From Romeriopsis navalis LEGE 11480 (GTDB taxonomy: Bacteria; Cyanobacteriota; Cyanobacteriia; Leptolyngbyales; Leptolyngbyaceae): DNA of 64,000 nucleotides. The stretch covers positions 1 through 64,000 of the forward strand of contig NZ_JADEXQ010000001.1 of NCBI RefSeq assembly GCF_015207035.1, written 5' to 3'. This document shows positions 1 through 64,000 of the stretch, in pieces (the first letter of the stretch is position 1; every line of letters begins with the position of its first letter). The position numbers and the translations under genes were made by a program. Below the pieces are notes generated by a model. That model saw only the letters and a list, made by a program, of their open reading frames with translations. It was not told the origin of the DNA and searched no databases.

Positions 1-105
1 GGTCACTATATCGCGTCAGGACCGAATCCCGCTATGTTGTCTGGTGTTGATATGGCATAACCCCGAGCGGTCTTAAACTTGGCGCTTGGGTGATCGCTGC
101 TCTGT

Positions 106-1275
106 TTAGAGTCGCGTGGTCACCCCGATCGGCAACCGCGGCTGACTCAGAATCGAGTCGTATAGCGCTTCAACATGGGTGATATTGTTGCTGAGGGTAT
201 AGCGCTCAAGCACGCGGCTCCGCGCTTTTTGGCCCAAAATTGTGGTGAGCTCTTCATGGTCCCGGAACAGTGGCAACAGCGTTTGTAACTGAGTTGAAAC
301 GGGTTGGGTTGTCCGCATAATGATCCCGGCCCCATCTTCGAGCACCTCCCCGTCGGCCCCCGCATCGGTCGCGATAATCGCTAGCCCACAAGCCATCGCT
401 TCGAGCAGTGATAACGAGAGTCCCTCAACTAAGGAGGGGAGAATAAAGGCATCGGCGCTGCGGAGGATTTCCAGCCGCTTGGCTTCTTCGGCGACAAAGC
501 CTAACCATTGCACGCCTAACTCTTCGCCATACTGCGCTTTGAGTGACGTGAGCAGGGGACCACTGCCCATCATCAGCAAGCGACAATCTTTTCCCATACC
601 CGCCGCTTTCCAGGCTTTGAGCATCGGCTCGACATTCTTCTCGGGGGCCATCCGTCCCATATAGACGAAAACGCGTTTCGCTTGCCAGCGTTTGCGGAGG
701 ATCGGTCGTTGGGCGGGGACAGCCGGAGAATATTTGTCAACATCGACGCCATTCGGAATGACGGCAACCCGCTCTGCGGGCACCCCGAGCTTGACGAGTA
801 AATCTTTCTGCAAATAAGAGAAGACGATCGTCCGATCATAATTGGCTAAGGCCGGAGCATAGAGCTGATACATCAGATATTGCGTGCCCGCGGCCCAGTT
901 GCGCATCTGCTGGTCAAAGGCGGGATGGAATGTGGCAACGAGGGGCAAGCCCATTTCATCGCAGAGTTCTGGGAGGCGGAAATCGAGCGGCGACAGGGTT
1001 AAAGATGCATGTACTAAGTCTGGTCGATTTTTCGACAATGCCCGCATCAGGACTTTGCTCGATCGAAACTTGGGGATCGTATAAATCTGGGATTTGAAGA
1101 GATAGGGAATGGTTACCTCTTGGAAGTTTGGGACGACTTCCGGGGCATTCTCCTCCTGATCAAAATGAAAGAAGCTAACCTGATGCCCCCGATCGAGCAA
1201 CGCATTGGTCACTTCGCGACCGTAGGTCACATTGCCGCAAAAAGGAGATTTCTTACCGAGCCAAGCGATGTGCAT
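106..1275 (-). CDS. GT4-family glycosyltransferase
   Basis: Predicted GT-B fold, retaining glycosyltransferase of family GT4 that transfers a sugar from a nucleotide-sugar to an unidentified lipid or glycan acceptor. The product is 389 aa. The N-terminal half has the glycine-containing acceptor loop (GNVTYGREV). The C-terminal half carries PNGVDVDKY, then YMGRMAPEKN and the E-x7-E motif EGLSLSLLE, followed by AMACGLAIIATDAGA, which together bind the nucleotide sugar. A TTG lies 12 bases further upstream, but ATG at 1275 gives the natural start MHIAWLGKK. It is the last gene of a minus-strand run after the MFS gene, with a gap of about 130 bases. The acceptor cannot be told from sequence. Confidence 0.85.
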   Translation of the reverse strand: MHIAWLGKKSPFCGNVTYGREVTNALLDRGHQVSFFHFDQEENAPEVVPNFQEVTIPYLFKSQIYTIPKFRSSKVLMRALSKNRPDLVHASLTLSPLDFRLPELCDEMGLPLVATFHPAFDQQMRNWAAGTQYLMYQLYAPALANYDRTIVFSYLQKDLLVKLGVPAERVAVIPNGVDVDKYSPAVPAQRPILRKRWQAKRVFVYMGRMAPEKNVEPMLKAWKAAGMGKDCRLLMMGSGPLLTSLKAQYGEELGVQWLGFVAEEAKRLEILRSADAFILPSLVEGLSLSLLEAMACGLAIIATDAGADGEVLEDGAGIIMRTTQPVSTQLQTLLPLFRDHEELTTILGQKARSRVLERYTLSNNITHVEALYDSILSQPRLPIGVTTRL

Positions 1276-1415
1276 GAAAGGACTCAATCATCTGAAAGGG
1301 GACATTCAACTAATACAGGCAGTATGCCTTGTTTTCCGCAATTTCGCGATGCGTAATCCCCGATCATCAGGTGATCCCCGTGATCGACAATGGGTTTGGC
1401 TGAAAAAATCACTCG

Positions 1416-3026
1416 TTAACTTGCGTTGCTCACACCTGTATTGCGGGAAATATACCAACTCAAGGCACCCCCAGCAAGTACCAACCCGGCCAGGATAAAA
1501 AAGACTAACTTCAAGCCCAACATTGATTCGGCCACACCGGCCAGGACGAGGGGCAATGATAGGGCGATATTCACCGCGTTATTTTGTAGTCCGAAGACTT
1601 TGCCGCGCATCGCTTCGGGGGTCTCTTGCTGAATGGTGGTTTGCATCGGGATCCCCACAAGTGCAGCACAAGCGCCAATTAACGCGATCGAGCTGAGCGT
1701 GACCCAGAGATTGAGATGAAACATCGCGAGGATGCCGAGTCCGGTGGCCATCCCGATCGAACCGTAGGTGCCGAGGCGTTGATTGGATAGGCGTTGACCG
1801 AAGTTGCCCAGCACGGCGGCGCCGATCGCCATCCCGACACCGCCCGCCGCCAGTAGGAAGCCAAACTGTGAGGACTTCAGTTCTGGCATAACTTCGGCGA
1901 GACGCACCGCCAAAACTGAAAGGGCCGCAAAAATTGAAAACAGAATCACCAGTTGAATCAATGCCGCGCGGACCCGGGGCTGTTCACTGAGATATTTCAC
2001 CCCATCTTTGATATCCGCCAACACATGGGGCTGGACTTGGGTTTTATCAACGGGTTTCTCCCCAGTTTTGAGCAGGACGAGAATCAGGCCGGCGATCGCA
2101 TAGCCGCCCCCCACCAAAACATCTTTACCGAGATCCGCAATATGAAATCCTGCCAACAGGTTATCCGCTAAGGCGAGGAGTGGTTCCCCCAGCGCAAAGC
2201 CTAAAATCACCGAGATCATCATCGTGGTCGTGTAGAGAGAGTTGGCGGGGAGGAGATCGCGTTTTTCCACGACGAGGGGAATGACCGATTGCTCCGCTGG
2301 GGCGAAGAATTGTGTCAGGGTTGAGACGAGGAACGTGATTCCCAGCATTAACGCAAAGCCCACGGGCGTATCGCCCCAAGGTTGCCAATTGTGGACAAAG
2401 CCCAGTAATGGCAGCATGGCGAAGACTAAGGCCCCGCGCATCAGATTGGTCAGGACTAAGACACTCTTCTTTGACCACCGATCGACATAAACGCCCGCCA
2501 CTGACCCAAACAACACCGCCGGAATCGTAAAGGCGACCATAATCGAGGAAACCCAACCACTAATCACCTGATTATCCTGCTGAAACCGTCCGTCAATCAG
2601 CGCAATCATCAGCACAAGGTAGATCTTGTCGGCGATCTGGGAGAAAACTTGGCCAGCCCACAGGGTGAGAAATTTCTTGTTTTGGAGAACCGGCAAAAAT
2701 CCCTGTTCGGTGAGATTTTCGGTTTGACTTTCAGCTTGATCGGCGGCAGTCTCAGTCTCGGCTGGCCCAGCATTGCTCGGTGTGGAAGTGGGGAGATTCA
2801 TCGTAGGTGCCGATTTAGGAGATGGAGCCGATGGATGCTGGCGGGTTGCACTCGGCCGTTTGACCGATCGCGCCGAATTTAGCGCAGTTAAGCTACCCGG
2901 TTTTGCTGTTTGACCGGATTTGCTGGACTGCGGTTTTTGCTTGCGGTTGGGTTTTGACTGTTGCTGCGTCGATGATTTGCTCGATTTAGTCGGCTTTGCG
3001 TTGGGCATTCTAGAAAACCGTAGCAT
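1416..3026 (-). CDS. MFS transporter with long low-complexity N-terminal tail
   Basis: Major facilitator superfamily permease, 536 aa, probably a drug or metabolite exporter in the cytoplasmic membrane. The first 115 residues or so are a Ser/Lys/Gln/Pro-rich tail without membrane segments. The MFS core then begins at LPVLQNKKFLTLWAGQ and shows about 12 hydrophobic helices and a motif-A-like loop (YVDRWSKKSV). Start is uncertain: ATG at 3026 or ATG at 3008, neither with a clear Shine-Dalgarno. It starts 18 bases after recO and is probably co-transcribed with deoC and recO. The substrate is unknown; the tail is unusual for this family and is presumably cytoplasmic. Confidence 0.85.
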   Translation of the reverse strand: MLRFSRMPNAKPTKSSKSSTQQQSKPNRKQKPQSSKSGQTAKPGSLTALNSARSVKRPSATRQHPSAPSPKSAPTMNLPTSTPSNAGPAETETAADQAESQTENLTEQGFLPVLQNKKFLTLWAGQVFSQIADKIYLVLMIALIDGRFQQDNQVISGWVSSIMVAFTIPAVLFGSVAGVYVDRWSKKSVLVLTNLMRGALVFAMLPLLGFVHNWQPWGDTPVGFALMLGITFLVSTLTQFFAPAEQSVIPLVVEKRDLLPANSLYTTTMMISVILGFALGEPLLALADNLLAGFHIADLGKDVLVGGGYAIAGLILVLLKTGEKPVDKTQVQPHVLADIKDGVKYLSEQPRVRAALIQLVILFSIFAALSVLAVRLAEVMPELKSSQFGFLLAAGGVGMAIGAAVLGNFGQRLSNQRLGTYGSIGMATGLGILAMFHLNLWVTLSSIALIGACAALVGIPMQTTIQQETPEAMRGKVFGLQNNAVNIALSLPLVLAGVAESMLGLKLVFFILAGLVLAGGALSWYISRNTGVSNAS

Positions 3027-3044
3027 GGGATAAAAAGAGTTGGA

Positions 3045-4001
3045 CTAGCGCGCGAAACAGCTATCGATCAATTTAGCGGATCGAATCTGCCGATCAAAGT
3101 GGTACTGCGCATACTGGCGCAGAATCCGTTCAATCTTGCGCCATGCTCCCTGAATCGTCTCCACCGCAAATCCGGTGTTGTCAGAAACCTGGGGTAATGC
3201 CTCCTGTGCTAATTGTTGCATTAAATAAAGCTCAATGGCATCAACTAATAGCATTGTCTGAGGTTCGGATTTCCCGCTGTATCGTTGACGACGGTGATAC
3301 TTCGGCAGCTGCTCGATCGTCCGTACTTGATATTCGCCGACCGATTCCCGCACGAGGTCGAAGTCCTCTGCCTCAATCTTGCCGGATTGCAAATCTTTGC
3401 GACTGGCTTCGAGGGTGGTTAACTGCGCTGATAGGGCGGCGAGGCTGACAATGCCACCCCCTTCAATACTAAAGCCCACTTGCCAATCCGCACCAATGCT
3501 TAAGTCAGGTTCTAGCAATTGATTGCTAATGCTGCATTGCTGAACTTGGGGGGCCACACCCGCGAGCGCCAGCAATTGGTAAACCGCTTGGGCCAGCATG
3601 GCTAACACGCTGTCATTGTCGGCGTTGGCAATTCGTCTGAGATGTTCTGTGAGCAGGTAATATAGTTCGGCTTGAGGATGTTCTGTGAGGGCCTGATGCA
3701 GCGCGAGTTCGGCAATATACTGCCCGGCAGTCAATTTGGCGAGGTCACGGGAGAGGCCGGGATAAGACTCGATCGTCTCGGCTTGGGAAATCCGATCGAG
3801 CGATTTACCTTTGGCGAGCAAAAGGTCGTTGATCACAAATAAGCCGCTCCGACCACCGAGCTTTGAGTTTTGCTTGCGCGCGCCTGGGGCTGTGGCCCGG
3901 AGTAATCCTTCCTCCGGACTCAGAATTGTCAAAATCCGATCGGCTTCGCCTAAAGGCATGGCTTTGAGATTAATGCCGGTGACTCGAAACGTTTTGCCCA
4001 C
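3045..4001 (-). CDS. recO: DNA repair protein RecO
   Basis: RecO, the recombination mediator that works with RecR/RecF to load RecA on SSB-coated single-stranded DNA. The N-terminal OB-fold (first 80 residues or so: VTGINLKAMPLGEADRIL, then LRATAPGARKQNSKLGG) is followed by the helical RecO C-terminal domain. At 318 aa it is longer than the E. coli protein, as is common in cyanobacteria. I see no Cys zinc cluster. The start is GTG at 4001, two bases after the deoC stop, so the two are translationally linked. Confidence 0.9.
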   Translation of the reverse strand: MGKTFRVTGINLKAMPLGEADRILTILSPEEGLLRATAPGARKQNSKLGGRSGLFVINDLLLAKGKSLDRISQAETIESYPGLSRDLAKLTAGQYIAELALHQALTEHPQAELYYLLTEHLRRIANADNDSVLAMLAQAVYQLLALAGVAPQVQQCSISNQLLEPDLSIGADWQVGFSIEGGGIVSLAALSAQLTTLEASRKDLQSGKIEAEDFDLVRESVGEYQVRTIEQLPKYHRRQRYSGKSEPQTMLLVDAIELYLMQQLAQEALPQVSDNTGFAVETIQGAWRKIERILRQYAQYHFDRQIRSAKLIDSCFAR

Positions 4002-4003
4002 GA

Positions 4004-4687
4004 CTAGCCCCCGACTTGATCGAGTTGTTTTGCTTGTTTGAGCAAGGCTAAGCCTTGAGATGTGCCGATTCGGGTTGCCCCGGCGAGGACTAATTCATAG
4101 GCTTGGGCGGCGGTGCGAATGCCACCAGAGGCTTTGATCCTGACCCGATCACGCGATAGCTCCCGCAATAAACGCACATCGTCAACCGTGGCGCCACCAT
4201 GCCAACCTGTGCTGGTTTTAAGGAATTGGGCGCCAGCGTCCATACAGATTTCTGCGGCTAGGCGTTTTTCGGCTGGATTTAAGACGGTGGTTTCCAGAAT
4301 TGCCTTAATTACCAGGCCCGTTTCCTGATGGATATTCGCGATTTCTTGATGAATGAGATCATGATTACCGGTTTTGACTGCCCCGAGATTGATCACCACA
4401 TCTAATTCGGTTGCACCATGTTCAGCCGCTTCCTGGGCTTCATATAATTTCGTGCTGGAGGTCTGTGTCCCCGTTGGGAAGCCAATCACTGTACAAACTT
4501 GTGGGGATTTTTGGTGTAAATCTTCAACTGCTTGTTTGACATAGCACGGGGCAACGCAAACTGCCGCAAAGCCATATAAATCGGCTTCAGCACACCATTG
4601 CTCGACTTGTTCGGGGGTGGCCCAGGGGCTTAGCAATGAATGGTCGATCATGGGCGCGAGGTCAATTTCAGCGTACTGCTTGGCCAT
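4004..4687 (-). CDS. deoC: Deoxyribose-phosphate aldolase
   Basis: DeoC cleaves 2-deoxy-D-ribose 5-phosphate to glyceraldehyde 3-phosphate and acetaldehyde in deoxynucleoside catabolism. It is a class I TIM-barrel aldolase of 227 aa. The Schiff-base lysine lies in FLKTSTGW, and the catalytic-relay lysine in [10 protein letters not shown]. The N-terminal MIDHSLLSP motif is also typical. ATG start at 4687. It is the first gene of the deoC-recO-MFS run. The pairing with recO is seen in other cyanobacteria as I recall, but I could not check this. Confidence 0.93.
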
Positions 4688-5035
4688 AAATCTTGTTGCA
4701 AAAGCACCGTGAACTGGGAAAACTGATCGAGAGAGAAATATTTGGGCAAAGTCCTAAATGCCCAGTCGCTCCTTATAGCATCACCCTACATATATATATT
4801 GTGTTTTTGTATACCAAATTGCTGTCTTTCTGCTGATCGATAGTTGCGGTGATTTTATGTTTTGCCATGTGACTAATTGTGCGATTGCGCAATTCTTGGT
4901 GGCAGACCCAAATTTCTTGTGCTTGGGACATGACATACGGAGATATTTGGCTTGTGTGCGGTCATGGCAATACGATTTTCAAAAATCCCCAGTTTGATTT
5001 GCTACCTCGTTTCTTGCGTATGGATTATCCGGCAG
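4688..5035. other. Intergenic region upstream of deoC
   Basis: AT-rich intergenic DNA with a TATATATAT run near 4790. It probably holds the deoC promoter on the minus strand. Short reading frames exist on both strands, but none has a Shine-Dalgarno and recognisable protein together. I see no RNA gene. Confidence 0.4.
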
Positions 5036-5064
5036 TAAAAAGGGAGATGCGATCGCACCTCCCT
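5036..5064 (-). terminator. Intrinsic terminator of the small secreted-protein gene
   Basis: The hairpin arms AGGGAGATGC and GCACCTCCCT flank a GATC loop with one A/C mismatch. On the minus strand the stem is followed directly by TTTTT. It lies 107 bases downstream of the stop of the 65-codon gene ending at 5172, which supports transcription of that gene. The loop region is built on a HIP1-like TGCGATCGCA. Confidence 0.6.
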
Positions 5065-5171
5065 GAGTCAATATAGCTTCTGAATAGATTTAGCTTCCGA
5101 AAAGATACCCGAACTCAATTCAATGATTTTCTACGGCTTCAGCCGTTAAACCCGTTAGTTGTTTAACCAGA

Positions 5172-5369
5172 TTACCGTGTACCAGAACCTTGAGTAATCA
5201 CTGGTGGAGAACTGGGATCAGGCTCAAATGCAGCAACTAGGCTTGATTCGCCCAATGTTGAGGCAGTTGGCTGATTTAGCTGCCGCGCTGCGACAGTGAT
5301 ATGACTGGTGACTCCGACGATAGAGGTTGTGACCACGGCACAACAAACGATCTTCAATACGGAACTCAT
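5172..5369 (-). CDS. Small secreted protein ending in GSGTR
   Basis: Hypothetical protein of 65 aa. Residues 1-28 look like a signal peptide or membrane anchor (VLKIVCCAVVTTSIVG). The rest is short, polar and proline-rich and ends FEPDPSSPPVITQGSGTR. Small cyanobacterial exported proteins often carry a P-x(n)-G-x-GTR/SR segment of this kind, from memory, but their role is not known. ATG start at 5369 with only a weak Shine-Dalgarno. A hairpin with U-run follows at 5036-5064. The gene stands alone on the minus strand. No function is assigned. Confidence 0.5.
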   Translation of the reverse strand: MSSVLKIVCCAVVTTSIVGVTSHITVAARQLNQPTASTLGESSLVAAFEPDPSSPPVITQGSGTR

Positions 5370-6407
5370 AATTCAGCGACCTAAGTGCTTCTTTTAACAG
5401 ATGGTAGGACATGGGCAAGTATTTACACTTAGCAGTTAAGGTTTTCTTCCATATTGGAGAAACCGCGTAGCCAATGTGACTTCAGCTACTTAACTTTTGG
5501 GTGCTACTCAGAATATAAGTAACGCTTGCCAAACCAAACTTACGCGCGAATACAACAGGGAAGATCGAAATTGGAACCCTTAAACCCATCCATCGTTTGA
5601 TTTGTCAGGACATCAATTACGGCGTTCTAACCGATGGGTGAGCGAGTCATGAATGATACAGGGCTAAAGGGCCGCGTATTGTATCACGAATCGCAGGTGT
5701 CCTTGAAACTTGGGATATATGTTTTCAAGGATGCTTAATTTACGCCTGCGGCCGGTCAAACGTAATCCGAGAAAACATTGAACCAAATGCACAAAGGGAA
5801 CATCAAAACTACGTGTAAATGCTGGATTAGCCTGATATTACCGAACAAATTAATACAGGACACACGTAGAAAACTCCGGAAACACCGACAGGGTAGAGTG
5901 ACTCAGATCACACAACTGACCATGCCCTAGTGTCGCGAATCAGTTTAAAAAATTCCAAAATGATATGACAGTTTGCCAGGTGGCACAGGAAAGGTTTCGG
6001 TAAATTCTGTTGACAAAATGCACTGCAATTTAATTTAGAACGGCCTTAAATTGTGGATATTGACATTTTCTCGAATTCTCGCAGTCTGAATCTAGAGAAT
6101 TTGCCATTTCTGTAGAAAAATACAAAAAATGCACTGATAAAACTGATGAAGAATCCCATAGACATGTATCAATCGTGACATGTTTGTCGGAACGACTTGA
6201 CGCTAGATGTGGTGGATCACCAAGGAGGATGGTGTTCGATGGAAATTGTGGTGGATCCGTTGTGTGTGGCTGTCGGTGCATCGCTCAGTATGGCGAACGG
6301 TAAAAAACGCTCACCAATTATTAAGCTCTGTTGCAACCTGCTTTAGGCTGCTAGAAAGCCCGTGATACGATTCGAGACGTAGCTTTGAAACGTTTGGAGA
6401 TAAAGCT
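5370..6407. other. Kilobase-long intergenic region upstream of chlP
   Basis: More than 1 kb with no long convincing gene. The only coding candidate is the 35-codon ORF at 6239-6346. The sequence is AT-rich with several GACATGT copies near 6160-6185. Part of it must be the chlP promoter and leader. The 83-codon minus-strand frame at 6030-6281 has no family features. I cannot identify a known cyanobacterial small RNA here, but the length leaves room for one. Confidence 0.4.
6239..6346 (+). CDS. Candidate 35-aa small protein or leader ORF before chlP
   Basis: The short frame starts MEIVVDPLCVAVGAS and stops at TAG 62 bases before the chlP start. Its ATG follows a strong Shine-Dalgarno (AAGGAGG, 6222-6228) at a spacing of 10 bases, which is better than that of most genes in this window. 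The product has a hydrophobic first half and a basic second half with a CC pair. I do not recognise it. It could be a small membrane protein, a regulatory leader peptide or chance. Confidence 0.3.
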   Translation: MEIVVDPLCVAVGASLSMANGKKRSPIIKLCCNLL

Positions 6408-7628
6408 TTGGCATTACGGGTAGCTGTTGTAGGCGGAGGTCCCGCTGGAGCTTGTGCGGCGGAAGTTCTCGCAAAAGCCGGTATTGAAACTTATTTACTT
6501 GAACGCAAATTAGATAACGTTAAACCCTGTGGTGGTGCGATTCCGCTTTGCATGGTGGAAGAGTTTGATTTGCCGGAGACCATCATCGATCGCAAAGTGC
6601 GGAAGATGAAAATGATTTCTCCTTCCAATGTTGAGGTGAACATTGGTCAAACGCTCAAAGACGATGAATACATCGGCATGGTGCGCCGCGAAGTCTTTGA
6701 TGGCTTCTTGCGCAACCGGGCCGTTGAACTCGGCGCCAATTTGATTAACGGCACGATGTACAAGCTGGAATTGCCTGAAACTGAAGGTGGTTCTTATACG
6801 CTGCACTATGCTGACCACAGCAATGGCATTCAAGGCGAAGATAAGCAATTAGTGGTTGACCTGGTGGTTGGTGCTGATGGCTTTAATTCGCGTGTGGCTA
6901 AGGCGATCGATGCTGGCGATTACAACTACGCAATTGCATTCCAAGAGCGGATTATGATTCCGCCGGATAAGTTGGCTTATTACGAGGAATTGGCCGAGAT
7001 GTATGTCGGTGACGATGTGTCGCCGGACTTCTATGCTTGGGTCTTCCCGAAATACGATCACGTTGCCGTTGGTACCGGCACAATGAAGCCCAACCAAGCC
7101 AATATCAAGCGTCTCCAAGCTGGTATTCGGGCACGTGCCGCATCCAAGATTCGTGGCGGTAAGATTATCCGCGTCGAAGCGCATCCGATTCCAGAGCATC
7201 CCCGTCCCCGTCGTGTTGTCGGTCGTGTGGCGCTAGTGGGCGATGCTGCCGGTACAGTCACTAAATCTTCCGGTGAAGGTATTTACTTTGCGGCGAAGTC
7301 GGCTCGGATGTGTGCTGAAGCGATCGTCGAGTTCTCCGAGTGCGGTGCAAAGATTCCGACCGAAGCTGACTTGAAGGTTTACCTCAAGCGTTGGGACAAG
7401 ATGTATGGTGCGACCTATGTTGTGCTGGATATCTTACAGCGCGTATTCTATCGCTCTGACGCAACCCGTGAGGCTTTTGTCGAGATGTGTTCTGACATCG
7501 ACGTGCAGAAGCTAACGTTTGATAGCTACCTGTATAAGCGGGTAACAGTCGCAAATCCGTTGACGCAGATGAAGATTACCGCTAAGACTGTGGCGAGTCT
7601 ATTGCGTGGTAATGCATTAGCGCCCTAA
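6408..7628 (+). CDS. chlP: Geranylgeranyl reductase ChlP
   Basis: ChlP reduces geranylgeranyl groups to phytyl, supplying phytyl diphosphate for chlorophyll a and tocopherol; NADPH is the usual reductant. The product is 406 aa. The N-terminal FAD dinucleotide fold is clear (VAVVGGGPAGACAAEVLAKAG, with residues 4-24 forming the GxGxxG loop), followed by the family motif KPCGGAIP and the second FAD motif RVALVGDAAG near residue 275. The start is TTG at 6408: GGAGA at 6396-6400 sits 7-8 bases upstream, and no in-frame ATG lies near the conserved N-terminus. A strong terminator follows at 7657. The gene is monocistronic. Confidence 0.96.
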   Translation: MALRVAVVGGGPAGACAAEVLAKAGIETYLLERKLDNVKPCGGAIPLCMVEEFDLPETIIDRKVRKMKMISPSNVEVNIGQTLKDDEYIGMVRREVFDGFLRNRAVELGANLINGTMYKLELPETEGGSYTLHYADHSNGIQGEDKQLVVDLVVGADGFNSRVAKAIDAGDYNYAIAFQERIMIPPDKLAYYEELAEMYVGDDVSPDFYAWVFPKYDHVAVGTGTMKPNQANIKRLQAGIRARAASKIRGGKIIRVEAHPIPEHPRPRRVVGRVALVGDAAGTVTKSSGEGIYFAAKSARMCAEAIVEFSECGAKIPTEADLKVYLKRWDKMYGATYVVLDILQRVFYRSDATREAFVEMCSDIDVQKLTFDSYLYKRVTVANPLTQMKITAKTVASLLRGNALAP

Positions 7629-7656
7629 AGGTCAGTCAGCAATGGTTGTCTGAATT

Positions 7657-7694
7657 AAAGAATGGGGCAGCTTCAACAAGCTGCCCCATTCTTT
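7657..7694 (+). terminator. chlP terminator
   Basis: A perfect 17-bp stem (AAAGAATGGGGCAGCTT with its complement) around a 4-base CAAC loop, 28 bases after the chlP stop, ending in CTTTG. This is a clear rho-independent type hairpin. Confidence 0.85.
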
Positions 7695-7973
7695 GTGTGC
7701 AAGCGAGAGATTCGTATGGTTTTAGAGATGCTTGACCAGACTAATTAGCCGCCTGTTGGGGTCGTTGTTGTGTTTGATTAGACTGGTTCGTTATCGGTTG
7801 GCATCCTCGTTGTCTGGTGTATGTTTTAACTGATGGAGCGACTCTAGTCTGATTTCGAGCCGCATAGGGTTGTGGCTGCTGGCCCTGCCTGAAACTGAAT
7901 CAATGTTAGTAGGTCCCGCAGTATTTACCCAGTATTACCAAGGTTATTGGCTTAACCAGTATTTAAACCAGGC
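7695..7973. other. Non-coding DNA between chlP and rpaA
   Basis: This stretch lies between the two convergent transcription units. Near 7930-7970 there are three CCAGTATT copies in related contexts (ACCCAGTATTACC, AACCAGTATTTAAACC). I see no gene. Confidence 0.4.
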
Positions 7974-8010
7974 AGCGGGGCGTTAGCAACGAATAAGCTA
8001 ACACCCCGCT
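7974..8010 (-). terminator. Hairpin downstream of rpaA
   Basis: AGCGGGGCGTTAGC pairs with GCTAACACCCCGCT (one mismatch) around a 9-base loop. It lies 28 bases past the rpaA stop. The minus-strand sequence after it lacks a good U-run, so its role in termination is likely but not certain. Confidence 0.5.
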
Positions 8011-8037
8011 CGATTTCTGATCTTGTTGTAGCTCAGC

Positions 8038-8769
8038 TTAAGCCGATAGCTCTTCACCGATTCCGGCAACTGCTGGAATTTCGAGACAGTAGCCTGCGCC
8101 ATAGACCGTTTTGATAAACTGCGGATGGCGTGGATCTGGTTCGAGTTTTGTCCGGAGGTGGCGAACGTGAACCCGGATCGTCTCAATGTCGTCATTCGGG
8201 TCATAGCCCCAGACTTCCTTGAGAATCTCACTAGGCGACACTGTCTGACCATGACGCTGGAGGAGGCAGTGCAACAAGTCAAATTCCAAGTGCGTTAATT
8301 TGACAGTGTTACTAAACCAAATCGCCTCGAATCGCTCTGGTACCAGAGTTAATGGCCCGTGATTCAGGATTTCACTGTGCTTTGCAGCTTGCGGGATTCG
8401 ATCGGTCCGGCGCAACAACGCACGCACCCGGGCCAACATTTCCTCAACTTCAAAGGGCTTAGTGAGATAGTCATCGGCGCCAGAGTTGAATCCTTCAACC
8501 TTATCTTTGGTCTGACCCAGCGCCGTCAACATAATCACCGGAATATCGGCGGTCCGATCGTCCCGACGCAAACGCTGACAGACTGTGAAGCCATCAACTT
8601 TGGGCAACATTAAATCCAACATAATTAGGTCAGGCTGCATCTGTAATGCTAGCGCTTGACCTTTAATTCCATCTTCGCCTTGAATTACCTCATAGCCTGC
8701 CATTTCGAGGTTGACGGCTACAAGTTCAGAAATCGCGATATCGTCGTCGACAACCAGAATACGGGGCAT
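8038..8769 (-). CDS. rpaA: Response regulator RpaA
   Basis: OmpR/PhoB-family transcription factor. RpaA is the main output regulator of the KaiABC clock and is phosphorylated by SasA and dephosphorylated by CikA. The product is 243 aa: a receiver domain (acidic pocket DDD at 8-10, phospho-Asp at 52 in [11 protein letters not shown], Lys in LTKPFEV) and a winged-helix DNA-binding domain from about residue 140 ([34 protein letters not shown]). [16 protein letters not shown] and [17 protein letters not shown] distinguish RpaA from RpaB as I remember them. ATG start at 8769. It stands alone; sasA is not in the window. The promoter region contains a 14-bp palindrome at 8870. Confidence 0.93.
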
Positions 8770-9208
8770 TGCTAAGGACCATCTCGGCTAAACAGCAGTT
8801 AATTAAACAGACGCGTGATCTAAGGGGACGCGGAGATGAGGAGACGCGGTTTGTAAATCTTTCCCCTCAAATTTGATCAAATTATAAGTGACGCTGCAAA
8901 AAGCAATTTCTCTGCAAAGTTATCTAAACTTATAAAAACACCCCCCAAAAACGTTGCTTTTTGTAAACAATACTGCTGAAACTTTGCGTTTGATTTCGCT
9001 TGAATTACTGCACTGTAGTGAATACACGTATTTGCCTGAAAAATTAGATGATCGATGCGCAAACTGCTGCGTCAATATTTATTCAGAAAAACATATGAAT
9101 TCGGGTTTTGATTTTCTTAAGATTTGCCGTTGCGATTTGCGCGATTGTGACGATGTGATTCAGTCCGCGAAATCGCGGTGATGAGGCCTGCTGAAACCAG
9201 CTAAAGCA
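8770..9208. other. Upstream region of rpaA
   Basis: Non-coding region of 439 bases between rpaA and the alpha/beta hydrolase gene. It holds the rpaA promoter and a palindrome. A run of CCCCCC lies near 8942 and a small CCGCGAAATCGCGG hairpin at 9165-9178. Short frames (8877-9062 minus, 8954-9181 plus) look like chance. Confidence 0.4.
8870..8883. promoter_or_regulatory. 14-bp palindrome upstream of rpaA
   Basis: AATTTGATCAAATT is a perfect palindrome about 100 bases upstream of the rpaA start codon. Its position and symmetry fit an operator for a dimeric regulator. The binding protein is not known. Confidence 0.35.
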
Positions 9209-10090
9209 CTATTTTGTGTCGTTGTCCTGCAGGATCAATTGTGCGATCGTCTGAGAATGCGTTTGCAGCAAATCATGTTCCGCGTCGGCCAAAACGGTGA
9301 ATTGACTCGCCGCGATTTTCTGACCATAAGTTTCGCAATGCCAGAGCGGGATGGTGGTATCTTGGCCCCCGGCGATAATGCGGGTAGGAATCGTGATGTG
9401 GTGAATCAATTGCTCAACTGTGTCGATTGCATCTTCAGGCCGCAAGCGATCGACAATGAAAGACTTCGCCACGGGTTGTGCCTGGAGTTCAACCCGCGCT
9501 ATATCGATTTGACGAAAGGCATTAGCTTGGCCGGTGATTTGGGCGATCGGTTTGATTATGGCCATGAGCCAGTCAATCACCGGGGTTTCCCAGAGTAACG
9601 GTTTCATATAGTTGTAGCGCCCCACGAAGCTGTCATCGCGGATGCCGGCGGGGGCAATCAGCGTTAGGCTGGCTGGCTGGCAGAACGCTAAATTAGATTT
9701 GTGACTCGGTTGCCATTGCGTTTTGGCTGCATCCCAGCGTATGCCGGTGGCGGCGATCGCGTAGGCGGCGGCTAACCAGCCGCCGTAGGAGTGACCAGCG
9801 AGATGAAATTCCTTGAGCTGTAACGTACGAATAAATTGGTGGAGAAATTCAATCTGATGCCAAATCGTATATTTCAGTTGGGGTTTGGAGGATGCGCCAA
9901 ACCCGAGTAAATCTAAAGCGATGCATTGATAATGGTTGGCCAAATCGGGATAAAGGGCTTGCCAGTTATCCCCACTGCCCAGAAACCCATGCAGCAAAAT
10001 TAGTGGTGGGCCTGATCCGATGATCTGATACGCGGCGTGGTATTCGCCGATCGGAATGGTTTGGCGCGGCCTGACTGATGGAGAGGACAT
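9209..10090 (-). CDS. Alpha/beta hydrolase
   Basis: Alpha/beta-hydrolase fold enzyme of 293 aa, substrate unknown. The oxyanion-hole motif is LILLHGFLGSGDNW, the nucleophile elbow LAGHSYGGW (catalytic Ser), the probable acid Asp lies in AGGQDTTIPLW and the His in DAEHDLLQTHS. An in-frame start 51 bases upstream exists, but ATG at 10090 overlaps the TAA stop of the GT2 gene as TAATG, a classic coupling arrangement, so I chose it. It is the last gene of the minus-strand cassette that begins at 16831. It could act on an ester or glycoconjugate made by the neighbours, but that is inference. Confidence 0.85.
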   Translation of the reverse strand: MSSPSVRPRQTIPIGEYHAAYQIIGSGPPLILLHGFLGSGDNWQALYPDLANHYQCIALDLLGFGASSKPQLKYTIWHQIEFLHQFIRTLQLKEFHLAGHSYGGWLAAAYAIAATGIRWDAAKTQWQPSHKSNLAFCQPASLTLIAPAGIRDDSFVGRYNYMKPLLWETPVIDWLMAIIKPIAQITGQANAFRQIDIARVELQAQPVAKSFIVDRLRPEDAIDTVEQLIHHITIPTRIIAGGQDTTIPLWHCETYGQKIAASQFTVLADAEHDLLQTHSQTIAQLILQDNDTK

Positions 10091-11310
10091 TAGGATTGCT
10101 CCGGGGCTGCGAGTGGGCGGCCGCGCCAAGTCCAACCCCAACCGGTTTCGGTCTTAATCATGGAGGCGATCGCGATCGCCATTAAGATAATGCCGCCGAG
10201 CCAAGTGAGGCTCCAATAGCGCAGTGGTTGATTAAATTGTCTGGCACTGGAGGCGCGCATGCGGTACTGCTGGATCAAAGCGACAACACTGAGGCCGGCC
10301 ATCAATCCGAATAAGCCGATGATTGGGCTGGAGCGATGCATCAGGCCGCCGATCAGAGTCGTGGATAAACCGATCCAGGGCATGACAAAGACAAGGAAGA
10401 CGGCAAAGGACGAGTAGAAAATCGTGCCGACATTGCGGTTTGCCCCGAGGTAGAAATTCTTTGTCCAGCCTTCCCAGAGTGCGGCGAGATTTTGATACAT
10501 GCGCACCTTGATAATGCCAAGGGCCAGAATATAGCGGAGTTTGAGGCCAGTTTGCTTGATGGCTTTGGCGAGGGCAACATCTTCTACCGGATCAGCGGCA
10601 ATCGCCTCATGGCCACCGATCTTCTGATAAGCGCTTTGCCGAAATAGCATAAATGGGCCGGCTGCAAAGGCAGTTTCCCGATCGTCGGGATTATTCACCC
10701 CATCAAATTCAAACCCGATCGCAATCATCGACATGATTAATGGCTGGACCAACCATTCCGCCAAGCAGCCACAGACAATTTCCGGGGCCAGACTAAGTAG
10801 ATCGCTTTGCTGTTGTTGTGCTTCGGTCAGGGCTGTCGCGATTGCGCGGGGTTCAAGGCGCACATCGGCATCAATGAACAGCCAATACTCTCCTGTGGCT
10901 TGCTGAACGGCTTGGGCACAGGCCCAATTCTTCCCGCGCCAAGTTTCAGTTTGGGGTCGCGGCGGCACGCGGATTACTTGAACCTGCGCATGTTTCTGGG
11001 CGATGGCTTGAGCCAGTTCATGGGTTTCATCCGTCGATTCATCATCGGCGACAATGATCTGAAGCGTCGCATTGTCTGGAAGTTGATTATCGAGCACGGC
11101 TTGGACACAACCCTGAATATTCGCGGCCTCGTTATAAGCCGGAATAATCACCGAGATGCTGGGTAAGCTGGCGGGGATCTGCTCAATTGTTTGCAGTTGG
11201 GGGGCCTTTTCGAGGGATGTGCTGAGGTTCTTCCACCAAATAGAATTCGCGATGAGTGATGCTACCAAGCTGAGACTGACACTGAGCCATACTCCATCTG
11301 CCAAGATCAT
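10090..11310 (-). CDS. Membrane-associated GT2 glycosyltransferase (CruC/CruG/HpnB-like)
   Basis: Inverting family 2 glycosyltransferase, 406 aa. One N-terminal membrane segment (residues about 1-25) precedes the GT-A domain with ISVIIPAYNEAANI, ADDESTD, the DxD-type FIDADVR, an ED motif (PVEDVALAKA) and a Q-x(n)-W motif (QNLAALWEGW). Two or three hydrophobic helices close the protein. This layout resembles cyanobacterial carotenoid glycosyltransferases such as CruG, and HpnB-like proteins, so a lipid acceptor such as a carotenoid or hopanoid is plausible but unproven. ATG at 11310 has AGGA 8 bases upstream; the GTG at 11337 is less likely. It is coupled by TAATG to the hydrolase. Confidence 0.8.
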   Translation of the reverse strand: MILADGVWLSVSLSLVASLIANSIWWKNLSTSLEKAPQLQTIEQIPASLPSISVIIPAYNEAANIQGCVQAVLDNQLPDNATLQIIVADDESTDETHELAQAIAQKHAQVQVIRVPPRPQTETWRGKNWACAQAVQQATGEYWLFIDADVRLEPRAIATALTEAQQQQSDLLSLAPEIVCGCLAEWLVQPLIMSMIAIGFEFDGVNNPDDRETAFAAGPFMLFRQSAYQKIGGHEAIAADPVEDVALAKAIKQTGLKLRYILALGIIKVRMYQNLAALWEGWTKNFYLGANRNVGTIFYSSFAVFLVFVMPWIGLSTTLIGGLMHRSSPIIGLFGLMAGLSVVALIQQYRMRASSARQFNQPLRYWSLTWLGGIILMAIAIASMIKTETGWGWTWRGRPLAAPEQS

Positions 11311-11396
11311 TGCGTTTTTCCTGCCCCGATTCGGCACACTGAAGATTGATTTGCACAGTTGGCCAGCGTCGAGCTGCGCCGGTTCAATTATCGCAA

Positions 11397-12473
11397 TTAA
11401 TCACGGGAATGTTCAGTTGGCTGGACGATATTTGTCGGGGTTTGACTCACCTGGGTTTGCCCCAATTTGGTTTTACCCAGCTGTGCAAACCGTTGCCGCT
11501 GGCGTTCAGCCATCCAGCAGGTGATTTGCCAAACATCGGCCACGGGCTGCTGTGTAAAGGGCAACGTACTCATGTAGTTATCCCAGAGGAATTCCGGTGT
11601 CATGGTCGTTCGAGGCAAGCCACGTAGTTTCTGTGACTGCCAAATCAGATCCCACCACCGTTCATGGGCGATGAGGGCAGCTTGATATTCTGGTGCGCGT
11701 GGTTCACTGACTTGGGCATGTTGGGCAAAGCCAACGCGACTGTGGATGTGGCGGGCGCGACTGGCACAGAGTTGCAAAATTTCCCATTCGCTATCGATCA
11801 GCCGTTCGCAGACAACACACCAATGGCTAAAGTCACAGGTGATTTGCATTTGGGGAAACTGCTGGAGTAAATCGCGGGTAATCCAAGGATTGAACAGCGA
11901 TCGACTCCGATGCGTCTCAAAGCTGATGGTGATGCCGGATTGCTGTTGGAGTTCCAGGGCTTGGCTGAAAAAATCGACGTTTTGCTGCCACGACCAGGCG
12001 TCGTAACCGGTCATTGCTGAGACAAATAGCGCATCCATGGCTGCGGCATACTCAATTGTCCAACGTAAATCATCCAGATGATCTTGAAGGCTGCGCTCCG
12101 GTTTGGGAATCCACCAATTGCCGCTATCGCTTTTATCGCTGCCAGTCGTGGCCTCAGCGATAAAAGCGAGATTATGATCTTGTAATTGCTGTTGCCACTC
12201 GCGCCGGGCTGTAGGGCTGTCAGGAATTGGGCCTTCAATCCCATTAAATCCGGCATCGACAGTTTGCTGGAGGAGGGGCTCAAGCGACTCGGGACCCGAC
12301 CAAATGGAGCGTAGTACTAAGAGTTCGATCGGTTTGCCCCCATCTGCTAGTCGGTATGTTTTGCGACTTGGCGTGCAAGATAGCGGTGGAACTGCCAGAT
12401 GGGCATCTCTAAATGACTCAAAGGGCCGGGTTGATAGGCGGTTGAGTTGAGTCCCCGCTGCACGGAAGTACAC
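11397..12473 (-). CDS. TIM-barrel sugar isomerase/AP-endonuclease-2-like protein
   Basis: Member of the xylose isomerase-like TIM-barrel superfamily (AP endonuclease family 2 fold), probably a metal-dependent isomerase, epimerase or lyase acting on a small polyol-like substrate. Barrel landmarks: KPIELLVLRSIW (strand 1), ISFETHRSR (metal-binding Glu), ITCDFSHWCV (Asp/His) and ARHIHSRVGF (His/Arg). The start is a problem. The only canonical in-frame start is GTG at 12473, which overlaps the Rieske gene by 127 bases and would add about 45 residues lacking barrel features. The barrel itself begins around 12340, where I find no ATG, GTG or TTG. Re-initiation at a rare codon near the Rieske stop is possible. 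It is tightly linked to the Rieske gene. Confidence 0.75.
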   Translation of the reverse strand: MYFRAAGTQLNRLSTRPFESFRDAHLAVPPLSCTPSRKTYRLADGGKPIELLVLRSIWSGPESLEPLLQQTVDAGFNGIEGPIPDSPTARREWQQQLQDHNLAFIAEATTGSDKSDSGNWWIPKPERSLQDHLDDLRWTIEYAAAMDALFVSAMTGYDAWSWQQNVDFFSQALELQQQSGITISFETHRSRSLFNPWITRDLLQQFPQMQITCDFSHWCVVCERLIDSEWEILQLCASRARHIHSRVGFAQHAQVSEPRAPEYQAALIAHERWWDLIWQSQKLRGLPRTTMTPEFLWDNYMSTLPFTQQPVADVWQITCWMAERQRQRFAQLGKTKLGQTQVSQTPTNIVQPTEHSRD

Positions 12474-13609
12474 ATCTCCATATCTTCAAGGTGAAACTCC
12501 TTCAAAGCATCTATCTCGCGGTTGAGTTTGGTTTCAAACTCGGGAATTTCGCGACTTTCTGGTCGAACGAGTAACATCGTGCGGAGTGTCATTTTGCCCG
12601 GGCCTTCTGGTTGGAGAAAATACCAGTACACACGATCGGCACCGATAAAGAGCAAGAAGTAAGGCTCGCCGAGGTAAACGGTATATTCGTGGTTATCCGA
12701 TTTGAGCAAGTCGGGTGAGGGGATAAATGTATTAAGCGATTCGCCCGACTCGAATTTATCGATCAGATGTTTGGCTAAGGGTAAATGGCAGACAATGTAG
12801 TTGGGGGTTTCGGGTTCCGTCCAAGTGCCGCTGGCGGGCAGCATTGGTTCAAGGGTTTTATGGTGGGAGCCCATGTGGTGATAGCCTTCCATAAAGTTCT
12901 CGACCAATACTTTCCAGTTAAACTGGCAGTCCCACTGGATATCCGCGACGACTTCGAGTTCGTCCATGTGCCAGCGTTTGAGATGTGGTGTCAAACCGGC
13001 ATAGTGTGTGGCGATCGGTTCAAGGTCGGGATCAAATGTGACAAATACAAATCCTTCCCAGAGTTCGGTGCGGAAGGTATGGAGTTTGACCCCTTCGGTC
13101 TGGCAGAGGGGGCTGTTTTGCATCTCGGGGGCGCCCAGCATTTGACCTTCGAGGCCAAAGCTCCAGCGGTGATACGGGCATAGGAAGCTTTTGCGATTGC
13201 CCGTTGTCGGTGCCCCAAAATCCGGCGGCATTAGGTCCATGGCCCGATGGGGACAAATGCGCGATAAAACTTGGACTTGCTGATCGTGATTGCGGACCAT
13301 CATCATCGGCTCTTCGAGTAAGTCGAAGTTCACGTAGTCGCCGATATTCGGGACCTGAGAAACATGTCCGACGCACAGCCATTGTGTTTTCAGGATGTGC
13401 TCAACTTCCCAGTCGTAAAACTCCTGGTTGGTATAGGCTCCAGCATTCATGGCGATCGCCAATTCGAGTGGCCGCGCTGCAGTATCACAAATTGCTTGAT
13501 GAATTTGCTGGAGTTGCGAAACGGCTGTGGCTGTGGCGTTCGCTCCAGAGGATCGTACTGGAGTACCAGCCGGTGATTTTTCGCTTTGATACTGCATCAC
13601 TTTGTTCAT
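12347..13609 (-). CDS. Rieske non-heme iron oxygenase, alpha subunit
   Basis: Terminal oxygenase of the Rieske type, which uses a [2Fe-2S] cluster and mononuclear iron to hydroxylate or demethylate a small organic substrate with O2. The product is 420 aa. The Rieske ligands are C119-P-H121 (RICPHRAMDL) and C144-P-Y-H147 (LCPYHRWSFG). The catalytic iron motif is NFMEGYHHMGSHH near the middle (Glu in place of the usual bridging Asp, then two His), with LEDMEMCTSVQRG near the end, as in this family. No ferredoxin or reductase gene is adjacent. ATG at 13609, with ATG 12 bases on as an alternative. It lies between the ABC importer genes and the TIM-barrel gene; the substrate is unknown. Confidence 0.9.
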   Translation of the reverse strand: MNKVMQYQSEKSPAGTPVRSSGANATATAVSQLQQIHQAICDTAARPLELAIAMNAGAYTNQEFYDWEVEHILKTQWLCVGHVSQVPNIGDYVNFDLLEEPMMMVRNHDQQVQVLSRICPHRAMDLMPPDFGAPTTGNRKSFLCPYHRWSFGLEGQMLGAPEMQNSPLCQTEGVKLHTFRTELWEGFVFVTFDPDLEPIATHYAGLTPHLKRWHMDELEVVADIQWDCQFNWKVLVENFMEGYHHMGSHHKTLEPMLPASGTWTEPETPNYIVCHLPLAKHLIDKFESGESLNTFIPSPDLLKSDNHEYTVYLGEPYFLLFIGADRVYWYFLQPEGPGKMTLRTMLLVRPESREIPEFETKLNREIDALKEFHLEDMEMCTSVQRGLNSTAYQPGPLSHLEMPIWQFHRYLARQVAKHTD

Positions 13610-13813
13610 ATCGGTGGAATTGGCAAGGATTCACGGTTTTCCGGGTCACGCTGTCGCTGCATGGGGCGCGGCAGTGAGGGCGGCAATCGCACTGGATCAT
13701 ATCGTCATGAATTGATCTGGCGGATGACGCTGGGGCAATGTATCCGCAGGCTGAAGTTATGGATTCTTCGCTCCTAAGATGCCCATTTTGGGTGCAGAAT
13801 TATCGCTTACCGA

Positions 13814-13887
13814 AATGGCATGCTCTTTGACTCAAGAACATGCCATTGTGATCGGCCACTCCCCATGGGGGCATTGGCATAGTGGGC
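13814..13887. repeat. Two intercistronic hairpins
   Basis: Hairpin 1: AATGGCATG (13814-13822) pairs with CATGCCATT (13839-13847). Hairpin 2: GGCCACT (13854-13860) pairs with AGTGGGC (13881-13887) with one mismatch and encloses CCCCATGGGG. They fill the 296-base gap between the permease and Rieske genes. No U-run follows, so RNA processing or partial termination is as likely as a true terminator. Confidence 0.45.
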
Positions 13888-13905
13888 GTTGGAACATGAA
13901 TATTT

Positions 13906-14742
13906 TTAATGTCGTGCTTGATCCGCCCAAGGTGTAAGTTTTTGTGAAATCCACTTGAGCCCATAGTCAAGAACTAAGCCAATCACCCCAATCACTGCGA
14001 TGCAGAACAAAACTTTTTCCGTTTGCAAAAATCTTTGGGCCTGGATAATTCTTACCCCGAGGCCATTTTGGGCCGCCACTAATTCAGCAATGACGAGAAA
14101 ATTCCAGGCACCGGAAATGTTCACCCGCAAAGTATCGAGGACGCTCGGAAATGTCGCCGGTAAAATTACACGCTGTAGAATATCCCGACGATTTCCCCCC
14201 AGGGTATAGGCGACATTAATCATGTCGTTGGGAATAAACTTCACCGCATCGGCGACCATGATGGCGTTATAGAGTACGACCCCGAGGGTAATGATCGTGA
14301 TTTTGGAGGCTTCACCTAAGCCGGCCCAAATTACGATCAATGGCACAAATGCTGTGACTGGCATGTAGCGTACCAGCCCCACCACTGGCGCAAATAGATT
14401 TTCCATGCTGCTGAATGTCCCCATGGCGATGCCCATCGGGACACCAATCAGACCGGCGACGGCGAAGCCTCCCAGGACGCGGGTGCAGCTGACGAGAATG
14501 TCGTACCACAGATTATTTTCCACAAACATCGTAATGCCGGCTTGGATGACGGCAGTGGGTGTTGGCAGAAATAGGGGTGGCACGGCCCGGGTGTAGCTTA
14601 AGGCAATCCACAATAACAGCGGCAACCCCAGGGAAATACTGAAAATCAGGAGTGCTAAGGATTTGGGAAAGCTTTGGCGGATGCTCCAAAAGGTGGATGG
14701 CCGTAGGTATGTGTGCGATCGGGAGGTTAGTTCTTCAGCCAT
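13906..14742 (-). CDS. ABC transporter permease, NitT/TauT type
   Basis: Membrane subunit of an importer of the nitrate/taurine/sulfonate family (SsuC/TauC/NrtB-like), 278 aa with about six membrane segments. The binding-protein-dependent transport domain has the EAA loop AYTLGGNRRDILQRVILP, which docks the ATPase. The reading frame extends upstream to 14868, but the family-like start is ATG at 14742 (MAEELTSRS), and the extension has no features. It follows the binding-protein gene with a gap of about 190 bases. Confidence 0.9.
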   Translation of the reverse strand: MAEELTSRSHTYLRPSTFWSIRQSFPKSLALLIFSISLGLPLLLWIALSYTRAVPPLFLPTPTAVIQAGITMFVENNLWYDILVSCTRVLGGFAVAGLIGVPMGIAMGTFSSMENLFAPVVGLVRYMPVTAFVPLIVIWAGLGEASKITIITLGVVLYNAIMVADAVKFIPNDMINVAYTLGGNRRDILQRVILPATFPSVLDTLRVNISGAWNFLVIAELVAAQNGLGVRIIQAQRFLQTEKVLFCIAVIGVIGLVLDYGLKWISQKLTPWADQARH

Positions 14743-14934
14743 GGGATTCAGGGTTGTTCGCTTAATTGACAGGGATATTGCTGTGAGTCGACCACAAAGA
14801 AGTTTGGCGTAATTGTGACCAGCAATATATTTTTGTGCGGTGTCTAAATACGAGAACAGCACCTTCATGGGGTGACGAAGATGCTGTTCGATCGCAATTA
14901 TTACCGTGAAGTTGAGTGGGTTAATTGTGGCGGG

Positions 14935-15936
14935 TTAAAGTGCTTTGATCAAGGATTCATCCGCAAAGGTTGTAATGTCAATCACCTTATCTGACACTTT
15001 GAAGTCGTAGGCCGCTTTTGCTGTTAGCTCTAGGTTGCCCATAATGTTTTGGGGGTTATCAGGATTGAAGGCAATCGTTTTATTGGCCTCAATATCAAAG
15101 ACTTTCACCAAGGCTTTTTGCTCTTTGACTTCATCCGGGGTCACGCCGAGCTTGCTGCCAACAATTTTGAGGGCTTCCGCATCGTCGGCCAGCAGCAACT
15201 TAACGCCCTTATCAACGGCTTTTAAATACTTCTCCAAATCGGCTTTACGCGATTTGATCAGGTCTTCACGCACAACCAGAACATCCGCAATCAGGTTGGT
15301 TCCTTCACTGGAGAAGATGACTGAGCCGCCGCCTTCTTTTGCCGCTTTGCGGAGATAGGGCTCAAAGCTCACAGCCGCATCCACCTGCTTTGCGGCAAAA
15401 GCTGTAGCCGCCGCATCAGCGGTCATATTCTTGAGGGTGATATCTTTCTCGGTCAGACCGCCTTGCTTAAGATAGGCTCGCAAGAATAACTTGGTAAATA
15501 AGATATCTTCACGTGCGACTGTTTTACCTTTGAGATCGGCGGCGGAATTAATGTCGCGGCCGATGATCCCGTCGCCACCATTCGAGTAGTCAGCGGTGTA
15601 GATAATCTTTGCCGTTGGTTCTTTTGCGGCGACTTGGACGGCATCACCTGATGTAATCCAAGCGATATCAATCTTCTTCGATAGGAAGGCCGCAATTTGA
15701 TCACTGCTGCTTTGGAAGGCAACATCCTGAATATTTAGGCCCTGCTCCTTGAAAAAGCCTTTGGCGACCCCGATGTATTGACCGGAGTACCCCACCCAAG
15801 GGAGTGTGGCAATCGCGATCGGTGCTGACTGATTGCTGCCTTGACCAGAACAGGCAACGGTCAGAAACAATGTGGCTGTGGCTAGTGCTACAACTGACAA
15901 AAGAGACGCAAACTTGCGTCGCAGTAACCTAAACAT
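14935..15936 (-). CDS. ABC transporter substrate-binding lipoprotein, NitT/TauT type
   Basis: Periplasmic solute-binding lipoprotein of 333 aa. The signal peptide ends in a lipobox (FLTVACSGQ; Cys near 29). The mature part begins IAIATLPWVGYSGQYIGVA, typical of NMT1/SsuA-like proteins, and contains DIAWITSGDAV and VDAAVSFEPYL, which line the cleft in relatives. Ligands of this superfamily include sulfonates, nitrate, bicarbonate, pyrimidine precursors and guanidine-like compounds, and the ligand here cannot be read from sequence. It sits between the ATPase and permease genes. Confidence 0.9.
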   Translation of the reverse strand: MFRLLRRKFASLLSVVALATATLFLTVACSGQGSNQSAPIAIATLPWVGYSGQYIGVAKGFFKEQGLNIQDVAFQSSSDQIAAFLSKKIDIAWITSGDAVQVAAKEPTAKIIYTADYSNGGDGIIGRDINSAADLKGKTVAREDILFTKLFLRAYLKQGGLTEKDITLKNMTADAAATAFAAKQVDAAVSFEPYLRKAAKEGGGSVIFSSEGTNLIADVLVVREDLIKSRKADLEKYLKAVDKGVKLLLADDAEALKIVGSKLGVTPDEVKEQKALVKVFDIEANKTIAFNPDNPQNIMGNLELTAKAAYDFKVSDKVIDITTFADESLIKAL

Positions 15937-16009
15937 ATTTCAGTGAATCCAACGAGAAAGAAAGAACAGGATTTAGCTGCTTGAGCTAAGGTAGACAGGC
16001 CATGAAATT

Positions 16010-16831
16010 CTACTCGCGTAGTGCCTGTAGAACTTGACGTTTGATATCGACAAATTCCGGTGAAAGTTTGATGTCCAAGGCTCGTTCTGTTGGCAAATCA
16101 ATTGTCATGTCCCGAGCAATTCGACCAGGGTGTGCTTGCATGACATACATGCGCTGCGATAAATAAATCGCTTCTTCAACATCATGGGTAATCATCAAAA
16201 TTGTCACATGAGTTTGTTCCCATAGGCGCAACAAAAACTGCTGCAATTGTTCCTTGGTTTGGGCATCGAGCGCACCGAAGGGTTCATCCATCAGCAAAAT
16301 CGCTGGTTCATTGGCGATCGCCCGGGCAATCGCCACGCGCTGTTTCATCCCCCCGGATAATGCCTTGGGATAAGCGTCGGCAAATTGCGTTAGCCCAACG
16401 ACTTCGAGAAAATGGAAAACACGTTCGCGCTGCACCGCTTTCGGGAGTTTGCGCAGAGATAGGCCAAAGGCGACATTTTGGGCCACTGTCAGCCATGGAT
16501 AGAGCGTATACCCCTGAAAGACCATGCCTCGATCCGAACCGGGGCGACCCGTTACACAGATTTGGTCAACTAAAACTTCACCGCGTGTTGGTGGTAGTAA
16601 CCCCGCAATAATATTGAGCAGAGTGGATTTACCACAGCCCGAAGCCCCCACTAAACAAACGAGTTCACGGGGTTGAATGTGCAGATTGATGTTGTCAAAA
16701 ACGGATGTGACTTTACCCTGACTTGTATATTCCTTGCTGAGGGATTTCACGGCCAGTTTGGCGCTACGAAAAGCCTCACTGGCAGAATCTTGATAGCGGA
16801 AAGTTTTCGGTTGCCGATCAATCTGTTGCAT
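16010..16831 (-). CDS. ABC transporter ATP-binding protein, NitT/TauT type
   Basis: ATPase subunit of the importer, 273 aa. Walker A is GASGCGKST, the Q-loop is followed by TLYPWLTVAQN, the signature is LSGGMKQR, Walker B is ILLMDEPFGALD and the switch His is in MITHDVEEA. The frame is open to 16972, but ATG at 16831 (MQQIDRQPK) gives the usual family length; the 47 upstream codons look non-coding. As first gene it heads the minus-strand cassette running to 9209. Confidence 0.92.
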   Translation of the reverse strand: MQQIDRQPKTFRYQDSASEAFRSAKLAVKSLSKEYTSQGKVTSVFDNINLHIQPRELVCLVGASGCGKSTLLNIIAGLLPPTRGEVLVDQICVTGRPGSDRGMVFQGYTLYPWLTVAQNVAFGLSLRKLPKAVQRERVFHFLEVVGLTQFADAYPKALSGGMKQRVAIARAIANEPAILLMDEPFGALDAQTKEQLQQFLLRLWEQTHVTILMITHDVEEAIYLSQRMYVMQAHPGRIARDMTIDLPTERALDIKLSPEFVDIKRQVLQALRE

Positions 16832-17381
16832 CTTCCTAACGGGTTGTTTTTCGGTGAGCCATATCTGGATATATAATGGGCGATTTCGGGATGAACATAA
16901 TTTGTCAACCAGTTGGAGCTCAAGGGGCAAGAGCCTCATATGACGCCTGACTGAATCCCATAATCGGGGCAATTTCTGGGCTGGAGCGACGCCGGACTTG
17001 GGTAACTATGTGAGCCATGTCACCACAATCTACCTACAAGTATTCCCGAGATTCTCTCAATGTATACGAAATAAATTGGGGGATTATTTGTATACGCGAT
17101 CGGCCTCACTCGGATGTTAAATCGGGTGATGAGCGAATTTTGATTTTGGATGGAGATACCGAAGCTGCGGTTGATGGTGTACCAACACAGCTAAGTTCAC
17201 AACAAACAGGTTTAGAGCATCTATAGGCAATTAGATTATCAGTCAGGGGCCAAATTACCAACCATTTTCCGTAGCTTTGATCTGGCTAAATTGTGGTGAC
17301 TTAGTTGTGATTGCACCATAAACTTGGCGCAGGCGCGGGTCAAGCGGTTGGCTGCATTAGTTGGAAAACAACTTTAAACAG
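16832..17381. other. Upstream region of the ABC-Rieske cassette
   Basis: Non-coding and expected to hold the cassette promoter on the minus strand. A TTGACA-like box and a TATATA run are visible near 16870-16905 but are too far apart for a standard promoter. An inverted repeat lies at 17062-17095. I looked for a guanidine-I (ykkC) aptamer and did not find its conserved segments. The plus-strand frame 17017-17226 appears to be chance. Confidence 0.4.
17062..17095. promoter_or_regulatory. Inverted repeat GTATAC-(G)-AAATAA / TTATTT-GTATAC
   Basis: Two 12-base arms, with one extra G in the left arm, are separated by 9 bases. It lies about 230 bases upstream of the ABC ATPase start. Its symmetry suggests a regulator-binding site or a hairpin; the partner is unknown. 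Confidence 0.35.
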
Positions 17382-17439
17382 AAAAAACTCAAATTAGACG
17401 GCTTGCCACAAAAGACGTGCGGTCTAATTTGAGTTTTTT
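17382..17439 (-). terminator. Terminator downstream of the DUF2996 gene
   Basis: An 18-bp perfect stem (AAAAAACTCAAATTAGAC with its complement) around a 22-base loop. It lies 67 bases beyond the stop at 17507 and has A/T runs on both outer flanks, so it could end transcription on either strand. Confidence 0.7.
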
Positions 17440-17506
17440 AGAATGGCTATGCCTTGAGATAGATTTATGGAAATTTTTCAGCGTAAAGCCAGCTGAATCA
17501 ACTGAC

Positions 17507-17977
17507 TTAGTTGCGATTGAGCCATTTCTGGCTGTTTAGCCGTTGCAGGACGCCAGATACGAGTAAATTTAGGGACATGCGACGTTCATCAATCCGGAAC
17601 GATTCCATGGTGCTGGGTTGGACGCCGCCTAAGCTGTAGGAAAATCCTCGTTGACCCTGCAGTTCGCCGTCGAAGAAGTAGACATTAAATTGATGGGTTT
17701 GGGCGTCCGCTTCCCACTGGCCGACGATTTGCCAACAGTCTGGGGACGCTTGATAACCCCGGACGGCAATTTTTCTTGTCTCGAACTTAAGATCGAGGCC
17801 CGCAATACCCTGCTCTTCGAGCTTTTGAATGAGCAGCGGCAGACAGTCTTGAGCCATGAACTCTGGGAGTGGCTTACTCTCAACTGCGGGAGGCTTGGCT
17901 TTTTTTGCGGCGGCCGAGGCGGGTTTGGCGTCGGCTTTATTGTCTGTCGCTGGGGCTGGTTTTTTCTCGTCTGCCAT
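17507..17977 (-). CDS. DUF2996 family protein
   Basis: Cyanobacterial conserved protein of 156 aa. The first 35 residues are a Lys/Ala/Pro-rich linker (KPASAAAKKAKPP). The DUF2996-like domain starts at PLPEFMAQDCLPLL and contains LDLKFETRKIAVRG, QIVGQWE and FNVYFFDGELQGQRGFS. It is probably cytosolic and soluble; no membrane segment is present. The family occurs in oxygenic phototrophs and its biochemical role is not known to me. ATG start at 17977. It diverges from the hydrolase gene at 18110. Confidence 0.85.
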   Translation of the reverse strand: MADEKKPAPATDNKADAKPASAAAKKAKPPAVESKPLPEFMAQDCLPLLIQKLEEQGIAGLDLKFETRKIAVRGYQASPDCWQIVGQWEADAQTHQFNVYFFDGELQGQRGFSYSLGGVQPSTMESFRIDERRMSLNLLVSGVLQRLNSQKWLNRN

Positions 17978-18109
17978 AACTACTCAATCGTTGCTAGCGC
18001 GCATTGCTTCACCATGATAAACGAGAGCGTGGTCGGCGGAACGGCTGTATTGCGGGATTCTGGATCAATGGATCCCTTGTTATATTAGTCGCGTGATTAT
18101 TGTTGCGAG

Positions 18110-18958
18110 ATGCGTTTGTCTATGCCGCTGTCCGTTCATCCCCTCCACGCCCAGATTGCTGGTACCGGTTCAACGATGCTGTGTTTGCATGGACATCCGG
18201 GTTCCGGTCGCAGTATGGATGTGTTCTCTGGTTATTTCTGCGATCGCTTTCAAACGATCGCCCCCGACCTGCGGGGGTATGGTCGCAGTCAAACTCAGCA
18301 GCCTTTTACGATCACACAGCATCTTGACGACTTAGTGGCATTGTTGGATCGCCATCAAGTGCAACGGACAATCGTCTTGGGTTGGTCCTTGGGGGGGATT
18401 TTTGCGTTGGAGTTGGCACTGCGCTATCCAGAGCGAGTGAGTGGTCTAATTTTAGTGGCAACCGCCGCGCGGCCTTGGGGTGATCATCCGCGAATCCGGC
18501 TACGCGATAACTTGCTTACTGGTGTTGCGGGGGGATTGAATTTCGCGAAGCCGGGATGGCAATGGAATATTGATACCTTTGGGCGACGATCGCTATTTCG
18601 TTATCTCGTGCAGCAACATCGGCCCGATGTCTATCGGTTTCTGGCAAGGGATGCGGTTTATGCGTATATGAAAACTTCGCGCCAGGCTGACCGGGCACTA
18701 AACCAAGCGATTCGACAGGGCTATAACCGGGTGCCGGATATGGCCCAAATTTCGGTGCCAGCGTTGATGCTGATGGCGGCGCACGATCGGCATATTAGTC
18801 CAGCCGCCAGCCGTGAAACCGCGAAAGCACTCCCAAATTGCGAATGGGAGTGCTTTGCGGATACCGCTCACCTACTACCTTGGGAAATTCCCGAGCAGTT
18901 GCGGGCGCGGATTGATCGCTGGTTAGTTGCGCATCCAGAGGTCATCCCGATGACATGA
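18110..18958 (+). CDS. Alpha/beta hydrolase
   Basis: Alpha/beta-hydrolase of 282 aa. Motifs: LCLHGHPGSGRSMD (oxyanion region), PDLRGYGRS, nucleophile elbow VLGWSLGGIF, acid Asp in MMAAHDRHISP and His in FADTAHLLPWE. The family covers esterases, haloalkane dehalogenases and epoxide hydrolases, and the substrate cannot be told. ATG at 18110, with ATG at 18122 as an alternative; two shorter overlapping frames start just upstream and are shadows. Convergent with the DUF1816 gene. Confidence 0.88.
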   Translation: MRLSMPLSVHPLHAQIAGTGSTMLCLHGHPGSGRSMDVFSGYFCDRFQTIAPDLRGYGRSQTQQPFTITQHLDDLVALLDRHQVQRTIVLGWSLGGIFALELALRYPERVSGLILVATAARPWGDHPRIRLRDNLLTGVAGGLNFAKPGWQWNIDTFGRRSLFRYLVQQHRPDVYRFLARDAVYAYMKTSRQADRALNQAIRQGYNRVPDMAQISVPALMLMAAHDRHISPAASRETAKALPNCEWECFADTAHLLPWEIPEQLRARIDRWLVAHPEVIPMT

Positions 18959-18985
18959 AGTCGCCGAGATGCGGACGCGGAAACG

Positions 18986-19255
18986 CTAGGCGACGTTTTT
19001 GATAATGGTGGGAATTGGGGTTTCGGTTTCATCAAAGACGGTTAATTCTTTGGGCTTGCAGCGTTTCACCACGACCTGGATTTTTTGGGCACCTTCGCGG
19101 TTTAAGTCCTCGATGTAACCTGGTTTGTGAATTTCGGCAGTGGCAGCATTATTAAAGGGGCCGAAGTAGTAGAGGCAAGTCGGATTCTCAGTGGTTATTT
19201 CAACCCACCAAGCTAACCCAAATGCGTTGAGTGAGCCGGTTAAGATGTCTTTCAT
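18986..19255 (-). CDS. DUF1816 domain protein
   Basis: Small cyanobacterial protein of 89 aa. Its core matches DUF1816: WWVEITTENPTCLYYFGPF, then EIHKPGYIEDLNREGAQ and IQVVVKRCKP. Paralogues are common in cyanobacteria and some sit near phycobilisome genes, but no function is established to my knowledge. ATG start at 19255. It is monocistronic, convergent with the hydrolase gene. Confidence 0.85.
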   Translation of the reverse strand: MKDILTGSLNAFGLAWWVEITTENPTCLYYFGPFNNAATAEIHKPGYIEDLNREGAQKIQVVVKRCKPKELTVFDETETPIPTIIKNVA

Positions 19256-19402
19256 ACGATGATTTTATGATGGCAAGCAAGGGGATGGAACTTTGACAAT
19301 TGCATGGATTTTATCGGCATGCAATTCCCGGCAGCCTGCACAATACAGATGCCTCGCAGTTCCTTTATACTGATCCCCATTTAGTTTGGCAATACCTAAA
19401 TA

Positions 19403-20917
19403 TTAGTCGGGCGTTGATGGGGCTGGATAATCGGCTTTTTGGGTGACCTGTTTCAGGTCTCGACGATCGCGCCAGCGCTGCCGATACACCTCGTACAACG
19501 TCATTCCCGTGGCGACGGAAGCATTAAGGCTGGGAGTTTTGCCCGCTAAGGGAATTGATACCAAAACATCACAATGTTTTTGGGTGGTGACCCCTAAACC
19601 ATCCCCTTCGGAACCGATCACTAATACGGTGGCTTCAGCAAAGTCAGTTTCGGTGATCGATTGTCCCGCTTCGCCAGCGGTCCCGTAAATCCAGAATCCG
19701 GCTTCTTTGAGTTGTTCAAGCGACCGCGCTAAGTTCACCACCCGGGTAATTGCCAGATTTTCTAAAGCTCCGGCGGCGACTTTCATCACCGTGGATGTAA
19801 TGCCAGCGGCGCGGCGCTGAGGAATCACGAGGCCCTGGGCCCCGATCGCTTCGATCGTGCGAATAATTGCGCCCAAATTATGGGGGTCAGTAATTCCATC
19901 GGCGACAACAATGACGGGCTTTTCGCTCGTTTCCTTCGCCTGGGTGATCAGATCGTCAAGGTCAACGTACTCATAGGGCGCCACTTGGGCGGCAATCCCT
20001 TGGTGAATTCCCCCGTTTGTCATTTGACTCAAACGTTTTGGTTCAACTTCGTCAATCACAGCACCATTGGCCTTGGCGGTAATTAACAGTTCATGGAAGG
20101 GGGGCGCGTAGCGCAGGCGCGGTAAAACCCAGATCCGATTCAGACTGCGATCGCCCTCTAGGGCGGCAATCACAGCGTGTTTGCCATAGATTAAATCGGG
20201 ACTTTCATCCTGGGCATTATCGCCCCGGTCAAATTGGCCTGATCGATCATCGTCGCGAGAGCGATGGAACGAACGACCTGCACGATCACCGCCCCGGTCA
20301 CGATCAAACGAACGGCCGTCACGGTTAAACGGCTTGCGATCGCGATCGAATGGGCGGCGGTCATCGCGGTCCCGACTAAATGGCCGCCGATCACGGTCAT
20401 TAGGCTGATTGTCGCGGTCGCGGTTAAATGGCTTGCGATCGCGATCGAATGGGCGGCGGTCATCGCGGTCCCGACTAAATGGTCGCCGATCTCGATCATT
20501 CGATTGATCATCGCGTTTAAATGGGCGGCGGTCATCGCGGTCGCGGCTAAATGGCTTGCGATCACGGTCAAAGGAACGATCGTCCCGGTCGCGATTGAAC
20601 GGCTTGCGATCACGGTCAAAGGGTTTCCGGTCATCGCGGTCGCGGTTAAATGGCTTGCGATCACGATCAAAGGGTTTCCGGTCGTCCCGGTCGCGATTGA
20701 ACGGCTTGCGATCACGATCACCTTGTGTCGGGCGCCCTTCTCGTGGCGGGCCGCTCCGATCACTGGGACGATCCGGCCAATCTGATTGGCCCCGATTGCC
20801 TTTTGGGTAGCCTCCTTTGCTGGGGCCACGACTGCTGGGGCCTTTGCCAGAGCGTCTTGAATCTGACGATTTGAACCGTCGGTCGCCGCCGCCAGCCTTG
20901 CCTTTTTTCCCTACCAT
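19403..20917 (-). CDS. rlmB: RlmB/TrmH-type 23S rRNA 2'-O-methyltransferase with Arg/Asp repeat tail
   Basis: SpoU/TrmH-class SAM-dependent methyltransferase with a trefoil knot, expected to methylate a guanosine ribose in 23S rRNA (RlmB-like). Product is 504 aa. The substrate-binding domain starts near residue 240 ([15 protein letters not shown]). The three SPOUT motifs are [24 protein letters not shown] and [17 protein letters not shown]. The first 240 residues are almost wholly made of R, D, K, P, F, N and S in units like [10 protein letters not shown] and DRDRKPF; they resemble RGG/RD-rich RNA-binding tails. Cyanobacterial homologues can have basic N-terminal extensions, but this one is long and regular. 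ATG start at 20917, no evident Shine-Dalgarno. Confidence 0.9.
20290..20720. repeat. In-frame tandem repeat array inside rlmB
   Basis: Degenerate units of roughly 51 bases encode alternating DRDRKPF and [14 protein letters not shown] peptides. On the plus strand the repeated words are GGCTTGCGATC, CGGTCATCGCGGTC and GCGATTGAACGG. Several GCGATCGCGATCG runs occur inside the units. The array explains the long chance frames on the opposite strand (20264-20785, 20556-20810) and on the minus strand (20191-20829). Confidence 0.85.
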
Positions 20918-21130
20918 AGGAGGTCCGTTAGAGTGATGAGAGTACTGAACTTAAATGCTTACAAACGCTTGTATGACTAATCCACGCGGAGTTGAATGTA
21001 AAATTTGGAAAATTACTTATGATTGGCTTGACATAGTAATGCCTCGCCAAGCCAGATTCCTGCGGATCTAAGAGTCTAGCAGATCGTGATTATTCCTTTG
21101 GCAATTCCCTAGAGAATTCATGCTGCGTTG

Positions 21131-21595
21131 TTATTGTTCGGTCTGTGAGTCTAACTGATCGAGTAACGCTTCTAAGCGATCGCGGTTTGTTAAATATAAA
21201 TACCCGATTAATGTCTCAAGTGCCGTAGCCTTCTGATAAATTGCGGGATCAGCGCGGCGGGACTTGGGGGTGGCGTTCCGACCACGCCGTGCAATATCTT
21301 GTTCTGCGGTGGTCAGGTGGGGGGCTAATTGATCGAGATAAATCGCTTGTTGTTCGGCCCGGACTTGTTCCACAACCTGCTTGTGATAGTCATTGACCCG
21401 CTTTGGGGGAAATAAATGCCGTTGCCGCATGACGAGTTCATAGACGGCATCCCCGAGAAATGCTAGCGATACCGGATTAAATTTTTGGAGTTCCTGCGGG
21501 GTTAATTTTAAATAGCCGAGGCGTGAGCGGGCGATCTCCAAATCCTGGCCCTGTGTGGGATGGTTCTCGATTATGGGGTCATCAGCCGAAGTCAA
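21131..21595 (-). CDS. mrnC: Mini-ribonuclease 3
   Basis: MrnC is an RNase III-fold nuclease without the double-stranded RNA-binding domain that matures 23S rRNA ends in relatives. The product is 154 aa. The catalytic signature is NPVSLAFLGDAVYELVMR, and the C-terminal segment has RRGRNATPKSRRADPA and ATALETLIGYLYL, as expected for the family. The only available start is TTG at 21595; no other in-frame Met precedes the domain, so I accept it. The neighbouring rlmB gene is also an rRNA-maturation factor on the same strand. Confidence 0.88.
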   Translation of the reverse strand: MTSADDPIIENHPTQGQDLEIARSRLGYLKLTPQELQKFNPVSLAFLGDAVYELVMRQRHLFPPKRVNDYHKQVVEQVRAEQQAIYLDQLAPHLTTAEQDIARRGRNATPKSRRADPAIYQKATALETLIGYLYLTNRDRLEALLDQLDSQTEQ

Positions 21596-21663
21596 AATAA
21601 CTGTATTGCCTCAATTGAGTCAGTATTATCGGCTCTAGCCTACCAAACAAATTACGGCTCAAA

Positions 21664-21704
21664 CAATCGCAGCGACCTAGTCAGAGTCTAGATCGCTGCG
21701 ATTG
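21664..21704 (-). terminator. Hairpin between the STAS gene and mrnC
   Basis: CAATCGCAGCGACCTAG and CTAGATCGCTGCGATTG form a 17-bp stem with one mismatch and a 7-base loop. It starts 27 bases after the STAS stop. No strong U-run follows on the minus strand, so termination is probable but may be partial. Confidence 0.5.
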
Positions 21705-21730
21705 TCATATTTCAATTGGACAAACTTAGA

Positions 21731-22099
21731 TCAAGCGGCTTTGACGTTACTGATCGCATCATCAACTGATGCTTGCAAGGCCAAAAACTTTTCTAAGCGC
21801 ACCAATTTAACGGTCTGCGTAACGCGGGCATTTGTCACGATCTGCAATGTGCCATCACTGGATTGCGCTTTTTTGGCCAATTGCACCAAGGCGCCCAATC
21901 CAGAGCTATCGACAAAGTCGATTTTTGACAAATCCAACACAAAATTCTTTGGCCCATCTTCGAGGCACCGATTAAGTACCTTCCGAAAAGTGGCTTCGGA
22001 GAATGCGTCTAATAGGCCCGTGAGGCGAAATAGTTGATAGTTATCCTTGACGTCGCGGGTGCCCCTTAGACTAACGGTCAAGGTCAGTTGTTCAGGCAT
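21731..22099 (-). CDS. STAS-domain anti-sigma factor antagonist
   Basis: Single STAS domain of 122 aa, of the SpoIIAA/RsbV kind, expected to take part in a partner-switching circuit with a kinase/anti-sigma protein. FVLDLSKIDFVDSSGLGALV carries the conserved phosphorylatable Ser (DSSGL). ATG start at 22099 is preceded by a good Shine-Dalgarno (GGGAGG, about 6 bases away). No RsbW-like kinase or PP2C phosphatase is adjacent, so partners must be encoded elsewhere. Confidence 0.88.
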   Translation of the reverse strand: MPEQLTLTVSLRGTRDVKDNYQLFRLTGLLDAFSEATFRKVLNRCLEDGPKNFVLDLSKIDFVDSSGLGALVQLAKKAQSSDGTLQIVTNARVTQTVKLVRLEKFLALQASVDDAISNVKAA

Positions 22100-22347
22100 A
22101 ACCGCCTCCCAGCCTCAATTACACTCATACGGTTTTGACGAATTAGTATACACTCTACAGAATCAAATGACGACAGCCTTTTGCTGACGTCCAAATTTGT
22201 CTAATGCAGCAACGGTTGTGGTCGCCATAATCTAGCGCATCACTACATTATTCTGACGACTATTCACAATACTCTAGAAAAAACGATTTCGACTGGCAAT
22301 TTTTGCGAATTGCAATTTTTTGGAACAGTTACTTGCCCTTAGGGGCA

Positions 22348-23514
22348 TTACCCTACAGTGGCTGTAGCGGCTTGGCGATCGCGCATGATTTGGACAAATT
22401 GGGCAAATAAGTAATCGGCATCGTGGGGGCCAGGGCTGGCTTCGGGGTGGTATTGCACCGAGAACATGGGGAGTTGTTTGTGCCGCAGGCCTGCGACGGT
22501 TTTGTCATTTAGGTTGAGATGCGTAATCTCAACGCTACCGTCTGGTAAGGACTCCGGATTGACGGCAAAGCCATGGTTCTGGCTGGTAATTTCGACTTGT
22601 TGGCTGAGTCCGGCGGGGTGGTTGAGGCCGCGGTGCCCAAATTTGAGCTTGAACGTGTCAGCGCCCATAGAGAGGCCCAGAATTTGATGGCCCATACAGA
22701 TACCAAAAATGGGCCGATCGGCGTTGAGGAGTGCTTTGGTCGTGCTAATGCCTTCAGTTACAGCCGCGGGGTCACCGGGGCCATTGGAGAGGAAGATGCC
22801 GTCGGGATTGTGCTGGAGAATTTCGGCGCTAGGCGTGTTGGCGGGGACAACAATGACGCGACAGCCGTAGCTGGCTAAGCGATGCAGGATATTGCGTTTA
22901 ATCCCAAAATCGAGCGCCACGACGGTGAGGTCGGCTTTTCCGGCAGTATCACGATTCGCCGGGTTGAATTCCCAGGCAGCATCGGTCGGCTCCACCCATT
23001 CGTAGGTTTTATCGGTAGTCACTTCTTTGACTAGATTGAGGCCATCCATGCTGGGCGCGGCCTGAACTTGTGCGAGTAAAACTTTGGGATCAAGAATTTC
23101 GGATGAAATGCCGCCATTCATGGCTCCACTGGAGCGGAGTTTGCGGGTCAGGGCGCGGGTGTCGATGCCGTAGATGCCGACGGCCTGATGTTGGACGAGA
23201 TAATCCTCCAAGGATTGGGTTGAGCGCCAATTGCTCGGGCGATGGCAGATATTCCGGGCAATTACTCCCCGAACATGGGGTTGGCTGGATTCTTCATCCT
23301 GGGAATTGACGCCCGTATTGCCGAGCTCTGGGTAAGTGAACGTAACGATTTGCCCTTGATAGCTGGGGTCAGTGAGGACCTCTTGATAGCCAGTCATGCC
23401 CGTATTGAATACGACTTCACCGATCGTGGTGCCAGTGCTGCCGAAGGAGAAGCCATGAAATGTTGTGCCGTCTGCCAGTACAAGCAGTGCGGGTTTTGCT
23501 GTCGCTAAAGACAT
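22348..23514 (-). CDS. carA: Carbamoyl-phosphate synthase small subunit
   Basis: CarA is the glutamine amidotransferase subunit that supplies ammonia to CarB for carbamoyl phosphate, used for arginine and pyrimidines. The product is 388 aa. The N-terminal CPSase small-chain domain ([31 protein letters not shown]) is followed by a class I amidotransferase domain with nucleophile [11 protein letters not shown], and the His/Glu pair in [13 protein letters not shown]. All catalytic residues are present. ATG start at 23514. carB is not in the window, as is usual in cyanobacteria, where the two are often unlinked. Confidence 0.95.
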
Positions 23515-23754
23515 GAGGACACCGTAGAGGAAATCTGCCGTGGGGTATTATCCCACAGTCTTGCGGTTGTGGCTGTGGCAATCAAGTTTGGCTATGCTGT
23601 AGAGGAGCTGCATGTGATGCAACTGAACTTGATGCCAATGCCCGTCCAGGCTGGTGACCTGGTTTGTGCGTTGGGTGATCGCTAGATTCTACTTAAAGAT
23701 TCAAACGCGAATTGGGGCACTTTTTAGGTACTAATTTCTAGGTTGGGAGAATCG

Positions 23755-24681
23755 ATGGTGCGACGGAACTCTGATCATAACCGCTGGCAGTACTACCGCC
23801 GATTGCTTCTCGTTACTCCCATTAGTCTGAGTTTTGCGGGATGTCAGGTGCGGTCTATGTCGTTGTTGAATGGCCCACCCAGCAAATCCGCTACCTCACC
23901 CAATGCCGTTGCCTCAGTGACGCCACCAGCCTCGTCAAAGCCTGCTGCGAAGCCCCCAACACAGTCCAAACCGGCGCAGACCCAGTCGAAAGGAATGCCC
24001 AAGCTGGCCAGTGTGCACTACCAAAAATCCCTCGATCGGGCGGATAGTGCCCGCAGCATTAGTCAGTCAGCCACGAATCCGGATGATTGGAAGTTGGCGG
24101 CGAGTCGTTGGCAGCAAGCAATTAAGCTGCTGAGGCAGGTGCCAAAGTCGGATGTCAACCATAAGTATGTGGCCAAACACCTTGCCGCGTTTCAGCAAGG
24201 GCTGGAGATGGCGCAAGTGCGATCGCAAGGACGCAAAATTCAAGGTACGCTCAAACCGGCAATTTCATCGACCAAGCGCATTGAGCCAGTGGACTTGATC
24301 GCGCCCGCCGGAAGTAATTCGCGCAATTTCCAGGTGCCGATTCGTGCCCGCCGCGATCGGATCCCCGTGATTGATGTCAGCTTCAATGGTGGACGCCGGT
24401 TTCCGATGATGGTGGATACAGGGGCTAGCGGTACTATGATTACCCAGGCGATGGCGGATTCACTGGGGATTGAAGAAGCGGGGAGTGCCGCGATTATGAC
24501 GCCTGCTGGTCGGTCATCCACGGGATATGGGTTTGTGGGCCAAATCAATGTGGGGAGCAAGTCGATTTATAACGTGCCAGTGACGATCGGGCCCGTGGCG
24601 CTATTAGGTCATGACTTTTTCGGTGATTGTGATGTCGCGTTCCGGCAGGACGTAATTGAATTTTCCAACTGTTCTGTTTAG
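23755..24681 (+). CDS. Retropepsin-like aspartic protease, secreted lipoprotein-like
   Basis: Clan AA aspartic protease of 308 aa. An N-terminal hydrophobic segment ends near a Cys (LSFAGCQV), suggesting a lipoprotein. A Pro/Ser/Lys/Gln-rich linker and a helical segment (DDWKLAASRWQQAIKLL) follow. The protease domain near the C-terminus has PMMVDTGASGTMIT, with the single DTG typical of dimeric retropepsins, and LLGHDFFGDCDVAF. ATG at 23755 has GGGAGA upstream, so I prefer it over the TTG 12 bases earlier. The substrate is unknown. Convergent with glk, 18 bases apart. Confidence 0.85.
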   Translation: MVRRNSDHNRWQYYRRLLLVTPISLSFAGCQVRSMSLLNGPPSKSATSPNAVASVTPPASSKPAAKPPTQSKPAQTQSKGMPKLASVHYQKSLDRADSARSISQSATNPDDWKLAASRWQQAIKLLRQVPKSDVNHKYVAKHLAAFQQGLEMAQVRSQGRKIQGTLKPAISSTKRIEPVDLIAPAGSNSRNFQVPIRARRDRIPVIDVSFNGGRRFPMMVDTGASGTMITQAMADSLGIEEAGSAAIMTPAGRSSTGYGFVGQINVGSKSIYNVPVTIGPVALLGHDFFGDCDVAFRQDVIEFSNCSV

Positions 24682-24699
24682 GGCTAAAGCAGCGGCAAT

Positions 24700-25731
24700 T
24701 TACAGCATCCGGCTGGCCCGGACAGCGGCGCCAATCAGACCGACTTGGGGATTGAGAATGATGTTAATTGGCATGCGCTCAACTAGCGCCCGCATCCGCC
24801 CCTTATGGCGGCAGGCATTTAAGAACGTATTGGTTTCGCTAATCAGTTGGAGATTCTTGGCGGCGATCCCCCCGGCGATATACAGCCCACCGTAGGGCAG
24901 CAGCTTCAGAGCGAGGTTGCCCGCTTCGGCACCGTAGGCCGCGATAAAGCATTCCATCGTTTGTTCGGATAAGCGATCAGACTTGGCCGCGGCGGCTTGA
25001 GAAATGGCCGCGGCGGGGTCAACGGTTTTGTGGGCGCGGCCCATTTCCGATTCCCACTGGGTGACGATCGCGCCGACTTCGGTGCCCTCGGCCCGCATCT
25101 GGCGATCGCGCAGGAATTGGTAAATTGAGACAATGCCTTGACCAGATACAACTCGCTCAACGGAGATCCGACCAATGTCGTTTTTCTCCATTAAGTAGCG
25201 CGATAGGTCGAATTCCAACAGTGATCGCGGGGCAAAGTCGGCATGGCCACCTTCGGAGCTGAAGACTTGATAATTTGTGCCGTCATGTGTGAGGAAACCT
25301 TGACCGAGGCCGGTCCCGGCACCCAGTACGGCGATCGGTGCATTAATTTCCGCTTGGCCCGTTTGGAGCACGTGAATATCCTTTTCCTTGAGCCCGAGAA
25401 TGCCATATCCGACGGCGGCAAAGTCGTTGATCAAAGAAACTTGCTTGAGATTCAGATCAGTTGTGAGCCGATCGGCGCTTAAACTCCAGCCGAGGTTTGT
25501 CAGTTTTGAGGTTTGGTTGACGACGGGCCCGGCGATCGCGAAACAAGCGACGGCCGGTGTGTTGGTTCCCGGTGCTTCTGCCAGAAAGGCTTGGACCATG
25601 GGTGTAAGGTCGGGAAAAGCCTTGCTGGGGTATTCATGCTCATGCAGGGTCGTGAGGATTTCGCCATCCGTTTCCACTAAGCGCAGAATTGTCTTGGTAC
25701 CGCCGATATCGCCCGCTAGCAGTTGAGCCAT
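24700..25731 (-). CDS. glk: Glucokinase
   Basis: ATP-dependent glucokinase of the bacterial PF02685 family, 343 aa, which phosphorylates glucose to glucose 6-phosphate. Visible motifs: phosphate-1 loop LAGDIGGTKTIL at the N-terminus, SLINDFAAVGYG with the catalytic Asp, VLGAGTGLGQGFL, the glucose-contacting EGGHADFAPRS, and GGLYIAGGIAAKN near the C-terminus. ATG start at 25731. It is divergent from pdxH with an intergenic region of about 140 bases. Confidence 0.94.
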   Translation of the reverse strand: MAQLLAGDIGGTKTILRLVETDGEILTTLHEHEYPSKAFPDLTPMVQAFLAEAPGTNTPAVACFAIAGPVVNQTSKLTNLGWSLSADRLTTDLNLKQVSLINDFAAVGYGILGLKEKDIHVLQTGQAEINAPIAVLGAGTGLGQGFLTHDGTNYQVFSSEGGHADFAPRSLLEFDLSRYLMEKNDIGRISVERVVSGQGIVSIYQFLRDRQMRAEGTEVGAIVTQWESEMGRAHKTVDPAAAISQAAAAKSDRLSEQTMECFIAAYGAEAGNLALKLLPYGGLYIAGGIAAKNLQLISETNTFLNACRHKGRMRALVERMPINIILNPQVGLIGAAVRASRML

Positions 25732-25872
25732 TGCCGTTTATTTCCTTCGTCGTCAAAATCCAACTTGATTGTGTCACAGCCGATCGACTTCGAGGGCCAG
25801 ATGTTGCAGTAAATTGCGGATATATCCGAGAATGATAAGCATCCTTAATTTTTGTTTGGCACAACCTCACCT

Positions 25873-26523
25873 ATGGCTCTGAATGCAGCGATCGCGGATC
25901 TACGGCAGGACTATCAGCGGGCGGCATTACTAGAAACCGATGTCGCCGCGAATCCGATCGAGCAGTTTCAGATGTGGTTTGATCAGGCGGTCGCGGCGCA
26001 GTTGCCAGAACCGAATGCGATGACTGTGGCGAGTGCTACGCCTGAGGGCATTCCGTCGGCGCGGATTGTGTTGCTGAAGGGCTGCGATCAGCGGGGGTTT
26101 GTGTTCTTTACGAACTACAACAGCCATAAAGGGCAGGAATTGACGATAAATCCCCATGCGGCGATCGTTTTTCTCTGGACTGAGCTAGAGCGGCAGGTGC
26201 GGATTCAGGGCACCGTCGAGAAGATTGCGGCGGCCGAATCGGACGAGTATTTTTATAGTCGGCCAGCCGGGAGTCGTATGGGGGCCTGGGCCTCCGAACA
26301 AAGTTGTGTGATTCCCGATCGGACTGTTTTGGACGATCGTTTGGCCGCGTTGAAAGTCGAATATGCGAACAAAGACGTGCCACGTCCGGAGCATTGGGGA
26401 GGCTTTCGCGTTAAGCCACGGGTGATTGAATTTTGGCAGGGGCGTTCCAGTCGGTTGCACGATCGCTTGCGTTACCAATTAGATGGGGCGGGAAATTGGT
26501 GCATTGATCGATTAGCGCCATAA
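25873..26523 (+). CDS. pdxH: Pyridoxamine 5'-phosphate oxidase
   Basis: PdxH oxidises pyridoxine or pyridoxamine 5'-phosphate to pyridoxal 5'-phosphate with FMN and O2. The product is 216 aa. Motifs: IADLRQDYQRAALLE at the N-terminus, TPEGIPSARIVLLKG (FMN/PLP binding), FFTNYNSHKGQEL, and the C-terminal WQGRSSRLHDRLRY. ATG at 25873 gives the usual family N-terminus; a TTG at 25852 would add seven residues. No Shine-Dalgarno is obvious for either. Confidence 0.94.
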   Translation: MALNAAIADLRQDYQRAALLETDVAANPIEQFQMWFDQAVAAQLPEPNAMTVASATPEGIPSARIVLLKGCDQRGFVFFTNYNSHKGQELTINPHAAIVFLWTELERQVRIQGTVEKIAAAESDEYFYSRPAGSRMGAWASEQSCVIPDRTVLDDRLAALKVEYANKDVPRPEHWGGFRVKPRVIEFWQGRSSRLHDRLRYQLDGAGNWCIDRLAP

Positions 26524-26608
26524 CCTTTGGTTTGACCAGCGTGCTCCAATTGGGTTGATGGGCGTGATGGTTACACGATTTAGTGAGCACTATCAGTGGC
26601 GAATTTGC

Positions 26609-27004
26609 ATGTTTGTATTTGAGATTTTCGACTTTAATTTTGATTTTCAGCCGTTAGTATTTGCGAGTATTGCTCTGTGGTCTCTAGCGCTATATCTAGC
26701 GTTAACCACTGTGACGGATTGGTTGATGGCGCAATTAGTCCGCTGGTTCAATTTTGCGGAACGATCGCTCTATACTTCGGCTGAAGAATACGAAAAAACA
26801 CGTCCGGCTAGAGAAGCCCAGAACTCCTTTTATGCATCGATTTTGAGCATTATTCCATTTTTCTTTTTGGGCGCATTAAGTCACTATTTGGTGGATTTGC
26901 TACTGGGAGATAGCTGGGCCTTGAGTCTCGGCATATTGAGCGCGATCGGCTGCGGAATTTATGAGCTGGGTCGTCGCACTGGTCAAGCTGACTCAGGAGA
27001 TTAG
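26609..27004 (+). CDS. Hypothetical membrane protein
   Basis: Product of 131 aa with three probable membrane helices: LVFASIALWSLALYLAL, SILSIIPFFFLGALSHY and WALSLGILSAIGCGIYELG. A charged loop (FNFAERSLYTSAEEYEKTRPA) separates the first two. I do not recognise a named family. The start is uncertain, since TTG 26555, ATG 26558 and ATG 26567 are also in frame, and none has a Shine-Dalgarno. It lies 85 bases after pdxH on the same strand and might share its transcript. Confidence 0.6.
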   Translation: MFVFEIFDFNFDFQPLVFASIALWSLALYLALTTVTDWLMAQLVRWFNFAERSLYTSAEEYEKTRPAREAQNSFYASILSIIPFFFLGALSHYLVDLLLGDSWALSLGILSAIGCGIYELGRRTGQADSGD

Positions 27005-27224
27005 GGCGACTGGCTGGCTAGTTTGAACCTGATGTGATTGTGAGCCTGATGAAATTCCGCTCGCAATAGTTTGAAATGTCTTTCGAGTAACACCAGGCCC
27101 AACCGCAGAATCCCGATCATGGTGATCTGCCCTGCGCGAAATGTGCCCTGTGCTGCGGCTAAAATGTGGCCGCGTTCGATCGGCAGCGGATGGCTATCTT
27201 GTCGCCATTGTGATCCGAGTACGT

Positions 27225-27473
27225 TCAAGCCCCATCTGATGCTAAACGGTGAGAAGCAGCTGAGAATGCTGTTTGTAATTGAAGCTCAGGATGATCATCA
27301 GGCTCAAAAAAACAACTGAAGGCACCGATAACGACTGCGCGTCGGCTTTCCTGCGCTGGTCTGGGTAGAGCGTTTACTGGTTTGGCGAGACCTGGAGCAT
27401 TGCGTCTGGCAACCTCAAACAAGGCAAGCATTATGACCAGGTAAATTATCAGAATTCCCATAAATTCGGCCAT
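27225..27473 (-). CDS. Possible small membrane protein
   Basis: Frame of 82 codons with one strong hydrophobic helix near its start (MGILIIYLVIMLALFEVA) and a polar remainder of unknown type. ATG at 27473 or 27461, no clear Shine-Dalgarno. The following minus-strand frame (27001-27228) overlaps its stop by TTGA but has no features of its own. The gene could be a remnant or chance. Confidence 0.3.
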   Translation of the reverse strand: MAEFMGILIIYLVIMLALFEVARRNAPGLAKPVNALPRPAQESRRAVVIGAFSCFFEPDDHPELQLQTAFSAASHRLASDGA

Positions 27474-27604
27474 TCCATTGGTTGTATGGCCAAATTATGT
27501 TGGGTGTCTGAATGCGAGTGTGGATCATTGCTGGCCACTCTGGAGGCTGGCTGATGCGTTTGCTTGCCTTTTGGCAAGACTCAATAATTAAACGTCATGA
27601 ATGA

Positions 27605-28867
27605 TTAAAATTCATAGATTAAATTCGTGACAATTGTGGCTAATTTGTCGGCAGCTCCGGCTTCACCCCGCACCGCTTTAAGGGCGTCCCGCATGGTCTG
27701 AAGCTTGTGGGGATGGGTGAGATAATCGAGCGTCAAATCGGCAACTTCATCGGGGTAGAGCTGACCCACGCGCTCGGGGACGATTTGGGTGTTGGCCCAT
27801 TTGTTGGGCCAGGCCAAGAGCCCAACTCGGCGCAGTGCGATTTGATTAATTACCCGGGCAAAAATTGTGCCGATGCCTGGGAGATTTGCGAGTAGCCCGG
27901 TCACGCCATTCCAAGCCCGCATCGCATCCAATTGATTGGTGGGCAAAATCATAATCATGGGCACGGCCAGGGTCCCTAACTCCGCTGTATTGGCACCAGC
28001 GGTTGTAATGCAGATCGTGCAGCGTTTAAAGACGTCATAGGGAGGGATGCGATCACCCAATTTTTGATGCAAGATAATTCGGGTGCCCTGCGTGGTTTCG
28101 AGATAGGACTCATCGCCTTCAATTAGTGTTGCGGCGGACCCATTGACTAAGTCAAATGCTGGATTATCCACCCGTGCATAACTGGCCAGCTCAGCCAAGG
28201 TGAGGGTCGGGGCGACCGGAATGACAAATTGTGTAGTGGGTCGTTGTTGGCGAATCAAATCGGCGATTGCCAGCATAATCGGCACCCCTTGCATGAGCTT
28301 GGCGCGTTTTGAGCCAGGTAAAAGTCCGACAATTTCTGCCGTTGATTGGTGCTCATTCGATGTAAGGTCGCCTACTTCGTTCATTAGATCGCCCACGACC
28401 ATAAATTTGTCGCGGAATGCTGGTTTAGCAGTACTAACGATCGATGACTTCATCACAGCAAACCGATCGACCCAGTTTTGCCACCGAGCGTCCCACTCAC
28501 AGTACAGAACGGTTTTGTATCCTAAACGTTTGCCAATGATCACGGGGAATAGCTGATCACCACCAAGAAATAAAACTACCCCGCGCGATCGCCAATCCCA
28601 ATTTGCTGAAGTTTTGCCCCACAGTAAAAATGGCAAAAAGTCTGTCGCCCCTTGAACCCGATCGACTTCGCCATAACTTTCGGCGATGGTTGTTTCACTT
28701 CCACTGGCGTTCGGGCAGGGTGAGAGGACGATCGAAATCCGAACTTGGTGGCGATCATGCCCGAGCTGTTGCCGTAATGCCCGTAACGTGGGCTTTACCC
28801 ATGTGACTAACTCCCCAGGACCATTGGAGAGAATTAAAATATCGACTGGTTCAGTCATACGCGCCAT
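27605..28867 (-). CDS. Lipid-A-disaccharide synthase-related protein
   Basis: Cyanobacterial/plastid-type relative of LpxB, 420 aa, with a GT-B glycosyltransferase fold. The N-terminus has ILSNGPGELVTWVKP in place of the LpxB GExSGD-like loop. VVLFLGGDQLFPVIIGKRLGY, GLLPGSKRAKLMQGVP and TTAGANTAELGTLAVPMIMILP match the later LpxB-like motifs. The family is found in oxygenic phototrophs; its sugar donor and acceptor are unknown and it need not make lipid A. ATG at 28867; ATG at 28858 is an alternative. Confidence 0.85.
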   Translation of the reverse strand: MARMTEPVDILILSNGPGELVTWVKPTLRALRQQLGHDRHQVRISIVLSPCPNASGSETTIAESYGEVDRVQGATDFLPFLLWGKTSANWDWRSRGVVLFLGGDQLFPVIIGKRLGYKTVLYCEWDARWQNWVDRFAVMKSSIVSTAKPAFRDKFMVVGDLMNEVGDLTSNEHQSTAEIVGLLPGSKRAKLMQGVPIMLAIADLIRQQRPTTQFVIPVAPTLTLAELASYARVDNPAFDLVNGSAATLIEGDESYLETTQGTRIILHQKLGDRIPPYDVFKRCTICITTAGANTAELGTLAVPMIMILPTNQLDAMRAWNGVTGLLANLPGIGTIFARVINQIALRRVGLLAWPNKWANTQIVPERVGQLYPDEVADLTLDYLTHPHKLQTMRDALKAVRGEAGAADKLATIVTNLIYEF

Positions 28868-29122
28868 GCTTTTAAGCGTCCTACGGAATCAAGATTGACT
28901 GGAAATGCTGTGTTGCAATGCCATTTCTATGGTTGGGTGTGATAGATTCGCGCATCGCGAAGAATCTAAAGAAAAACAAAATAAGACTTAGTTTTATGTC
29001 GAAGCCTAAAATCGTCTTTACATGCTGATTTGAGTTTAATCGATCGGCCGAAATCCGGATTCACCTCAGGAGTAGGATAGAACCTAAGAAATATGTCACG
29101 TTAACTCTCCAGTTTGCTAACT

Positions 29123-29641
29123 ATGTCTCATCCGAGTCATTGGCGTACTGCAACAACGCCAGCTTTGCGCCCCTCGCCGTTCCCTTCAACTGTGGTTTCG
29201 GATACAACGCCCCGATTTCCGAAGGCTGTTTTCTTGGTGGGCCGCCATCCAGAAACCCTACAACCAGTTGAAATTCTACTGAATCAGTTGAAATGTGATG
29301 TGCGATGGGTGAAAGCGACGGATCAAATTACGGCAGTGGACGATGATGTGACCTATGCGCTGCCCCTGGCGCCTTGCTTAGTGATTGTGGCGGATGCCGA
29401 CCGTGAGTGGGCTGAGCAGTCAGTTTACCAGTTGCGCCAGTTGCTCGATATGGCGCAAGTCACGATTGTCACCGTGAGTGATCGTCAGAACTTCGCCAAA
29501 ACCTTTGCGGCCGCCGATAGTTTTGCGGATCGTCCGCTCGCGGACGGCCATCTGGTCAATCCAGTGCATCGCTCTGTACTCGGGACGCTTGTCCATTCCG
29601 CCGCAGTGCGTCAATTTTGTCATTTAATGACAGCTTGTTAA
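29123..29641 (+). CDS. Degenerate receiver-like protein
   Basis: Product of 172 aa. A 30-residue Pro/Ser/Thr-rich N-terminus precedes a segment resembling a CheY-type receiver: FLVGRHPETLQPVEILLNQ (strand 1/helix 1), LVIVADADREWAEQSVYQLR (strand 3 with Asp), VTIVTVSDRQNF (strand 4, Ser) and DGHLVNPVHRSVLGTLV, where the usual Lys-Pro is Asn-Pro. The acidic pair of strand 1 is also missing. It is therefore unlikely to be phosphorylated normally. No output domain. ATG at 29123 preferred over TTG 29114. Assignment is by eye only. Confidence 0.55.
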   Translation: MSHPSHWRTATTPALRPSPFPSTVVSDTTPRFPKAVFLVGRHPETLQPVEILLNQLKCDVRWVKATDQITAVDDDVTYALPLAPCLVIVADADREWAEQSVYQLRQLLDMAQVTIVTVSDRQNFAKTFAAADSFADRPLADGHLVNPVHRSVLGTLVHSAAVRQFCHLMTAC

Positions 29642-30334
29642 AGCCTGTAAAGGCATATGTAAATAGGTTCATTCTCTGCTCAGAGTTTGTCCTGTTCTGC
29701 TCGATTAATTAGCGGAAGTAAATCAAGTTAGGCGCCACAAGTTAATTGACTTGGATTCACTCAAATGGCTGATTTTACTCAGCGATCGTGGCCAGCCCAT
29801 TAGTGAAACTAATGGGTTAGAGTTGTAGCACAATTCAACTACCCTCAAGGCATTCTACGTGTATAGATTGTCTTAATAATCGCTAAAACTCTTGCTGGAA
29901 TTGGCGATCGGGGCTTGATGGATAGTGTGCTAGCAGAAAAGCCGTGTGCTAATTGCTACATCAACTTAGATTTAAAACCAGGGTGCAACTTTTGAGAGAA
30001 AGGCTACAATCGGGAAGAGCTTCAAAGCATTTTGCAATGATGACTTCTGCGCCAAGGCTTAAATCAAGATTTGGTCACGATGGGAATTCTCTAGGTAAAT
30101 TTGTCTGTGATGACACTGAATGGCGCACTCAACTGCGATGTTTGCATTGAGCAAATTGATTTGGTTGGGTTATCTTGTCATCTCTACTCTTAGGTCGCGT
30201 CAATTTATTGGTGTGCCTAGGTGGTGTGCTCTCATCCGATCAAATCTCTGTACCCAAGGCAAAACTTGTGTGTAGAACGCTGTTGATGCTTGAAATTGCT
30301 AACTTGAACCGTTAAGGAGCATGAGGAACGCGGC
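29642..30334. other. Long intergenic region upstream of sigA
   Basis: Almost 700 bases without a supported gene. A hairpin CCCATTAGT-GAA-ACTAATGGG (29796-29816) about 155 bases after the preceding stop may end that transcript. The rest presumably holds the sigA promoters and a long leader. The frame 29953-30150 has no Shine-Dalgarno or family features. I cannot identify a small RNA here. Confidence 0.4.
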
Positions 30335-31480
30335 ATGACCCAGCCCAATACCGTACTTGAAGTACTGCAAGGCAGTACAGCTGATGATTCGACCGATGCC
30401 GACAAATATGAAGGCGTGGACGAAGAAGACGAAGGGGTGGTAATCGAAAGTAGTACTGCTAAAAAAGGGGCAAAATCGCGTTCGACGACAGCGGCGAAAC
30501 GACGTGCAGCCCAAGCTAAGAAAAAGCACTACACTGAAGATTCCATTCGTCTGTACCTTCAGGAAATTGGTCGAATTCGTCTGCTTCGGGCTGACGAGGA
30601 AATTGAATTAGCACGGAAAATTGCCGACCTCCTAGAGCTGGAGCGCGTCCGTGACAAAGTAGAAGAAAGATTAGGTCGTAAAGCCACGATCGCCGAATGG
30701 AATGAGGAAGCGGATAAGGATGCATCCCTGCACCAGTTCCGCCGTCGCGTTCACATTGGCCAACGTGCGAAGGACAAGATGGTCCAATCAAACCTCCGTT
30801 TGGTTGTATCGATCGCCAAAAAGTATATGAATCGTGGACTGTCATTCCAGGATTTAATCCAGGAGGGCAGCTTAGGTCTAATTCGTGCCGCTGAAAAGTT
30901 TGATCACGAAAAAGGTTATAAGTTCTCGACTTATGCAACTTGGTGGATTCGTCAGGCGATTACTCGGGCAATTGCCGATCAATCCCGGACAATTCGCCTC
31001 CCGGTTCACTTATACGAGACAATCTCGCGGATTAAGAAGACCACAAAGTTGCTTTCCCAGGAAATGGGTCGCAAGCCGACTGAGGAAGAAATCGCGACTC
31101 GGATGGAAATGACCATCGAGAAGCTGCGATTTATTGCCAAGTCAGCTCAGTTGCCAATTTCATTGGAGACGCCGATCGGTAAAGAAGAAGACTCCCGCTT
31201 AGGTGACTTCATCGAATCCGATGGGGAGATGCCGGAAGATCAAGTGGCGAAAAGCCTGCTGCGCGAAGATCTTGAAGGCGTGTTAGCAACCCTCAGCCCA
31301 CGGGAAAAAGACGTTTTGCGTCTGCGCTACGGTCTTGACGATGGTCGGATGAAGACCCTCGAAGAGATCGGCCAGATTTTCAACGTTACGCGTGAGCGGA
31401 TTCGCCAAATTGAAGCGAAAGCACTGCGCAAGTTACGTCATCCAAATCGCAATAGTGTGCTAAAAGAGTACATCCGCTAG
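30335..31480 (+). CDS. sigA: Principal RNA polymerase sigma factor SigA
   Basis: Group 1 (or very close) sigma-70 factor, 381 aa. The N-terminus is acidic ([13 protein letters not shown]) then basic. Region 1.2 is [16 protein letters not shown]. Region 2 has the RpoD box [20 protein letters not shown], then [18 protein letters not shown] for -10 recognition and melting. Region 3 follows, and region 4 has the helix-turn-helix [23 protein letters not shown] at 30335 with GAGGAA upstream. A terminator follows at 31506. Its length and acidic leader fit cyanobacterial SigA/RpoD1; group 2 sigmas are similar, so the exact letter rests on judgement. Confidence 0.92.
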
Positions 31481-31505
31481 AGCGGTGTTGATTGACTGAT
31501 GTGCC

Positions 31506-31543
31506 TTAAAGGGGCGAGCCATTAATTTGGTTCGCCCCTTTAA
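31506..31543. terminator. Terminator between sigA and hli gene 1
   Basis: TTAAAGGGGCGAGCC pairs with GGTTCGCCCCTTTAA (one G-U pair) around an 8-base loop, 25 bases past the sigA stop. T-rich tails on the plus strand and a TTTAA on the other allow use by both convergent genes. Confidence 0.8.
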
Positions 31544-31594
31544 TTTATGGTGGCGAAACCGTCTTATTGCAGCGAATTAATCGCCGCGTCAGCT

Positions 31595-31786
31595 TTACAT
31601 CAAGCCGAGGAATTGCAGAGTCCCTTGGCCGGTCAAGATTTCTGTGATAATCGCGGCGATAAAGCCAATCATGGCAAAGCGCCCATTCCATAATTCCGAG
31701 GATGGGGTAAACCCAAAACGCCATGCGTTGCGATGAGCTGTAATTTCCTGGCGAACGGTGACGTCTGTTTTTGCTGTTGTTTCCAT
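31595..31786 (-). CDS. High-light-inducible protein (Hli/Scp) 1
   Basis: One-helix chlorophyll a/b-binding-like protein of 63 aa, thylakoid membrane. HLIPs bind chlorophyll and carotenoid and protect photosystem II assembly and chlorophyll recycling under high light. The helix has [17 protein letters not shown], with the conserved Glu, Asn and Arg that ligate chlorophyll. The C-terminal LQFLGLM is shared with the paralogue at 32058. ATG at 31786. An HLR1-like element lies just upstream. Confidence 0.93.
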
Positions 31787-31805
31787 AATGTTGAGTTTTA
31801 TGTGT

Positions 31806-31823
31806 GTTTGATGGATTTACATT
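31806..31823. promoter_or_regulatory. HLR1-like element upstream of hli gene 1
   Basis: GTTTGATG-GA-TTTACATT resembles the RpaB-binding HLR1 direct repeat; the second half matches fully and the first half only in part. It lies 20-37 bases before the hli start codon, which is closer than in studied promoters. Confidence 0.25.
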
Positions 31824-31958
31824 AAGAGAAATGGCCAGCATTTGTGATGTGCCAAAAGTGTGAGATCCCACTCATCCGGCTTTTTGCATAGATGTTAAGG
31901 CGCTGTATCTCAATATTGGTATCTGTTGTGGGTTTGGATGAGCGGTGAGACTGGGCCA

Positions 31959-31986
31959 TAAAAAAGCGGCTAGTTTTCTAGCCGCT
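31959..31986 (-). terminator. Terminator of hli gene 2
   Basis: AGCGGCTAG-TTTT-CTAGCCGCT perfect hairpin; on the minus strand it is followed by TTTTTTA. It sits about 70 bases beyond the stop of hli gene 2 and separates it from hli gene 1. Confidence 0.85.
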
Positions 31987-32057
31987 AACATTGCTTTAAG
32001 GTTGACCGGATCTGAAGCTCGAATGCTATCGAGCGGAAAGTTCTATCAAGCCGAAAC

Positions 32058-32240
32058 TTACATCAAACCAAGGAAGTTCAATACGCCGTGGCCGGTTGCG
32101 ATCTCAGTAATGAGAGCAGCAACGAAACCAATCATGGCGAAACGACCGTTCCATAGCTCGGCTTGAGGTGTGAAGCCGAATTTCCAGGCATTACGCTCTT
32201 CTGTCGTTACTTGAGTTGTAGCTGTGTCTGTTGATTGCAT
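32058..32240 (-). CDS. High-light-inducible protein (Hli/Scp) 2
   Basis: HLIP of 60 aa, closely similar to the product at 31595: both end LNFLGLM/LQFLGLM and share the chlorophyll-binding helix ([17 protein letters not shown]). ATG at 32240. The two hli genes point the same way but each has its own terminator, so they look like separately transcribed tandem duplicates. It diverges from the FBT transporter gene at 32442. Confidence 0.93.
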
Positions 32241-32274
32241 GGGGTTTACTCCAGGACGCGCTTGTTGACTTTAT

Positions 32275-32292
32275 GTTAACGAATATTACAAA
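32275..32292. promoter_or_regulatory. HLR1-like element upstream of hli gene 2
   Basis: GTTAACGA-AT-ATTACAAA, a spacing-correct but imperfect version of the HLR1 repeat bound by RpaB, at 35-52 bases before the hli start codon. The second half (TTACAAA) is the better match. Confidence 0.25.
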
Positions 32293-32441
32293 AAGTGTCA
32301 AAGAATAAAGAAAGTGTGATTGCCGTAATTTTCTGGGCGGTTGTCGATCGCCTATTTGGTCGGCAATTGATGGATTGAATCAATGCCGGTCGGAGGAGAA
32401 ACCGTTATGATGGAAAGTGTTGCAGTTTGTAAAGTACCCCG

Positions 32442-33860
32442 ATGATTGTTTCCGACTCTGGAACCGCCAATCTCAAGCATTCCATTACGCAGAAGTTATT
32501 TCTGGGGCATAAGCCGACACCCGAATTGGCCGCAATTTTGTTGGTGTACTTTGTTCAGGGGATTTTGGGACTGGCTCGCTTAGCCGTGAGCTTTTTTCTG
32601 AAAGATAATCTATCCCTGAGTCCGGCAGAAGTCTCTGCCCTGATGGGGATTGTGGCGATTCCTTGGATGGTGAAGCCGTTGTTTGGCTTTGTCTCTGATG
32701 GGGTGCCGATTTGGGGTTATCGGCGGCGACCATACTTGATTTTGGCCGGTTTGCTGGGGGCGGCTTCCTGGGTGGCGCTGTCAACGATCGTTGACACGGC
32801 TTGGGCGGCAACCCTGGCAATTTCCCTTGGATCCCTCTCGGTGGCGCTGAGTGATGTCATCGTCGATTCAATCGTTGTCTCCCGCGCCCGCAAAGAATCG
32901 ATCGGGTCGGCAGGGTCGTTGCAGTCTTTGTGCTGGGGGGCTTCGGCGATCGGCGGTTTGTTGACGGCTTACTTTAGTGGATCGCTGCTGGAGAAGTTTG
33001 ATACGCAGACGGTGTTTTTGATTACGGCGACGTTTCCGCTGATTGTGTCGGGGGTTGCCTGGCTGATTGATGAGAAGCGAGTCGATCGCACGTCGGACTT
33101 TACGGCGGTGCGGCGGCAGTTGATCTTGCTGAAGAAAGCTGTGTCGCAGAAAACGATCTGGATGCCGACGGCGTTCTTGTTTTTGTGGCAAGCGATGCCG
33201 GGTTCGGAGTCGGCGTTCTTCTATTTCTCAACCAACGAACTGCATTTTGAGCCGGAGTTTCTGGGGCGGATTCGCTTGGTGACGAGTTTTGCGGCTTTGG
33301 CCGGAATTTGGGTGTTCCAGCGGTTTCTGAAGACGGTGCCTTTTCGGACGATCTTTGGCTGGTCGACGGTGATTTCGGCGTTGCTCGGAATGACGACGCT
33401 GATTTTGGTGACCCATACCAATCGGGCTTTGGGCATTGATGATAAGTGGTTTAGCCTGGGCGACAGTTTGATTCTGACGGTGATGGGGCAGATTGCCTTT
33501 ATGCCGGTGTTGGTCTTGGCTGCCAGGCTTTGTCCCAAGGGTGTGGAGGCGACATTATTTGCTTTATTAATGTCGGTGGTGAATGTGTCGGGCTTGGTTT
33601 CCCACGAGCTGGGGGCGGTGTTGACCTACTGGCTGGGGGTGACGGAGACGAATTTCGACAAGCTTTGGCTGCTGGTGTTGATTACGAATTTGAGTACGCT
33701 GCTGCCGTTGCCATTGCTGAATTGGTTGCCGTCGGCGGAAGATGTGCCGATGGCGGAACCCGTGGAGGTGCCGACGGCGATCGAGCTCGACCCGACTTCC
33801 ACCAAACATTTAAGCCAACCGTTGATGCCGGATTTGCATCCTGAAGAGTTGCCTTCGTAA
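32442..33860 (+). CDS. Folate-biopterin (BT1/FBT) family transporter
   Basis: MFS-related transporter of the FBT/BT1 family, 472 aa, about 12 membrane segments. The cyanobacterial and chloroplast members transport folates. Motifs: LLVYFVQGILGLARLAVSFF, PWMVKPLFGFVSDGVP, RRRPYLILAGLLGA and DVIVDSIVVSRARKES, with the conserved charged residues of the family. The C-terminal 50 residues are a polar tail. ATG at 32442. It precedes the carotenoid oxygenase gene by 57 bases on the same strand and they may be co-transcribed; I see no functional reason for the pairing. Confidence 0.88.
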   Translation: MIVSDSGTANLKHSITQKLFLGHKPTPELAAILLVYFVQGILGLARLAVSFFLKDNLSLSPAEVSALMGIVAIPWMVKPLFGFVSDGVPIWGYRRRPYLILAGLLGAASWVALSTIVDTAWAATLAISLGSLSVALSDVIVDSIVVSRARKESIGSAGSLQSLCWGASAIGGLLTAYFSGSLLEKFDTQTVFLITATFPLIVSGVAWLIDEKRVDRTSDFTAVRRQLILLKKAVSQKTIWMPTAFLFLWQAMPGSESAFFYFSTNELHFEPEFLGRIRLVTSFAALAGIWVFQRFLKTVPFRTIFGWSTVISALLGMTTLILVTHTNRALGIDDKWFSLGDSLILTVMGQIAFMPVLVLAARLCPKGVEATLFALLMSVVNVSGLVSHELGAVLTYWLGVTETNFDKLWLLVLITNLSTLLPLPLLNWLPSAEDVPMAEPVEVPTAIELDPTSTKHLSQPLMPDLHPEELPS

Positions 33861-33917
33861 GCAGCGTTGTTTCCTTAAATCCTTAAATCCTTTCTTGACT
33901 CTCCCTCGTTTATAACC

Positions 33918-35420
33918 ATGACTGCACAACTGACTTCTACTACTCCGGCGCTTTCCTACAACCAAAAAGAATGGAAGACGGGGTATCGATCGCTGAAGGA
34001 GGAGTTCGATTACGACATTACGGATATTGAGGGGGAGATTCCGGCGGAATTGCATGGGACGTTGTTCCGCAATGGGCCGGGCATGCTGGATGTGAATGGT
34101 GAGCGGGTGAATCATCCGTTTGATGGCGACGGGATGATCTGTGCGATTAGCTTTGATCAGGGCCGCGCGCATTTTCGCAATCGTTATGTGCGGACGGAAG
34201 GTTTTGAGGCGGAGCAGCAGGCCGGGAAGATTTTGCGGCGGGGGGTGTTTGGGACGCAGCGATCGGGTGGCCCTTTATTTAATGCCTTTGACTTTAAGCT
34301 GAAGAATATTGCCAATACGCAGGTGGTGTATTGGGGTAAGAAGCTCTTGGCACTGTGGGAAGCGGCGGAACCCCATCGGCTTGATCCGGCGACCTTGGAA
34401 ACGCAGGGATTGGAGTTTTTTGATGGCCAGCTCGCTAAGGGCGAAGCGTTTGCGGCCCACCCGTGGATTGACCCGAGTTCGAAGTTTGATGAGGGTCGTC
34501 CGACTTTGGTGAATTTTGCGATTAAGGCGGGGGTGTCGTTTACGCTGACGCTGTATGAGCTGAATCTCGAAGGTGAGATGATTCAGAAGCATGACTATCC
34601 GCTGCCGGGATTTGCGTTTATTCATGACTTTGCGGTGACGCCGAACTATTGCATTTTCTTCCAGAATTCGGTGCAGTTTAATCCGCTGCCGTTTGTGTTT
34701 GGCCAGAAGGGGGCGGGGGAATGTATTAAGTTCCAGCCAGAGAAGCCGACGAAGCTGATTGTGATTCCGCGTGGGGGCGGCAAGCCGCAGACCTATGAGA
34801 TGGATTCGGGGTTTGTGTTCCACCATGCAAATGCGTTTGAGACGGAGCAGGGGCTGACGATCGATTCGGTGTGTTATGCCGATATTCCGCAGTTGGAAGT
34901 GGGCTTGGATTTCTTGGATGTGGATTTCCAGAACCTGAAGCCGGGTGAACTGTGGCGGTTTAAGCTCGATCGCGCTAGCGGCAAGGTCGAGGGTGAAGTG
35001 AAGCTATCGCGCTGCTGTGAGTTTCCGATGGTGCATCCAGCGTTGGTGGGCCGGGAATATCGCTATACCTATTTGGGTGCGGCGGATCAGGCGGATGGTT
35101 CGAATGCGCCATTGCAAGGGATTGTCAAAGTCGATCTGCAAACCGGCGAAGAAACGCTTTGGAGTGCGGCACCGGCGGGTTATGCGAATGAGCCAGTGTT
35201 TATTCCCCGCGCCCAGCCGGATGCTTCGGGTTGCTATACCCAAGTGGATGGGGCGGAAGATGACGGTTGGTTGACGGCGGTGATTTATGACGGGAAGCAG
35301 GAAAGAAGCGCGATCGTCATTCTGGATGCTCGGACGATGGAGCAAGTTGCCCGGCTAAATCTGAAGCATCATGTGCCCTATGGTTTGCATGGGACATTCA
35401 CACCGGAGGTATTTCGTTAA
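33918..35420 (+). CDS. Carotenoid oxygenase (apocarotenoid-cleaving, ACO/Diox1-like)
   Basis: Iron(II)-dependent carotenoid cleavage dioxygenase of 500 aa; cyanobacterial relatives cleave apocarotenals at the 15,15' bond to retinal. The seven-bladed propeller signature is FRNGPGM and NHPFDGDGMI. The four iron-ligating histidines are H181 (FAAHPWID), H236 (FAFIHDFAV), H302 (FVFHHANAFE) and H491 (GLHGTFTPEVF). All are present, so it should be active. ATG at 33918. The spacer to the transporter contains the short direct repeat CCTTAAATCCTTAAATCC. Confidence 0.92.
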   Translation: MTAQLTSTTPALSYNQKEWKTGYRSLKEEFDYDITDIEGEIPAELHGTLFRNGPGMLDVNGERVNHPFDGDGMICAISFDQGRAHFRNRYVRTEGFEAEQQAGKILRRGVFGTQRSGGPLFNAFDFKLKNIANTQVVYWGKKLLALWEAAEPHRLDPATLETQGLEFFDGQLAKGEAFAAHPWIDPSSKFDEGRPTLVNFAIKAGVSFTLTLYELNLEGEMIQKHDYPLPGFAFIHDFAVTPNYCIFFQNSVQFNPLPFVFGQKGAGECIKFQPEKPTKLIVIPRGGGKPQTYEMDSGFVFHHANAFETEQGLTIDSVCYADIPQLEVGLDFLDVDFQNLKPGELWRFKLDRASGKVEGEVKLSRCCEFPMVHPALVGREYRYTYLGAADQADGSNAPLQGIVKVDLQTGEETLWSAAPAGYANEPVFIPRAQPDASGCYTQVDGAEDDGWLTAVIYDGKQERSAIVILDARTMEQVARLNLKHHVPYGLHGTFTPEVFR

Positions 35421-35440
35421 GTTAGTTGCTCAAGTTGATC

Positions 35441-35466
35441 GCTGGTTGAGCGGAGTCGAAACCAGC
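35441..35466. repeat. REP-like palindrome GCTGGTTGAGCGGAGTCGAAACCAGC
   Basis: Arms GCTGGTT and AACCAGC enclose the core GAGCGGAGTCGA, a word recognised as part of dispersed extragenic palindromes in many bacteria including cyanobacteria. It sits 20 bases after the carotenoid oxygenase stop and may also end that transcript. Only one copy is seen in this window. Confidence 0.5.
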
Positions 35467-35513
35467 GGCTTTGCTTTGCAGCGTCATCGGATAATCAAAT
35501 ATTTGGCAGTCCC

Positions 35514-35806
35514 TCAGAGCCTGCCAACGAGGAATAATTTCGAAGCGGCTTCGAGCTGTGAGATTTCCCCTTTGAGGATGCAGCGTTCTAGCAGCGGAAT
35601 ATCGAGATCAGCTAGTTCTGGAATCTGGCTCCGATCGACTAACTGATACCCACCTGTAGATAAGTGATATAGCTGCAATACGACATCTTGCCAAAACCAG
35701 ACCTCTGGAACGCTCAGTGCTTGGTATTGGGCGAGCTTGTTGACATTTCCACTGATATAAACGACTTCGATCGATAAATCGGGAATTGGTTTATCTGTGC
35801 CGATAC
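35514..35806 (-). pseudogene. Uma2 (DUF820) nuclease fragment, N-terminus lost
   Basis: A minus-strand frame without a start codon reads IPDLSIEVVYISGNVNKL, then VPEVWFWQDVVLQLYHL and LADLDIPLLERCIL, and stops at TGA (35514-35516). This is the C-terminal part of a Uma2-family PD-(D/E)XK restriction endonuclease-like protein. An in-frame stop lies just upstream (near 35829) and the N-terminal 70-100 residues are missing, so it is a remnant. The break falls at the conserved P-D...E-V motif, directly against a second Uma2 fragment on the other strand. Confidence 0.7.
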
Positions 35807-35807
35807 C

Positions 35808-36089
35808 ATGATCGCCGAAGTGCTGTCTAAATCAACCGAAGCCTACGATCGCGATGAAAAATTTGCCGCCTATCGTACTATCCCCACATTCCGCGAATAT
35901 TTGCTAATCGATCAATATAGTCTCCACGTCGAGCAATACACGAAAACTGCTGATAACCGCTGGATCTTCAGTGAATACGATGGCATGGAAGCCAGTTTGC
36001 GGCTGGAATCGATCGGCTGTGAAATCACTTTGTTTGATCTCTACAGCGATATCGAGTTCGTTTCCCCCAATTCCGTCAACTTGTCGTAA
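35808..36089 (+). pseudogene. Uma2 (DUF820) nuclease fragment, N-terminus lost
   Basis: The frame begins abruptly at MIAEVLSKSTEAYDRDEKF and continues TFREYLLIDQYSLHVEQY, CEITLFDLYSDIEF, the C-terminal half of a Uma2-family protein. The first half, including the Pro-Asp of the nuclease motif, is absent. It may be translated from ATG 35808 but would lack part of the active site. It differs in sequence from the minus-strand fragment, so two distinct Uma2 genes met here head-to-head. Confidence 0.7.
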
Positions 36090-36315
36090 CAACCGATCTA
36101 AAACCCTTACGGTCTGTGGTTCGGTCTTCGGTTCTCCGCTGAAAGCCTTACGGTTAGCCGCATTCAGAACCCTGGCTTTGCTGATGGATTCCTGCGATTA
36201 TAAATTTGTGAGCAACGCGCCACCTGACTTCAAACTTCTCCAGCAGAGACTTTCAGGTAAGCCACTCTCACAAATGAATGAGTTAGCCAACTGTAAAGGA
36301 GTTACGGTAGAAGTC

Positions 36316-36618
36316 ATGGCAAATAATAGTTTTTCCCTTGAGTCGATCTACAACTGGTATCGCAATCTGATTCAGAATCCGAAATACCGTTGGTGGGTCA
36401 TCGGCGGCACACTCTTGTATGTGCTGAGCCCGATCGACATTGCCCCGGATTTCATTCCGTTCATTGGTCAGATTGATGACGCTGTTGTCATCACACTCTT
36501 AGCGACCGAACTAGCCGGTGTGCTGCGCGATCGGGCCGCTGCGGTGAAAGCCAAGAAAGTGGATAAGACAGTTGAAACGGATGACATGGTTGATGTCTCT
36601 GCTGTCGAAGTTGACTAG
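36316..36618 (+). CDS. DUF1232 (YkvA-like) membrane protein
   Basis: Product of 100 aa with the DUF1232 signature WWVIGGTLLYVLSPIDIAPDFIPFIGQIDDAVV, here seen in two parts (LLYVLSPIDIAPDFIP and GQIDDAVVITLLATEL); one or two membrane helices. The role is unknown. The frame is open upstream to 35971 but ATG at 36316 with AGGAG about 14 bases before it is the natural start. A terminator follows at 36648. Confidence 0.88.
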   Translation: MANNSFSLESIYNWYRNLIQNPKYRWWVIGGTLLYVLSPIDIAPDFIPFIGQIDDAVVITLLATELAGVLRDRAAAVKAKKVDKTVETDDMVDVSAVEVD

Positions 36619-36647
36619 TGTTTTTGTTTCCTTAAAGGTTCTGTAAT

Positions 36648-36679
36648 AAAGCCCCGGCACCATTGCCGGGGCTTTTCTT
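36648..36679. terminator. Terminator between DUF1232 gene and nitroreductase gene
   Basis: AAAGCCCCGGCA-CCAT-TGCCGGGGCTTT perfect stem, followed by TTCTTT on the plus strand and TATTA on the minus strand. It can serve both convergent genes. Confidence 0.88.
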
Positions 36680-36727
36680 TGCGCATATGAAGAAGATTGC
36701 GCAACTGGCGAGATGTTCCAGCCGCTA

Positions 36728-37384
36728 CTAGCCGATGTACTCAACGACTTCTTCCGTCGGATAGCGGACCTTGGGCTTTTCACCATACTTGTCATCGGTC
36801 GATCGATAGCCAGCGCCGCAAACTACCACAGAGCTATAGCCCTGCTCTCCTAGCTTCAACACTTCGTCGTATTTTGAAGGTGAGAATCCTTCCAACGGCG
36901 ATGTGTCAATGCCCATCATTGCCGCGGTGGTCATAAACTGACCCAGTGCAATATAGACCTGGCGCGTTGACCATCCATCCATATCCAACGGATAGGGCGG
37001 CTTCTCCATAAAGCCTTTGATCATGCCACCAAAGCCAGCGAGATTCTCGGCGGGAACGCCCTGGACTGAGGCCATGCGATTGATATAACGATCGACATCA
37101 GCGGCATTCAGATCTTTCTTGATGGCAAAGACCACCAAGTGGGACGCATCAACCACTTGCGCTTGTTTCCAAGAATGGCCCAGCAGCTCCTGACGGATGT
37201 CAGCATTCTCAATCACAAAAAACTTCCACGGTTGCAGACCAAAGGAAGAAGGCGAAAGGACGAGGCTCTGTTCCAAAACTTTCCAGGCGTCGTCGGGAAT
37301 TTTCTTGCTGCTGTCGAATACTTTTGTCGCGTAGCGCCATTGGAGCTGCTGTAATGCAGACTCGGGTGTTGCGGCTTGACTCAT
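36728..37384 (-). CDS. Nitroreductase-family NAD(P)H-dependent oxidoreductase
   Basis: FMN-dependent oxidoreductase of 218 aa, of the NfsB/dihydropteridine reductase-like branch. Motifs: LQWRYATKVFDSSKKIPDD at the N-terminus, LSPSSFGLQPWKFFVIE (FMN contact), ALGQFMTTAAMMGIDTSPLEGF and a C-terminal GYRSTDDKYGEKPKVR. The physiological substrate is unknown; relatives reduce quinones, nitroaromatics or pterins. ATG at 37384. Confidence 0.9.
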   Translation of the reverse strand: MSQAATPESALQQLQWRYATKVFDSSKKIPDDAWKVLEQSLVLSPSSFGLQPWKFFVIENADIRQELLGHSWKQAQVVDASHLVVFAIKKDLNAADVDRYINRMASVQGVPAENLAGFGGMIKGFMEKPPYPLDMDGWSTRQVYIALGQFMTTAAMMGIDTSPLEGFSPSKYDEVLKLGEQGYSSVVVCGAGYRSTDDKYGEKPKVRYPTEEVVEYIG

Positions 37385-37504
37385 ACGGGGGCTCCTTACT
37401 TACAGACGCAGCAAAACCACGCCGAACTGAATGAGAGTTTAGTAGTTCTTTTCCACTATACCGGAGCGTAACTGGTCAAGAATTGCGAATGCGATAATTC
37501 CGAA

Positions 37505-38374
37505 TTACTTTTTTTGTGGGAAGAAAATCACGGGATACCAGCTGCGCCGAATGAGTTGTCCGGTAAGACTAGGCGTCGTCCATTCGAGCAACTTCCCCAG
37601 ACTACTAGAGGCGATGGCGATCGCGCTAATGTCTTCTTCTTGCGCGGTTGTCAGGATACCTTCGAGGGCATTCCCGTGACGTACAACCCGGTGTGTTTTG
37701 ACGCCCGCTTCGGCCAGTTTGGTTTCCGCTGGGATGAGCTTTTCGTTGGATATTTCTTGCTGTTCGGTGCCCGATAGCGAGAGCCAATTGTGATCGGAAT
37801 AGACCCAGCAAAGGGTGCAAACTTCGACGCCGGACTTGGCGCTGGCCAGTTGATGAATTTCATCCACGACATAGTTGGACGTCGCGCTGCCATCATAGGG
37901 AATCAGGACCCGCTTGAATAGATATTGACAGCGCAGGAGCAATTCTTCTAGCATCATGACATCGAGCAATTGTGGCCGGAAAATCATCAGCGGAATTTTT
38001 GTTTTCTTCGCGAGATCGCGAGTGGTGCTGCCGAACAGCTTTTCGTTGAGATTGCTTTTACTATCTGTGCCTAACAGAATTAGATCTGCTTGATACTTGT
38101 CGGCGGCGCGCAGGATGCAGTCGGCGATTTGCCCCATCTGTACGTCGATCGCCACTTCTAAGCGGGAATTTTCGGGAATCCAACGTTGGATCGCCGCAGT
38201 TGCGGCTTCAACTTCTTCCGGTTCTAAGCGTGGTATCCCTTCGCTCTCCACCACCGGCTTGCTATAGAGAAAGGTCACGTGGGTGACGCCGGCATCCGCC
38301 AAACTATTCACACAACGGGCCAGGCGATGCAGGCCATCGCTGAGGTCAGTACAGATTAGAAGACGTTGAAACAT
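37505..38374 (-). CDS. Tandem universal stress protein
   Basis: Two Usp domains in one chain of 289 aa. Domain 1 (residues 1-140) starts RLLICTDLSDGL and has ADLILLGTDSKSNLNEKLFGSTTRDLA near its end. Domain 2 starts KRVLIPYDGSATSNYVVDE and ends ISAIAIASSSLGKLLE. The second domain keeps a partial ATP-binding loop. Usp proteins modulate stress survival, but the specific role here is unknown. ATG at 38374. Confidence 0.88.
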   Translation of the reverse strand: MFQRLLICTDLSDGLHRLARCVNSLADAGVTHVTFLYSKPVVESEGIPRLEPEEVEAATAAIQRWIPENSRLEVAIDVQMGQIADCILRAADKYQADLILLGTDSKSNLNEKLFGSTTRDLAKKTKIPLMIFRPQLLDVMMLEELLLRCQYLFKRVLIPYDGSATSNYVVDEIHQLASAKSGVEVCTLCWVYSDHNWLSLSGTEQQEISNEKLIPAETKLAEAGVKTHRVVRHGNALEGILTTAQEEDISAIAIASSSLGKLLEWTTPSLTGQLIRRSWYPVIFFPQKK

Positions 38375-38444
38375 GCTACTTCAGCCGCAATGGGTTAGTG
38401 CAGGACGGTTAGTCAATTGATGCAACTCGTCCCTTATTCCCATT

Positions 38445-40814
38445 CTAGCCGCGACCTCTAGGTCTGAAGTTAGCGAATTGTGATTGCAACGATCGACGCA
38501 ATTGTTGCGGCCATTGTCGTCGCTGTTGGGTTTGGAGCTGGCGCAATGCCTGTTTGAGTGGTGCTAGCGCTGGTGTTTGGTGACCATAGCGCCAGCTGAG
38601 ATAAGCCTCGGTAATCCGTTGGGTCGTGCGAACACACTCTGTTGAGGCCCGCCGATCGTGAACCACTTGTGCAAATTCCCGTGGGGTTTGAGTAGCCTGT
38701 TTGGTCATGCCTTGGTGGCTGAGCCAGTCGGTCAATTGTTGATAGAGCCGCGCGGGGGGCGCGAGATGGCGTAATTTTTGCCAATAACGCCAGCGTTGGT
38801 AACCCAGCCAGGCAAGCCAGAGGCCAAAGGCTGTGCCAATAACGCCCGTAATCCCCATCAGCCAACCCCACCAACCTTGGCGGAATAAGGCAATGAAGCG
38901 GCCAATCAACCCGCCAATCAGGCTGAAAAATCCCCCAATGCTCCAAGTGAGCCAGCCCGTTACGGGGGATGGTAACCAACCGGCAACCCACTTCCAGAAG
39001 GTTTTCAAGGCCCCAAAAGTTTGATTTTCTTCGATACTGGGCGGAATCAGGGGGTGGCCCGGAATGGCATCGAAGGCAAACCAGCCGTACTTATGGAAGT
39101 AGACTTCCGTCATGGCATAGGCATCGGTATTTTTGACAATGTAGTAGCCCGTGAACGGATTGAACTCGCCGGGAGAAAATCCGGTCACGAGCCGCGTTGA
39201 CATGCCGATCGCCCGTAACAGGACCGTCAGAGAGGTGGCAAAGTGATCCGGGTAGCCGCCTTTGTGTTGAAACAGAAATGCCTCAACGAGATCCTCGTTG
39301 TCTTCCAGAAACGGTACGTTCGGTTGGACTTGGTACCGTTGTTTGAGGGCTTGAGCCAGGAACAACGCCTTTTCATAGTCGGAGGTGATGGGTGTATTGG
39401 CCGTTGCGAGCAGTTCTTCCGCAAATTTTTTCAACTTCGGTTTGAGCGCTGGGTCAACTTCACCGTAGGGATTTCTGACCGTGGGATCGGTTTTCATGAT
39501 AGGAAATTTACTTTCCGCTTTGCGCAAGATGTCACGATCGCGGTAAGGCACCTCCGAAATCACGGTGTAGGTTAGTCCTTCGGTCAGCGCAACGGGTGAT
39601 CGGAGACCACCTTCATAGTCCAGGGCAATTTCTTGGGTCGGAAAGAAGATTTCCTTCGGTTGGTCTAAGGCCGGGATGACGTTGGGTAAGTCCGACACCA
39701 TTGTGTAGGTTTGCACAATCCGCTTGATGCGATTGAGCCGCACTTTCATCCGCACGAAGAATTGGTAATTCCAAGGGGGACGTTTCAATGTCTCCGTGTT
39801 TTCATTCCGTGACATCTCCCAGCCTTGGCCAGTGTATTTGTCAAACGCCATGACCCGCCAGAAGCCTTCGGCCTGCGATCGCACCCGCATCACGACTTTT
39901 TCGGTAAGTTGGCCGCGTAGATTCTGGTTGATCTTGTTGCTAAAGCCGTAATAGAAGGTGTCATCGATTTTGCCTTTGCCCTTTTCGGGAGCCTTACCCG
40001 CTCGCACCCCGTTGCCATTCCCTTGACCATTGCGATTTCCCCGGCCGACGTAACCCGGATTTAAGACTTTTTCGTTGTCAAAAGTGCCTTGGGACTCGAT
40101 CGGTGCGCTGACGGGAAATGTTTGGAGCTGATAACCCGGTAGTCGTGGCATCACCGCAAAAATCAGCAACCCGAGGCCGACGACCGTGCCAAAAATTAGC
40201 GGTAGTCGAGTCAGGTTTCGACGATTCGCGCGTTGGCGCGGTTGTCCCGATGACCAAGTCCAATGGGTTAAGCCTAAGCGCGATCGATAATCCATAATCA
40301 ACACCGGCAGGGCAATTGCCAAAAATAGCAAAAGCCACAATCCAAAAATCATCGTTTGACTTAAAGTGCAGGCCACACTGGTCAAAATCAAACCAATGAT
40401 CATGGAATAGCCCAAATCCTTGCGCCGAGGTAAATCAAAGCTGTGCAAGATCTGAACTTGAACGAGTAATTCGGCCAAGGCGACGCGCGTATCATTCAGT
40501 TCGCCGCCGAACAGCAAATCGCGGAAAAAGAGAATCAATGCCACCGTCATCCCGATCGCTAACAAAAATTTGACGGTGATGTTGCGATTATGGCGATTGC
40601 GCCAGCTCCAGGTTGCGCCCAAAATACTGGCCGGAATGGCCCATAAACTCATGCTGGTTTCGGCCGCCGTATCCGTTGCGATGATGCCGATGATGACCAA
40701 AACTTGGGCAAGGACCCGGAGTTGCCAGGAGCTTTCGGGCGGTGCTTTTTGGGTCGATTGATTTGCTATTTTTAGCCGTTCAGCGAACGATGGACGGGGT
40801 GATCGGACAGACAT
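38445..40814 (-). CDS. TgpA-like membrane protein with degenerate transglutaminase domain
   Basis: Product of 789 aa of the DUF3488/TgpA type. The N-terminal half has about seven membrane segments (residues 20-250), then a large extracytoplasmic domain including a transglutaminase-like core, another membrane segment pair and a DUF4129-like C-terminus. In active relatives the Cys-His-Asp triad sits in GYCEHFA, DAHAW and a later Asp. Here these read GGYPDHFATSL, DAYAMTEVYF and FAFDAIPGHPLIPP, so Cys and His are replaced by Pro and Tyr. It is unlikely to be a transglutaminase or protease and may be structural. ATG at 40814 is chosen; 53 extra upstream codons (to 40973) look non-coding. Confidence 0.85.
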   Translation of the reverse strand: MSVRSPRPSFAERLKIANQSTQKAPPESSWQLRVLAQVLVIIGIIATDTAAETSMSLWAIPASILGATWSWRNRHNRNITVKFLLAIGMTVALILFFRDLLFGGELNDTRVALAELLVQVQILHSFDLPRRKDLGYSMIIGLILTSVACTLSQTMIFGLWLLLFLAIALPVLIMDYRSRLGLTHWTWSSGQPRQRANRRNLTRLPLIFGTVVGLGLLIFAVMPRLPGYQLQTFPVSAPIESQGTFDNEKVLNPGYVGRGNRNGQGNGNGVRAGKAPEKGKGKIDDTFYYGFSNKINQNLRGQLTEKVVMRVRSQAEGFWRVMAFDKYTGQGWEMSRNENTETLKRPPWNYQFFVRMKVRLNRIKRIVQTYTMVSDLPNVIPALDQPKEIFFPTQEIALDYEGGLRSPVALTEGLTYTVISEVPYRDRDILRKAESKFPIMKTDPTVRNPYGEVDPALKPKLKKFAEELLATANTPITSDYEKALFLAQALKQRYQVQPNVPFLEDNEDLVEAFLFQHKGGYPDHFATSLTVLLRAIGMSTRLVTGFSPGEFNPFTGYYIVKNTDAYAMTEVYFHKYGWFAFDAIPGHPLIPPSIEENQTFGALKTFWKWVAGWLPSPVTGWLTWSIGGFFSLIGGLIGRFIALFRQGWWGWLMGITGVIGTAFGLWLAWLGYQRWRYWQKLRHLAPPARLYQQLTDWLSHQGMTKQATQTPREFAQVVHDRRASTECVRTTQRITEAYLSWRYGHQTPALAPLKQALRQLQTQQRRQWPQQLRRSLQSQFANFRPRGRG

Positions 40815-40870
40815 AGATTGAGCGAATGAGGGGGCAGGCGAGAAGCGACTTACTTGATAGTACCCCGCAA

Positions 40871-40908
40871 AAATAAACTCCTTCCTACAACTAGTGTAGA
40901 AAGGAGTT
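40871..40908 (-). terminator. Terminator of the hetZ-patU operon
   Basis: AACTCCTTCCTACA pairs with TGTAGAAAGGAGTT (one mismatch) around ACTAG. On the minus strand the stem is followed by TATTTTTG. It lies about 190 bases downstream of the patU-like stop. Confidence 0.75.
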
Positions 40909-41095
40909 ACATAACAGGAGAATTGAGAAACCGTCAAATATTCAATCGTGAGCGTCAGCGTAGGAGATCTCAAAGCGCAGAATTGGTTCGGCCCAGGGCA
41001 CGGGATGCTGACTTAGAACACGGGCAACTACACTGTCGGCAAGTGGGATTGACTAACCATTAAGGGTTAAACGCATGTTGATGAAACACAGCGAT

Positions 41096-42085
41096 TTAGC
41101 TTTTGGGCTGAATCGTAAATACGAGTGCATCATCTTGTCCCAACTGGACCTCTAGCACACAGGTTTGGGTTGGGTCTAAATCAGTTAACTCGACGCTCAG
41201 CTGCGCCGCATCAACGGACTCCGCTAAGGAGCGACGACCAGCGCCGCGTAATTCGAGGTGGCTACCGCAGGGCAATGTCCCATCAATCCGCAAGGTTGCG
41301 TTGCCATCAACGACGTGATAGTTGGTTTGGAACACCAACGCCCCAGCATCCGTTGCCCACTCATAGCGTGCCGTTGGCTGACTGGGAGAAACATTGATTG
41401 AGAGTGCATTGAAAATTTCCCGTGCGGCCAGCAAAGAAAGCACCATCTGCTGTGTCGGCATGGCCTCGTCGTAGTCAATCGAGAAATCACCGCCGAGTTT
41501 TTCCTGCAAGTTACTGTAGCCAGAACGTGCGGGAGAAACCATGACTAAGCCAGCCATTTGGTTGAGGGTGAGGGATTCACCGGGGAATAAAGCCTCGACC
41601 GCTTGCACCAGCTTGGCCCCTTCACGGAGCTGCGTGTTTGCCAAGTTCTGACACTTGTTCAACAATTGCACCAATACGTGATCGGGCAATGTGACTGGCA
41701 AGGAGAGGCGGCGAAGTTGTGCGAGCCATAGGGATCGCAAGTCGATACCAGGAACGGCCATTGCATCATTGACCAGGACATCGTCCTGATATTCGGCAAC
41801 CGATTGTTCCCAGGGAAAGAGGGGGGGATTCAGCTGAATCTCGCTCTGCAAACGCTGTTTCAACAGTGCATAAAAACGATCTTGCACAGCCTGTATGTCT
41901 CCTGAGTTTAGTGAGTATTCCGGACGGACGGTCGATGGAGCACTCTCCGTGGGCTTTAGTTCAGAATGAACAGCATCCTCAGTACTAATGATGGCGTCAT
42001 CTAACTCCATAGCACCGAGATCTAGGCCCAAACTGCGAACCAGATTAATGAATGTTTTCTGGATGGCGATTGAATTATGTTCCAT
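41096..42085 (-). CDS. patU: Probable PatU (heterocyst-pattern protein homologue)
   Basis: Hypothetical protein of 329 aa that I assign to PatU mainly from its place directly after hetZ (gap of 11 bases). In Anabaena PCC 7120 hetZ is followed by patU5 and patU3, two parts of a gene that is single in other filamentous species. Visible features: an N-terminal SLGLDLGAMELDDAI segment, a predicted helical middle (LWLAQLRRLSLPVTLPDHVLVQLL) and a beta-rich C-terminus (ALVFQTNYHVVDGNATL, CVLEVQLGQDDALVF). No enzyme motifs. PatU3 acts as an inhibitor of differentiation in Anabaena; in a non-heterocystous strain its role is unknown. ATG at 42085. Confidence 0.55.
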   Translation of the reverse strand: MEHNSIAIQKTFINLVRSLGLDLGAMELDDAIISTEDAVHSELKPTESAPSTVRPEYSLNSGDIQAVQDRFYALLKQRLQSEIQLNPPLFPWEQSVAEYQDDVLVNDAMAVPGIDLRSLWLAQLRRLSLPVTLPDHVLVQLLNKCQNLANTQLREGAKLVQAVEALFPGESLTLNQMAGLVMVSPARSGYSNLQEKLGGDFSIDYDEAMPTQQMVLSLLAAREIFNALSINVSPSQPTARYEWATDAGALVFQTNYHVVDGNATLRIDGTLPCGSHLELRGAGRRSLAESVDAAQLSVELTDLDPTQTCVLEVQLGQDDALVFTIQPKS

Positions 42086-42096
42086 CGTGTAAATCC

Positions 42097-43281
42097 TTAT
42101 TCATCAGTGGGATTACTTGCTCCGGACTGTTCGTTACGGATTTCCCAGGCTTGTTCCAAAATCTTGAACCATTGTTTTTGGACTTGATTTGGCGTGCAGC
42201 CGATCGCTTTAGCGATTTCGGTATCCGGACGTTTTTCCTTCTTTAGCTGAAGTAGCGATTGTTGCTGGTCCGTGAGTTGACTCACGAATCGATCGTAGCG
42301 CTTGGGCGAAAGGCCTAAGTCTTTTTCTAAGTCGATTTCCAGCCATTGGTGGACCAATTCCCAGCGATGGGTAAAGGTAAAGCGCACCAAGTGATATTTA
42401 AATCGCTGTTGCAGGTAATCCCGTTGACGGGCCGTAAGCCCCAAAATCTGCTCAATCTCGTTGGCGGGTAAGTCCTGTAAGCGCAACATGAAGTAGTCAA
42501 TGCAGTCTTCTTGCTTGCGTTCCTTGAGGTAAGCGGTTAATTCATGCACCACCGAATGGCGCAGTGAATCTTCGGCTGGCTCTTGGTCTTGGGCGACCAT
42601 TTGCTCGCGCAAGCGCTGCATCGATGCGACTTTATAGGCGTCGTCGCCTTCGGACATGCCACCTTCGGCGGCCTGTTCCATATCCACCAGGGTTTCGCTG
42701 GGCTGCTGCTGCGAGAACGTCTGTGCCCGCAGAATAATTAGCTGCTGATTGCGCCGACCGGGCAGGGGAATGCGGCGTTTGCCATAGCGTTCGGTAAACG
42801 CCATATATTCGCCCAATTCCAACATGCTTTTCGGTCGGTAACTGGTATCCAGCTTGGTTTCGCGCCGAAACGCGTTGAGTGATTCCATGTAGAAACTCTG
42901 CAAGAAATCCTCAATCAGGGTCAGCCGCGCTTGGTAGCTATACTGACTCTTAGCTGGATTGATGTAGCGGTAGACGATGGCACTCAAGGTGCTATGCAAA
43001 TCCACCCGTCCGCGGCGGGAGCCGAGACGATAATAATGGAGACATTGCTGCAGACGGTGGCGAGCGAGGGCGTAGGCCCACTCCATGACATCTCCAGAAT
43101 CCTGAATGCGTTTACTCTCTGTACAGATTCGATCGACTTCCTCCGCCAATCGCCCAGCCACAGCTTGGCAATTACGGTCAGAGGCTTTCGTCTCCTGTTT
43201 GAGTTCTGCTAACAGAAACTGGAAGATAGTATCCACGCGTTGGCAGACTTCCCGTGCCGGTTCTAACGTTTGGTAAATCAA
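42097..43281 (-). CDS. hetZ: HetZ-family DNA-binding regulator
   Basis: HetZ, a DNA-binding regulator needed early in heterocyst differentiation in Anabaena and conserved in most filamentous cyanobacteria. The product is 394 aa, close to the 401 aa of the Anabaena protein. Recognised segments: RLQQCLHYYRLGSRRGRVDLHSTL (first half), then LGEYMAFTERYGKRRIPL and GRRNQQLIILRAQTFSQQQ. The C-terminal half has sigma-like helices (LTDQQQSLLQLKKE, TEIAKAIGCTPNQVQKQW). The start is TTG at 43281 with a weak GAGAG upstream. It heads the hetZ-patU operon and diverges from the gene at 43380 with only 98 bases between. Confidence 0.82.
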   Translation of the reverse strand: MIYQTLEPAREVCQRVDTIFQFLLAELKQETKASDRNCQAVAGRLAEEVDRICTESKRIQDSGDVMEWAYALARHRLQQCLHYYRLGSRRGRVDLHSTLSAIVYRYINPAKSQYSYQARLTLIEDFLQSFYMESLNAFRRETKLDTSYRPKSMLELGEYMAFTERYGKRRIPLPGRRNQQLIILRAQTFSQQQPSETLVDMEQAAEGGMSEGDDAYKVASMQRLREQMVAQDQEPAEDSLRHSVVHELTAYLKERKQEDCIDYFMLRLQDLPANEIEQILGLTARQRDYLQQRFKYHLVRFTFTHRWELVHQWLEIDLEKDLGLSPKRYDRFVSQLTDQQQSLLQLKKEKRPDTEIAKAIGCTPNQVQKQWFKILEQAWEIRNEQSGASNPTDE

Positions 43282-43379
43282 GACCCACTCTCAGATTTTG
43301 GAATAGATGACTTCAAAATCGAGCGAAAAATCCCTGACTGATCGAAAAAATACACTAATTGAATAGAGTGAAGCGGTAG

Positions 43380-43838
43380 ATGAAGACTCTCGACCAACAG
43401 ATCAAGAATCTAATTAAGGATGCCCCGAATGATCCGGAAATGCGTCAAATCACGGAAACTTTCGCGCCCGTATTAAAAGAGATCGCAAGTAAATTCCGAT
43501 ACTTAGAATATTACGTCCTCCAAACGCCGGATCAAGCCTGGGTGAGTTTCACCCTCAACCATCGTACACAATCTCACGTAGAAAAAACGATTATCTACGC
43601 GTTTCCCTCCCTAGAAGATGTATCACGGAGCATTGCGCCACAGGATTTGTCCGCATTATCCGTAGTGTCGATCGGAATTATCGATTTGCTATTTCAGTTC
43701 TATGCACTGAATTTAGGAGAGGGGCTAGTCTTATTTGATACCCCTGGAAATACGGAGAAGGCGATCGAGATTCCACGCACAGAATTTGATGTGTTGTTAC
43801 GGCAATCAATGGATCCGCTACCACCGAATATTGCCTGA
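43380..43838 (+). CDS. Conserved hypothetical cyanobacterial protein divergent from hetZ
   Basis: Soluble protein of 152 aa without signal peptide or membrane helix. Segments: IKNLIKDAPNDPEMRQI, YVLQTPDQAWVSFTLN, VEKTIIYAFPSLEDV and SIGIIDLLFQFYALN. It looks like a conserved cyanobacterial family with no assigned function. ATG at 43380. The close divergent arrangement with hetZ suggests a shared control region (43282-43379). Confidence 0.75.
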   Translation: MKTLDQQIKNLIKDAPNDPEMRQITETFAPVLKEIASKFRYLEYYVLQTPDQAWVSFTLNHRTQSHVEKTIIYAFPSLEDVSRSIAPQDLSALSVVSIGIIDLLFQFYALNLGEGLVLFDTPGNTEKAIEIPRTEFDVLLRQSMDPLPPNIA

Positions 43839-43961
43839 ATTTTTGATGGCAGCGTTGGCATTGTGGCTCATTAGCAGCGTTGATTGTGTGGACTTGGAAT
43901 AATTTTCCCTGGTGCATGGTGAAGTTAACGTCTGATTTTGCACATGTGCCATGTTCAAGTT

Positions 43962-45209
43962 TCAGTTGTCAGCTTTGCCGATTGCTGCAATTGCGGCTTC
44001 CAAGGCTAATGAAATATGTGCCCAATGGGTGCCACCTTGGCAGAACACAACATAGGGTTCGCGTAATGGCCCATCGGCGGAAAACTCCGAGGTGCTGCCA
44101 TCGATAAATGTGCCGCCTGCCATTACAAGTTCACTTTCGTAGCCTGGCATTTCCGAGGGAATCGGTTCTAAATAGGAGCCGATCGGTGAATATTGCTGGA
44201 CGGCTTTGCAGAAGGCAATGATTTTTTCAGGGCTGCCGAGTTTAATCCCTTGGATCACATCACGGCGAGCGGCCATAGGCGCTGGATTAACTGGATAGCC
44301 CAATTGATCCATTACATAAGCCACCAAGTGGTTGCCTTTCATGGCTTCGCCGACCATTTGAGGCGCGAGAAATAAACCTTGGAATAGCAACCGATTTTGA
44401 TCAAATGTGGCCCCACCATGACTGCCGACGCCGGGAGCAGTGAGACGGCAACAAGCGGCTTCAACTAAATCAGCTTTGCCCGCCACATATCCCCCAGCGG
44501 TGACGATCGTGCCCCCCGGATTTTTGATTAGTGACCCAGCCATTAGGTCCGCTCCGACCATCGTGGGTTCTTGCGTTTCGATAAATTCGCCGTAGCAGTT
44601 ATCGACAAAACATACGGTATGCGGATTTTGCTGTTTGACCAGTTGGCAAATCTGCTCGATATCAGCAATGGATAAACTCGATCGCCAGGCATAACCACAC
44701 GATCGTTGAATCGTCACCATTTTCGTTTTGGGTCGAATGGCGTTTTTGATTGTGGCCCAATTGACTGATCCGCCACTTAGTAATTCAATTTGGCGATAGG
44801 TCACGCCTAACTCGGCTAAGGATCCCTGTCCTTCACCCCGGATCCCAATCACTTCTTCTAAGGTGTCGTAGGGCGCGCCCACCACCGAGAGCAATTCATC
44901 CCCTGGACGTAAGACCCCGTAGAGGCAAGCGGCGATCGCGTGGGTGCCAGAAACAAACTGTACGCGCACCGCTGCCGCCTCTGCCCCGACAATTTTCGCA
45001 AAAACCTGATCCAACACTTCCCGGCCCTGATCGCCATGACCGTACCCCGACATGCTGGCAAAATGATGTACTCCCACCCGCTGCTCCCGAAAAGCAGTTA
45101 AAACCCGATTGAGATTGGCTTTCACCTGGCGGTCAATGTCAGAAAAGATCGGCTGGAGGGCTGTTTCAGCCGCTTCAATTAGGACGGAATTGGCGATCGA
45201 TTGACTCAT
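43962..45209 (-). CDS. Methionine gamma-lyase family PLP enzyme (aluminium-resistance-protein type)
   Basis: Fold-type I PLP enzyme of 415 aa in the PF06838 group, often named methionine gamma-lyase family or aluminium resistance protein. Motifs: GYGHGDQGREVLDQVFA, FVSGTHAIAACLYG, VCFVDNCYGEF, and the PLP lysine in AGSLIKNPGGTIVTAGGYV. The reaction has not been settled for the family; cleavage of a sulfur amino acid is likely. ATG at 45209. Divergent from desC copy 1. Confidence 0.88.
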   Translation of the reverse strand: MSQSIANSVLIEAAETALQPIFSDIDRQVKANLNRVLTAFREQRVGVHHFASMSGYGHGDQGREVLDQVFAKIVGAEAAAVRVQFVSGTHAIAACLYGVLRPGDELLSVVGAPYDTLEEVIGIRGEGQGSLAELGVTYRQIELLSGGSVNWATIKNAIRPKTKMVTIQRSCGYAWRSSLSIADIEQICQLVKQQNPHTVCFVDNCYGEFIETQEPTMVGADLMAGSLIKNPGGTIVTAGGYVAGKADLVEAACCRLTAPGVGSHGGATFDQNRLLFQGLFLAPQMVGEAMKGNHLVAYVMDQLGYPVNPAPMAARRDVIQGIKLGSPEKIIAFCKAVQQYSPIGSYLEPIPSEMPGYESELVMAGGTFIDGSTSEFSADGPLREPYVVFCQGGTHWAHISLALEAAIAAIGKADN

Positions 45210-45410
45210 AAGTACAAATTCTGGGGCTAACGCTTAAGCAGTATGCCAAGGTAAGATGTCAAAATGTAACAAGCTACGTCTCATAAGTTAACGTGACGTG
45301 AAGTGAATGTGACATCACTCAGCACTGCCACCTCGATGCTTGCGATCAAGGTGTGCGAAGCACATTGTCGCGTAGATCGAGTCTGAATAAGTTATCAAGT
45401 TGGAATTTAA

Positions 45411-46223
45411 ATGACCATTGCAACGCAACAAAAACTGAAAATTTCATGGCACTTTGTCGCCATAATTTCGATCGTGCATATCGGGGCATTCCTGGCGTTC
45501 TTGAACTTCTCGTGGCAGGGTTTGGCCTTGGCCTTGGTGCTGCATTGGGTGACGGGTGGCTTAGGCATTACCCTGGGCTGGCATCGACTGATTTCGCATC
45601 GGAGTTTTCAAGTGCCGAAATGGCTGGAATACTTCTTCGTCTTTTGTGGCAGCTTAGCTATGCAGGGTGGTCCGATCTGGTGGGTCGGTTTGCACCGTCA
45701 TCATCACCTTTACTCGGATCAAAATGTGGATCACCATGATTCCAACAAAGGTTTCTGGTGGAGCCATATGGGCTGGATGTTCCATGAAGTCCCAGCCGTG
45801 AAGGAAATTCCCCGCTTCACCAAAGATATTGCCAATGATCCGGTTTATCGCTTCTTCGACAACTTCTTCTTCCCGATGCAAATTGTTTTGGGATTCGTGT
45901 TGTTTGCGATCGGTGGCTGGAACTTTGTCCTTTGGGGTATCTTTGCCCGGTTAATGATGGTCTATCACTGTACTTGGTTGGTGAATAGTGCCACGCATAT
46001 GTTTGGTTATCAGAGCCACGAATCGAACGATAACTCCCGTAATTGCTGGTGGGTTGCCGTCCTAACCTACGGTGAAGGCTGGCATAACAACCACCACGCT
46101 TACCAATACTCGGCTCGTCATGGCTTGCAGTGGTGGGAAATCGATATGACTTGGATGACCATTTCCTTGCTCCGAACCTTAGGTTTGGCGAGAAAAGTCA
46201 AGTTACCGAGTGCGGATGCTTAG
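45411..46223 (+). CDS. desC: Acyl-lipid Delta9 desaturase, copy 1
   Basis: Membrane di-iron fatty acid desaturase of 270 aa that puts the first double bond at Delta9 of membrane-lipid acyl chains. The three histidine boxes are HRLISH, GLHRHHH and HNNHH, and at least three hydrophobic segments surround them. ATG at 45411 with only GGA upstream. A terminator lies at 46282. It is clearly a tandem duplicate of the next gene. In other cyanobacteria DesC1 and DesC2 differ in sn position and chain length, and I cannot tell which this is. Confidence 0.92.
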   Translation: MTIATQQKLKISWHFVAIISIVHIGAFLAFLNFSWQGLALALVLHWVTGGLGITLGWHRLISHRSFQVPKWLEYFFVFCGSLAMQGGPIWWVGLHRHHHLYSDQNVDHHDSNKGFWWSHMGWMFHEVPAVKEIPRFTKDIANDPVYRFFDNFFFPMQIVLGFVLFAIGGWNFVLWGIFARLMMVYHCTWLVNSATHMFGYQSHESNDNSRNCWWVAVLTYGEGWHNNHHAYQYSARHGLQWWEIDMTWMTISLLRTLGLARKVKLPSADA

Positions 46224-46281
46224 ATCAACTCATTCATCCGTAGATTGTTGGTCCTGTTAATTACGTGATTAATCCTGACTC

Positions 46282-46320
46282 CCCTTTGCTGTGATATTTC
46301 TTCAGCAAAGGGTTTTATTT
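46282..46320 (+). terminator. Terminator between desC copies
   Basis: CCCTTTGCTG pairs with CAGCAAAGGG around an 11-base loop and is followed by TTTTATTTT. It lies about 60 bases after desC copy 1, so the copies are separately transcribed, at least in part. Confidence 0.8.
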
Positions 46321-46488
46321 TGGGTGGGGTAGTTTGCAAAAATTGCTTGACCTATGGGGCGATACCAGAAAAAATCAAACACGGTGAGAGTCGCTGTGAC
46401 TGGAAATTGATATCGTTGCTCAAATTGTTGAGCCTACATGTTGTTACATCGATTCCACCCAAGCCCAGTTCTTCAGCATGGAATTTAG

Positions 46489-47313
46489 ATGACCATCGCA
46501 ACGCAACGTAAACTTCCGATTTCATGGCATGTGGTTGCCTTAATCGGTGCGGTACATGTCGGTGCCTTAATGGCATTTTTACCCGGTAACTTTCGCTGGT
46601 CGGGACTGGCCCTGGCCATTGTGCTGCACTGGGTGACCGGGGGGTTGGGGATTACACTCGGTTGGCACCGGTTAGTTTCTCACCGCAGTTTTCAAGTGCC
46701 GAAATGGTTGGAATATTTTTTCGTGTTCTGCGGCACGTTATCGATGCAAGGTGGGCCAACTTGGTGGGTCGGCTTGCATCGTCACCACCATCTGTACTCT
46801 GATCAAAACGTTGATCAACATGACTCCAATAAGGGGTTTTGGTGGAGTCATATGGGGTGGATGCTGCATGAAGTGCCTGCATTGAAGGATATTGCCCGCT
46901 ACACCAAAGACATCGCGAATGATCCGGTTTATCGCTTCTTTGATAACTATTTCTTACCATTGCAAATTGCCTTGGGTCTTGTGTTGTATCTAATTGGCGG
47001 TTGGCCGTTTGTGTTGTGGGGGATTTTCGTCCGTTTGGTGTTGGTATATCACTGCACTTGGCTTGTGAATAGTGCGACGCACATGTTTGGCTATAAGAGC
47101 CATGAGTCGCATGATAATTCCCGGAACTGCTGGTGGGTCGCGCTATTGACCTATGGTGAAGGCTGGCATAATAATCACCATGCGTTTCAATATTCAGCAC
47201 GCCATGGTTTGAAATGGTGGGAATTTGATATGACTTGGATCATGATCCGAACTTTGCAGGCTTGTGGGTTGGCGAAGAAGGTGAAGCTGCCAATGGCTGA
47301 TTCAAGCCGTTAA
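46489..47313 (+). CDS. desC: Acyl-lipid Delta9 desaturase, copy 2
   Basis: Second Delta9-type desaturase, 274 aa, with boxes HRLVSH, GLHRHHH and HNNHH. It aligns with copy 1 almost end to end; differences cluster in the N-terminal 40 residues and the helices. The similarity extends into the leader: both genes begin TGGAATTTA(A/G)ATGACCAT with the start codon at the same place. ATG at 46489. A strong hairpin follows at 47350. Confidence 0.92.
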   Translation: MTIATQRKLPISWHVVALIGAVHVGALMAFLPGNFRWSGLALAIVLHWVTGGLGITLGWHRLVSHRSFQVPKWLEYFFVFCGTLSMQGGPTWWVGLHRHHHLYSDQNVDQHDSNKGFWWSHMGWMLHEVPALKDIARYTKDIANDPVYRFFDNYFLPLQIALGLVLYLIGGWPFVLWGIFVRLVLVYHCTWLVNSATHMFGYKSHESHDNSRNCWWVALLTYGEGWHNNHHAFQYSARHGLKWWEFDMTWIMIRTLQACGLAKKVKLPMADSSR

Positions 47314-47349
47314 GCTGTGGGCTTTGGCCGAAGCATTTGTGCATAAACG

Positions 47350-47388
47350 AAAAACCGCTCGAAGATAAAGTGCTTCGAGCGGTTTTTT
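47350..47388. terminator. Bidirectional terminator between desC copy 2 and the proA-like gene
   Basis: AAAAACCGCTCGAAG pairs perfectly with CTTCGAGCGGTTTTT around an 8-base loop, with U-runs on both strands. It lies between two convergent genes. Confidence 0.88.
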
Positions 47389-47468
47389 GTCGGGATAGCG
47401 AGTCTGATGAAACTTAATCGGACTCGATTGCTCGTCCAACTAGAATGCCGCTGTTGTCGCTTGATTTG

Positions 47469-48722
47469 TTAGGTTGAACAATTTCCCAAAATAATTTGTT
47501 TGGTGGTCATGAGGCTTTCTACCCCGATCGCGCCACGGTGGCTACCCTTCTGTTTTGAAATGCCGAGGAAGACTTGTTTCTCCCCTGGATCAAGCCGATG
47601 AAACCGGGGTGATTCATTGATGTAGATGAATGTACTATTTACCTGCTGCGCGAATTTCTGGGATTTTGTATAGGAATCTGTGACGATACAGTTTGCATGA
47701 CCACTGCTGTACTGGTTCATCCAAGCGGCGGCATCTTCGAGTCGATCGACTAATTTGAAAGCGACAGTTTTTTGGAGATAAGATTGTCGCCATTCGCTGG
47801 GTTCGACCAGTGTCAGATCCGGAAATTCATTCACGAAATGTTCATCGCCCCGAATTTCAAATCCATTTTCCCGCAGACTGTTCCACAGCATTCCGAGGCT
47901 GGATTGTTTGAGTTGTGGATGGACCAATACTTTTTCAATTCCATTGACCGCATCGGGTTGGGTGCGATGACTGTCCAGAATCGCATTGCGGACTTTTTCG
48001 AGACTGCCCGATGCGGACCAATACAGGTAACAATTGCCAATGGCAGTTTGGAGAATGGGGGCATTACACTGCCGGACTGTTTGTTGTACCCAACTGGGGC
48101 GACCATAGGGGATAACTAAATTGGGTTGGTGTTCGGTGCAAAAGAAGTCACGTAGCGAGTAATCTTCCTGGGCCGCCAAATCAATTAGACTATCTGCCGG
48201 TAAATCCGTTTCGATGATCGCACTTTGAAGCACCTGGAAAATTGCCAAATTGGTTTGACGCGCTTCTTGGCTTCCACGCAGTAGTAAACTATTGCCGCTT
48301 CGCATACAAAGCCCAGCGGCAATGGCGGCTAAATCGGGCAGGGATTCATGTACAAAGGCAATCACCCCAAGGGGGAGCAGTTCGGTAAATGTTTGGCCAT
48401 GAACACTGGGTTGACTGGTGGCGACAACACGGCCAATTGGATCGGGTAGACGACTGAGTGTCAACAGATCATCAATCACTTTTTGGAGGCGTTCAGGCGT
48501 CAATTTGAGCCATTCCAGCAGGCGATTGGAGATGGCCATCTCACGACTCGTTTCTAAATCAAGCGTATTGGCTTCTAAAATGGCATCTTGCTGCTTGAGC
48601 AATTGTTCCGCCATGGCTTGAATTGCGGCCGTGCGCTGCTCGCTGGAGGCAGTGCGGAGGACGTTGGCGGCTTCGGTCGCTTGTTGAATTGCGCTATTCG
48701 CTGACACCGGCAAAGACTCCAA
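47469..48722 (-). CDS. ProA-like aldehyde dehydrogenase without the catalytic cysteine
   Basis: Product of 417 aa, homologous over its length to glutamate-5-semialdehyde dehydrogenase (gamma-glutamyl phosphate reductase, proline synthesis): ESLPDLAAIAAGLCMRSGN, LLLRGSQEARQTN, LVIPYGRPSWVQQ, AIGNCYLYW, EWRQSYLQKTVAFKLVD and LGISKQKGSHRGAIGVE. In active ProA the catalytic Cys lies in a motif like QRPSVCNAAE; here the aligned stretch is TQPDAVNGIE, so it is absent. It is probably a divergent paralogue, inactive or with another function. The start is TTG at 48722. A second, canonical proA is expected elsewhere. Confidence 0.8.
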   Translation of the reverse strand: MESLPVSANSAIQQATEAANVLRTASSEQRTAAIQAMAEQLLKQQDAILEANTLDLETSREMAISNRLLEWLKLTPERLQKVIDDLLTLSRLPDPIGRVVATSQPSVHGQTFTELLPLGVIAFVHESLPDLAAIAAGLCMRSGNSLLLRGSQEARQTNLAIFQVLQSAIIETDLPADSLIDLAAQEDYSLRDFFCTEHQPNLVIPYGRPSWVQQTVRQCNAPILQTAIGNCYLYWSASGSLEKVRNAILDSHRTQPDAVNGIEKVLVHPQLKQSSLGMLWNSLRENGFEIRGDEHFVNEFPDLTLVEPSEWRQSYLQKTVAFKLVDRLEDAAAWMNQYSSGHANCIVTDSYTKSQKFAQQVNSTFIYINESPRFHRLDPGEKQVFLGISKQKGSHRGAIGVESLMTTKQIILGNCST

Positions 48723-48843
48723 ATGGAATGCATTATTCAGTCAAATGAAAGCTGAATCATGAACATATAATTCCCAAATCCTGGACGCCTCAAGCGCGAT
48801 TAAGCTGGTCGGGCCTGGCCTTCGCCTGGAAATGTTCTTCGAT

Positions 48844-49245
48844 CTAGTAGCGTCGTCGCCAACGGGCGTATAGGGCTGGCATAACTAAGGTAATGATGGT
48901 AATACCAACGACCCAATATAGCCAAGAAAAAGGTGGTATGAGCCATTGTCTCATCAAAAACCAGCCAAGTAATAAAATTGCGAGAGAGACGATTGCCCGA
49001 ATGAAATGATTTTCTTGGATGGGTGGTGGATAAATCATTTTCCACTGTTCGCCGGTCCAGCGCCAAGCCCGGGCATCGGGGTAGCCAGCGGTTAATTGTT
49101 CAACTAGTTTGCCTTCTTGATTCAAAACAAACATTTGAGGACAACGATCGCAGCCATAGGCCTCAGTTAAATAGATCGGGACAAGACGGGCCTCACGGCG
49201 ACAGGGGCAGGGGTAGTCGCTAGCTGTAGTTTTTTCAAAGTACAC
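48844..49245 (-). CDS. Hypothetical membrane protein with Cys-rich N-terminus
   Basis: Product of 133 aa. The N-terminus has CPCRREARLVPIYLTEAYGCDRCP, that is, two Cys pairs that could bind zinc, here cited only as CPC and CDRC. A mid-part (WRWTGEQWKMIYPPP) precedes two membrane helices (FIRAIVSLAILLLGWFL and LYWVVGITIITLVMPAL) and a basic end. It resembles a conserved cyanobacterial family without function. Start is GTG at 49245. Confidence 0.7.
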   Translation of the reverse strand: MYFEKTTASDYPCPCRREARLVPIYLTEAYGCDRCPQMFVLNQEGKLVEQLTAGYPDARAWRWTGEQWKMIYPPPIQENHFIRAIVSLAILLLGWFLMRQWLIPPFSWLYWVVGITIITLVMPALYARWRRRY

Positions 49246-49608
49246 GGTAGCTGTGATGGTCTAAAGGGTGGTTGAGCGAATCTGACTTTTGGAGCGAGGT
49301 GCATCTCGTGGTGGCGTAGTTGCCGATGCCATGGCTGCATTGTAGCGGGGCTTTATGTGACGGCTAAGGATTGAAGTAGTTGCGCTGCGCTAACGGAAAA
49401 GCGACGATACGTACCGATTACTAATCTGGCTTACACAGTCAGGAACTCGACCTACCTACTACCTTAAATCTGCTGACTGGATTGCCTCAGTAGTTTCAAT
49501 AAAGTCTTAATATTATCCCTTGAGATAATTAAACTTAGTGCGGATTTCAAGCTCGTTTCAGGCTCTGTGCCCAAGGTGCGAGTTGGCCTGTTGCCGGCAT
49601 AGCCGAAT
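49246..49608. other. Intergenic region with no visible gene
   Basis: No supported gene. A long minus-strand frame (49464-50114) runs across the tRNA and its terminator and is therefore chance. Confidence 0.5.
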
Positions 49609-49654
49609 TTAAAATAAGAAAAGCAGGCTAAATGGCCTGCTTTTCTTATTTTAA
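49609..49654 (-). terminator. Terminator of tRNA-Gly
   Basis: A 20-bp perfect stem whose core is AATAAGAAAAGCAGGC with its complement, around a 6-base loop, starting 3 bases past the mature tRNA 3' end. On the minus strand a TTTT follows at its far arm. Confidence 0.8.
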
Positions 49655-49657
49655 TCA

Positions 49658-49729
49658 AGCGGGTGACGCGAGTCGAACGCGCGACATTCACCTTGGCAAG
49701 GTGACGCTCTACCACTGAGCTACACCCGC
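49658..49729 (-). tRNA. tRNA-Gly (anticodon GCC)
   Basis: The minus strand folds as a 72-nt cloverleaf: acceptor GCGGGTG/CACCCGC, D-arm AGCTCAGTGGTAGAGC, anticodon loop CTTGCCAAG (anticodon GCC), and T-arm with GTTCGACTC. The discriminator base is T and CCA is not encoded. Confidence 0.95.
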
Positions 49730-49910
49730 ATTTCGTATTTAATACTCGCAGGAATAGGATGCATTTGTCAACCATTGGAGAAGATTTTTTCTTCCGGTAT
49801 GATGAGATGTAGTTTTGTGAAATTTTTCTGATGTCGAGCGAGCCCAGGCTGGCGAAGCGATCGAGTGATTTTACCAATTGAAATAGTTTGGTCCAAGATA
49901 ATTCTAGGGA

Positions 49911-50888
49911 GTGTGTAATTCTGTGATTGTTAAGCCTGTGAATGCGGTGTCGGTGGCTGCGAAAAGTACGGGGAGCCAAACTGTAATCGATGCCGATGGG
50001 CAGGAATTGGCAGGCTTGGATTGGACTTGGCAAGGGCATCAAATCCGCTATGTCTGCGCTGGAACGGGGCAACCCATGCTTTTGCTCCACGGATTTGGGG
50101 CATCGATCGGCCATTGGAAGAAGAATATTACGGCCTTTGCGGCGGCGGGATATCGTGTATACGTGCTGGATTTGTTAGGGTTTGGCGCATCGGACAAACC
50201 GGCGATTGATTACAGTATGGAGCTCTGGCAGTCGTTGGTATATGACTTTTGGCAGGCTTTTGTGCAACAGCCCGCGGTGCTGGTGGGTAATTCGATCGGT
50301 GGATTGTTGACCATGATGCTGTTAGCTAACCATCCAGAAATGGCGACCCGTGGAATTTTGCTTAACCCCGCTGGCGGCCTGAATCATCGCCCCGACGAAC
50401 TCAATCCGCTTTTAGGGGCAGTGCTGGGAACGTTCTCGAAGTTGACCCGCTCTGAGTGGTTAGGGCCGTGGCTATTCGATCGAGTCCGCCAGAAATCGCG
50501 GATTCGCAGTAGTTTGAAGCAGATTTATTGCGATCGCTCGGCGATCACCGATGAGTTAGTGGAGATGCTATATCGTCCCTCCTGTGATCCGGGTGCCCAG
50601 AAAGTCTTTGCGGCAATTTTGAGTGCCCCCCCAGGACCGCGACCCAGCGAACTCCTGCCACGTTTGCCGGTGCCGTTATTGGTGTTGTGGGGCGAGGATG
50701 ATCCGTGGACCCCGATTCAGGCTTCATCGATGTATGCGATGCATCAAGGTGAAAAATCAGTGGAGGTCATTGTAATTCCGCGGACAGGGCATTGTCCCCA
50801 TGATGAACGGCCGGAATTGGTTAACCCCTGCATCTTGGATTGGTTGCGCCAACAGGGATTGCCAGCAGGTTCCGCGGATCGGATTTGA
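49911..50888 (+). CDS. Alpha/beta hydrolase, pheophytinase/dephytylase-like
   Basis: Alpha/beta-hydrolase of 325 aa. Motifs: MLLLHGFGASIGHWKKNI, VLDLLGFGASDKP, nucleophile elbow VGNSIGGLLTMML, PSCDPGAQKVFAAIL, acid Asp in LWGEDDPWTP and His in PRTGHCPHDERPE. The HGFGASxxHWxxNI motif recalls plant pheophytinase and chlorophyll dephytylase and their cyanobacterial homologues, so removal of phytol from a chlorophyll derivative is a reasonable guess. Start is GTG at 49911; GTG at 49923 is an alternative. Stands alone after the tRNA. Confidence 0.82.
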   Translation: MCNSVIVKPVNAVSVAAKSTGSQTVIDADGQELAGLDWTWQGHQIRYVCAGTGQPMLLLHGFGASIGHWKKNITAFAAAGYRVYVLDLLGFGASDKPAIDYSMELWQSLVYDFWQAFVQQPAVLVGNSIGGLLTMMLLANHPEMATRGILLNPAGGLNHRPDELNPLLGAVLGTFSKLTRSEWLGPWLFDRVRQKSRIRSSLKQIYCDRSAITDELVEMLYRPSCDPGAQKVFAAILSAPPGPRPSELLPRLPVPLLVLWGEDDPWTPIQASSMYAMHQGEKSVEVIVIPRTGHCPHDERPELVNPCILDWLRQQGLPAGSADRI

Positions 50889-51071
50889 TGATCGATGGGT
50901 GATGCGCTGTTCACTGCTTGTGGGTTGATGAAGTTTATTTGTGGTGAGGATTGGTGTAGATCCGTAAATGTTCGGATCCGAGTCGGATGAGCGACAAGCT
51001 AGGTTGACAGTGAGGAATCAAGTGTACTGACCTGTTAGTCATTTGTCGTGGCATCTGGAGAAGCAAAATTT

Positions 51072-52184
51072 ATGAGTAATCGGCATCCCAATTCGTCGTC
51101 ACATTCGCCAATGTCTCGTTGCGAGCGGGAAACGGTCGTTCCTGATCGATTGATCAACGCTGCCGCGCCGGATCAACTAGATGCTGAGTCTATAGATTGT
51201 CAAGCTGTCGGCGAAACGCTGCGGTGTCAAGAAGCAGATGAATTGTTGCGTTTGAGTATGTCAGCGCAGAAAAATCAAGATCATCAGACGGCGGTCAAGT
51301 TGCTGAAACAAGCCCAGAGTATCTACTGGGAGTTGTCAGATGCAGTTGGGCAAGAGAAGGTGCTGTCGATGCTTGGGGTGAGTTGCTACCACCTGGGCGA
51401 CTACAAAACAGCCATTCACTATTCGCAGCGGAGTTTAGATGTTTCGCCGCCGAGTCCGCCCAGTCCTGGAGCCGTCCGAACTTTGAGCACGTTGGGCAAT
51501 GCCTATCGGCATATCACGGATTATGAGCAGGCGATCGCTTATCAACAGCGTAGTTTAGAACTTGCACAGCGGATTGAAGATCAAGCCGGTGCAATGGCCG
51601 CGCTCAATAATTTAGGTTTAGCCTACAAATCATTTGGTCAGCATGACCAAGCGATCACGGTGGAAAAACAGGCACTTGCTTTAGCGCAGCAATTGCAGGC
51701 GCATAACGTGGAAGTCCAGGTGCTTAAGAATCTTGGTAATGCTTATTACAGTAAAGGTGATTATGAGCAGGCAATCGCTTATTACGAAATGCGTTTGGCC
51801 CTATCAAGGCAGCTGGGTGATCAACGTTTAGAAACCCAAATTCTGCGAAATCTTTCTAATGCTTGCCATGCGATCGATGATTTAGAGCGAGCGATGCAAT
51901 TCGCCCAATCTTGTTTAGAGTTATCTCAACAAATGGGCGACCTCTACTTGCAAGCCCAAATGCTGGCCAGTCTCGGTGTATTTAATACTGCCTTGGGGCA
52001 TTTGCAAGCCGCGTTGACCGCCTACGAAAATCGGTTATCTGTGGCGCGTAAACTACACGATTTGAAGTTGGTGAGTGAAGTTTTGGGGAGCTTAAAAAAT
52101 ACTTGCTACGCAATTGGTGATTACGCCAAAGCGGATGAATATACGTTGCAGCAGCTGTCATTGCTCCAAGGAGCCGCAGTTTAG
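51072..52184 (+). CDS. Tetratricopeptide repeat protein
   Basis: Product of 370 aa made of about seven TPR units of the Pins/LGN-like kind in the region 65-365, for example VLSMLGVSCYHLGDYKTAIHY, TLGNAYRHITDYEQAIAY, NNLGLAYKSFGQHDQAI and KNLGNAYYSKGDYEQAIAY. The first 60 residues are polar. TPR arrays bind partner proteins; no enzymatic domain is attached. ATG at 51072 has GGAG 11 bases upstream and is preferred over GTG 51048. It precedes the atypical histidine kinase by about 200 bases. Confidence 0.88.
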   Translation: MSNRHPNSSSHSPMSRCERETVVPDRLINAAAPDQLDAESIDCQAVGETLRCQEADELLRLSMSAQKNQDHQTAVKLLKQAQSIYWELSDAVGQEKVLSMLGVSCYHLGDYKTAIHYSQRSLDVSPPSPPSPGAVRTLSTLGNAYRHITDYEQAIAYQQRSLELAQRIEDQAGAMAALNNLGLAYKSFGQHDQAITVEKQALALAQQLQAHNVEVQVLKNLGNAYYSKGDYEQAIAYYEMRLALSRQLGDQRLETQILRNLSNACHAIDDLERAMQFAQSCLELSQQMGDLYLQAQMLASLGVFNTALGHLQAALTAYENRLSVARKLHDLKLVSEVLGSLKNTCYAIGDYAKADEYTLQQLSLLQGAAV

Positions 52185-52380
52185 GGGGAATGGAAAGGGG
52201 CTATGATTGGGGTGCCAAGTCCCGATTGGCAAGGAATTTCTGGCAAACTGGATCAGACATTATCAGAAAAACTTAGCCAGTTTAAGAAAAATGTGGCTAA
52301 ATTCGATGGAGCATTTCCTGTCTAGCTAGTTACACTAGGTAGATACGTGCGAATTATTACTTCATTCCGTCATATCCCCC

Positions 52381-53937
52381 ATGACCTCGATTGCCGCCCC
52401 TGAGACAACTTTGTACGACCTTGCTAGTACCGCCGAGCCATCCCCTGGGGCGTTGCAAATTAATCCTGCAACCTTCAAGTCAATGGTGAGTAGCTTGTTT
52501 GATTTAATGATCGAACAAGGTGTGCCGGCATGGGTCTGGATTAAATTACCCCGGGGCGATTCCTGGCAATCGGAAATTGAGCGAGTGGTGGCTCAGGCCG
52601 ATCACTTAAAGGGAATTTCGGTATTTCGGAGTATTGCGGAAGATAGTGGTGATGCGGACGGTGATGGGCCACCCAGTTTTGTGAATTCGGTGTTGCCGAA
52701 CCAATTCCAGAAATCTTCTGTGCATTCGATTCAGTTGCCGTTTGAGAATCCCCTGAAGGGTGAGTTTTTAGTCTTGGTGTGGTCGGAGCAGATGACGGCT
52801 CTGCTGGCCGCGAAACGCAGCCGATCGTCGCGATCGATTTCGGAAGCTGTGACGCCGACATCAGAGTTGGGTGTGCATAGTGCGGATGAATCGTCCGAAC
52901 GAAAGACGCCCTTGTTAGCGACCTGCTTGCTGGAAGCTGAGGCGGTGAAGCGGGCAGTGTTCCGGATGGCCGAGCTCGTACAGCAGCCAAACTATGAAAT
53001 GTTAGGAGACGATGTGCCGTTGCCGGAATTGGCGCAGGAGTGGCAGCAGGCAGCGGCATTGACATCTTCGTTGACGCCCGCTTTGGAGTCGGCCTCGGTG
53101 TTATTGGGCAAGCATATCCAGCGTCAAGAAGAGCTGTGGCAGCGTTCGATGACCTATCGCAAGCAGGCAGAACTGGTCAACGTACTGCAGCTGCAAAACG
53201 AAGAGTTGACCAGTACCGTGCGCTCGAAAGATGAGTTTTTGAGTATGGTCGGTCAGCAGCTGCGGACGCCGTTGACTAATATGAAGACGGCTTTGACCCT
53301 GCTTAATTCACCGAATATCAAGCCCCCGCAGCGACAGCGCTATATGGATCTCTTGACCAAAGAGTGCGATCGTCAAGGGTCATTGATTGGCAGTCTGTTG
53401 GACCTCGTCAGTTTGGATCAGATGGCTGAGCGTAAAACCCTTGAGCCGATTAAGTTGGTTGATGTTGTGCCGGGCGTGGTGAGTACCTATCAGCCCTTGT
53501 CTGAAGAAAAGGGTGTGCGTTTGGCTTATACGATTCCCGAAGGCTTACCGGCGGTGGCGAATTTGACGCCGTGGCTGCGGCAGATTGTGGTCAACTTGTT
53601 GCACAACGGGATTAAATTTACACCCCGTGGTGGTCAAGTTTGGGTGCGAGCGAAACAGCAAGGTGACTACCTGCAGTTGGAATTCAAGGACACGGGGGTG
53701 GGGATTCCGGTGCATGAGATTCCGAAAATCTTCGATCGGTTTTACCGGGTCCGTCAGGTGAGCGGTGAGGACGAAGGTGGCGCGGGTCTGGGCCTGACAA
53801 TCGTGCAGCAGTTGTTGCTGCGCTGTGGTGGTTCTATTTCGGTGAAAAGCCGTCCTGGTGAGGGATCAATCTTTAATGTATTGCTGCCGGTCTACAAGGA
53901 TTCCTTAGATAGTGCGGCGGATAACATGATTTCCTAG
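52381..53937 (+). CDS. Histidine kinase-like protein lacking the phospho-accepting His
   Basis: Sensor kinase-like protein of 518 aa. Residues 25-250 form an unassigned, possibly GAF-like input region. A coiled-coil segment leads to the HisKA domain, whose H-box reads SMVGQQLRTPLTNMK where SHELRTP is expected: Gln292 replaces the phospho-His. The HATPase domain is intact: N-box RQIVVNLLHNGIKFTP, G1 FKDTGVGIP, F-box IFDRFYR and G2 GGAGLGLTIVQQLL. No membrane segment, so cytosolic. It could act as a phosphatase, as one half of a heterodimer or as a scaffold. ATG at 52381. No response regulator is adjacent. Confidence 0.88.
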   Translation: MTSIAAPETTLYDLASTAEPSPGALQINPATFKSMVSSLFDLMIEQGVPAWVWIKLPRGDSWQSEIERVVAQADHLKGISVFRSIAEDSGDADGDGPPSFVNSVLPNQFQKSSVHSIQLPFENPLKGEFLVLVWSEQMTALLAAKRSRSSRSISEAVTPTSELGVHSADESSERKTPLLATCLLEAEAVKRAVFRMAELVQQPNYEMLGDDVPLPELAQEWQQAAALTSSLTPALESASVLLGKHIQRQEELWQRSMTYRKQAELVNVLQLQNEELTSTVRSKDEFLSMVGQQLRTPLTNMKTALTLLNSPNIKPPQRQRYMDLLTKECDRQGSLIGSLLDLVSLDQMAERKTLEPIKLVDVVPGVVSTYQPLSEEKGVRLAYTIPEGLPAVANLTPWLRQIVVNLLHNGIKFTPRGGQVWVRAKQQGDYLQLEFKDTGVGIPVHEIPKIFDRFYRVRQVSGEDEGGAGLGLTIVQQLLLRCGGSISVKSRPGEGSIFNVLLPVYKDSLDSAADNMIS

Positions 53938-53979
53938 GTGACGACTTTAGCTCGTCATCAATCGCTTGTAGCTGATCTT

Positions 53980-54017
53980 CTGCCTGATGCCATTTGTGGT
54001 GTCAGGCAGATGTTTTA
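53980..54017 (+). terminator. Terminator of the histidine kinase-like gene
   Basis: CTGCCTGATGCCA pairs with TGGTGTCAGGCAG (two G-U pairs) around a 4-base loop and is followed by ATGTTTTATGG. It starts 42 bases after the stop codon. Confidence 0.7.
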
Positions 54018-54071
54018 TGGCCTGCGTCGGTAAGGCTGAATGCGTCCGGTTTAAGATGAGAGGAGAAACTA

Positions 54072-54569
54072 TTGTCACAGGATGAAATAAGTAGAATGAC
54101 CGTCACGATCGACCTCAGCACTGCACAAATTCATCGCATTGATATTACGGCGGCGGCGAAAATTATTCAGCCCTTGCTGGACGATTTAACGGCGAATGAG
54201 CAGCAGGTGCAGTTTCAGATTGATTGGGAACGTGAAGACGGTGATCCACGTGAGCTATCGGAAATTCCGGAGTTACGTCTATGGTTTATTCGTTTAGATG
54301 CGGAATATCCTTGGTTGCCGTTTTTCCTCGATTGGAAAGCGGGCGAATTAGCGCGTTATGTGGCGATGTTGGTCCCGCACCAGTTTCATCCGAAGGATGG
54401 GGTGCAGTTTAATCCGGAGGCGCTCGAAATCTTTGTCATGCGGCGGGTGTTTGTCCTGATGAATTGGTTACGTGCGCAAGGCATTGAAGGTCGATCGCGG
54501 ATTAAAGCGATGACCCAGATGCTGGGCTATGAATTAGAAGATGGTTTCTTTGATCTACTTGGGTTTTAA
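54072..54569 (+). CDS. crr6: CRR6-type NDH-1 assembly factor
   Basis: Chlororespiratory reduction 6 family, 165 aa. In chloroplasts CRR6 helps assemble the NDH complex stroma-side arm (NdhI), and the cyanobacterial homologue supports NDH-1. Strongly conserved stretch: DPRELSEIPELRLWFIRLD, then YPWLPFFLDWKAGELARY, LVPHQFHPKDGVQFNPEAL and MLGYELEDGFFDLL. Soluble, no signal. The start is TTG at 54072, supported by AGGAGA 5-6 bases upstream; ATG at 54096 is a weaker alternative. Confidence 0.88.
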   Translation: MSQDEISRMTVTIDLSTAQIHRIDITAAAKIIQPLLDDLTANEQQVQFQIDWEREDGDPRELSEIPELRLWFIRLDAEYPWLPFFLDWKAGELARYVAMLVPHQFHPKDGVQFNPEALEIFVMRRVFVLMNWLRAQGIEGRSRIKAMTQMLGYELEDGFFDLLGF

Positions 54570-54647
54570 TGAGGTGGGGTGTAGTGGTTGAGTTTGATTG
54601 TGATTTGTTAAGTTCCATCTAGGCCAATTGGTTTTGAGGTAATTGCG

Positions 54648-55082
54648 ATGCAACGACGACTGACTTTTTTAGCAGCCCTTTTGGTTGCAGCATCCAGTAG
54701 TTTCTGGGGCCTGCCAACAACCCCCGCGATCGCCGCGACTTGTTCGAGCCAATGCAAAAAGACAAAACCGATTCAGTTTCGTCCTGGGCAGCGGATTGAA
54801 GTGATGGTGGTCAACCGGACCCGCCGCACGATCATGATGGAAAACACGCTGGGTGATCGGGCAATCAAGTTGCTGCCTGGTCAGAAACTGAAATTTTATC
54901 GCGGTGGAAGTACGGATCCAAATCTCTCATTGGCGTTTTGGGATGCCACAGAGACGCCCTTGAAGTTGGCCCTGTCTCAGCCCCAATCGAACTTATTGCA
55001 AATTGATGTGCGCTTTGCGCGTCGTGCCCCTGGTGATCGAGCGCTATACATCATGAATGATGGCCGAATTCAGTTGCTTTAA
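54648..55082 (+). CDS. Hypothetical secreted protein
   Basis: Product of 144 aa with a clear Sec signal peptide (RRLTFLAALLVAASSSFW, cleavage near AIAA-TC). The mature part has a CSSQC pair, then beta-rich sequence (RIEVMVVNRTRRTIMMEN, IKLLPGQKLKFYRGG) with several basic residues. I do not recognise a family. ATG at 54648. It lies between crr6 and the folate gene on the same strand. Confidence 0.65.
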   Translation: MQRRLTFLAALLVAASSSFWGLPTTPAIAATCSSQCKKTKPIQFRPGQRIEVMVVNRTRRTIMMENTLGDRAIKLLPGQKLKFYRGGSTDPNLSLAFWDATETPLKLALSQPQSNLLQIDVRFARRAPGDRALYIMNDGRIQLL

Positions 55083-55135
55083 ACCTCGGTTGCGGTTGAA
55101 TGTGATGGCTTGATCGGGGGAGGCATGCGGCGGCG

Positions 55136-55711
55136 ATGACCGTAAGGGATAAATCTATCTTGCGCCGGCAGTGGTTGGCCCAACGCCGAGCGTTGACTGT
55201 CACTGATTGGCAGCAGCGCAGTGCGCAAATTTGTAGCCAATTACGTCAGTTCTCGGGGTATGCCGCGGCACAGACAGTCTTGACCTACAGCAGTTATCGT
55301 CAGGAACCAGATCTACATGCTTTACTCGCTGATTCCCATAAGACGTGGGGGTTTCCGCGTTGTGTTGGCCGTGATTTAGTGTGGCATCGGTTTGATCCCG
55401 TAAGGCATCAGTTGCAGCCGGGGGCATTTGGCATTTTGGAGCCGGATGCCCTAATGCCGCAGTTGGTCGCGGCGCAGGTGGATTTAATTTTGGTGCCTTG
55501 TGTCGGCGGTGATCGCCAAGGTTGGCGCTTAGGTTATGGCGGTGGATTTTATGATCGCTTACTACTGGATCCTGATTGGGCAAAGATTCCAACGATCGGG
55601 ATCACGTTTGACGAAATGTTTGTGGAATCTTTGCCGGTTGATCCTTGGGATCAGCCTCTACAGGCTTTCTGTACTGAAACGGCTGTTTACCCGCGGTTAG
55701 CGGTAAGCTGA
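55136..55711 (+). CDS. 5-formyltetrahydrofolate cyclo-ligase
   Basis: 5-FTHF cyclo-ligase (MTHFS) of 191 aa converts 5-formyl-THF to 5,10-methenyl-THF with ATP. Motifs: KSILRRQWLAQRRAL at the N-terminus, TVLTYSSYRQEPD, and the nucleotide/folate-binding VGGDRQGWRLGYGGGFYDRLL. ATG at 55136 follows GGGGGAGG by about 12 bases. A tiny four-codon frame (55125) ends over this start and is regarded as chance. Folate link with the FBT transporter elsewhere in the window is only thematic. Confidence 0.92.
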   Translation: MTVRDKSILRRQWLAQRRALTVTDWQQRSAQICSQLRQFSGYAAAQTVLTYSSYRQEPDLHALLADSHKTWGFPRCVGRDLVWHRFDPVRHQLQPGAFGILEPDALMPQLVAAQVDLILVPCVGGDRQGWRLGYGGGFYDRLLLDPDWAKIPTIGITFDEMFVESLPVDPWDQPLQAFCTETAVYPRLAVS

Positions 55712-55953
55712 TCGGGGTTGATTTGAGGTTTTGGGCCGCCGGTCCAAGTGCCTCTGGGGTGGTTTGTTAGGTGGAACCGGCGGATTAATTTAATTCCGCT
55801 GTGTCTGAGTCAACCTTCTATAGAATTGGGTTCCATCATCGATTATTCTGAGGTTCCGGTAGGTGAGTAATTTGACAACGCGTTTGTGTTTGTTGAGTAA
55901 TTTTGTCCTGCTGATTTAGTTCTTCGCTGATTTAGTTCTTTCAAATATCCAAC

Positions 55954-56688
55954 ATGAAAATTTCTGTCTTCCATACCCCGGAATTGGTGCCAGATGAAGT
56001 GACAGCAGATTGCGCGATCGCGATTGATGTTTTGCGCGCAACCACGACGATGGCTGCAGCTCTGGCGAATGGAGCAGATTCAATCCAGTTCTTTAGCGAT
56101 TTAGATGAGTTACAGCGTGTCAGCGAGTCTTGGGATGCGGGTAAGCGTTTGCGCGCGGGTGAACGTGGTGGCCAGAAAGTAGAGCATTTTGACTTGGGTA
56201 ACTCGCCCTTGGAATGTACGCCGGATTTAGTGCGTGATCGGCGCCTGTTTATCAGTACAACCAATGGTACAAGGGCGTTAAAAAAGATCCAGACTGCCCC
56301 GATCGTTTTGACCGCCGCGTTGACAAACCGTGAAACTGTGGTGCGCTATCTCTTAGAAAAACAACCTGAGACGGTCTGGATTGTGGGTGCGGGTTGGGAA
56401 GGGACATTCGCCTTGGAAGATACCGTCTGTGCGGGGGCAATTGCCCAGCGCCTAGCCGATCAGATGGGCTGTAAAATTGGTGAACTGAGTGGTAATGATG
56501 AGCTCATTGATGCGGTCACGCTCTATCGCCATTGGCAAACGGAATTACTGGAGCTGTTCCATCATGCCAGCCACGGCAAGCGCTTAGTGCGGTTGGATGG
56601 CCATGCTGATCTGAAGTATTGTTCTGAGCTTGATACGGTTGATATTCTGCCAATTCAAGGTGAAACGGGCGTCTTGGTGCGGGGATAG
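55954..56688 (+). CDS. comB: 2-phosphosulfolactate phosphatase family protein ComB
   Basis: ComB-family phosphatase of 244 aa. In methanogens ComB dephosphorylates 2-phosphosulfolactate in coenzyme M synthesis. Cyanobacteria lack that pathway but often keep the gene, so the substrate there is uncertain. Motifs: CAIAIDVLRATTTMAAAL, FDLGNSPLECTPDLV, FISTTNGTRALKKI and EDTVCAGAIAQRL. ATG at 55954. The gene stands alone, followed by a palindrome-rich spacer. Confidence 0.88.
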   Translation: MKISVFHTPELVPDEVTADCAIAIDVLRATTTMAAALANGADSIQFFSDLDELQRVSESWDAGKRLRAGERGGQKVEHFDLGNSPLECTPDLVRDRRLFISTTNGTRALKKIQTAPIVLTAALTNRETVVRYLLEKQPETVWIVGAGWEGTFALEDTVCAGAIAQRLADQMGCKIGELSGNDELIDAVTLYRHWQTELLELFHHASHGKRLVRLDGHADLKYCSELDTVDILPIQGETGVLVRG

Positions 56689-56720
56689 TGCTGCTGCTGT
56701 TCGGAACCGAAAGAACGCTA

Positions 56721-56776
56721 GCCGGCAGCATCACCGCCACTGTGAGGCCGGCAATGTGAGTGGCGGCAGTGCGGTG
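56721..56776. repeat. Nested palindromes between comB and the lipoprotein gene
   Basis: CACCGC/GCGGTG (56732-56737, 56771-56776) and CCGCCACT/AGTGGCGG (56734-56741, 56759-56766) overlap, and GCCGGC occurs at 56721-56726 and 56747-56752. They could fold into alternative GC-rich stems between two convergent genes, as extragenic palindromes or terminators do. Confidence 0.5.
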
Positions 56777-56889
56777 ACGTTGGGCCGGTGAATTGTCTGG
56801 CAGTGTTGCGCGGATCAGATTAGCAGTGACATTTTTGTTAGCCCCTGTCTGATTTAAATTGCCGCATTCGGTCTTGGAACTTGTTCTGC

Positions 56890-57360
56890 TTAAGACTTTC
56901 CGGTACTTAGTGTTTCGAGTTCCCAGGCTTCGCCGGATTTTTGTGCAAGTTGCCAACGGGTGATTTTGCCGTCTTGTTTGGGTTGGAGATAAACTTCGAA
57001 GTGATCGCCACGCTGGGTTGTCTGCTGATCTTGCTGTTTGAGGGTGAGATCGTATTGACCGCTGAGATAGTAGGCTGGTGCGCCATTAATCAGCGTGGTA
57101 TCACGCTCCGTGATGGCTAAATTGCTGATTCGGATGTCTTTTAGGCTGGGTGGTTTGAGTTTGAGCTGCTGGCTGAGGGGTTGTTGAATTTGCTCAACTT
57201 GTCGGGCAACGGCACTCACGATAACTTTTTGGTTTGGAAAGTTGCCGTTGCCGCAGGCCGTTAAATAGCAGGCGATCGTGCTGATCAAGAGGATAGACAG
57301 AAGTCGCTGCCAGCGGGTGAACCAACTGTGTAAACGCGCGATCGGATAAAATTGCAACAC
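56890..57360 (-). CDS. Hypothetical lipoprotein
   Basis: Product of 156 aa. An N-terminal helix ends in a lipobox (ACYLTACGNGN). The mature part has LKDIRISNLAITERDTTLI, YYLSGQYDLTLKQQ and GDHFEVYLQPKQDGKITRWQ, that is, a beta-rich domain of unknown function. The start is GTG at 57360. Divergent from the O-methyltransferase gene. Confidence 0.75.
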   Translation of the reverse strand: MLQFYPIARLHSWFTRWQRLLSILLISTIACYLTACGNGNFPNQKVIVSAVARQVEQIQQPLSQQLKLKPPSLKDIRISNLAITERDTTLINGAPAYYLSGQYDLTLKQQDQQTTQRGDHFEVYLQPKQDGKITRWQLAQKSGEAWELETLSTGKS

Positions 57361-57504
57361 CAGAAATCATCTCCCAATCAAACCCAATATCCTTACAGTA
57401 CCAGTGCCGGCAGTGATTGGGGTTAGAATCGATCGGAAAATGTTGTGATCTGTATCGGTGTATCCCTGAAACCGATTTTTCACTGATCCCCTGTACGAAC
57501 CGAC

Positions 57505-58164
57505 ATGTACAAGAACCAACTGGGCCTTGCGGAGCCGCTACACAATTACATTATTCGTCATGCGAATGCTGAGCCACCGCTATTAGCCCAGTTACGCGAA
57601 GAGACTAGTACGCATCCCCAGGCGAGGATGCAAATTTCGCCGGAGCAAGGCCATTTGTTGGCGATGTTAATTCGGTTAATGGGGGCCAAGCGAGCACTGG
57701 AAGTCGGGGTGTTTACGGGCTATAGTTCGCTGGCTGTGGTGATGGCCTTGCCCGAGGATGGTTATATGGTGGCCTGCGACATTAGCCGCTCGTTCACCAA
57801 AACCGCACGACATTACTGGCAGCAGGCGGGCGTGGAGCATAAGGTTGATCTACGAATTGCGCCGGCGTTAGCAACCCTTGATCAGCTGATCCAAGAAAAT
57901 GTTGAGCCCTTTGATTTTGCGTTTATTGATGCGGATAAGGGGAACTATGAAAACTACTATGAGCGTACGCTCCAACTCATGCGGACGGGGGGATTGATTG
58001 TCGTGGACAATACCTTATGGTCGGGACGAGTGGCGGATCCGACAGATCAAGACAAAATCACCCGCACCTTGAGGCAGTTCAATCAAGTCGTGGCCCAAGA
58101 TGAGCGTGTGGACGTTTTGATGCTGCCGATCGGTGACGGGTTAACCTTGGCCTATAAAAAATAA
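57505..58164 (+). CDS. SAM-dependent O-methyltransferase (family 3)
   Basis: Class I, metal-dependent O-methyltransferase of 219 aa, related to caffeoyl-CoA and catechol O-methyltransferases. Motifs: RALEVGVFTGYSSLAVVMAL (SAM), DGYMVACDIS, FDFAFIDADKGNYENYYE (metal and SAM) and GGLIVVDNTLWSGRV. Cyanobacterial members methylate phenolics in vitro; the natural substrate is unknown. ATG at 57505. A small hairpin (58165-58197) without U-run follows the stop. Confidence 0.9.
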   Translation: MYKNQLGLAEPLHNYIIRHANAEPPLLAQLREETSTHPQARMQISPEQGHLLAMLIRLMGAKRALEVGVFTGYSSLAVVMALPEDGYMVACDISRSFTKTARHYWQQAGVEHKVDLRIAPALATLDQLIQENVEPFDFAFIDADKGNYENYYERTLQLMRTGGLIVVDNTLWSGRVADPTDQDKITRTLRQFNQVVAQDERVDVLMLPIGDGLTLAYKK

Positions 58165-58246
58165 GCTCAGCGATTTTGCACGATTGCATCGCTGAGCGGT
58201 CTAGGGTCCTAATCTGGTCTAGATAATTGACGGTGATCGATCTGAG

Positions 58247-58774
58247 CTACCACTGACGCTTGGAAGCGATATCCACAGCGATCATGGTGGCTTCTTTACG
58301 GACTTTGTAGTTTTCGAGGAAATGCTCAAAATCTGGTGCGAAAATCTCTTGCCGATCGCCAATCGATTCGGTGATGTCATTTTCCCAATGTTGATCCAAG
58401 GCTTTCTGACTCGCCGCATCCATGGATAGAAAGGATAAGGATTTGCCATTGTCGGCCGCTTGCTGCATGGCCTGCAACAATTGCGTTAGCGTGGCTTCAC
58501 TGGTTGTTTCGATCCAGATCAAATCAACGAGAATTACGGTTGCTTTTTGGAGCGCTTGACTAAGCGATCGTTGAAACGCAAGACCCGCTTTTCCTTCGAG
58601 GCTTTTTGGCTGTAGTACGACAGTGTTGCTGGGTCGCTCGGCGCGATCGTTAGACCGATGATCTAATGTATCTGACTCTGTTAGCGGTGCAGGCGAACTG
58701 TAACCTGCCGTTGGTGCTTCAGCCCAATCGAGGTTGAGCGATGCCCCATCGTGCATCAATTCCATAGACATCAT
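58247..58774 (-). CDS. STAS-like domain protein
   Basis: Product of 175 aa. After a polar 50-residue N-terminus, the segment VVLQPKSLEGKAGLAFQRSL, VILVDLIWIETTSEATLTQL and GKSLSFLSMDAASQKAL reads like a STAS domain with the strand-helix pattern. The canonical DSSG site is ETTSEA, so a Ser/Thr is kept. The C-terminal tail is helical. ATG at 58774 or 58768. No partner gene is adjacent. Assignment by pattern only. Confidence 0.5.
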   Translation of the reverse strand: MMSMELMHDGASLNLDWAEAPTAGYSSPAPLTESDTLDHRSNDRAERPSNTVVLQPKSLEGKAGLAFQRSLSQALQKATVILVDLIWIETTSEATLTQLLQAMQQAADNGKSLSFLSMDAASQKALDQHWENDITESIGDRQEIFAPDFEHFLENYKVRKEATMIAVDIASKRQW

Positions 58775-59616
58775 CCTATTTCAGGGAAATCACACATAGA
58801 TGCACCAACCGTATTCCCCAAACGCCTAGTGCCTGAAACCTCGTGATAAGAGACGCTGTTTCAGCGGTGTTGGTTCCAACGGTTACGATTGACCGCCATC
58901 GCGATCAAATCAGGATGCTTTGTTGAACTTGAACGTACGACTGGCACGCCGGAAATGGTTGCCTAGTGATTGAAACCTAGACCACACATTGCACCGAGCG
59001 CGGTAGCAGGGGACTTAATACCTTATTGCCATCAATCCTAACGAAATCAGACCAAAACCTCTATGGTCTGTGCGGATTTTCATCATCACTTAATACGTGA
59101 ATGCAAAATGATTCAATGTGATGGGTGGCAATTGCGTTGATCCGGAGGCAGTTTCTAAAGTGGCACGATCTATGGGGCAGTTATGGGCAAAAATTCGGAC
59201 AGCAAAATAGTCTGGCTGGTGATGCGACTCGCTACGGATGTGGCAATCACCGGGTTGAGTGAGCTTGACTCATAAAGAAAATACAAAACTTGGGTAGAGA
59301 ACACTATGTGTAATTCACCCATTTTCAGCAAACTACGCAATCGGAAATTAATTGTGAAAGTGTGCTTTGTTGGCTCGATCTTAATAGGGAATGACTTGAA
59401 ACCCGTGGAGAATTGTGATTAGAATACCCGAATACCAAAATTCGCTAGTTTAACCTGTAGTCACAGACTGGGTGGCGCAGATGTCGAGCTTTTTTACATT
59501 CGGTTTATGGTCCTCTGTTTTCAAAGATGTTGGGTTTGCGGTTTTGCTGATGGCATAACGTATCCAAAGTTTTTAATTTGTTCATTGTGCAGAGTAATTG
59601 CTTCAGGACATAGCTT
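58775..59616. other. Long intergenic region upstream of guaA
   Basis: More than 840 bases without a supported gene. It presumably includes the guaA promoter and leader. A 30-codon ATG frame near 59180-59275 has only a weak GGGGCAG before it. I looked for purine/guanine riboswitch-like cores and small-RNA motifs and can name none. Confidence 0.4.
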
Positions 59617-61242
59617 GTGACTACCACCACTGATTCTTCGGTTTTGTCGGCATCGGAAACTAATGGCGCGAGTTTAGGAGCACTCGACCGACAGATGATT
59701 GTGATTCTGGATTTTGGTTCGCAGTATTCGGAGCTGATTGCCCGGCGAATTCGGGAAACTCAAGTTTATTCGGAAGTACTGTCTTATCGCACCACGATTG
59801 AGCAGCTGAAAAAGCTGAATCCAGCTGGGATCATTTTGTCCGGTGGGCCAAGTTCGGTATATGACGCCGGGGCGCCGCAGTGTGATCCGGGTATCTGGCA
59901 GCTGGGGATCCCGGTAATGGGTGTTTGCTATGGTATGCAACTGATGGTGCAGCAGCTCGGCGGTGGGGTCGAGCGGGCCGAGCGGGGTGAATATGGTAAA
60001 GCCAGTATTGCGATCGATGATCCGACGGATTTGCTGACTAATGTGGATCCTGGTTCGACGATGTGGATGAGTCACGGCGATTCAGTCACCGATATGCCGG
60101 ATGGGTTTGAGCTGTTGGCCCATACAGACAATACGCCTTGCGCGGCGATCGCCAACCATACGCAGAAGTTTTATGGTGTGCAGTTCCACCCTGAGGTGGT
60201 GCATTCGATCGGCGGTCAGGCGATGATTCGCAATTTTGTGTATCACATCTGTGAATGTCAGCCGACTTGGACGACGGAAGCCTTTGTGGATGAGGCGGTG
60301 CGTGAAGTGCGGGCCAGGGTTGGTGATAAGCGGGTGCTGTTGGCGCTCTCCGGTGGTGTGGATTCTTCCACCTTGGCGTTCTTATTGCACCGGGCGATCG
60401 GCAGTCAGTTGACCTGCATGTTTATTGACCAAGGCTTTATGCGCAAGGGGGAGCCGGAAAGGTTGATGAAGCTGTTCAAAGACCAGTTCCATATTTCGGT
60501 GGAATATGTCATGGCGCGGGAGCGATTTATTGGGGCGATCGCCGGCGTTGATGACCCGGAGCAGAAGCGCAAGATTATTGGCCACGAATTTATTCGGGTG
60601 TTTGAGGAGGAGTCGAAGCGGTTAGGGCCGTTTGACTATTTGGCTCAGGGGACGCTTTATCCGGATGTGATCGAGTCGGCTGATACCAATGTTGATCCGA
60701 AGACCGGTGAACGGGTCGCGGTGAAGATTAAGAGCCACCACAATGTGGGTGGGTTGCCGAAGGACTTGCAGTTCAAGCTGATTGAACCGCTGCGGAAGTT
60801 GTTCAAGGACGAAGTGCGGAATGTGGGGCGATCGATTGATTTGCCTGAGGAAATTGTTAATCGTCAGCCCTTCCCGGGTCCGGGGTTAGCCATTCGGATT
60901 CTGGGTCCTGTGGATGATGAGAAGCTGAATATTCTGCGTGATGCGGATTTGATTGTGCGCCAGGAGATTAATAAAGCCGGTCTCTACAACGATATTTGGC
61001 AGGCATTTGCGGTGCTGCTGCCGGTGCGCAGTGTGGGTGTGATGGGCGATCAGCGCACCTATGCTTACCCGATCGTTTTGCGGATCGTCAGTAGTGAGGA
61101 TGGCATGACGGCGGATTGGGCGCGGATTCCCTATGACTTGATGGAGATTATTTCCAACCGGATTGTGAATGAAGTGGATGGGGTCAACCGCGTGGTCTAT
61201 GACATTACGTCGAAGCCCCCTGGAACGATCGAGTGGGAATAA
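59617..61242 (+). CDS. guaA: GMP synthase (glutamine-hydrolysing)
   Basis: GuaA converts XMP to GMP with ATP and glutamine. The product is 541 aa. The amidotransferase domain has [16 protein letters not shown], the nucleophile [12 protein letters not shown] and [10 protein letters not shown]. The ATP-pyrophosphatase domain has [16 protein letters not shown], and the C-terminal dimerisation domain has [12 protein letters not shown] and the closing [11 protein letters not shown]. All catalytic residues are present. Start is GTG at 59617 with AGGA 8-9 bases upstream. A hairpin follows at 61264. Confidence 0.96.
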
Positions 61243-61263
61243 TATCGGTTTGAAGAGGGTGAT

Positions 61264-61293
61264 TAGCCAGTGTCTCGATCGGGACACTGGCTA
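61264..61293. terminator. Hairpin between guaA and the secreted-protein gene
   Basis: TAGCCAGTGTC pairs perfectly with GACACTGGCTA around an 8-base loop, 21 bases past the guaA stop between convergent genes. The T content after it is modest. Confidence 0.6.
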
Positions 61294-61323
61294 GTTGTGT
61301 TTTGACTGCGCGGCGTTGAGACA

Positions 61324-61947
61324 TTAGCGCTGGGCTAACTTAAAGGAACGGAGAAAGTAGTCCATACTTTGCTGGTGAGCGCGGCTGATCTTGGGGTTTC
61401 TGAGGGTCGTATATTCGCTCGTGACGGTGTACATCAAATCGTTGACGACGAACATGCGCTGTTTTTTGAAGCTCCAGCCAGTGCGGTAGGTCAGCTCTTT
61501 GCCAGGATGTCCGCCGAGGGTGAAGGATTGTTGGGCGATGAGTTTCTGGTAGGAATTTGGGTCAGACCGATTGGGGCGGGACATGGATGCTTTGAGTGAT
61601 TTCCTGACACTTGGGGGGATGCGTGTTACCCCGATCGAGTAGGACATCGACTTGTTCTGCGTCTGAGCGATATAAAAAGTATCCCCATCGTGGGTTTTGG
61701 GCCGTGCCGAGTCGGTCAAATCGATCGTTGTTTGCTCTAGTTTGAATGTCTTGGGATTTAGTCCCATGCGCGTGATCGCGGCTTTTGGCATTTGGATCGT
61801 AAATCCTTGGCGTTGGGGCCGGAAGGATTGCCAGCCGGTGGAGCGGGTTTGGGCTTGGGCCGGGTTGGTCTGGAGCGTGATCGCGATGGGTGTGCCAATT
61901 AGGGCAACACAAGCGGGAACGAAACAAGCAGCAAGAATTTTTTTCAT
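61324..61947 (-). CDS. Hypothetical secreted protein
   Basis: Product of 207 aa with a Sec signal peptide (KKILAACFVPACVALIG; cleavage near AQA-QT). The mature part starts FRPQRQGFTIQMPKAA and has TFYIAQTQNKSMSYSIGVT, LGGHPGKELTYR and QRMFVVNDLMYTVTSEY, a pattern resembling PsbP-like or DUF1795 folds. No function assigned. ATG at 61947. Confidence 0.7.
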   Translation of the reverse strand: MKKILAACFVPACVALIGTPIAITLQTNPAQAQTRSTGWQSFRPQRQGFTIQMPKAAITRMGLNPKTFKLEQTTIDLTDSARPKTHDGDTFYIAQTQNKSMSYSIGVTRIPPSVRKSLKASMSRPNRSDPNSYQKLIAQQSFTLGGHPGKELTYRTGWSFKKQRMFVVNDLMYTVTSEYTTLRNPKISRAHQQSMDYFLRSFKLAQR

Positions 61948-62055
61948 CAGGGAACGGGTAGATTAAGAATAAACTGACCTACCTCAACCGTAGAAAGCTT
62001 ATGCAGTCTGTGGCAATCGGGGTTTTGCGGAGTTCTGGGCGTTTCGCTGCATCGC

Positions 62056-62733
62056 TTAGGATGATCCGCCCAGATAACTTTGAAGTTGATAAATTAGGGC
62101 CGCACAGAAAGGAGGGAGTTGCCCGGATGCATCGGGTTGATTGAGGCCATCGATAAATTGTTGGATTTCGCGGTTTGTCAAATTAGGCAATAGATTGGTG
62201 AGGCCCAGTCCCTCTATCGCTTCTCGGCGTCCCCGATCGAGTTTCGAGTGGTCGAGTCCGAGGCGTTCGATTGTGGTTTTTGCAGCAGGTTCTCGGGTTG
62301 GCGCAATTGTGGGAAGGATCTCCCCCAGCGCTGTGTAGCGGAAGTAGGCGGCACAATCCGGATCTAGTGGTGTCACCAGCAAATCAGCGTTGTACCAATC
62401 GCTTTTCTGATGGCCGCAGAATTCCTGAAGTGGTTTTGGTTCGAGATTTTCGGTTTCTGGATAGCCAGGACAGGATGCAAGGAAGTTGCTGTAGGCGAGT
62501 TTTTCGGCGGGGAAATGTTTGCGAGGTTTGAGGTGTTCGATATGACTGCTGGGGGCGCTGATACGTTGCCCGCAATAGCAGCAGATGTAGCCTTGTTCTT
62601 GGAGTAAGGCGGCTAGGACTTCGGTTTTCTCGGGTTTTTGGAAGTTCTCCCAGGTCGGTTGCCAGTTCTCATTTGCCTGCTGCTTCCAGGTGGTGAAGCT
62701 GGCCGGTTCGGAGTCTTTCTGAATGAATCTCAT
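62056..62733 (-). CDS. ptuB: HNH endonuclease, PtuB-like (Septu system)
   Basis: HNH-type nuclease of 225 aa, of the retron/Septu-associated group. Zinc and catalytic motifs: YICCYCGQRI, then SSHIEHLKPRK with the catalytic His pair, SNFLASCPG and EFCGHQKSDW. ATG at 62733 overlaps the TGA stop of the ATPase gene as ATGA, so the two are translationally coupled and very likely work together. In Septu, PtuA (ATPase) and PtuB (HNH) form an antiphage complex. No reverse transcriptase is seen within the window, but the upstream side is cut off. Confidence 0.85.
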   Translation of the reverse strand: MRFIQKDSEPASFTTWKQQANENWQPTWENFQKPEKTEVLAALLQEQGYICCYCGQRISAPSSHIEHLKPRKHFPAEKLAYSNFLASCPGYPETENLEPKPLQEFCGHQKSDWYNADLLVTPLDPDCAAYFRYTALGEILPTIAPTREPAAKTTIERLGLDHSKLDRGRREAIEGLGLTNLLPNLTNREIQQFIDGLNQPDASGQLPPFCAALIYQLQSYLGGSS

Positions 62734-64000
62734 CGGCCCAGAATTTCTTTCCGTCGGATCAAGACATCGGCTTTGGCGAATTCGGGTTCATCTTCGCCGA
62801 TACGGTGTTCTAAATTGTCTTTGAGTTTTTTGGCGGCAGCTAAGTCGCCGGAGTCGATTAGCTGGAATAGCTTTTGGAGATTGTGCTTGCTCCATGCGGG
62901 ACGTTCGGGCACGCCCATGACATCTTCGAGGATTTGGTTGGTATCGCGTCCGTAGGTGCCTTCGGGATGGGTGGCAATGACTTCTCCGGCCTCATCCCGT
63001 TGGAGCAGGTAAATATGGTCAGATTTCACATCACTGATCAGCTGAGGAGAGTGGGTTGCAAGGAAGAATTGGCAGTTGGGAAAGGTTTGCTCAAGTTTTG
63101 GAACGATGCCGCGTTGCCACTTGGGATGGAGATGGGCATCGATTTCGTCGATCAGAATAATGCCTTCGCCTTCCAGCGGATTTTCGCGGGCAGGGTTGCA
63201 GATGGCAAGGCGGCGGGCGATGTCGCCGATGATTGTCAGCAGGGATTTTTCGCCATCGGAAAGTTGGCTAATGATTAGCTCTTCGCCGTGCTTGGTGATG
63301 ACCATGCGGAGGGGCGATCGTTTAACGCGGAGGTGGCTGAATTCAGGTAGAAAGTTGGGAATTGCTTTTCGAATGGCTTCGAGCTGTTGATCTCGATACT
63401 TAGAATCCGATTCGAGTCGGATCTCGTTTTCTAAGTCTTCGTGTTCTTTAAACCAGGCAAAGAATGCGGAGAAGTCTAGTTTCCCTTCGAGTGCTTGAAT
63501 ATTTAGGAAATTAGAGCGGTTTCGGTGTGGATGTTCCTGATCTGGCTGTTCGTCAAATGGGTGTTTGGGAATGACACGGCTCGTTGGATAGTAAACCCCA
63601 AGTGGGATATTAGTTGTATCAGGATGCGTTTTGATTTTTTCTATAAGTTTATTTTTGATGCGTTCTGAAAAATCCTGAATTGTTTCTCGGCTTATACCGG
63701 ATGTGGAGTAGGCATTGTCGATTGCCTCAGATGTGAAGAACGCATGGGAAGAACGATTCGCATCGCGAGACACCCGAAAATGCCAGGTACCTTCTTCACC
63801 TTCACTAGTTTGGAAATTAATAGAATTCTGGGTGTGTTCGTGTCCTATTTTGACCAATTCTCCATTAGCCAATTTGACTAATCCTCTAGGTAAGAGGAGA
63901 TCTGTATATAGAAAAACAAGCCTTGCAAGGCAATCTAAGATGCTAGATTTACCTACTCCGTTTATCCCGATTAATATGTTTACACCGCTTCTGAACTCCA
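62730..64000 (-). CDS. ptuA: AAA/ABC-type ATPase, PtuA-like (Septu system), partial
   Basis: Partial gene whose 5' end lies beyond the window; at least 423 codons are present. The open frame continues past the TTG at 63872 to the edge and contains Walker A (LIGINGVGKSSILDC, near 63920-63965), so the true start is outside. Further motifs: signature-like LSDGEKSLLTIIGDIA, Walker B EGIILIDEIDAHLHP and switch FFLATHSPQLISD. This is the SMC/OLD-like ATPase type seen in PtuA. It is coupled by ATGA to the HNH gene. Confidence 0.85.
   Translation of the reverse strand, partial: EFRSGVNILIGINGVGKSSILDCLARLVFLYTDLLLPRGLVKLANGELVKIGHEHTQNSINFQTSEGEEGTWHFRVSRDANRSSHAFFTSEAIDNAYSTSGISRETIQDFSERIKNKLIEKIKTHPDTTNIPLGVYYPTSRVIPKHPFDEQPDQEHPHRNRSNFLNIQALEGKLDFSAFFAWFKEHEDLENEIRLESDSKYRDQQLEAIRKAIPNFLPEFSHLRVKRSPLRMVITKHGEELIISQLSDGEKSLLTIIGDIARRLAICNPARENPLEGEGIILIDEIDAHLHPKWQRGIVPKLEQTFPNCQFFLATHSPQLISDVKSDHIYLLQRDEAGEVIATHPEGTYGRDTNQILEDVMGVPERPAWSKHNLQKLFQLIDSGDLAAAKKLKDNLEHRIGEDEPEFAKADVLIRRKEILGR

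Follow-up and report, generated by a model that had tools for sequence, protein, structure and literature searches.

Five neighbouring minus-strand genes of the cyanobacterium Romeriopsis navalis LEGE 11480, at 11397-16831, probably encode the import and oxygen-dependent breakdown of a small substituted guanidine carrying an N-alkyl or N-methyl group, as judged from their sequences and those of their relatives. Coordinates refer to the window, the whole 64,000-nucleotide stretch that was analysed (contig NZ_JADEXQ010000001.1, positions 1-64,000 of the forward strand). The five genes, which specify the ATPase, binding protein and permease of an ABC importer, a Rieske oxygenase and a TIM-barrel protein, are clustered far beyond chance and represent a real functional set conserved across phyla.

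Layout of the gene cassette

All seven minus-strand reading frames listed for this region by a first-pass annotation were found, and the names it had given them were correct. In order of transcription, they encode a NitT/TauT-type importer ATPase (16010-16831, Pfam ABC_tran; the reading frame is open to 16972, with the likely start being an ATG at about 16831), an NMT1/SsuA-type binding lipoprotein (14935-15936, Pfam NMT1, with TIGR01728 below its cut-off), the importer permease (13906-14868, BPD_transp_1), a Rieske oxygenase alpha subunit (12347-13609, Rieske and Ring_hydroxyl_A domains), a xylose-isomerase-like TIM barrel (conserved part 11397-12329, reading frame open to 12473, AP_endonuc_2), a GT2 glycosyltransferase (10090-11337, below the HpnB and CruG cut-offs) and an alpha/beta hydrolase (9209-10141). 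Two gene overlaps had also been claimed. That between the GT2 and hydrolase genes stood, as the GT2 stop codon (10092-10090) shares one base with the in-frame hydrolase ATG (10090-10088) in a TAATG junction. The 127-nt overlap between the Rieske and TIM genes is less certain. Most TIM homologues have an ATG where the window has ATC (12329-12327), 17 nt past the Rieske stop codon, and the only upstream ATG, GTG or TTG start is a GTG located 144 nt earlier, within the Rieske gene. Given that the homologues' starts coincide with this ATC and that the overlap needs the GTG, it is uncertain whether the two genes truly overlap, and the ATC may represent a non-standard start, a mutated start or a codon downstream of the real one.

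The permease and Rieske genes are separated by a 296-bp gap containing a strong hairpin (13814-13847, no strand assigned) with 14-nt arms that are 93% complementary, a fold z of -3.4 and no T run, possibly a terminator or an operator. Because of this gap and hairpin, a single transcript for importer and enzymes is not assured, and a promoter scan gave no more sites than were found in shuffles. Further along the window, a 21-nt inverted repeat that is almost perfect and has A/T runs on either flank lies between the ATPase and DUF2996 genes (17382-17439) and is probably a bidirectional terminator, while the 504-aa protein encoded at 19403-20917 looks like an rRNA 2'-O-methyltransferase and begins with an extended region of DRDRKPF-type repeats.

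The GT2 and hydrolase genes were suspected earlier of being a separate unit, and this suspicion was borne out. GT2 is present in 18 of 29 relatives (window's genome counted), and in none of the nine GT2 loci inspected did the hydrolase gene, a Rieske gene or a TIM gene lie closer than about 1.5 kb. We therefore rejected these two genes as members of the cassette.

The Rieske and TIM genes co-occur in distant genomes

A scan of 84,980 species genomes for Rieske orthologues returned 18 loci, at 41-55% identity, from Cyanobacteria, Halieaceae, Verrucomicrobia, Binatia and Acidocella. Sampling of the window's own class gave five genomes with orthologues at 43-62%, among them G202, apparently the very metagenome-assembled genome that holds L033. 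A TIM orthologue was present in 17 of the 18 genomes with a Rieske orthologue, the Acidocella genome being the sole exception. Of six cyanobacterial genomes with a Rieske gene, the window's included, four have TIM as well, and the two that lack it have Rieske genes that are more distant or unlinked. By contrast, only about 2.5% of unselected genomes possess the TIM gene at E 1e-60 (10/288 Verrucomicrobia and 9/398 Pseudomonadota, each count including the search centre), giving a Fisher P of about 7e-24 for co-occurrence when kinship is ignored. When three verrucomicrobial TIM loci were picked independently of Rieske (L079-L081), a Rieske gene was found in all of them. The check proposed by the first-pass annotation, a search for Rieske, TIM-barrel and importer genes together in distant genomes, thus came out in its favour, with importer genes, Rieske and TIM sharing one locus in 11 of the 18 cases, in several phyla. 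Outside these loci, a plasmid search gave only distant Rieske matches (about 30% identity), and in other cyanobacteria with Rieske matches of about 28% (L110-L114) a guanidinase was nearby in none, so none of these was taken as the Rieske protein that PMC10119275 links to guanidinase clusters.

The importer and neighbouring genes point to guanidino nitrogen

The window's importer is orthologous to that of G190, a cyanobacterium in the same family (permease 73%, ATPase 72% and binding protein 55% identical). Also encoded at the G190 importer locus are UAAP1/2, the guanidine carboxylase and a type III glutamine synthetase, and the genes for the binding protein and UAAP1 are each immediately preceded by a guanidine-I riboswitch. 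In a permease tree with few outgroups, the window and G190 grouped with the clusters L140-L142 (100/99), and this clade was sister to guanidinase-linked permeases (98/96). Both the 55-73% identity to a riboswitch-controlled importer and the permease tree place the window's importer in a guanidine-linked clade. The GdmH guanidinase itself is encoded by G159 and G168, which likewise have close orthologues of the Rieske protein. However, three different importer clades accompany Rieske-TIM pairs across genomes, so the importer may not share the substrate of the enzymes. In addition, the Rieske-TIM pair of G190 lies about 2.1 Mb from its importer locus on the same contig, indicating that the window joins two modules that are separate in this relative.

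Neighbours of the enzyme genes pointed in the same direction. Eight verrucomicrobial loci (L040, L041, L044-L046, L049, L080 and L081) run on into a urea/guanidine carboxylase and UAAP1/2, which we take to be carboxyguanidine deiminase subunits, and six of the eight also contain allophanate hydrolase within the sequence covered. In the Halieaceae loci L082 and L085, a separate carboxylase/UAAP operon with its own importer begins beside the TIM gene and is preceded in L082 by a guanidine-I riboswitch. L082 and L106 were the loci with matches to this riboswitch, and an Rfam search of 14 related loci found no riboswitch. Three Halieaceae have a lone Rieske gene (L034, L037 and L048), with TIM, importer and a GmaS-like ligase elsewhere in the genome (L082, L084 and L085). 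The ligase, a type III glutamine synthetase that recurs in Cyanobacteria, Pseudomonadota and Verrucomicrobia, matches glutamate-methylamine ligase best among solved proteins. Because of UAAP1/2 and the riboswitches, we read the carboxylases as guanidine-type rather than urea-type.

The earlier description of the cassette, as taking up a small organic compound, perhaps a nitrogen or sulfur source, and degrading it with oxygen, had not named guanidino compounds. Its nitrogen half is supported, whereas the evidence points away from its sulfur half. A taurine/sulfonate importer feeding a desulfonating oxygenase would account for the resemblance of the importer proteins to the TauABC/SsuABC families, but these proteins fell below all curated specificity cut-offs of the taurine/sulfonate/nitrate group, no flavin- or TauD-type desulfonase and no sulfur gene was seen in any locus, and the importer clade is guanidine-linked, making a sulfur source very improbable. 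Taken together, the importer clade, the guanidine-I riboswitches, the carboxylase and UAAP1/2, and the agmatinase- and creatininase-family neighbours described below indicate guanidino nitrogen, and the tie of the five-gene set to it is well supported by context.

Two other genes recur near TIM. A desaturase-family membrane protein is encoded beside it in gammaproteobacterial loci (L036, L038, L039, L082, L084, L085, L132 and L133), and an FGE-sulfatase-domain protein near it in verrucomicrobial loci (L040-L046, L049, L079-L081 and L086). It is possible that they are alternative oxidative helpers in the same pathway.

Properties of the two enzymes

The window's Rieske protein has both the cluster ligands and the 2-His-1-carboxylate iron ligands of an alpha subunit. 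The cluster ligands C119, H121, C144 and H147, the iron ligands H244, H249 and D376, and E241 at the bridging position are invariant among 21 orthologues. Among proteins of solved structure, profile comparison places it nearest to carnitine monooxygenase, which likewise has a glutamate at the bridging position. The TIM protein belongs to AP_endonuc_2 (PF01261; 59 bits versus a cut-off of 31) and had no match in NCBIfam. E138, D166, H169, H194 and E246 are invariant in the alignment of its homologues, and its structural model (pLDDT 86) matched L-ribulose/D-tagatose 3-epimerases with a Z of about 21 over about 250 residues at 10-16% identity. We did not take this likeness of fold as evidence of sugar epimerase function.

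These resemblances raise the possibility that the Rieske-TIM pair degrades some other compound, such as a quaternary amine or a sugar-like molecule, with the guanidine importer of the window being a chance neighbour. Carnitine and glycine betaine monooxygenases are the closest to the Rieske protein and sugar epimerases to the TIM fold, and the two modules are apart in G190 and divided by the 296-bp gap in the window. However, the Rieske protein failed the test for glycine betaine monooxygenase GbcA by far (NF058607; 125 bits against a cut-off of 670), and a chance neighbour does not explain why guanidine-pathway genes adjoin Rieske or TIM in two further phyla and also surround the 2-oxoglutarate variant described below. 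We consider this explanation improbable.

Related importers accompany other Rieske oxygenases

In the cyanobacterial loci L140 (G279), L141 (G077), L142 (G089) and L144 (G261), the orthologue of the window's importer adjoins other GbcA-like Rieske oxygenases, one or two per locus, in neighbourhoods that contain an SDR, a GmaS-like ligase and a protein of the creatininase family. L140 and L141 each have two such Rieske oxygenases together with these three genes, while L142 has one of the same kind together with guanidine carboxylase and UAAP1/2. L141 further encodes a biuret-amidohydrolase-like protein and a desaturase-family protein. These clusters look like a second Rieske-based guanidino pathway.

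Such neighbourhoods suggest a more specific form of the guanidine reading, namely catabolism of creatinine and creatine. Creatininase would yield creatine, the Rieske protein would hydroxylate it, and TIM would free methylguanidine and glyoxylate (or guanidinoacetate and formaldehyde), after which the guanidine carboxylase route would free the nitrogen and the GmaS-like ligase would capture methylamine. Creatininase-family genes do occur in the verrucomicrobial loci and between the two Rieske genes of L140 and L141, an additional creatininase above the cut-off (E 1e-82 to solved creatininases) is encoded about 2 kb from the orthologous importer of L141, and the recurring type III glutamine synthetase is closest to glutamate-methylamine ligase. 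On the other hand, the verrucomicrobial proteins are below the creatininase cut-off, and creatininase is absent from the cassette itself and from the gammaproteobacterial loci. Creatine catabolism in this specific form is unlikely, although less so than a pair acting on an unrelated compound. For the broader reading of a substituted guanidine, a creatine- or methylguanidine-like substrate would fit the creatininase and glutamate-methylamine-ligase neighbours.

A 2-oxoglutarate oxygenase takes the place of the Rieske protein in some Pseudomonadota

Instead of a Rieske gene, six loci of Pseudomonadota (L134-L139) have a gene for an IPNS-type 2-oxoglutarate oxygenase after TIM. These oxygenases are 47-97% identical to that of L135, whose best solved match carries the name ethylene/succinate-forming enzyme (EFE-like), a family that releases guanidine from arginine. 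L135 and its relatives, making up most of the six loci, have an importer of the arginine/lysine type, L134 encodes a TIGR03427 binding protein above the cut-off, and L137 an agmatinase-family ureohydrolase above the cut-off. The six TIM proteins form one clade (96/91) nested among Rieske-linked TIMs, in a tree whose long branches elsewhere call for caution in reading. Tentatively, and with somewhat less confidence than would be needed to favour it, we propose that Rieske and TIM constitute a new two-step guanidino dealkylation system occurring in at least three phyla, in which TIM is the constant part and the oxygenase, Rieske or 2-oxoglutarate-dependent, is interchangeable.

Downstream steps in the window's genome

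The window's genome is 99.5% complete. It gave only partial matches to the guanidine carboxylase model TIGR02712, none of them over the cut-off, and no type III glutamine synthetase above the cut-off. It lacks GdmH, its sole arginase-family protein being 25% identical to that enzyme, and it possesses urease. The guanidine-I riboswitch (RF00442) had no match in the genome, no guanidine riboswitch was seen in the cassette even with E values up to 10, the other guanidine classes having been searched within the window, and no creatininase was found among the window genes examined. The missing guanidine genes and riboswitch count against the proposed pathway. The cassette's product in this cyanobacterium may be urea, the substrate of an unknown enzyme, or a compound that is excreted.

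Proposed pathway and comparison with known systems

The recurrence of a guanidino compound, an Fe oxygenase and TIM as a common theme leads us to infer hydroxylation followed by cleavage, in the manner of MgdH/MgdL, whose second protein is unrelated to TIM. The binding protein, permease and ATPase would import the substituted guanidine, the clade of the importer being evident from its sequence and the ligand being a prediction. The Rieske protein, whose family is clear and which is presumably fed by general cellular ferredoxin, would then hydroxylate the carbon adjoining a guanidino nitrogen. TIM, tied to the oxygenase by co-occurrence, would convert or cleave the oxidised intermediate to free guanidine- or urea-type nitrogen. 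Elsewhere, the product would enter the guanidine carboxylase/UAAP/allophanate hydrolase pathway, with the GmaS-like glutamate-amine ligase taking part.

No description of a Rieske/TIM pathway for guanidino compounds or methylguanidine was found in the literature searched, in agreement with the earlier remark that no described pathway has this gene combination. If the dealkylation proposal is true, free guanidine would arise naturally through this pair, and the window's cyanobacterium would reach guanidino nitrogen without a guanidinase or a guanidine carboxylase. Riboswitches for guanidine and enzymes that degrade it are widespread, but its natural origin is still open according to a 2025 review (PMC12186494), and the oxygenase/TIM pair offers a specific candidate for the enzymes that produce it. 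The pair would also widen the range of nitrogen sources of cyanobacteria and of marine and soil bacteria, and it suggests a function that can be tested for a TIM-barrel family with no curated NCBIfam name. The pair may also bear on the Rieske protein with which marine Synechococcus guanidinase clusters are associated (PMC10119275).

Compared with known systems, the window's Rieske protein is, like CntA and GbcA, an alpha subunit with a bridging-position glutamate, but it is far under the GbcA cut-off, has no adjoining reductase gene and stands in a guanidine context. The TIM protein shares the fold of D-tagatose/L-ribulose 3-epimerase-like barrels but differs from them in its low identity, the absence of an NCBIfam match and its tie to Fe oxygenases. 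Cyanobacterial GdmH and guanidine carboxylase operons have an importer of the same permease clade, whereas the window's genome has neither of the two enzymes. MgdH/MgdL demethylate methylguanidine and accompany a guanidine carboxylase operon (PMC12508155). Their oxygenase, MgdH, is of the 2-oxoglutarate type and the model of MgdL has a beta-barrel, whereas the window pairs a Rieske protein with a TIM barrel and has no riboswitch. In both systems, an oxygenase would be coupled to a dedicated second enzyme acting on the hydroxylated product, close to a guanidine importer and a guanidine carboxylase pathway.
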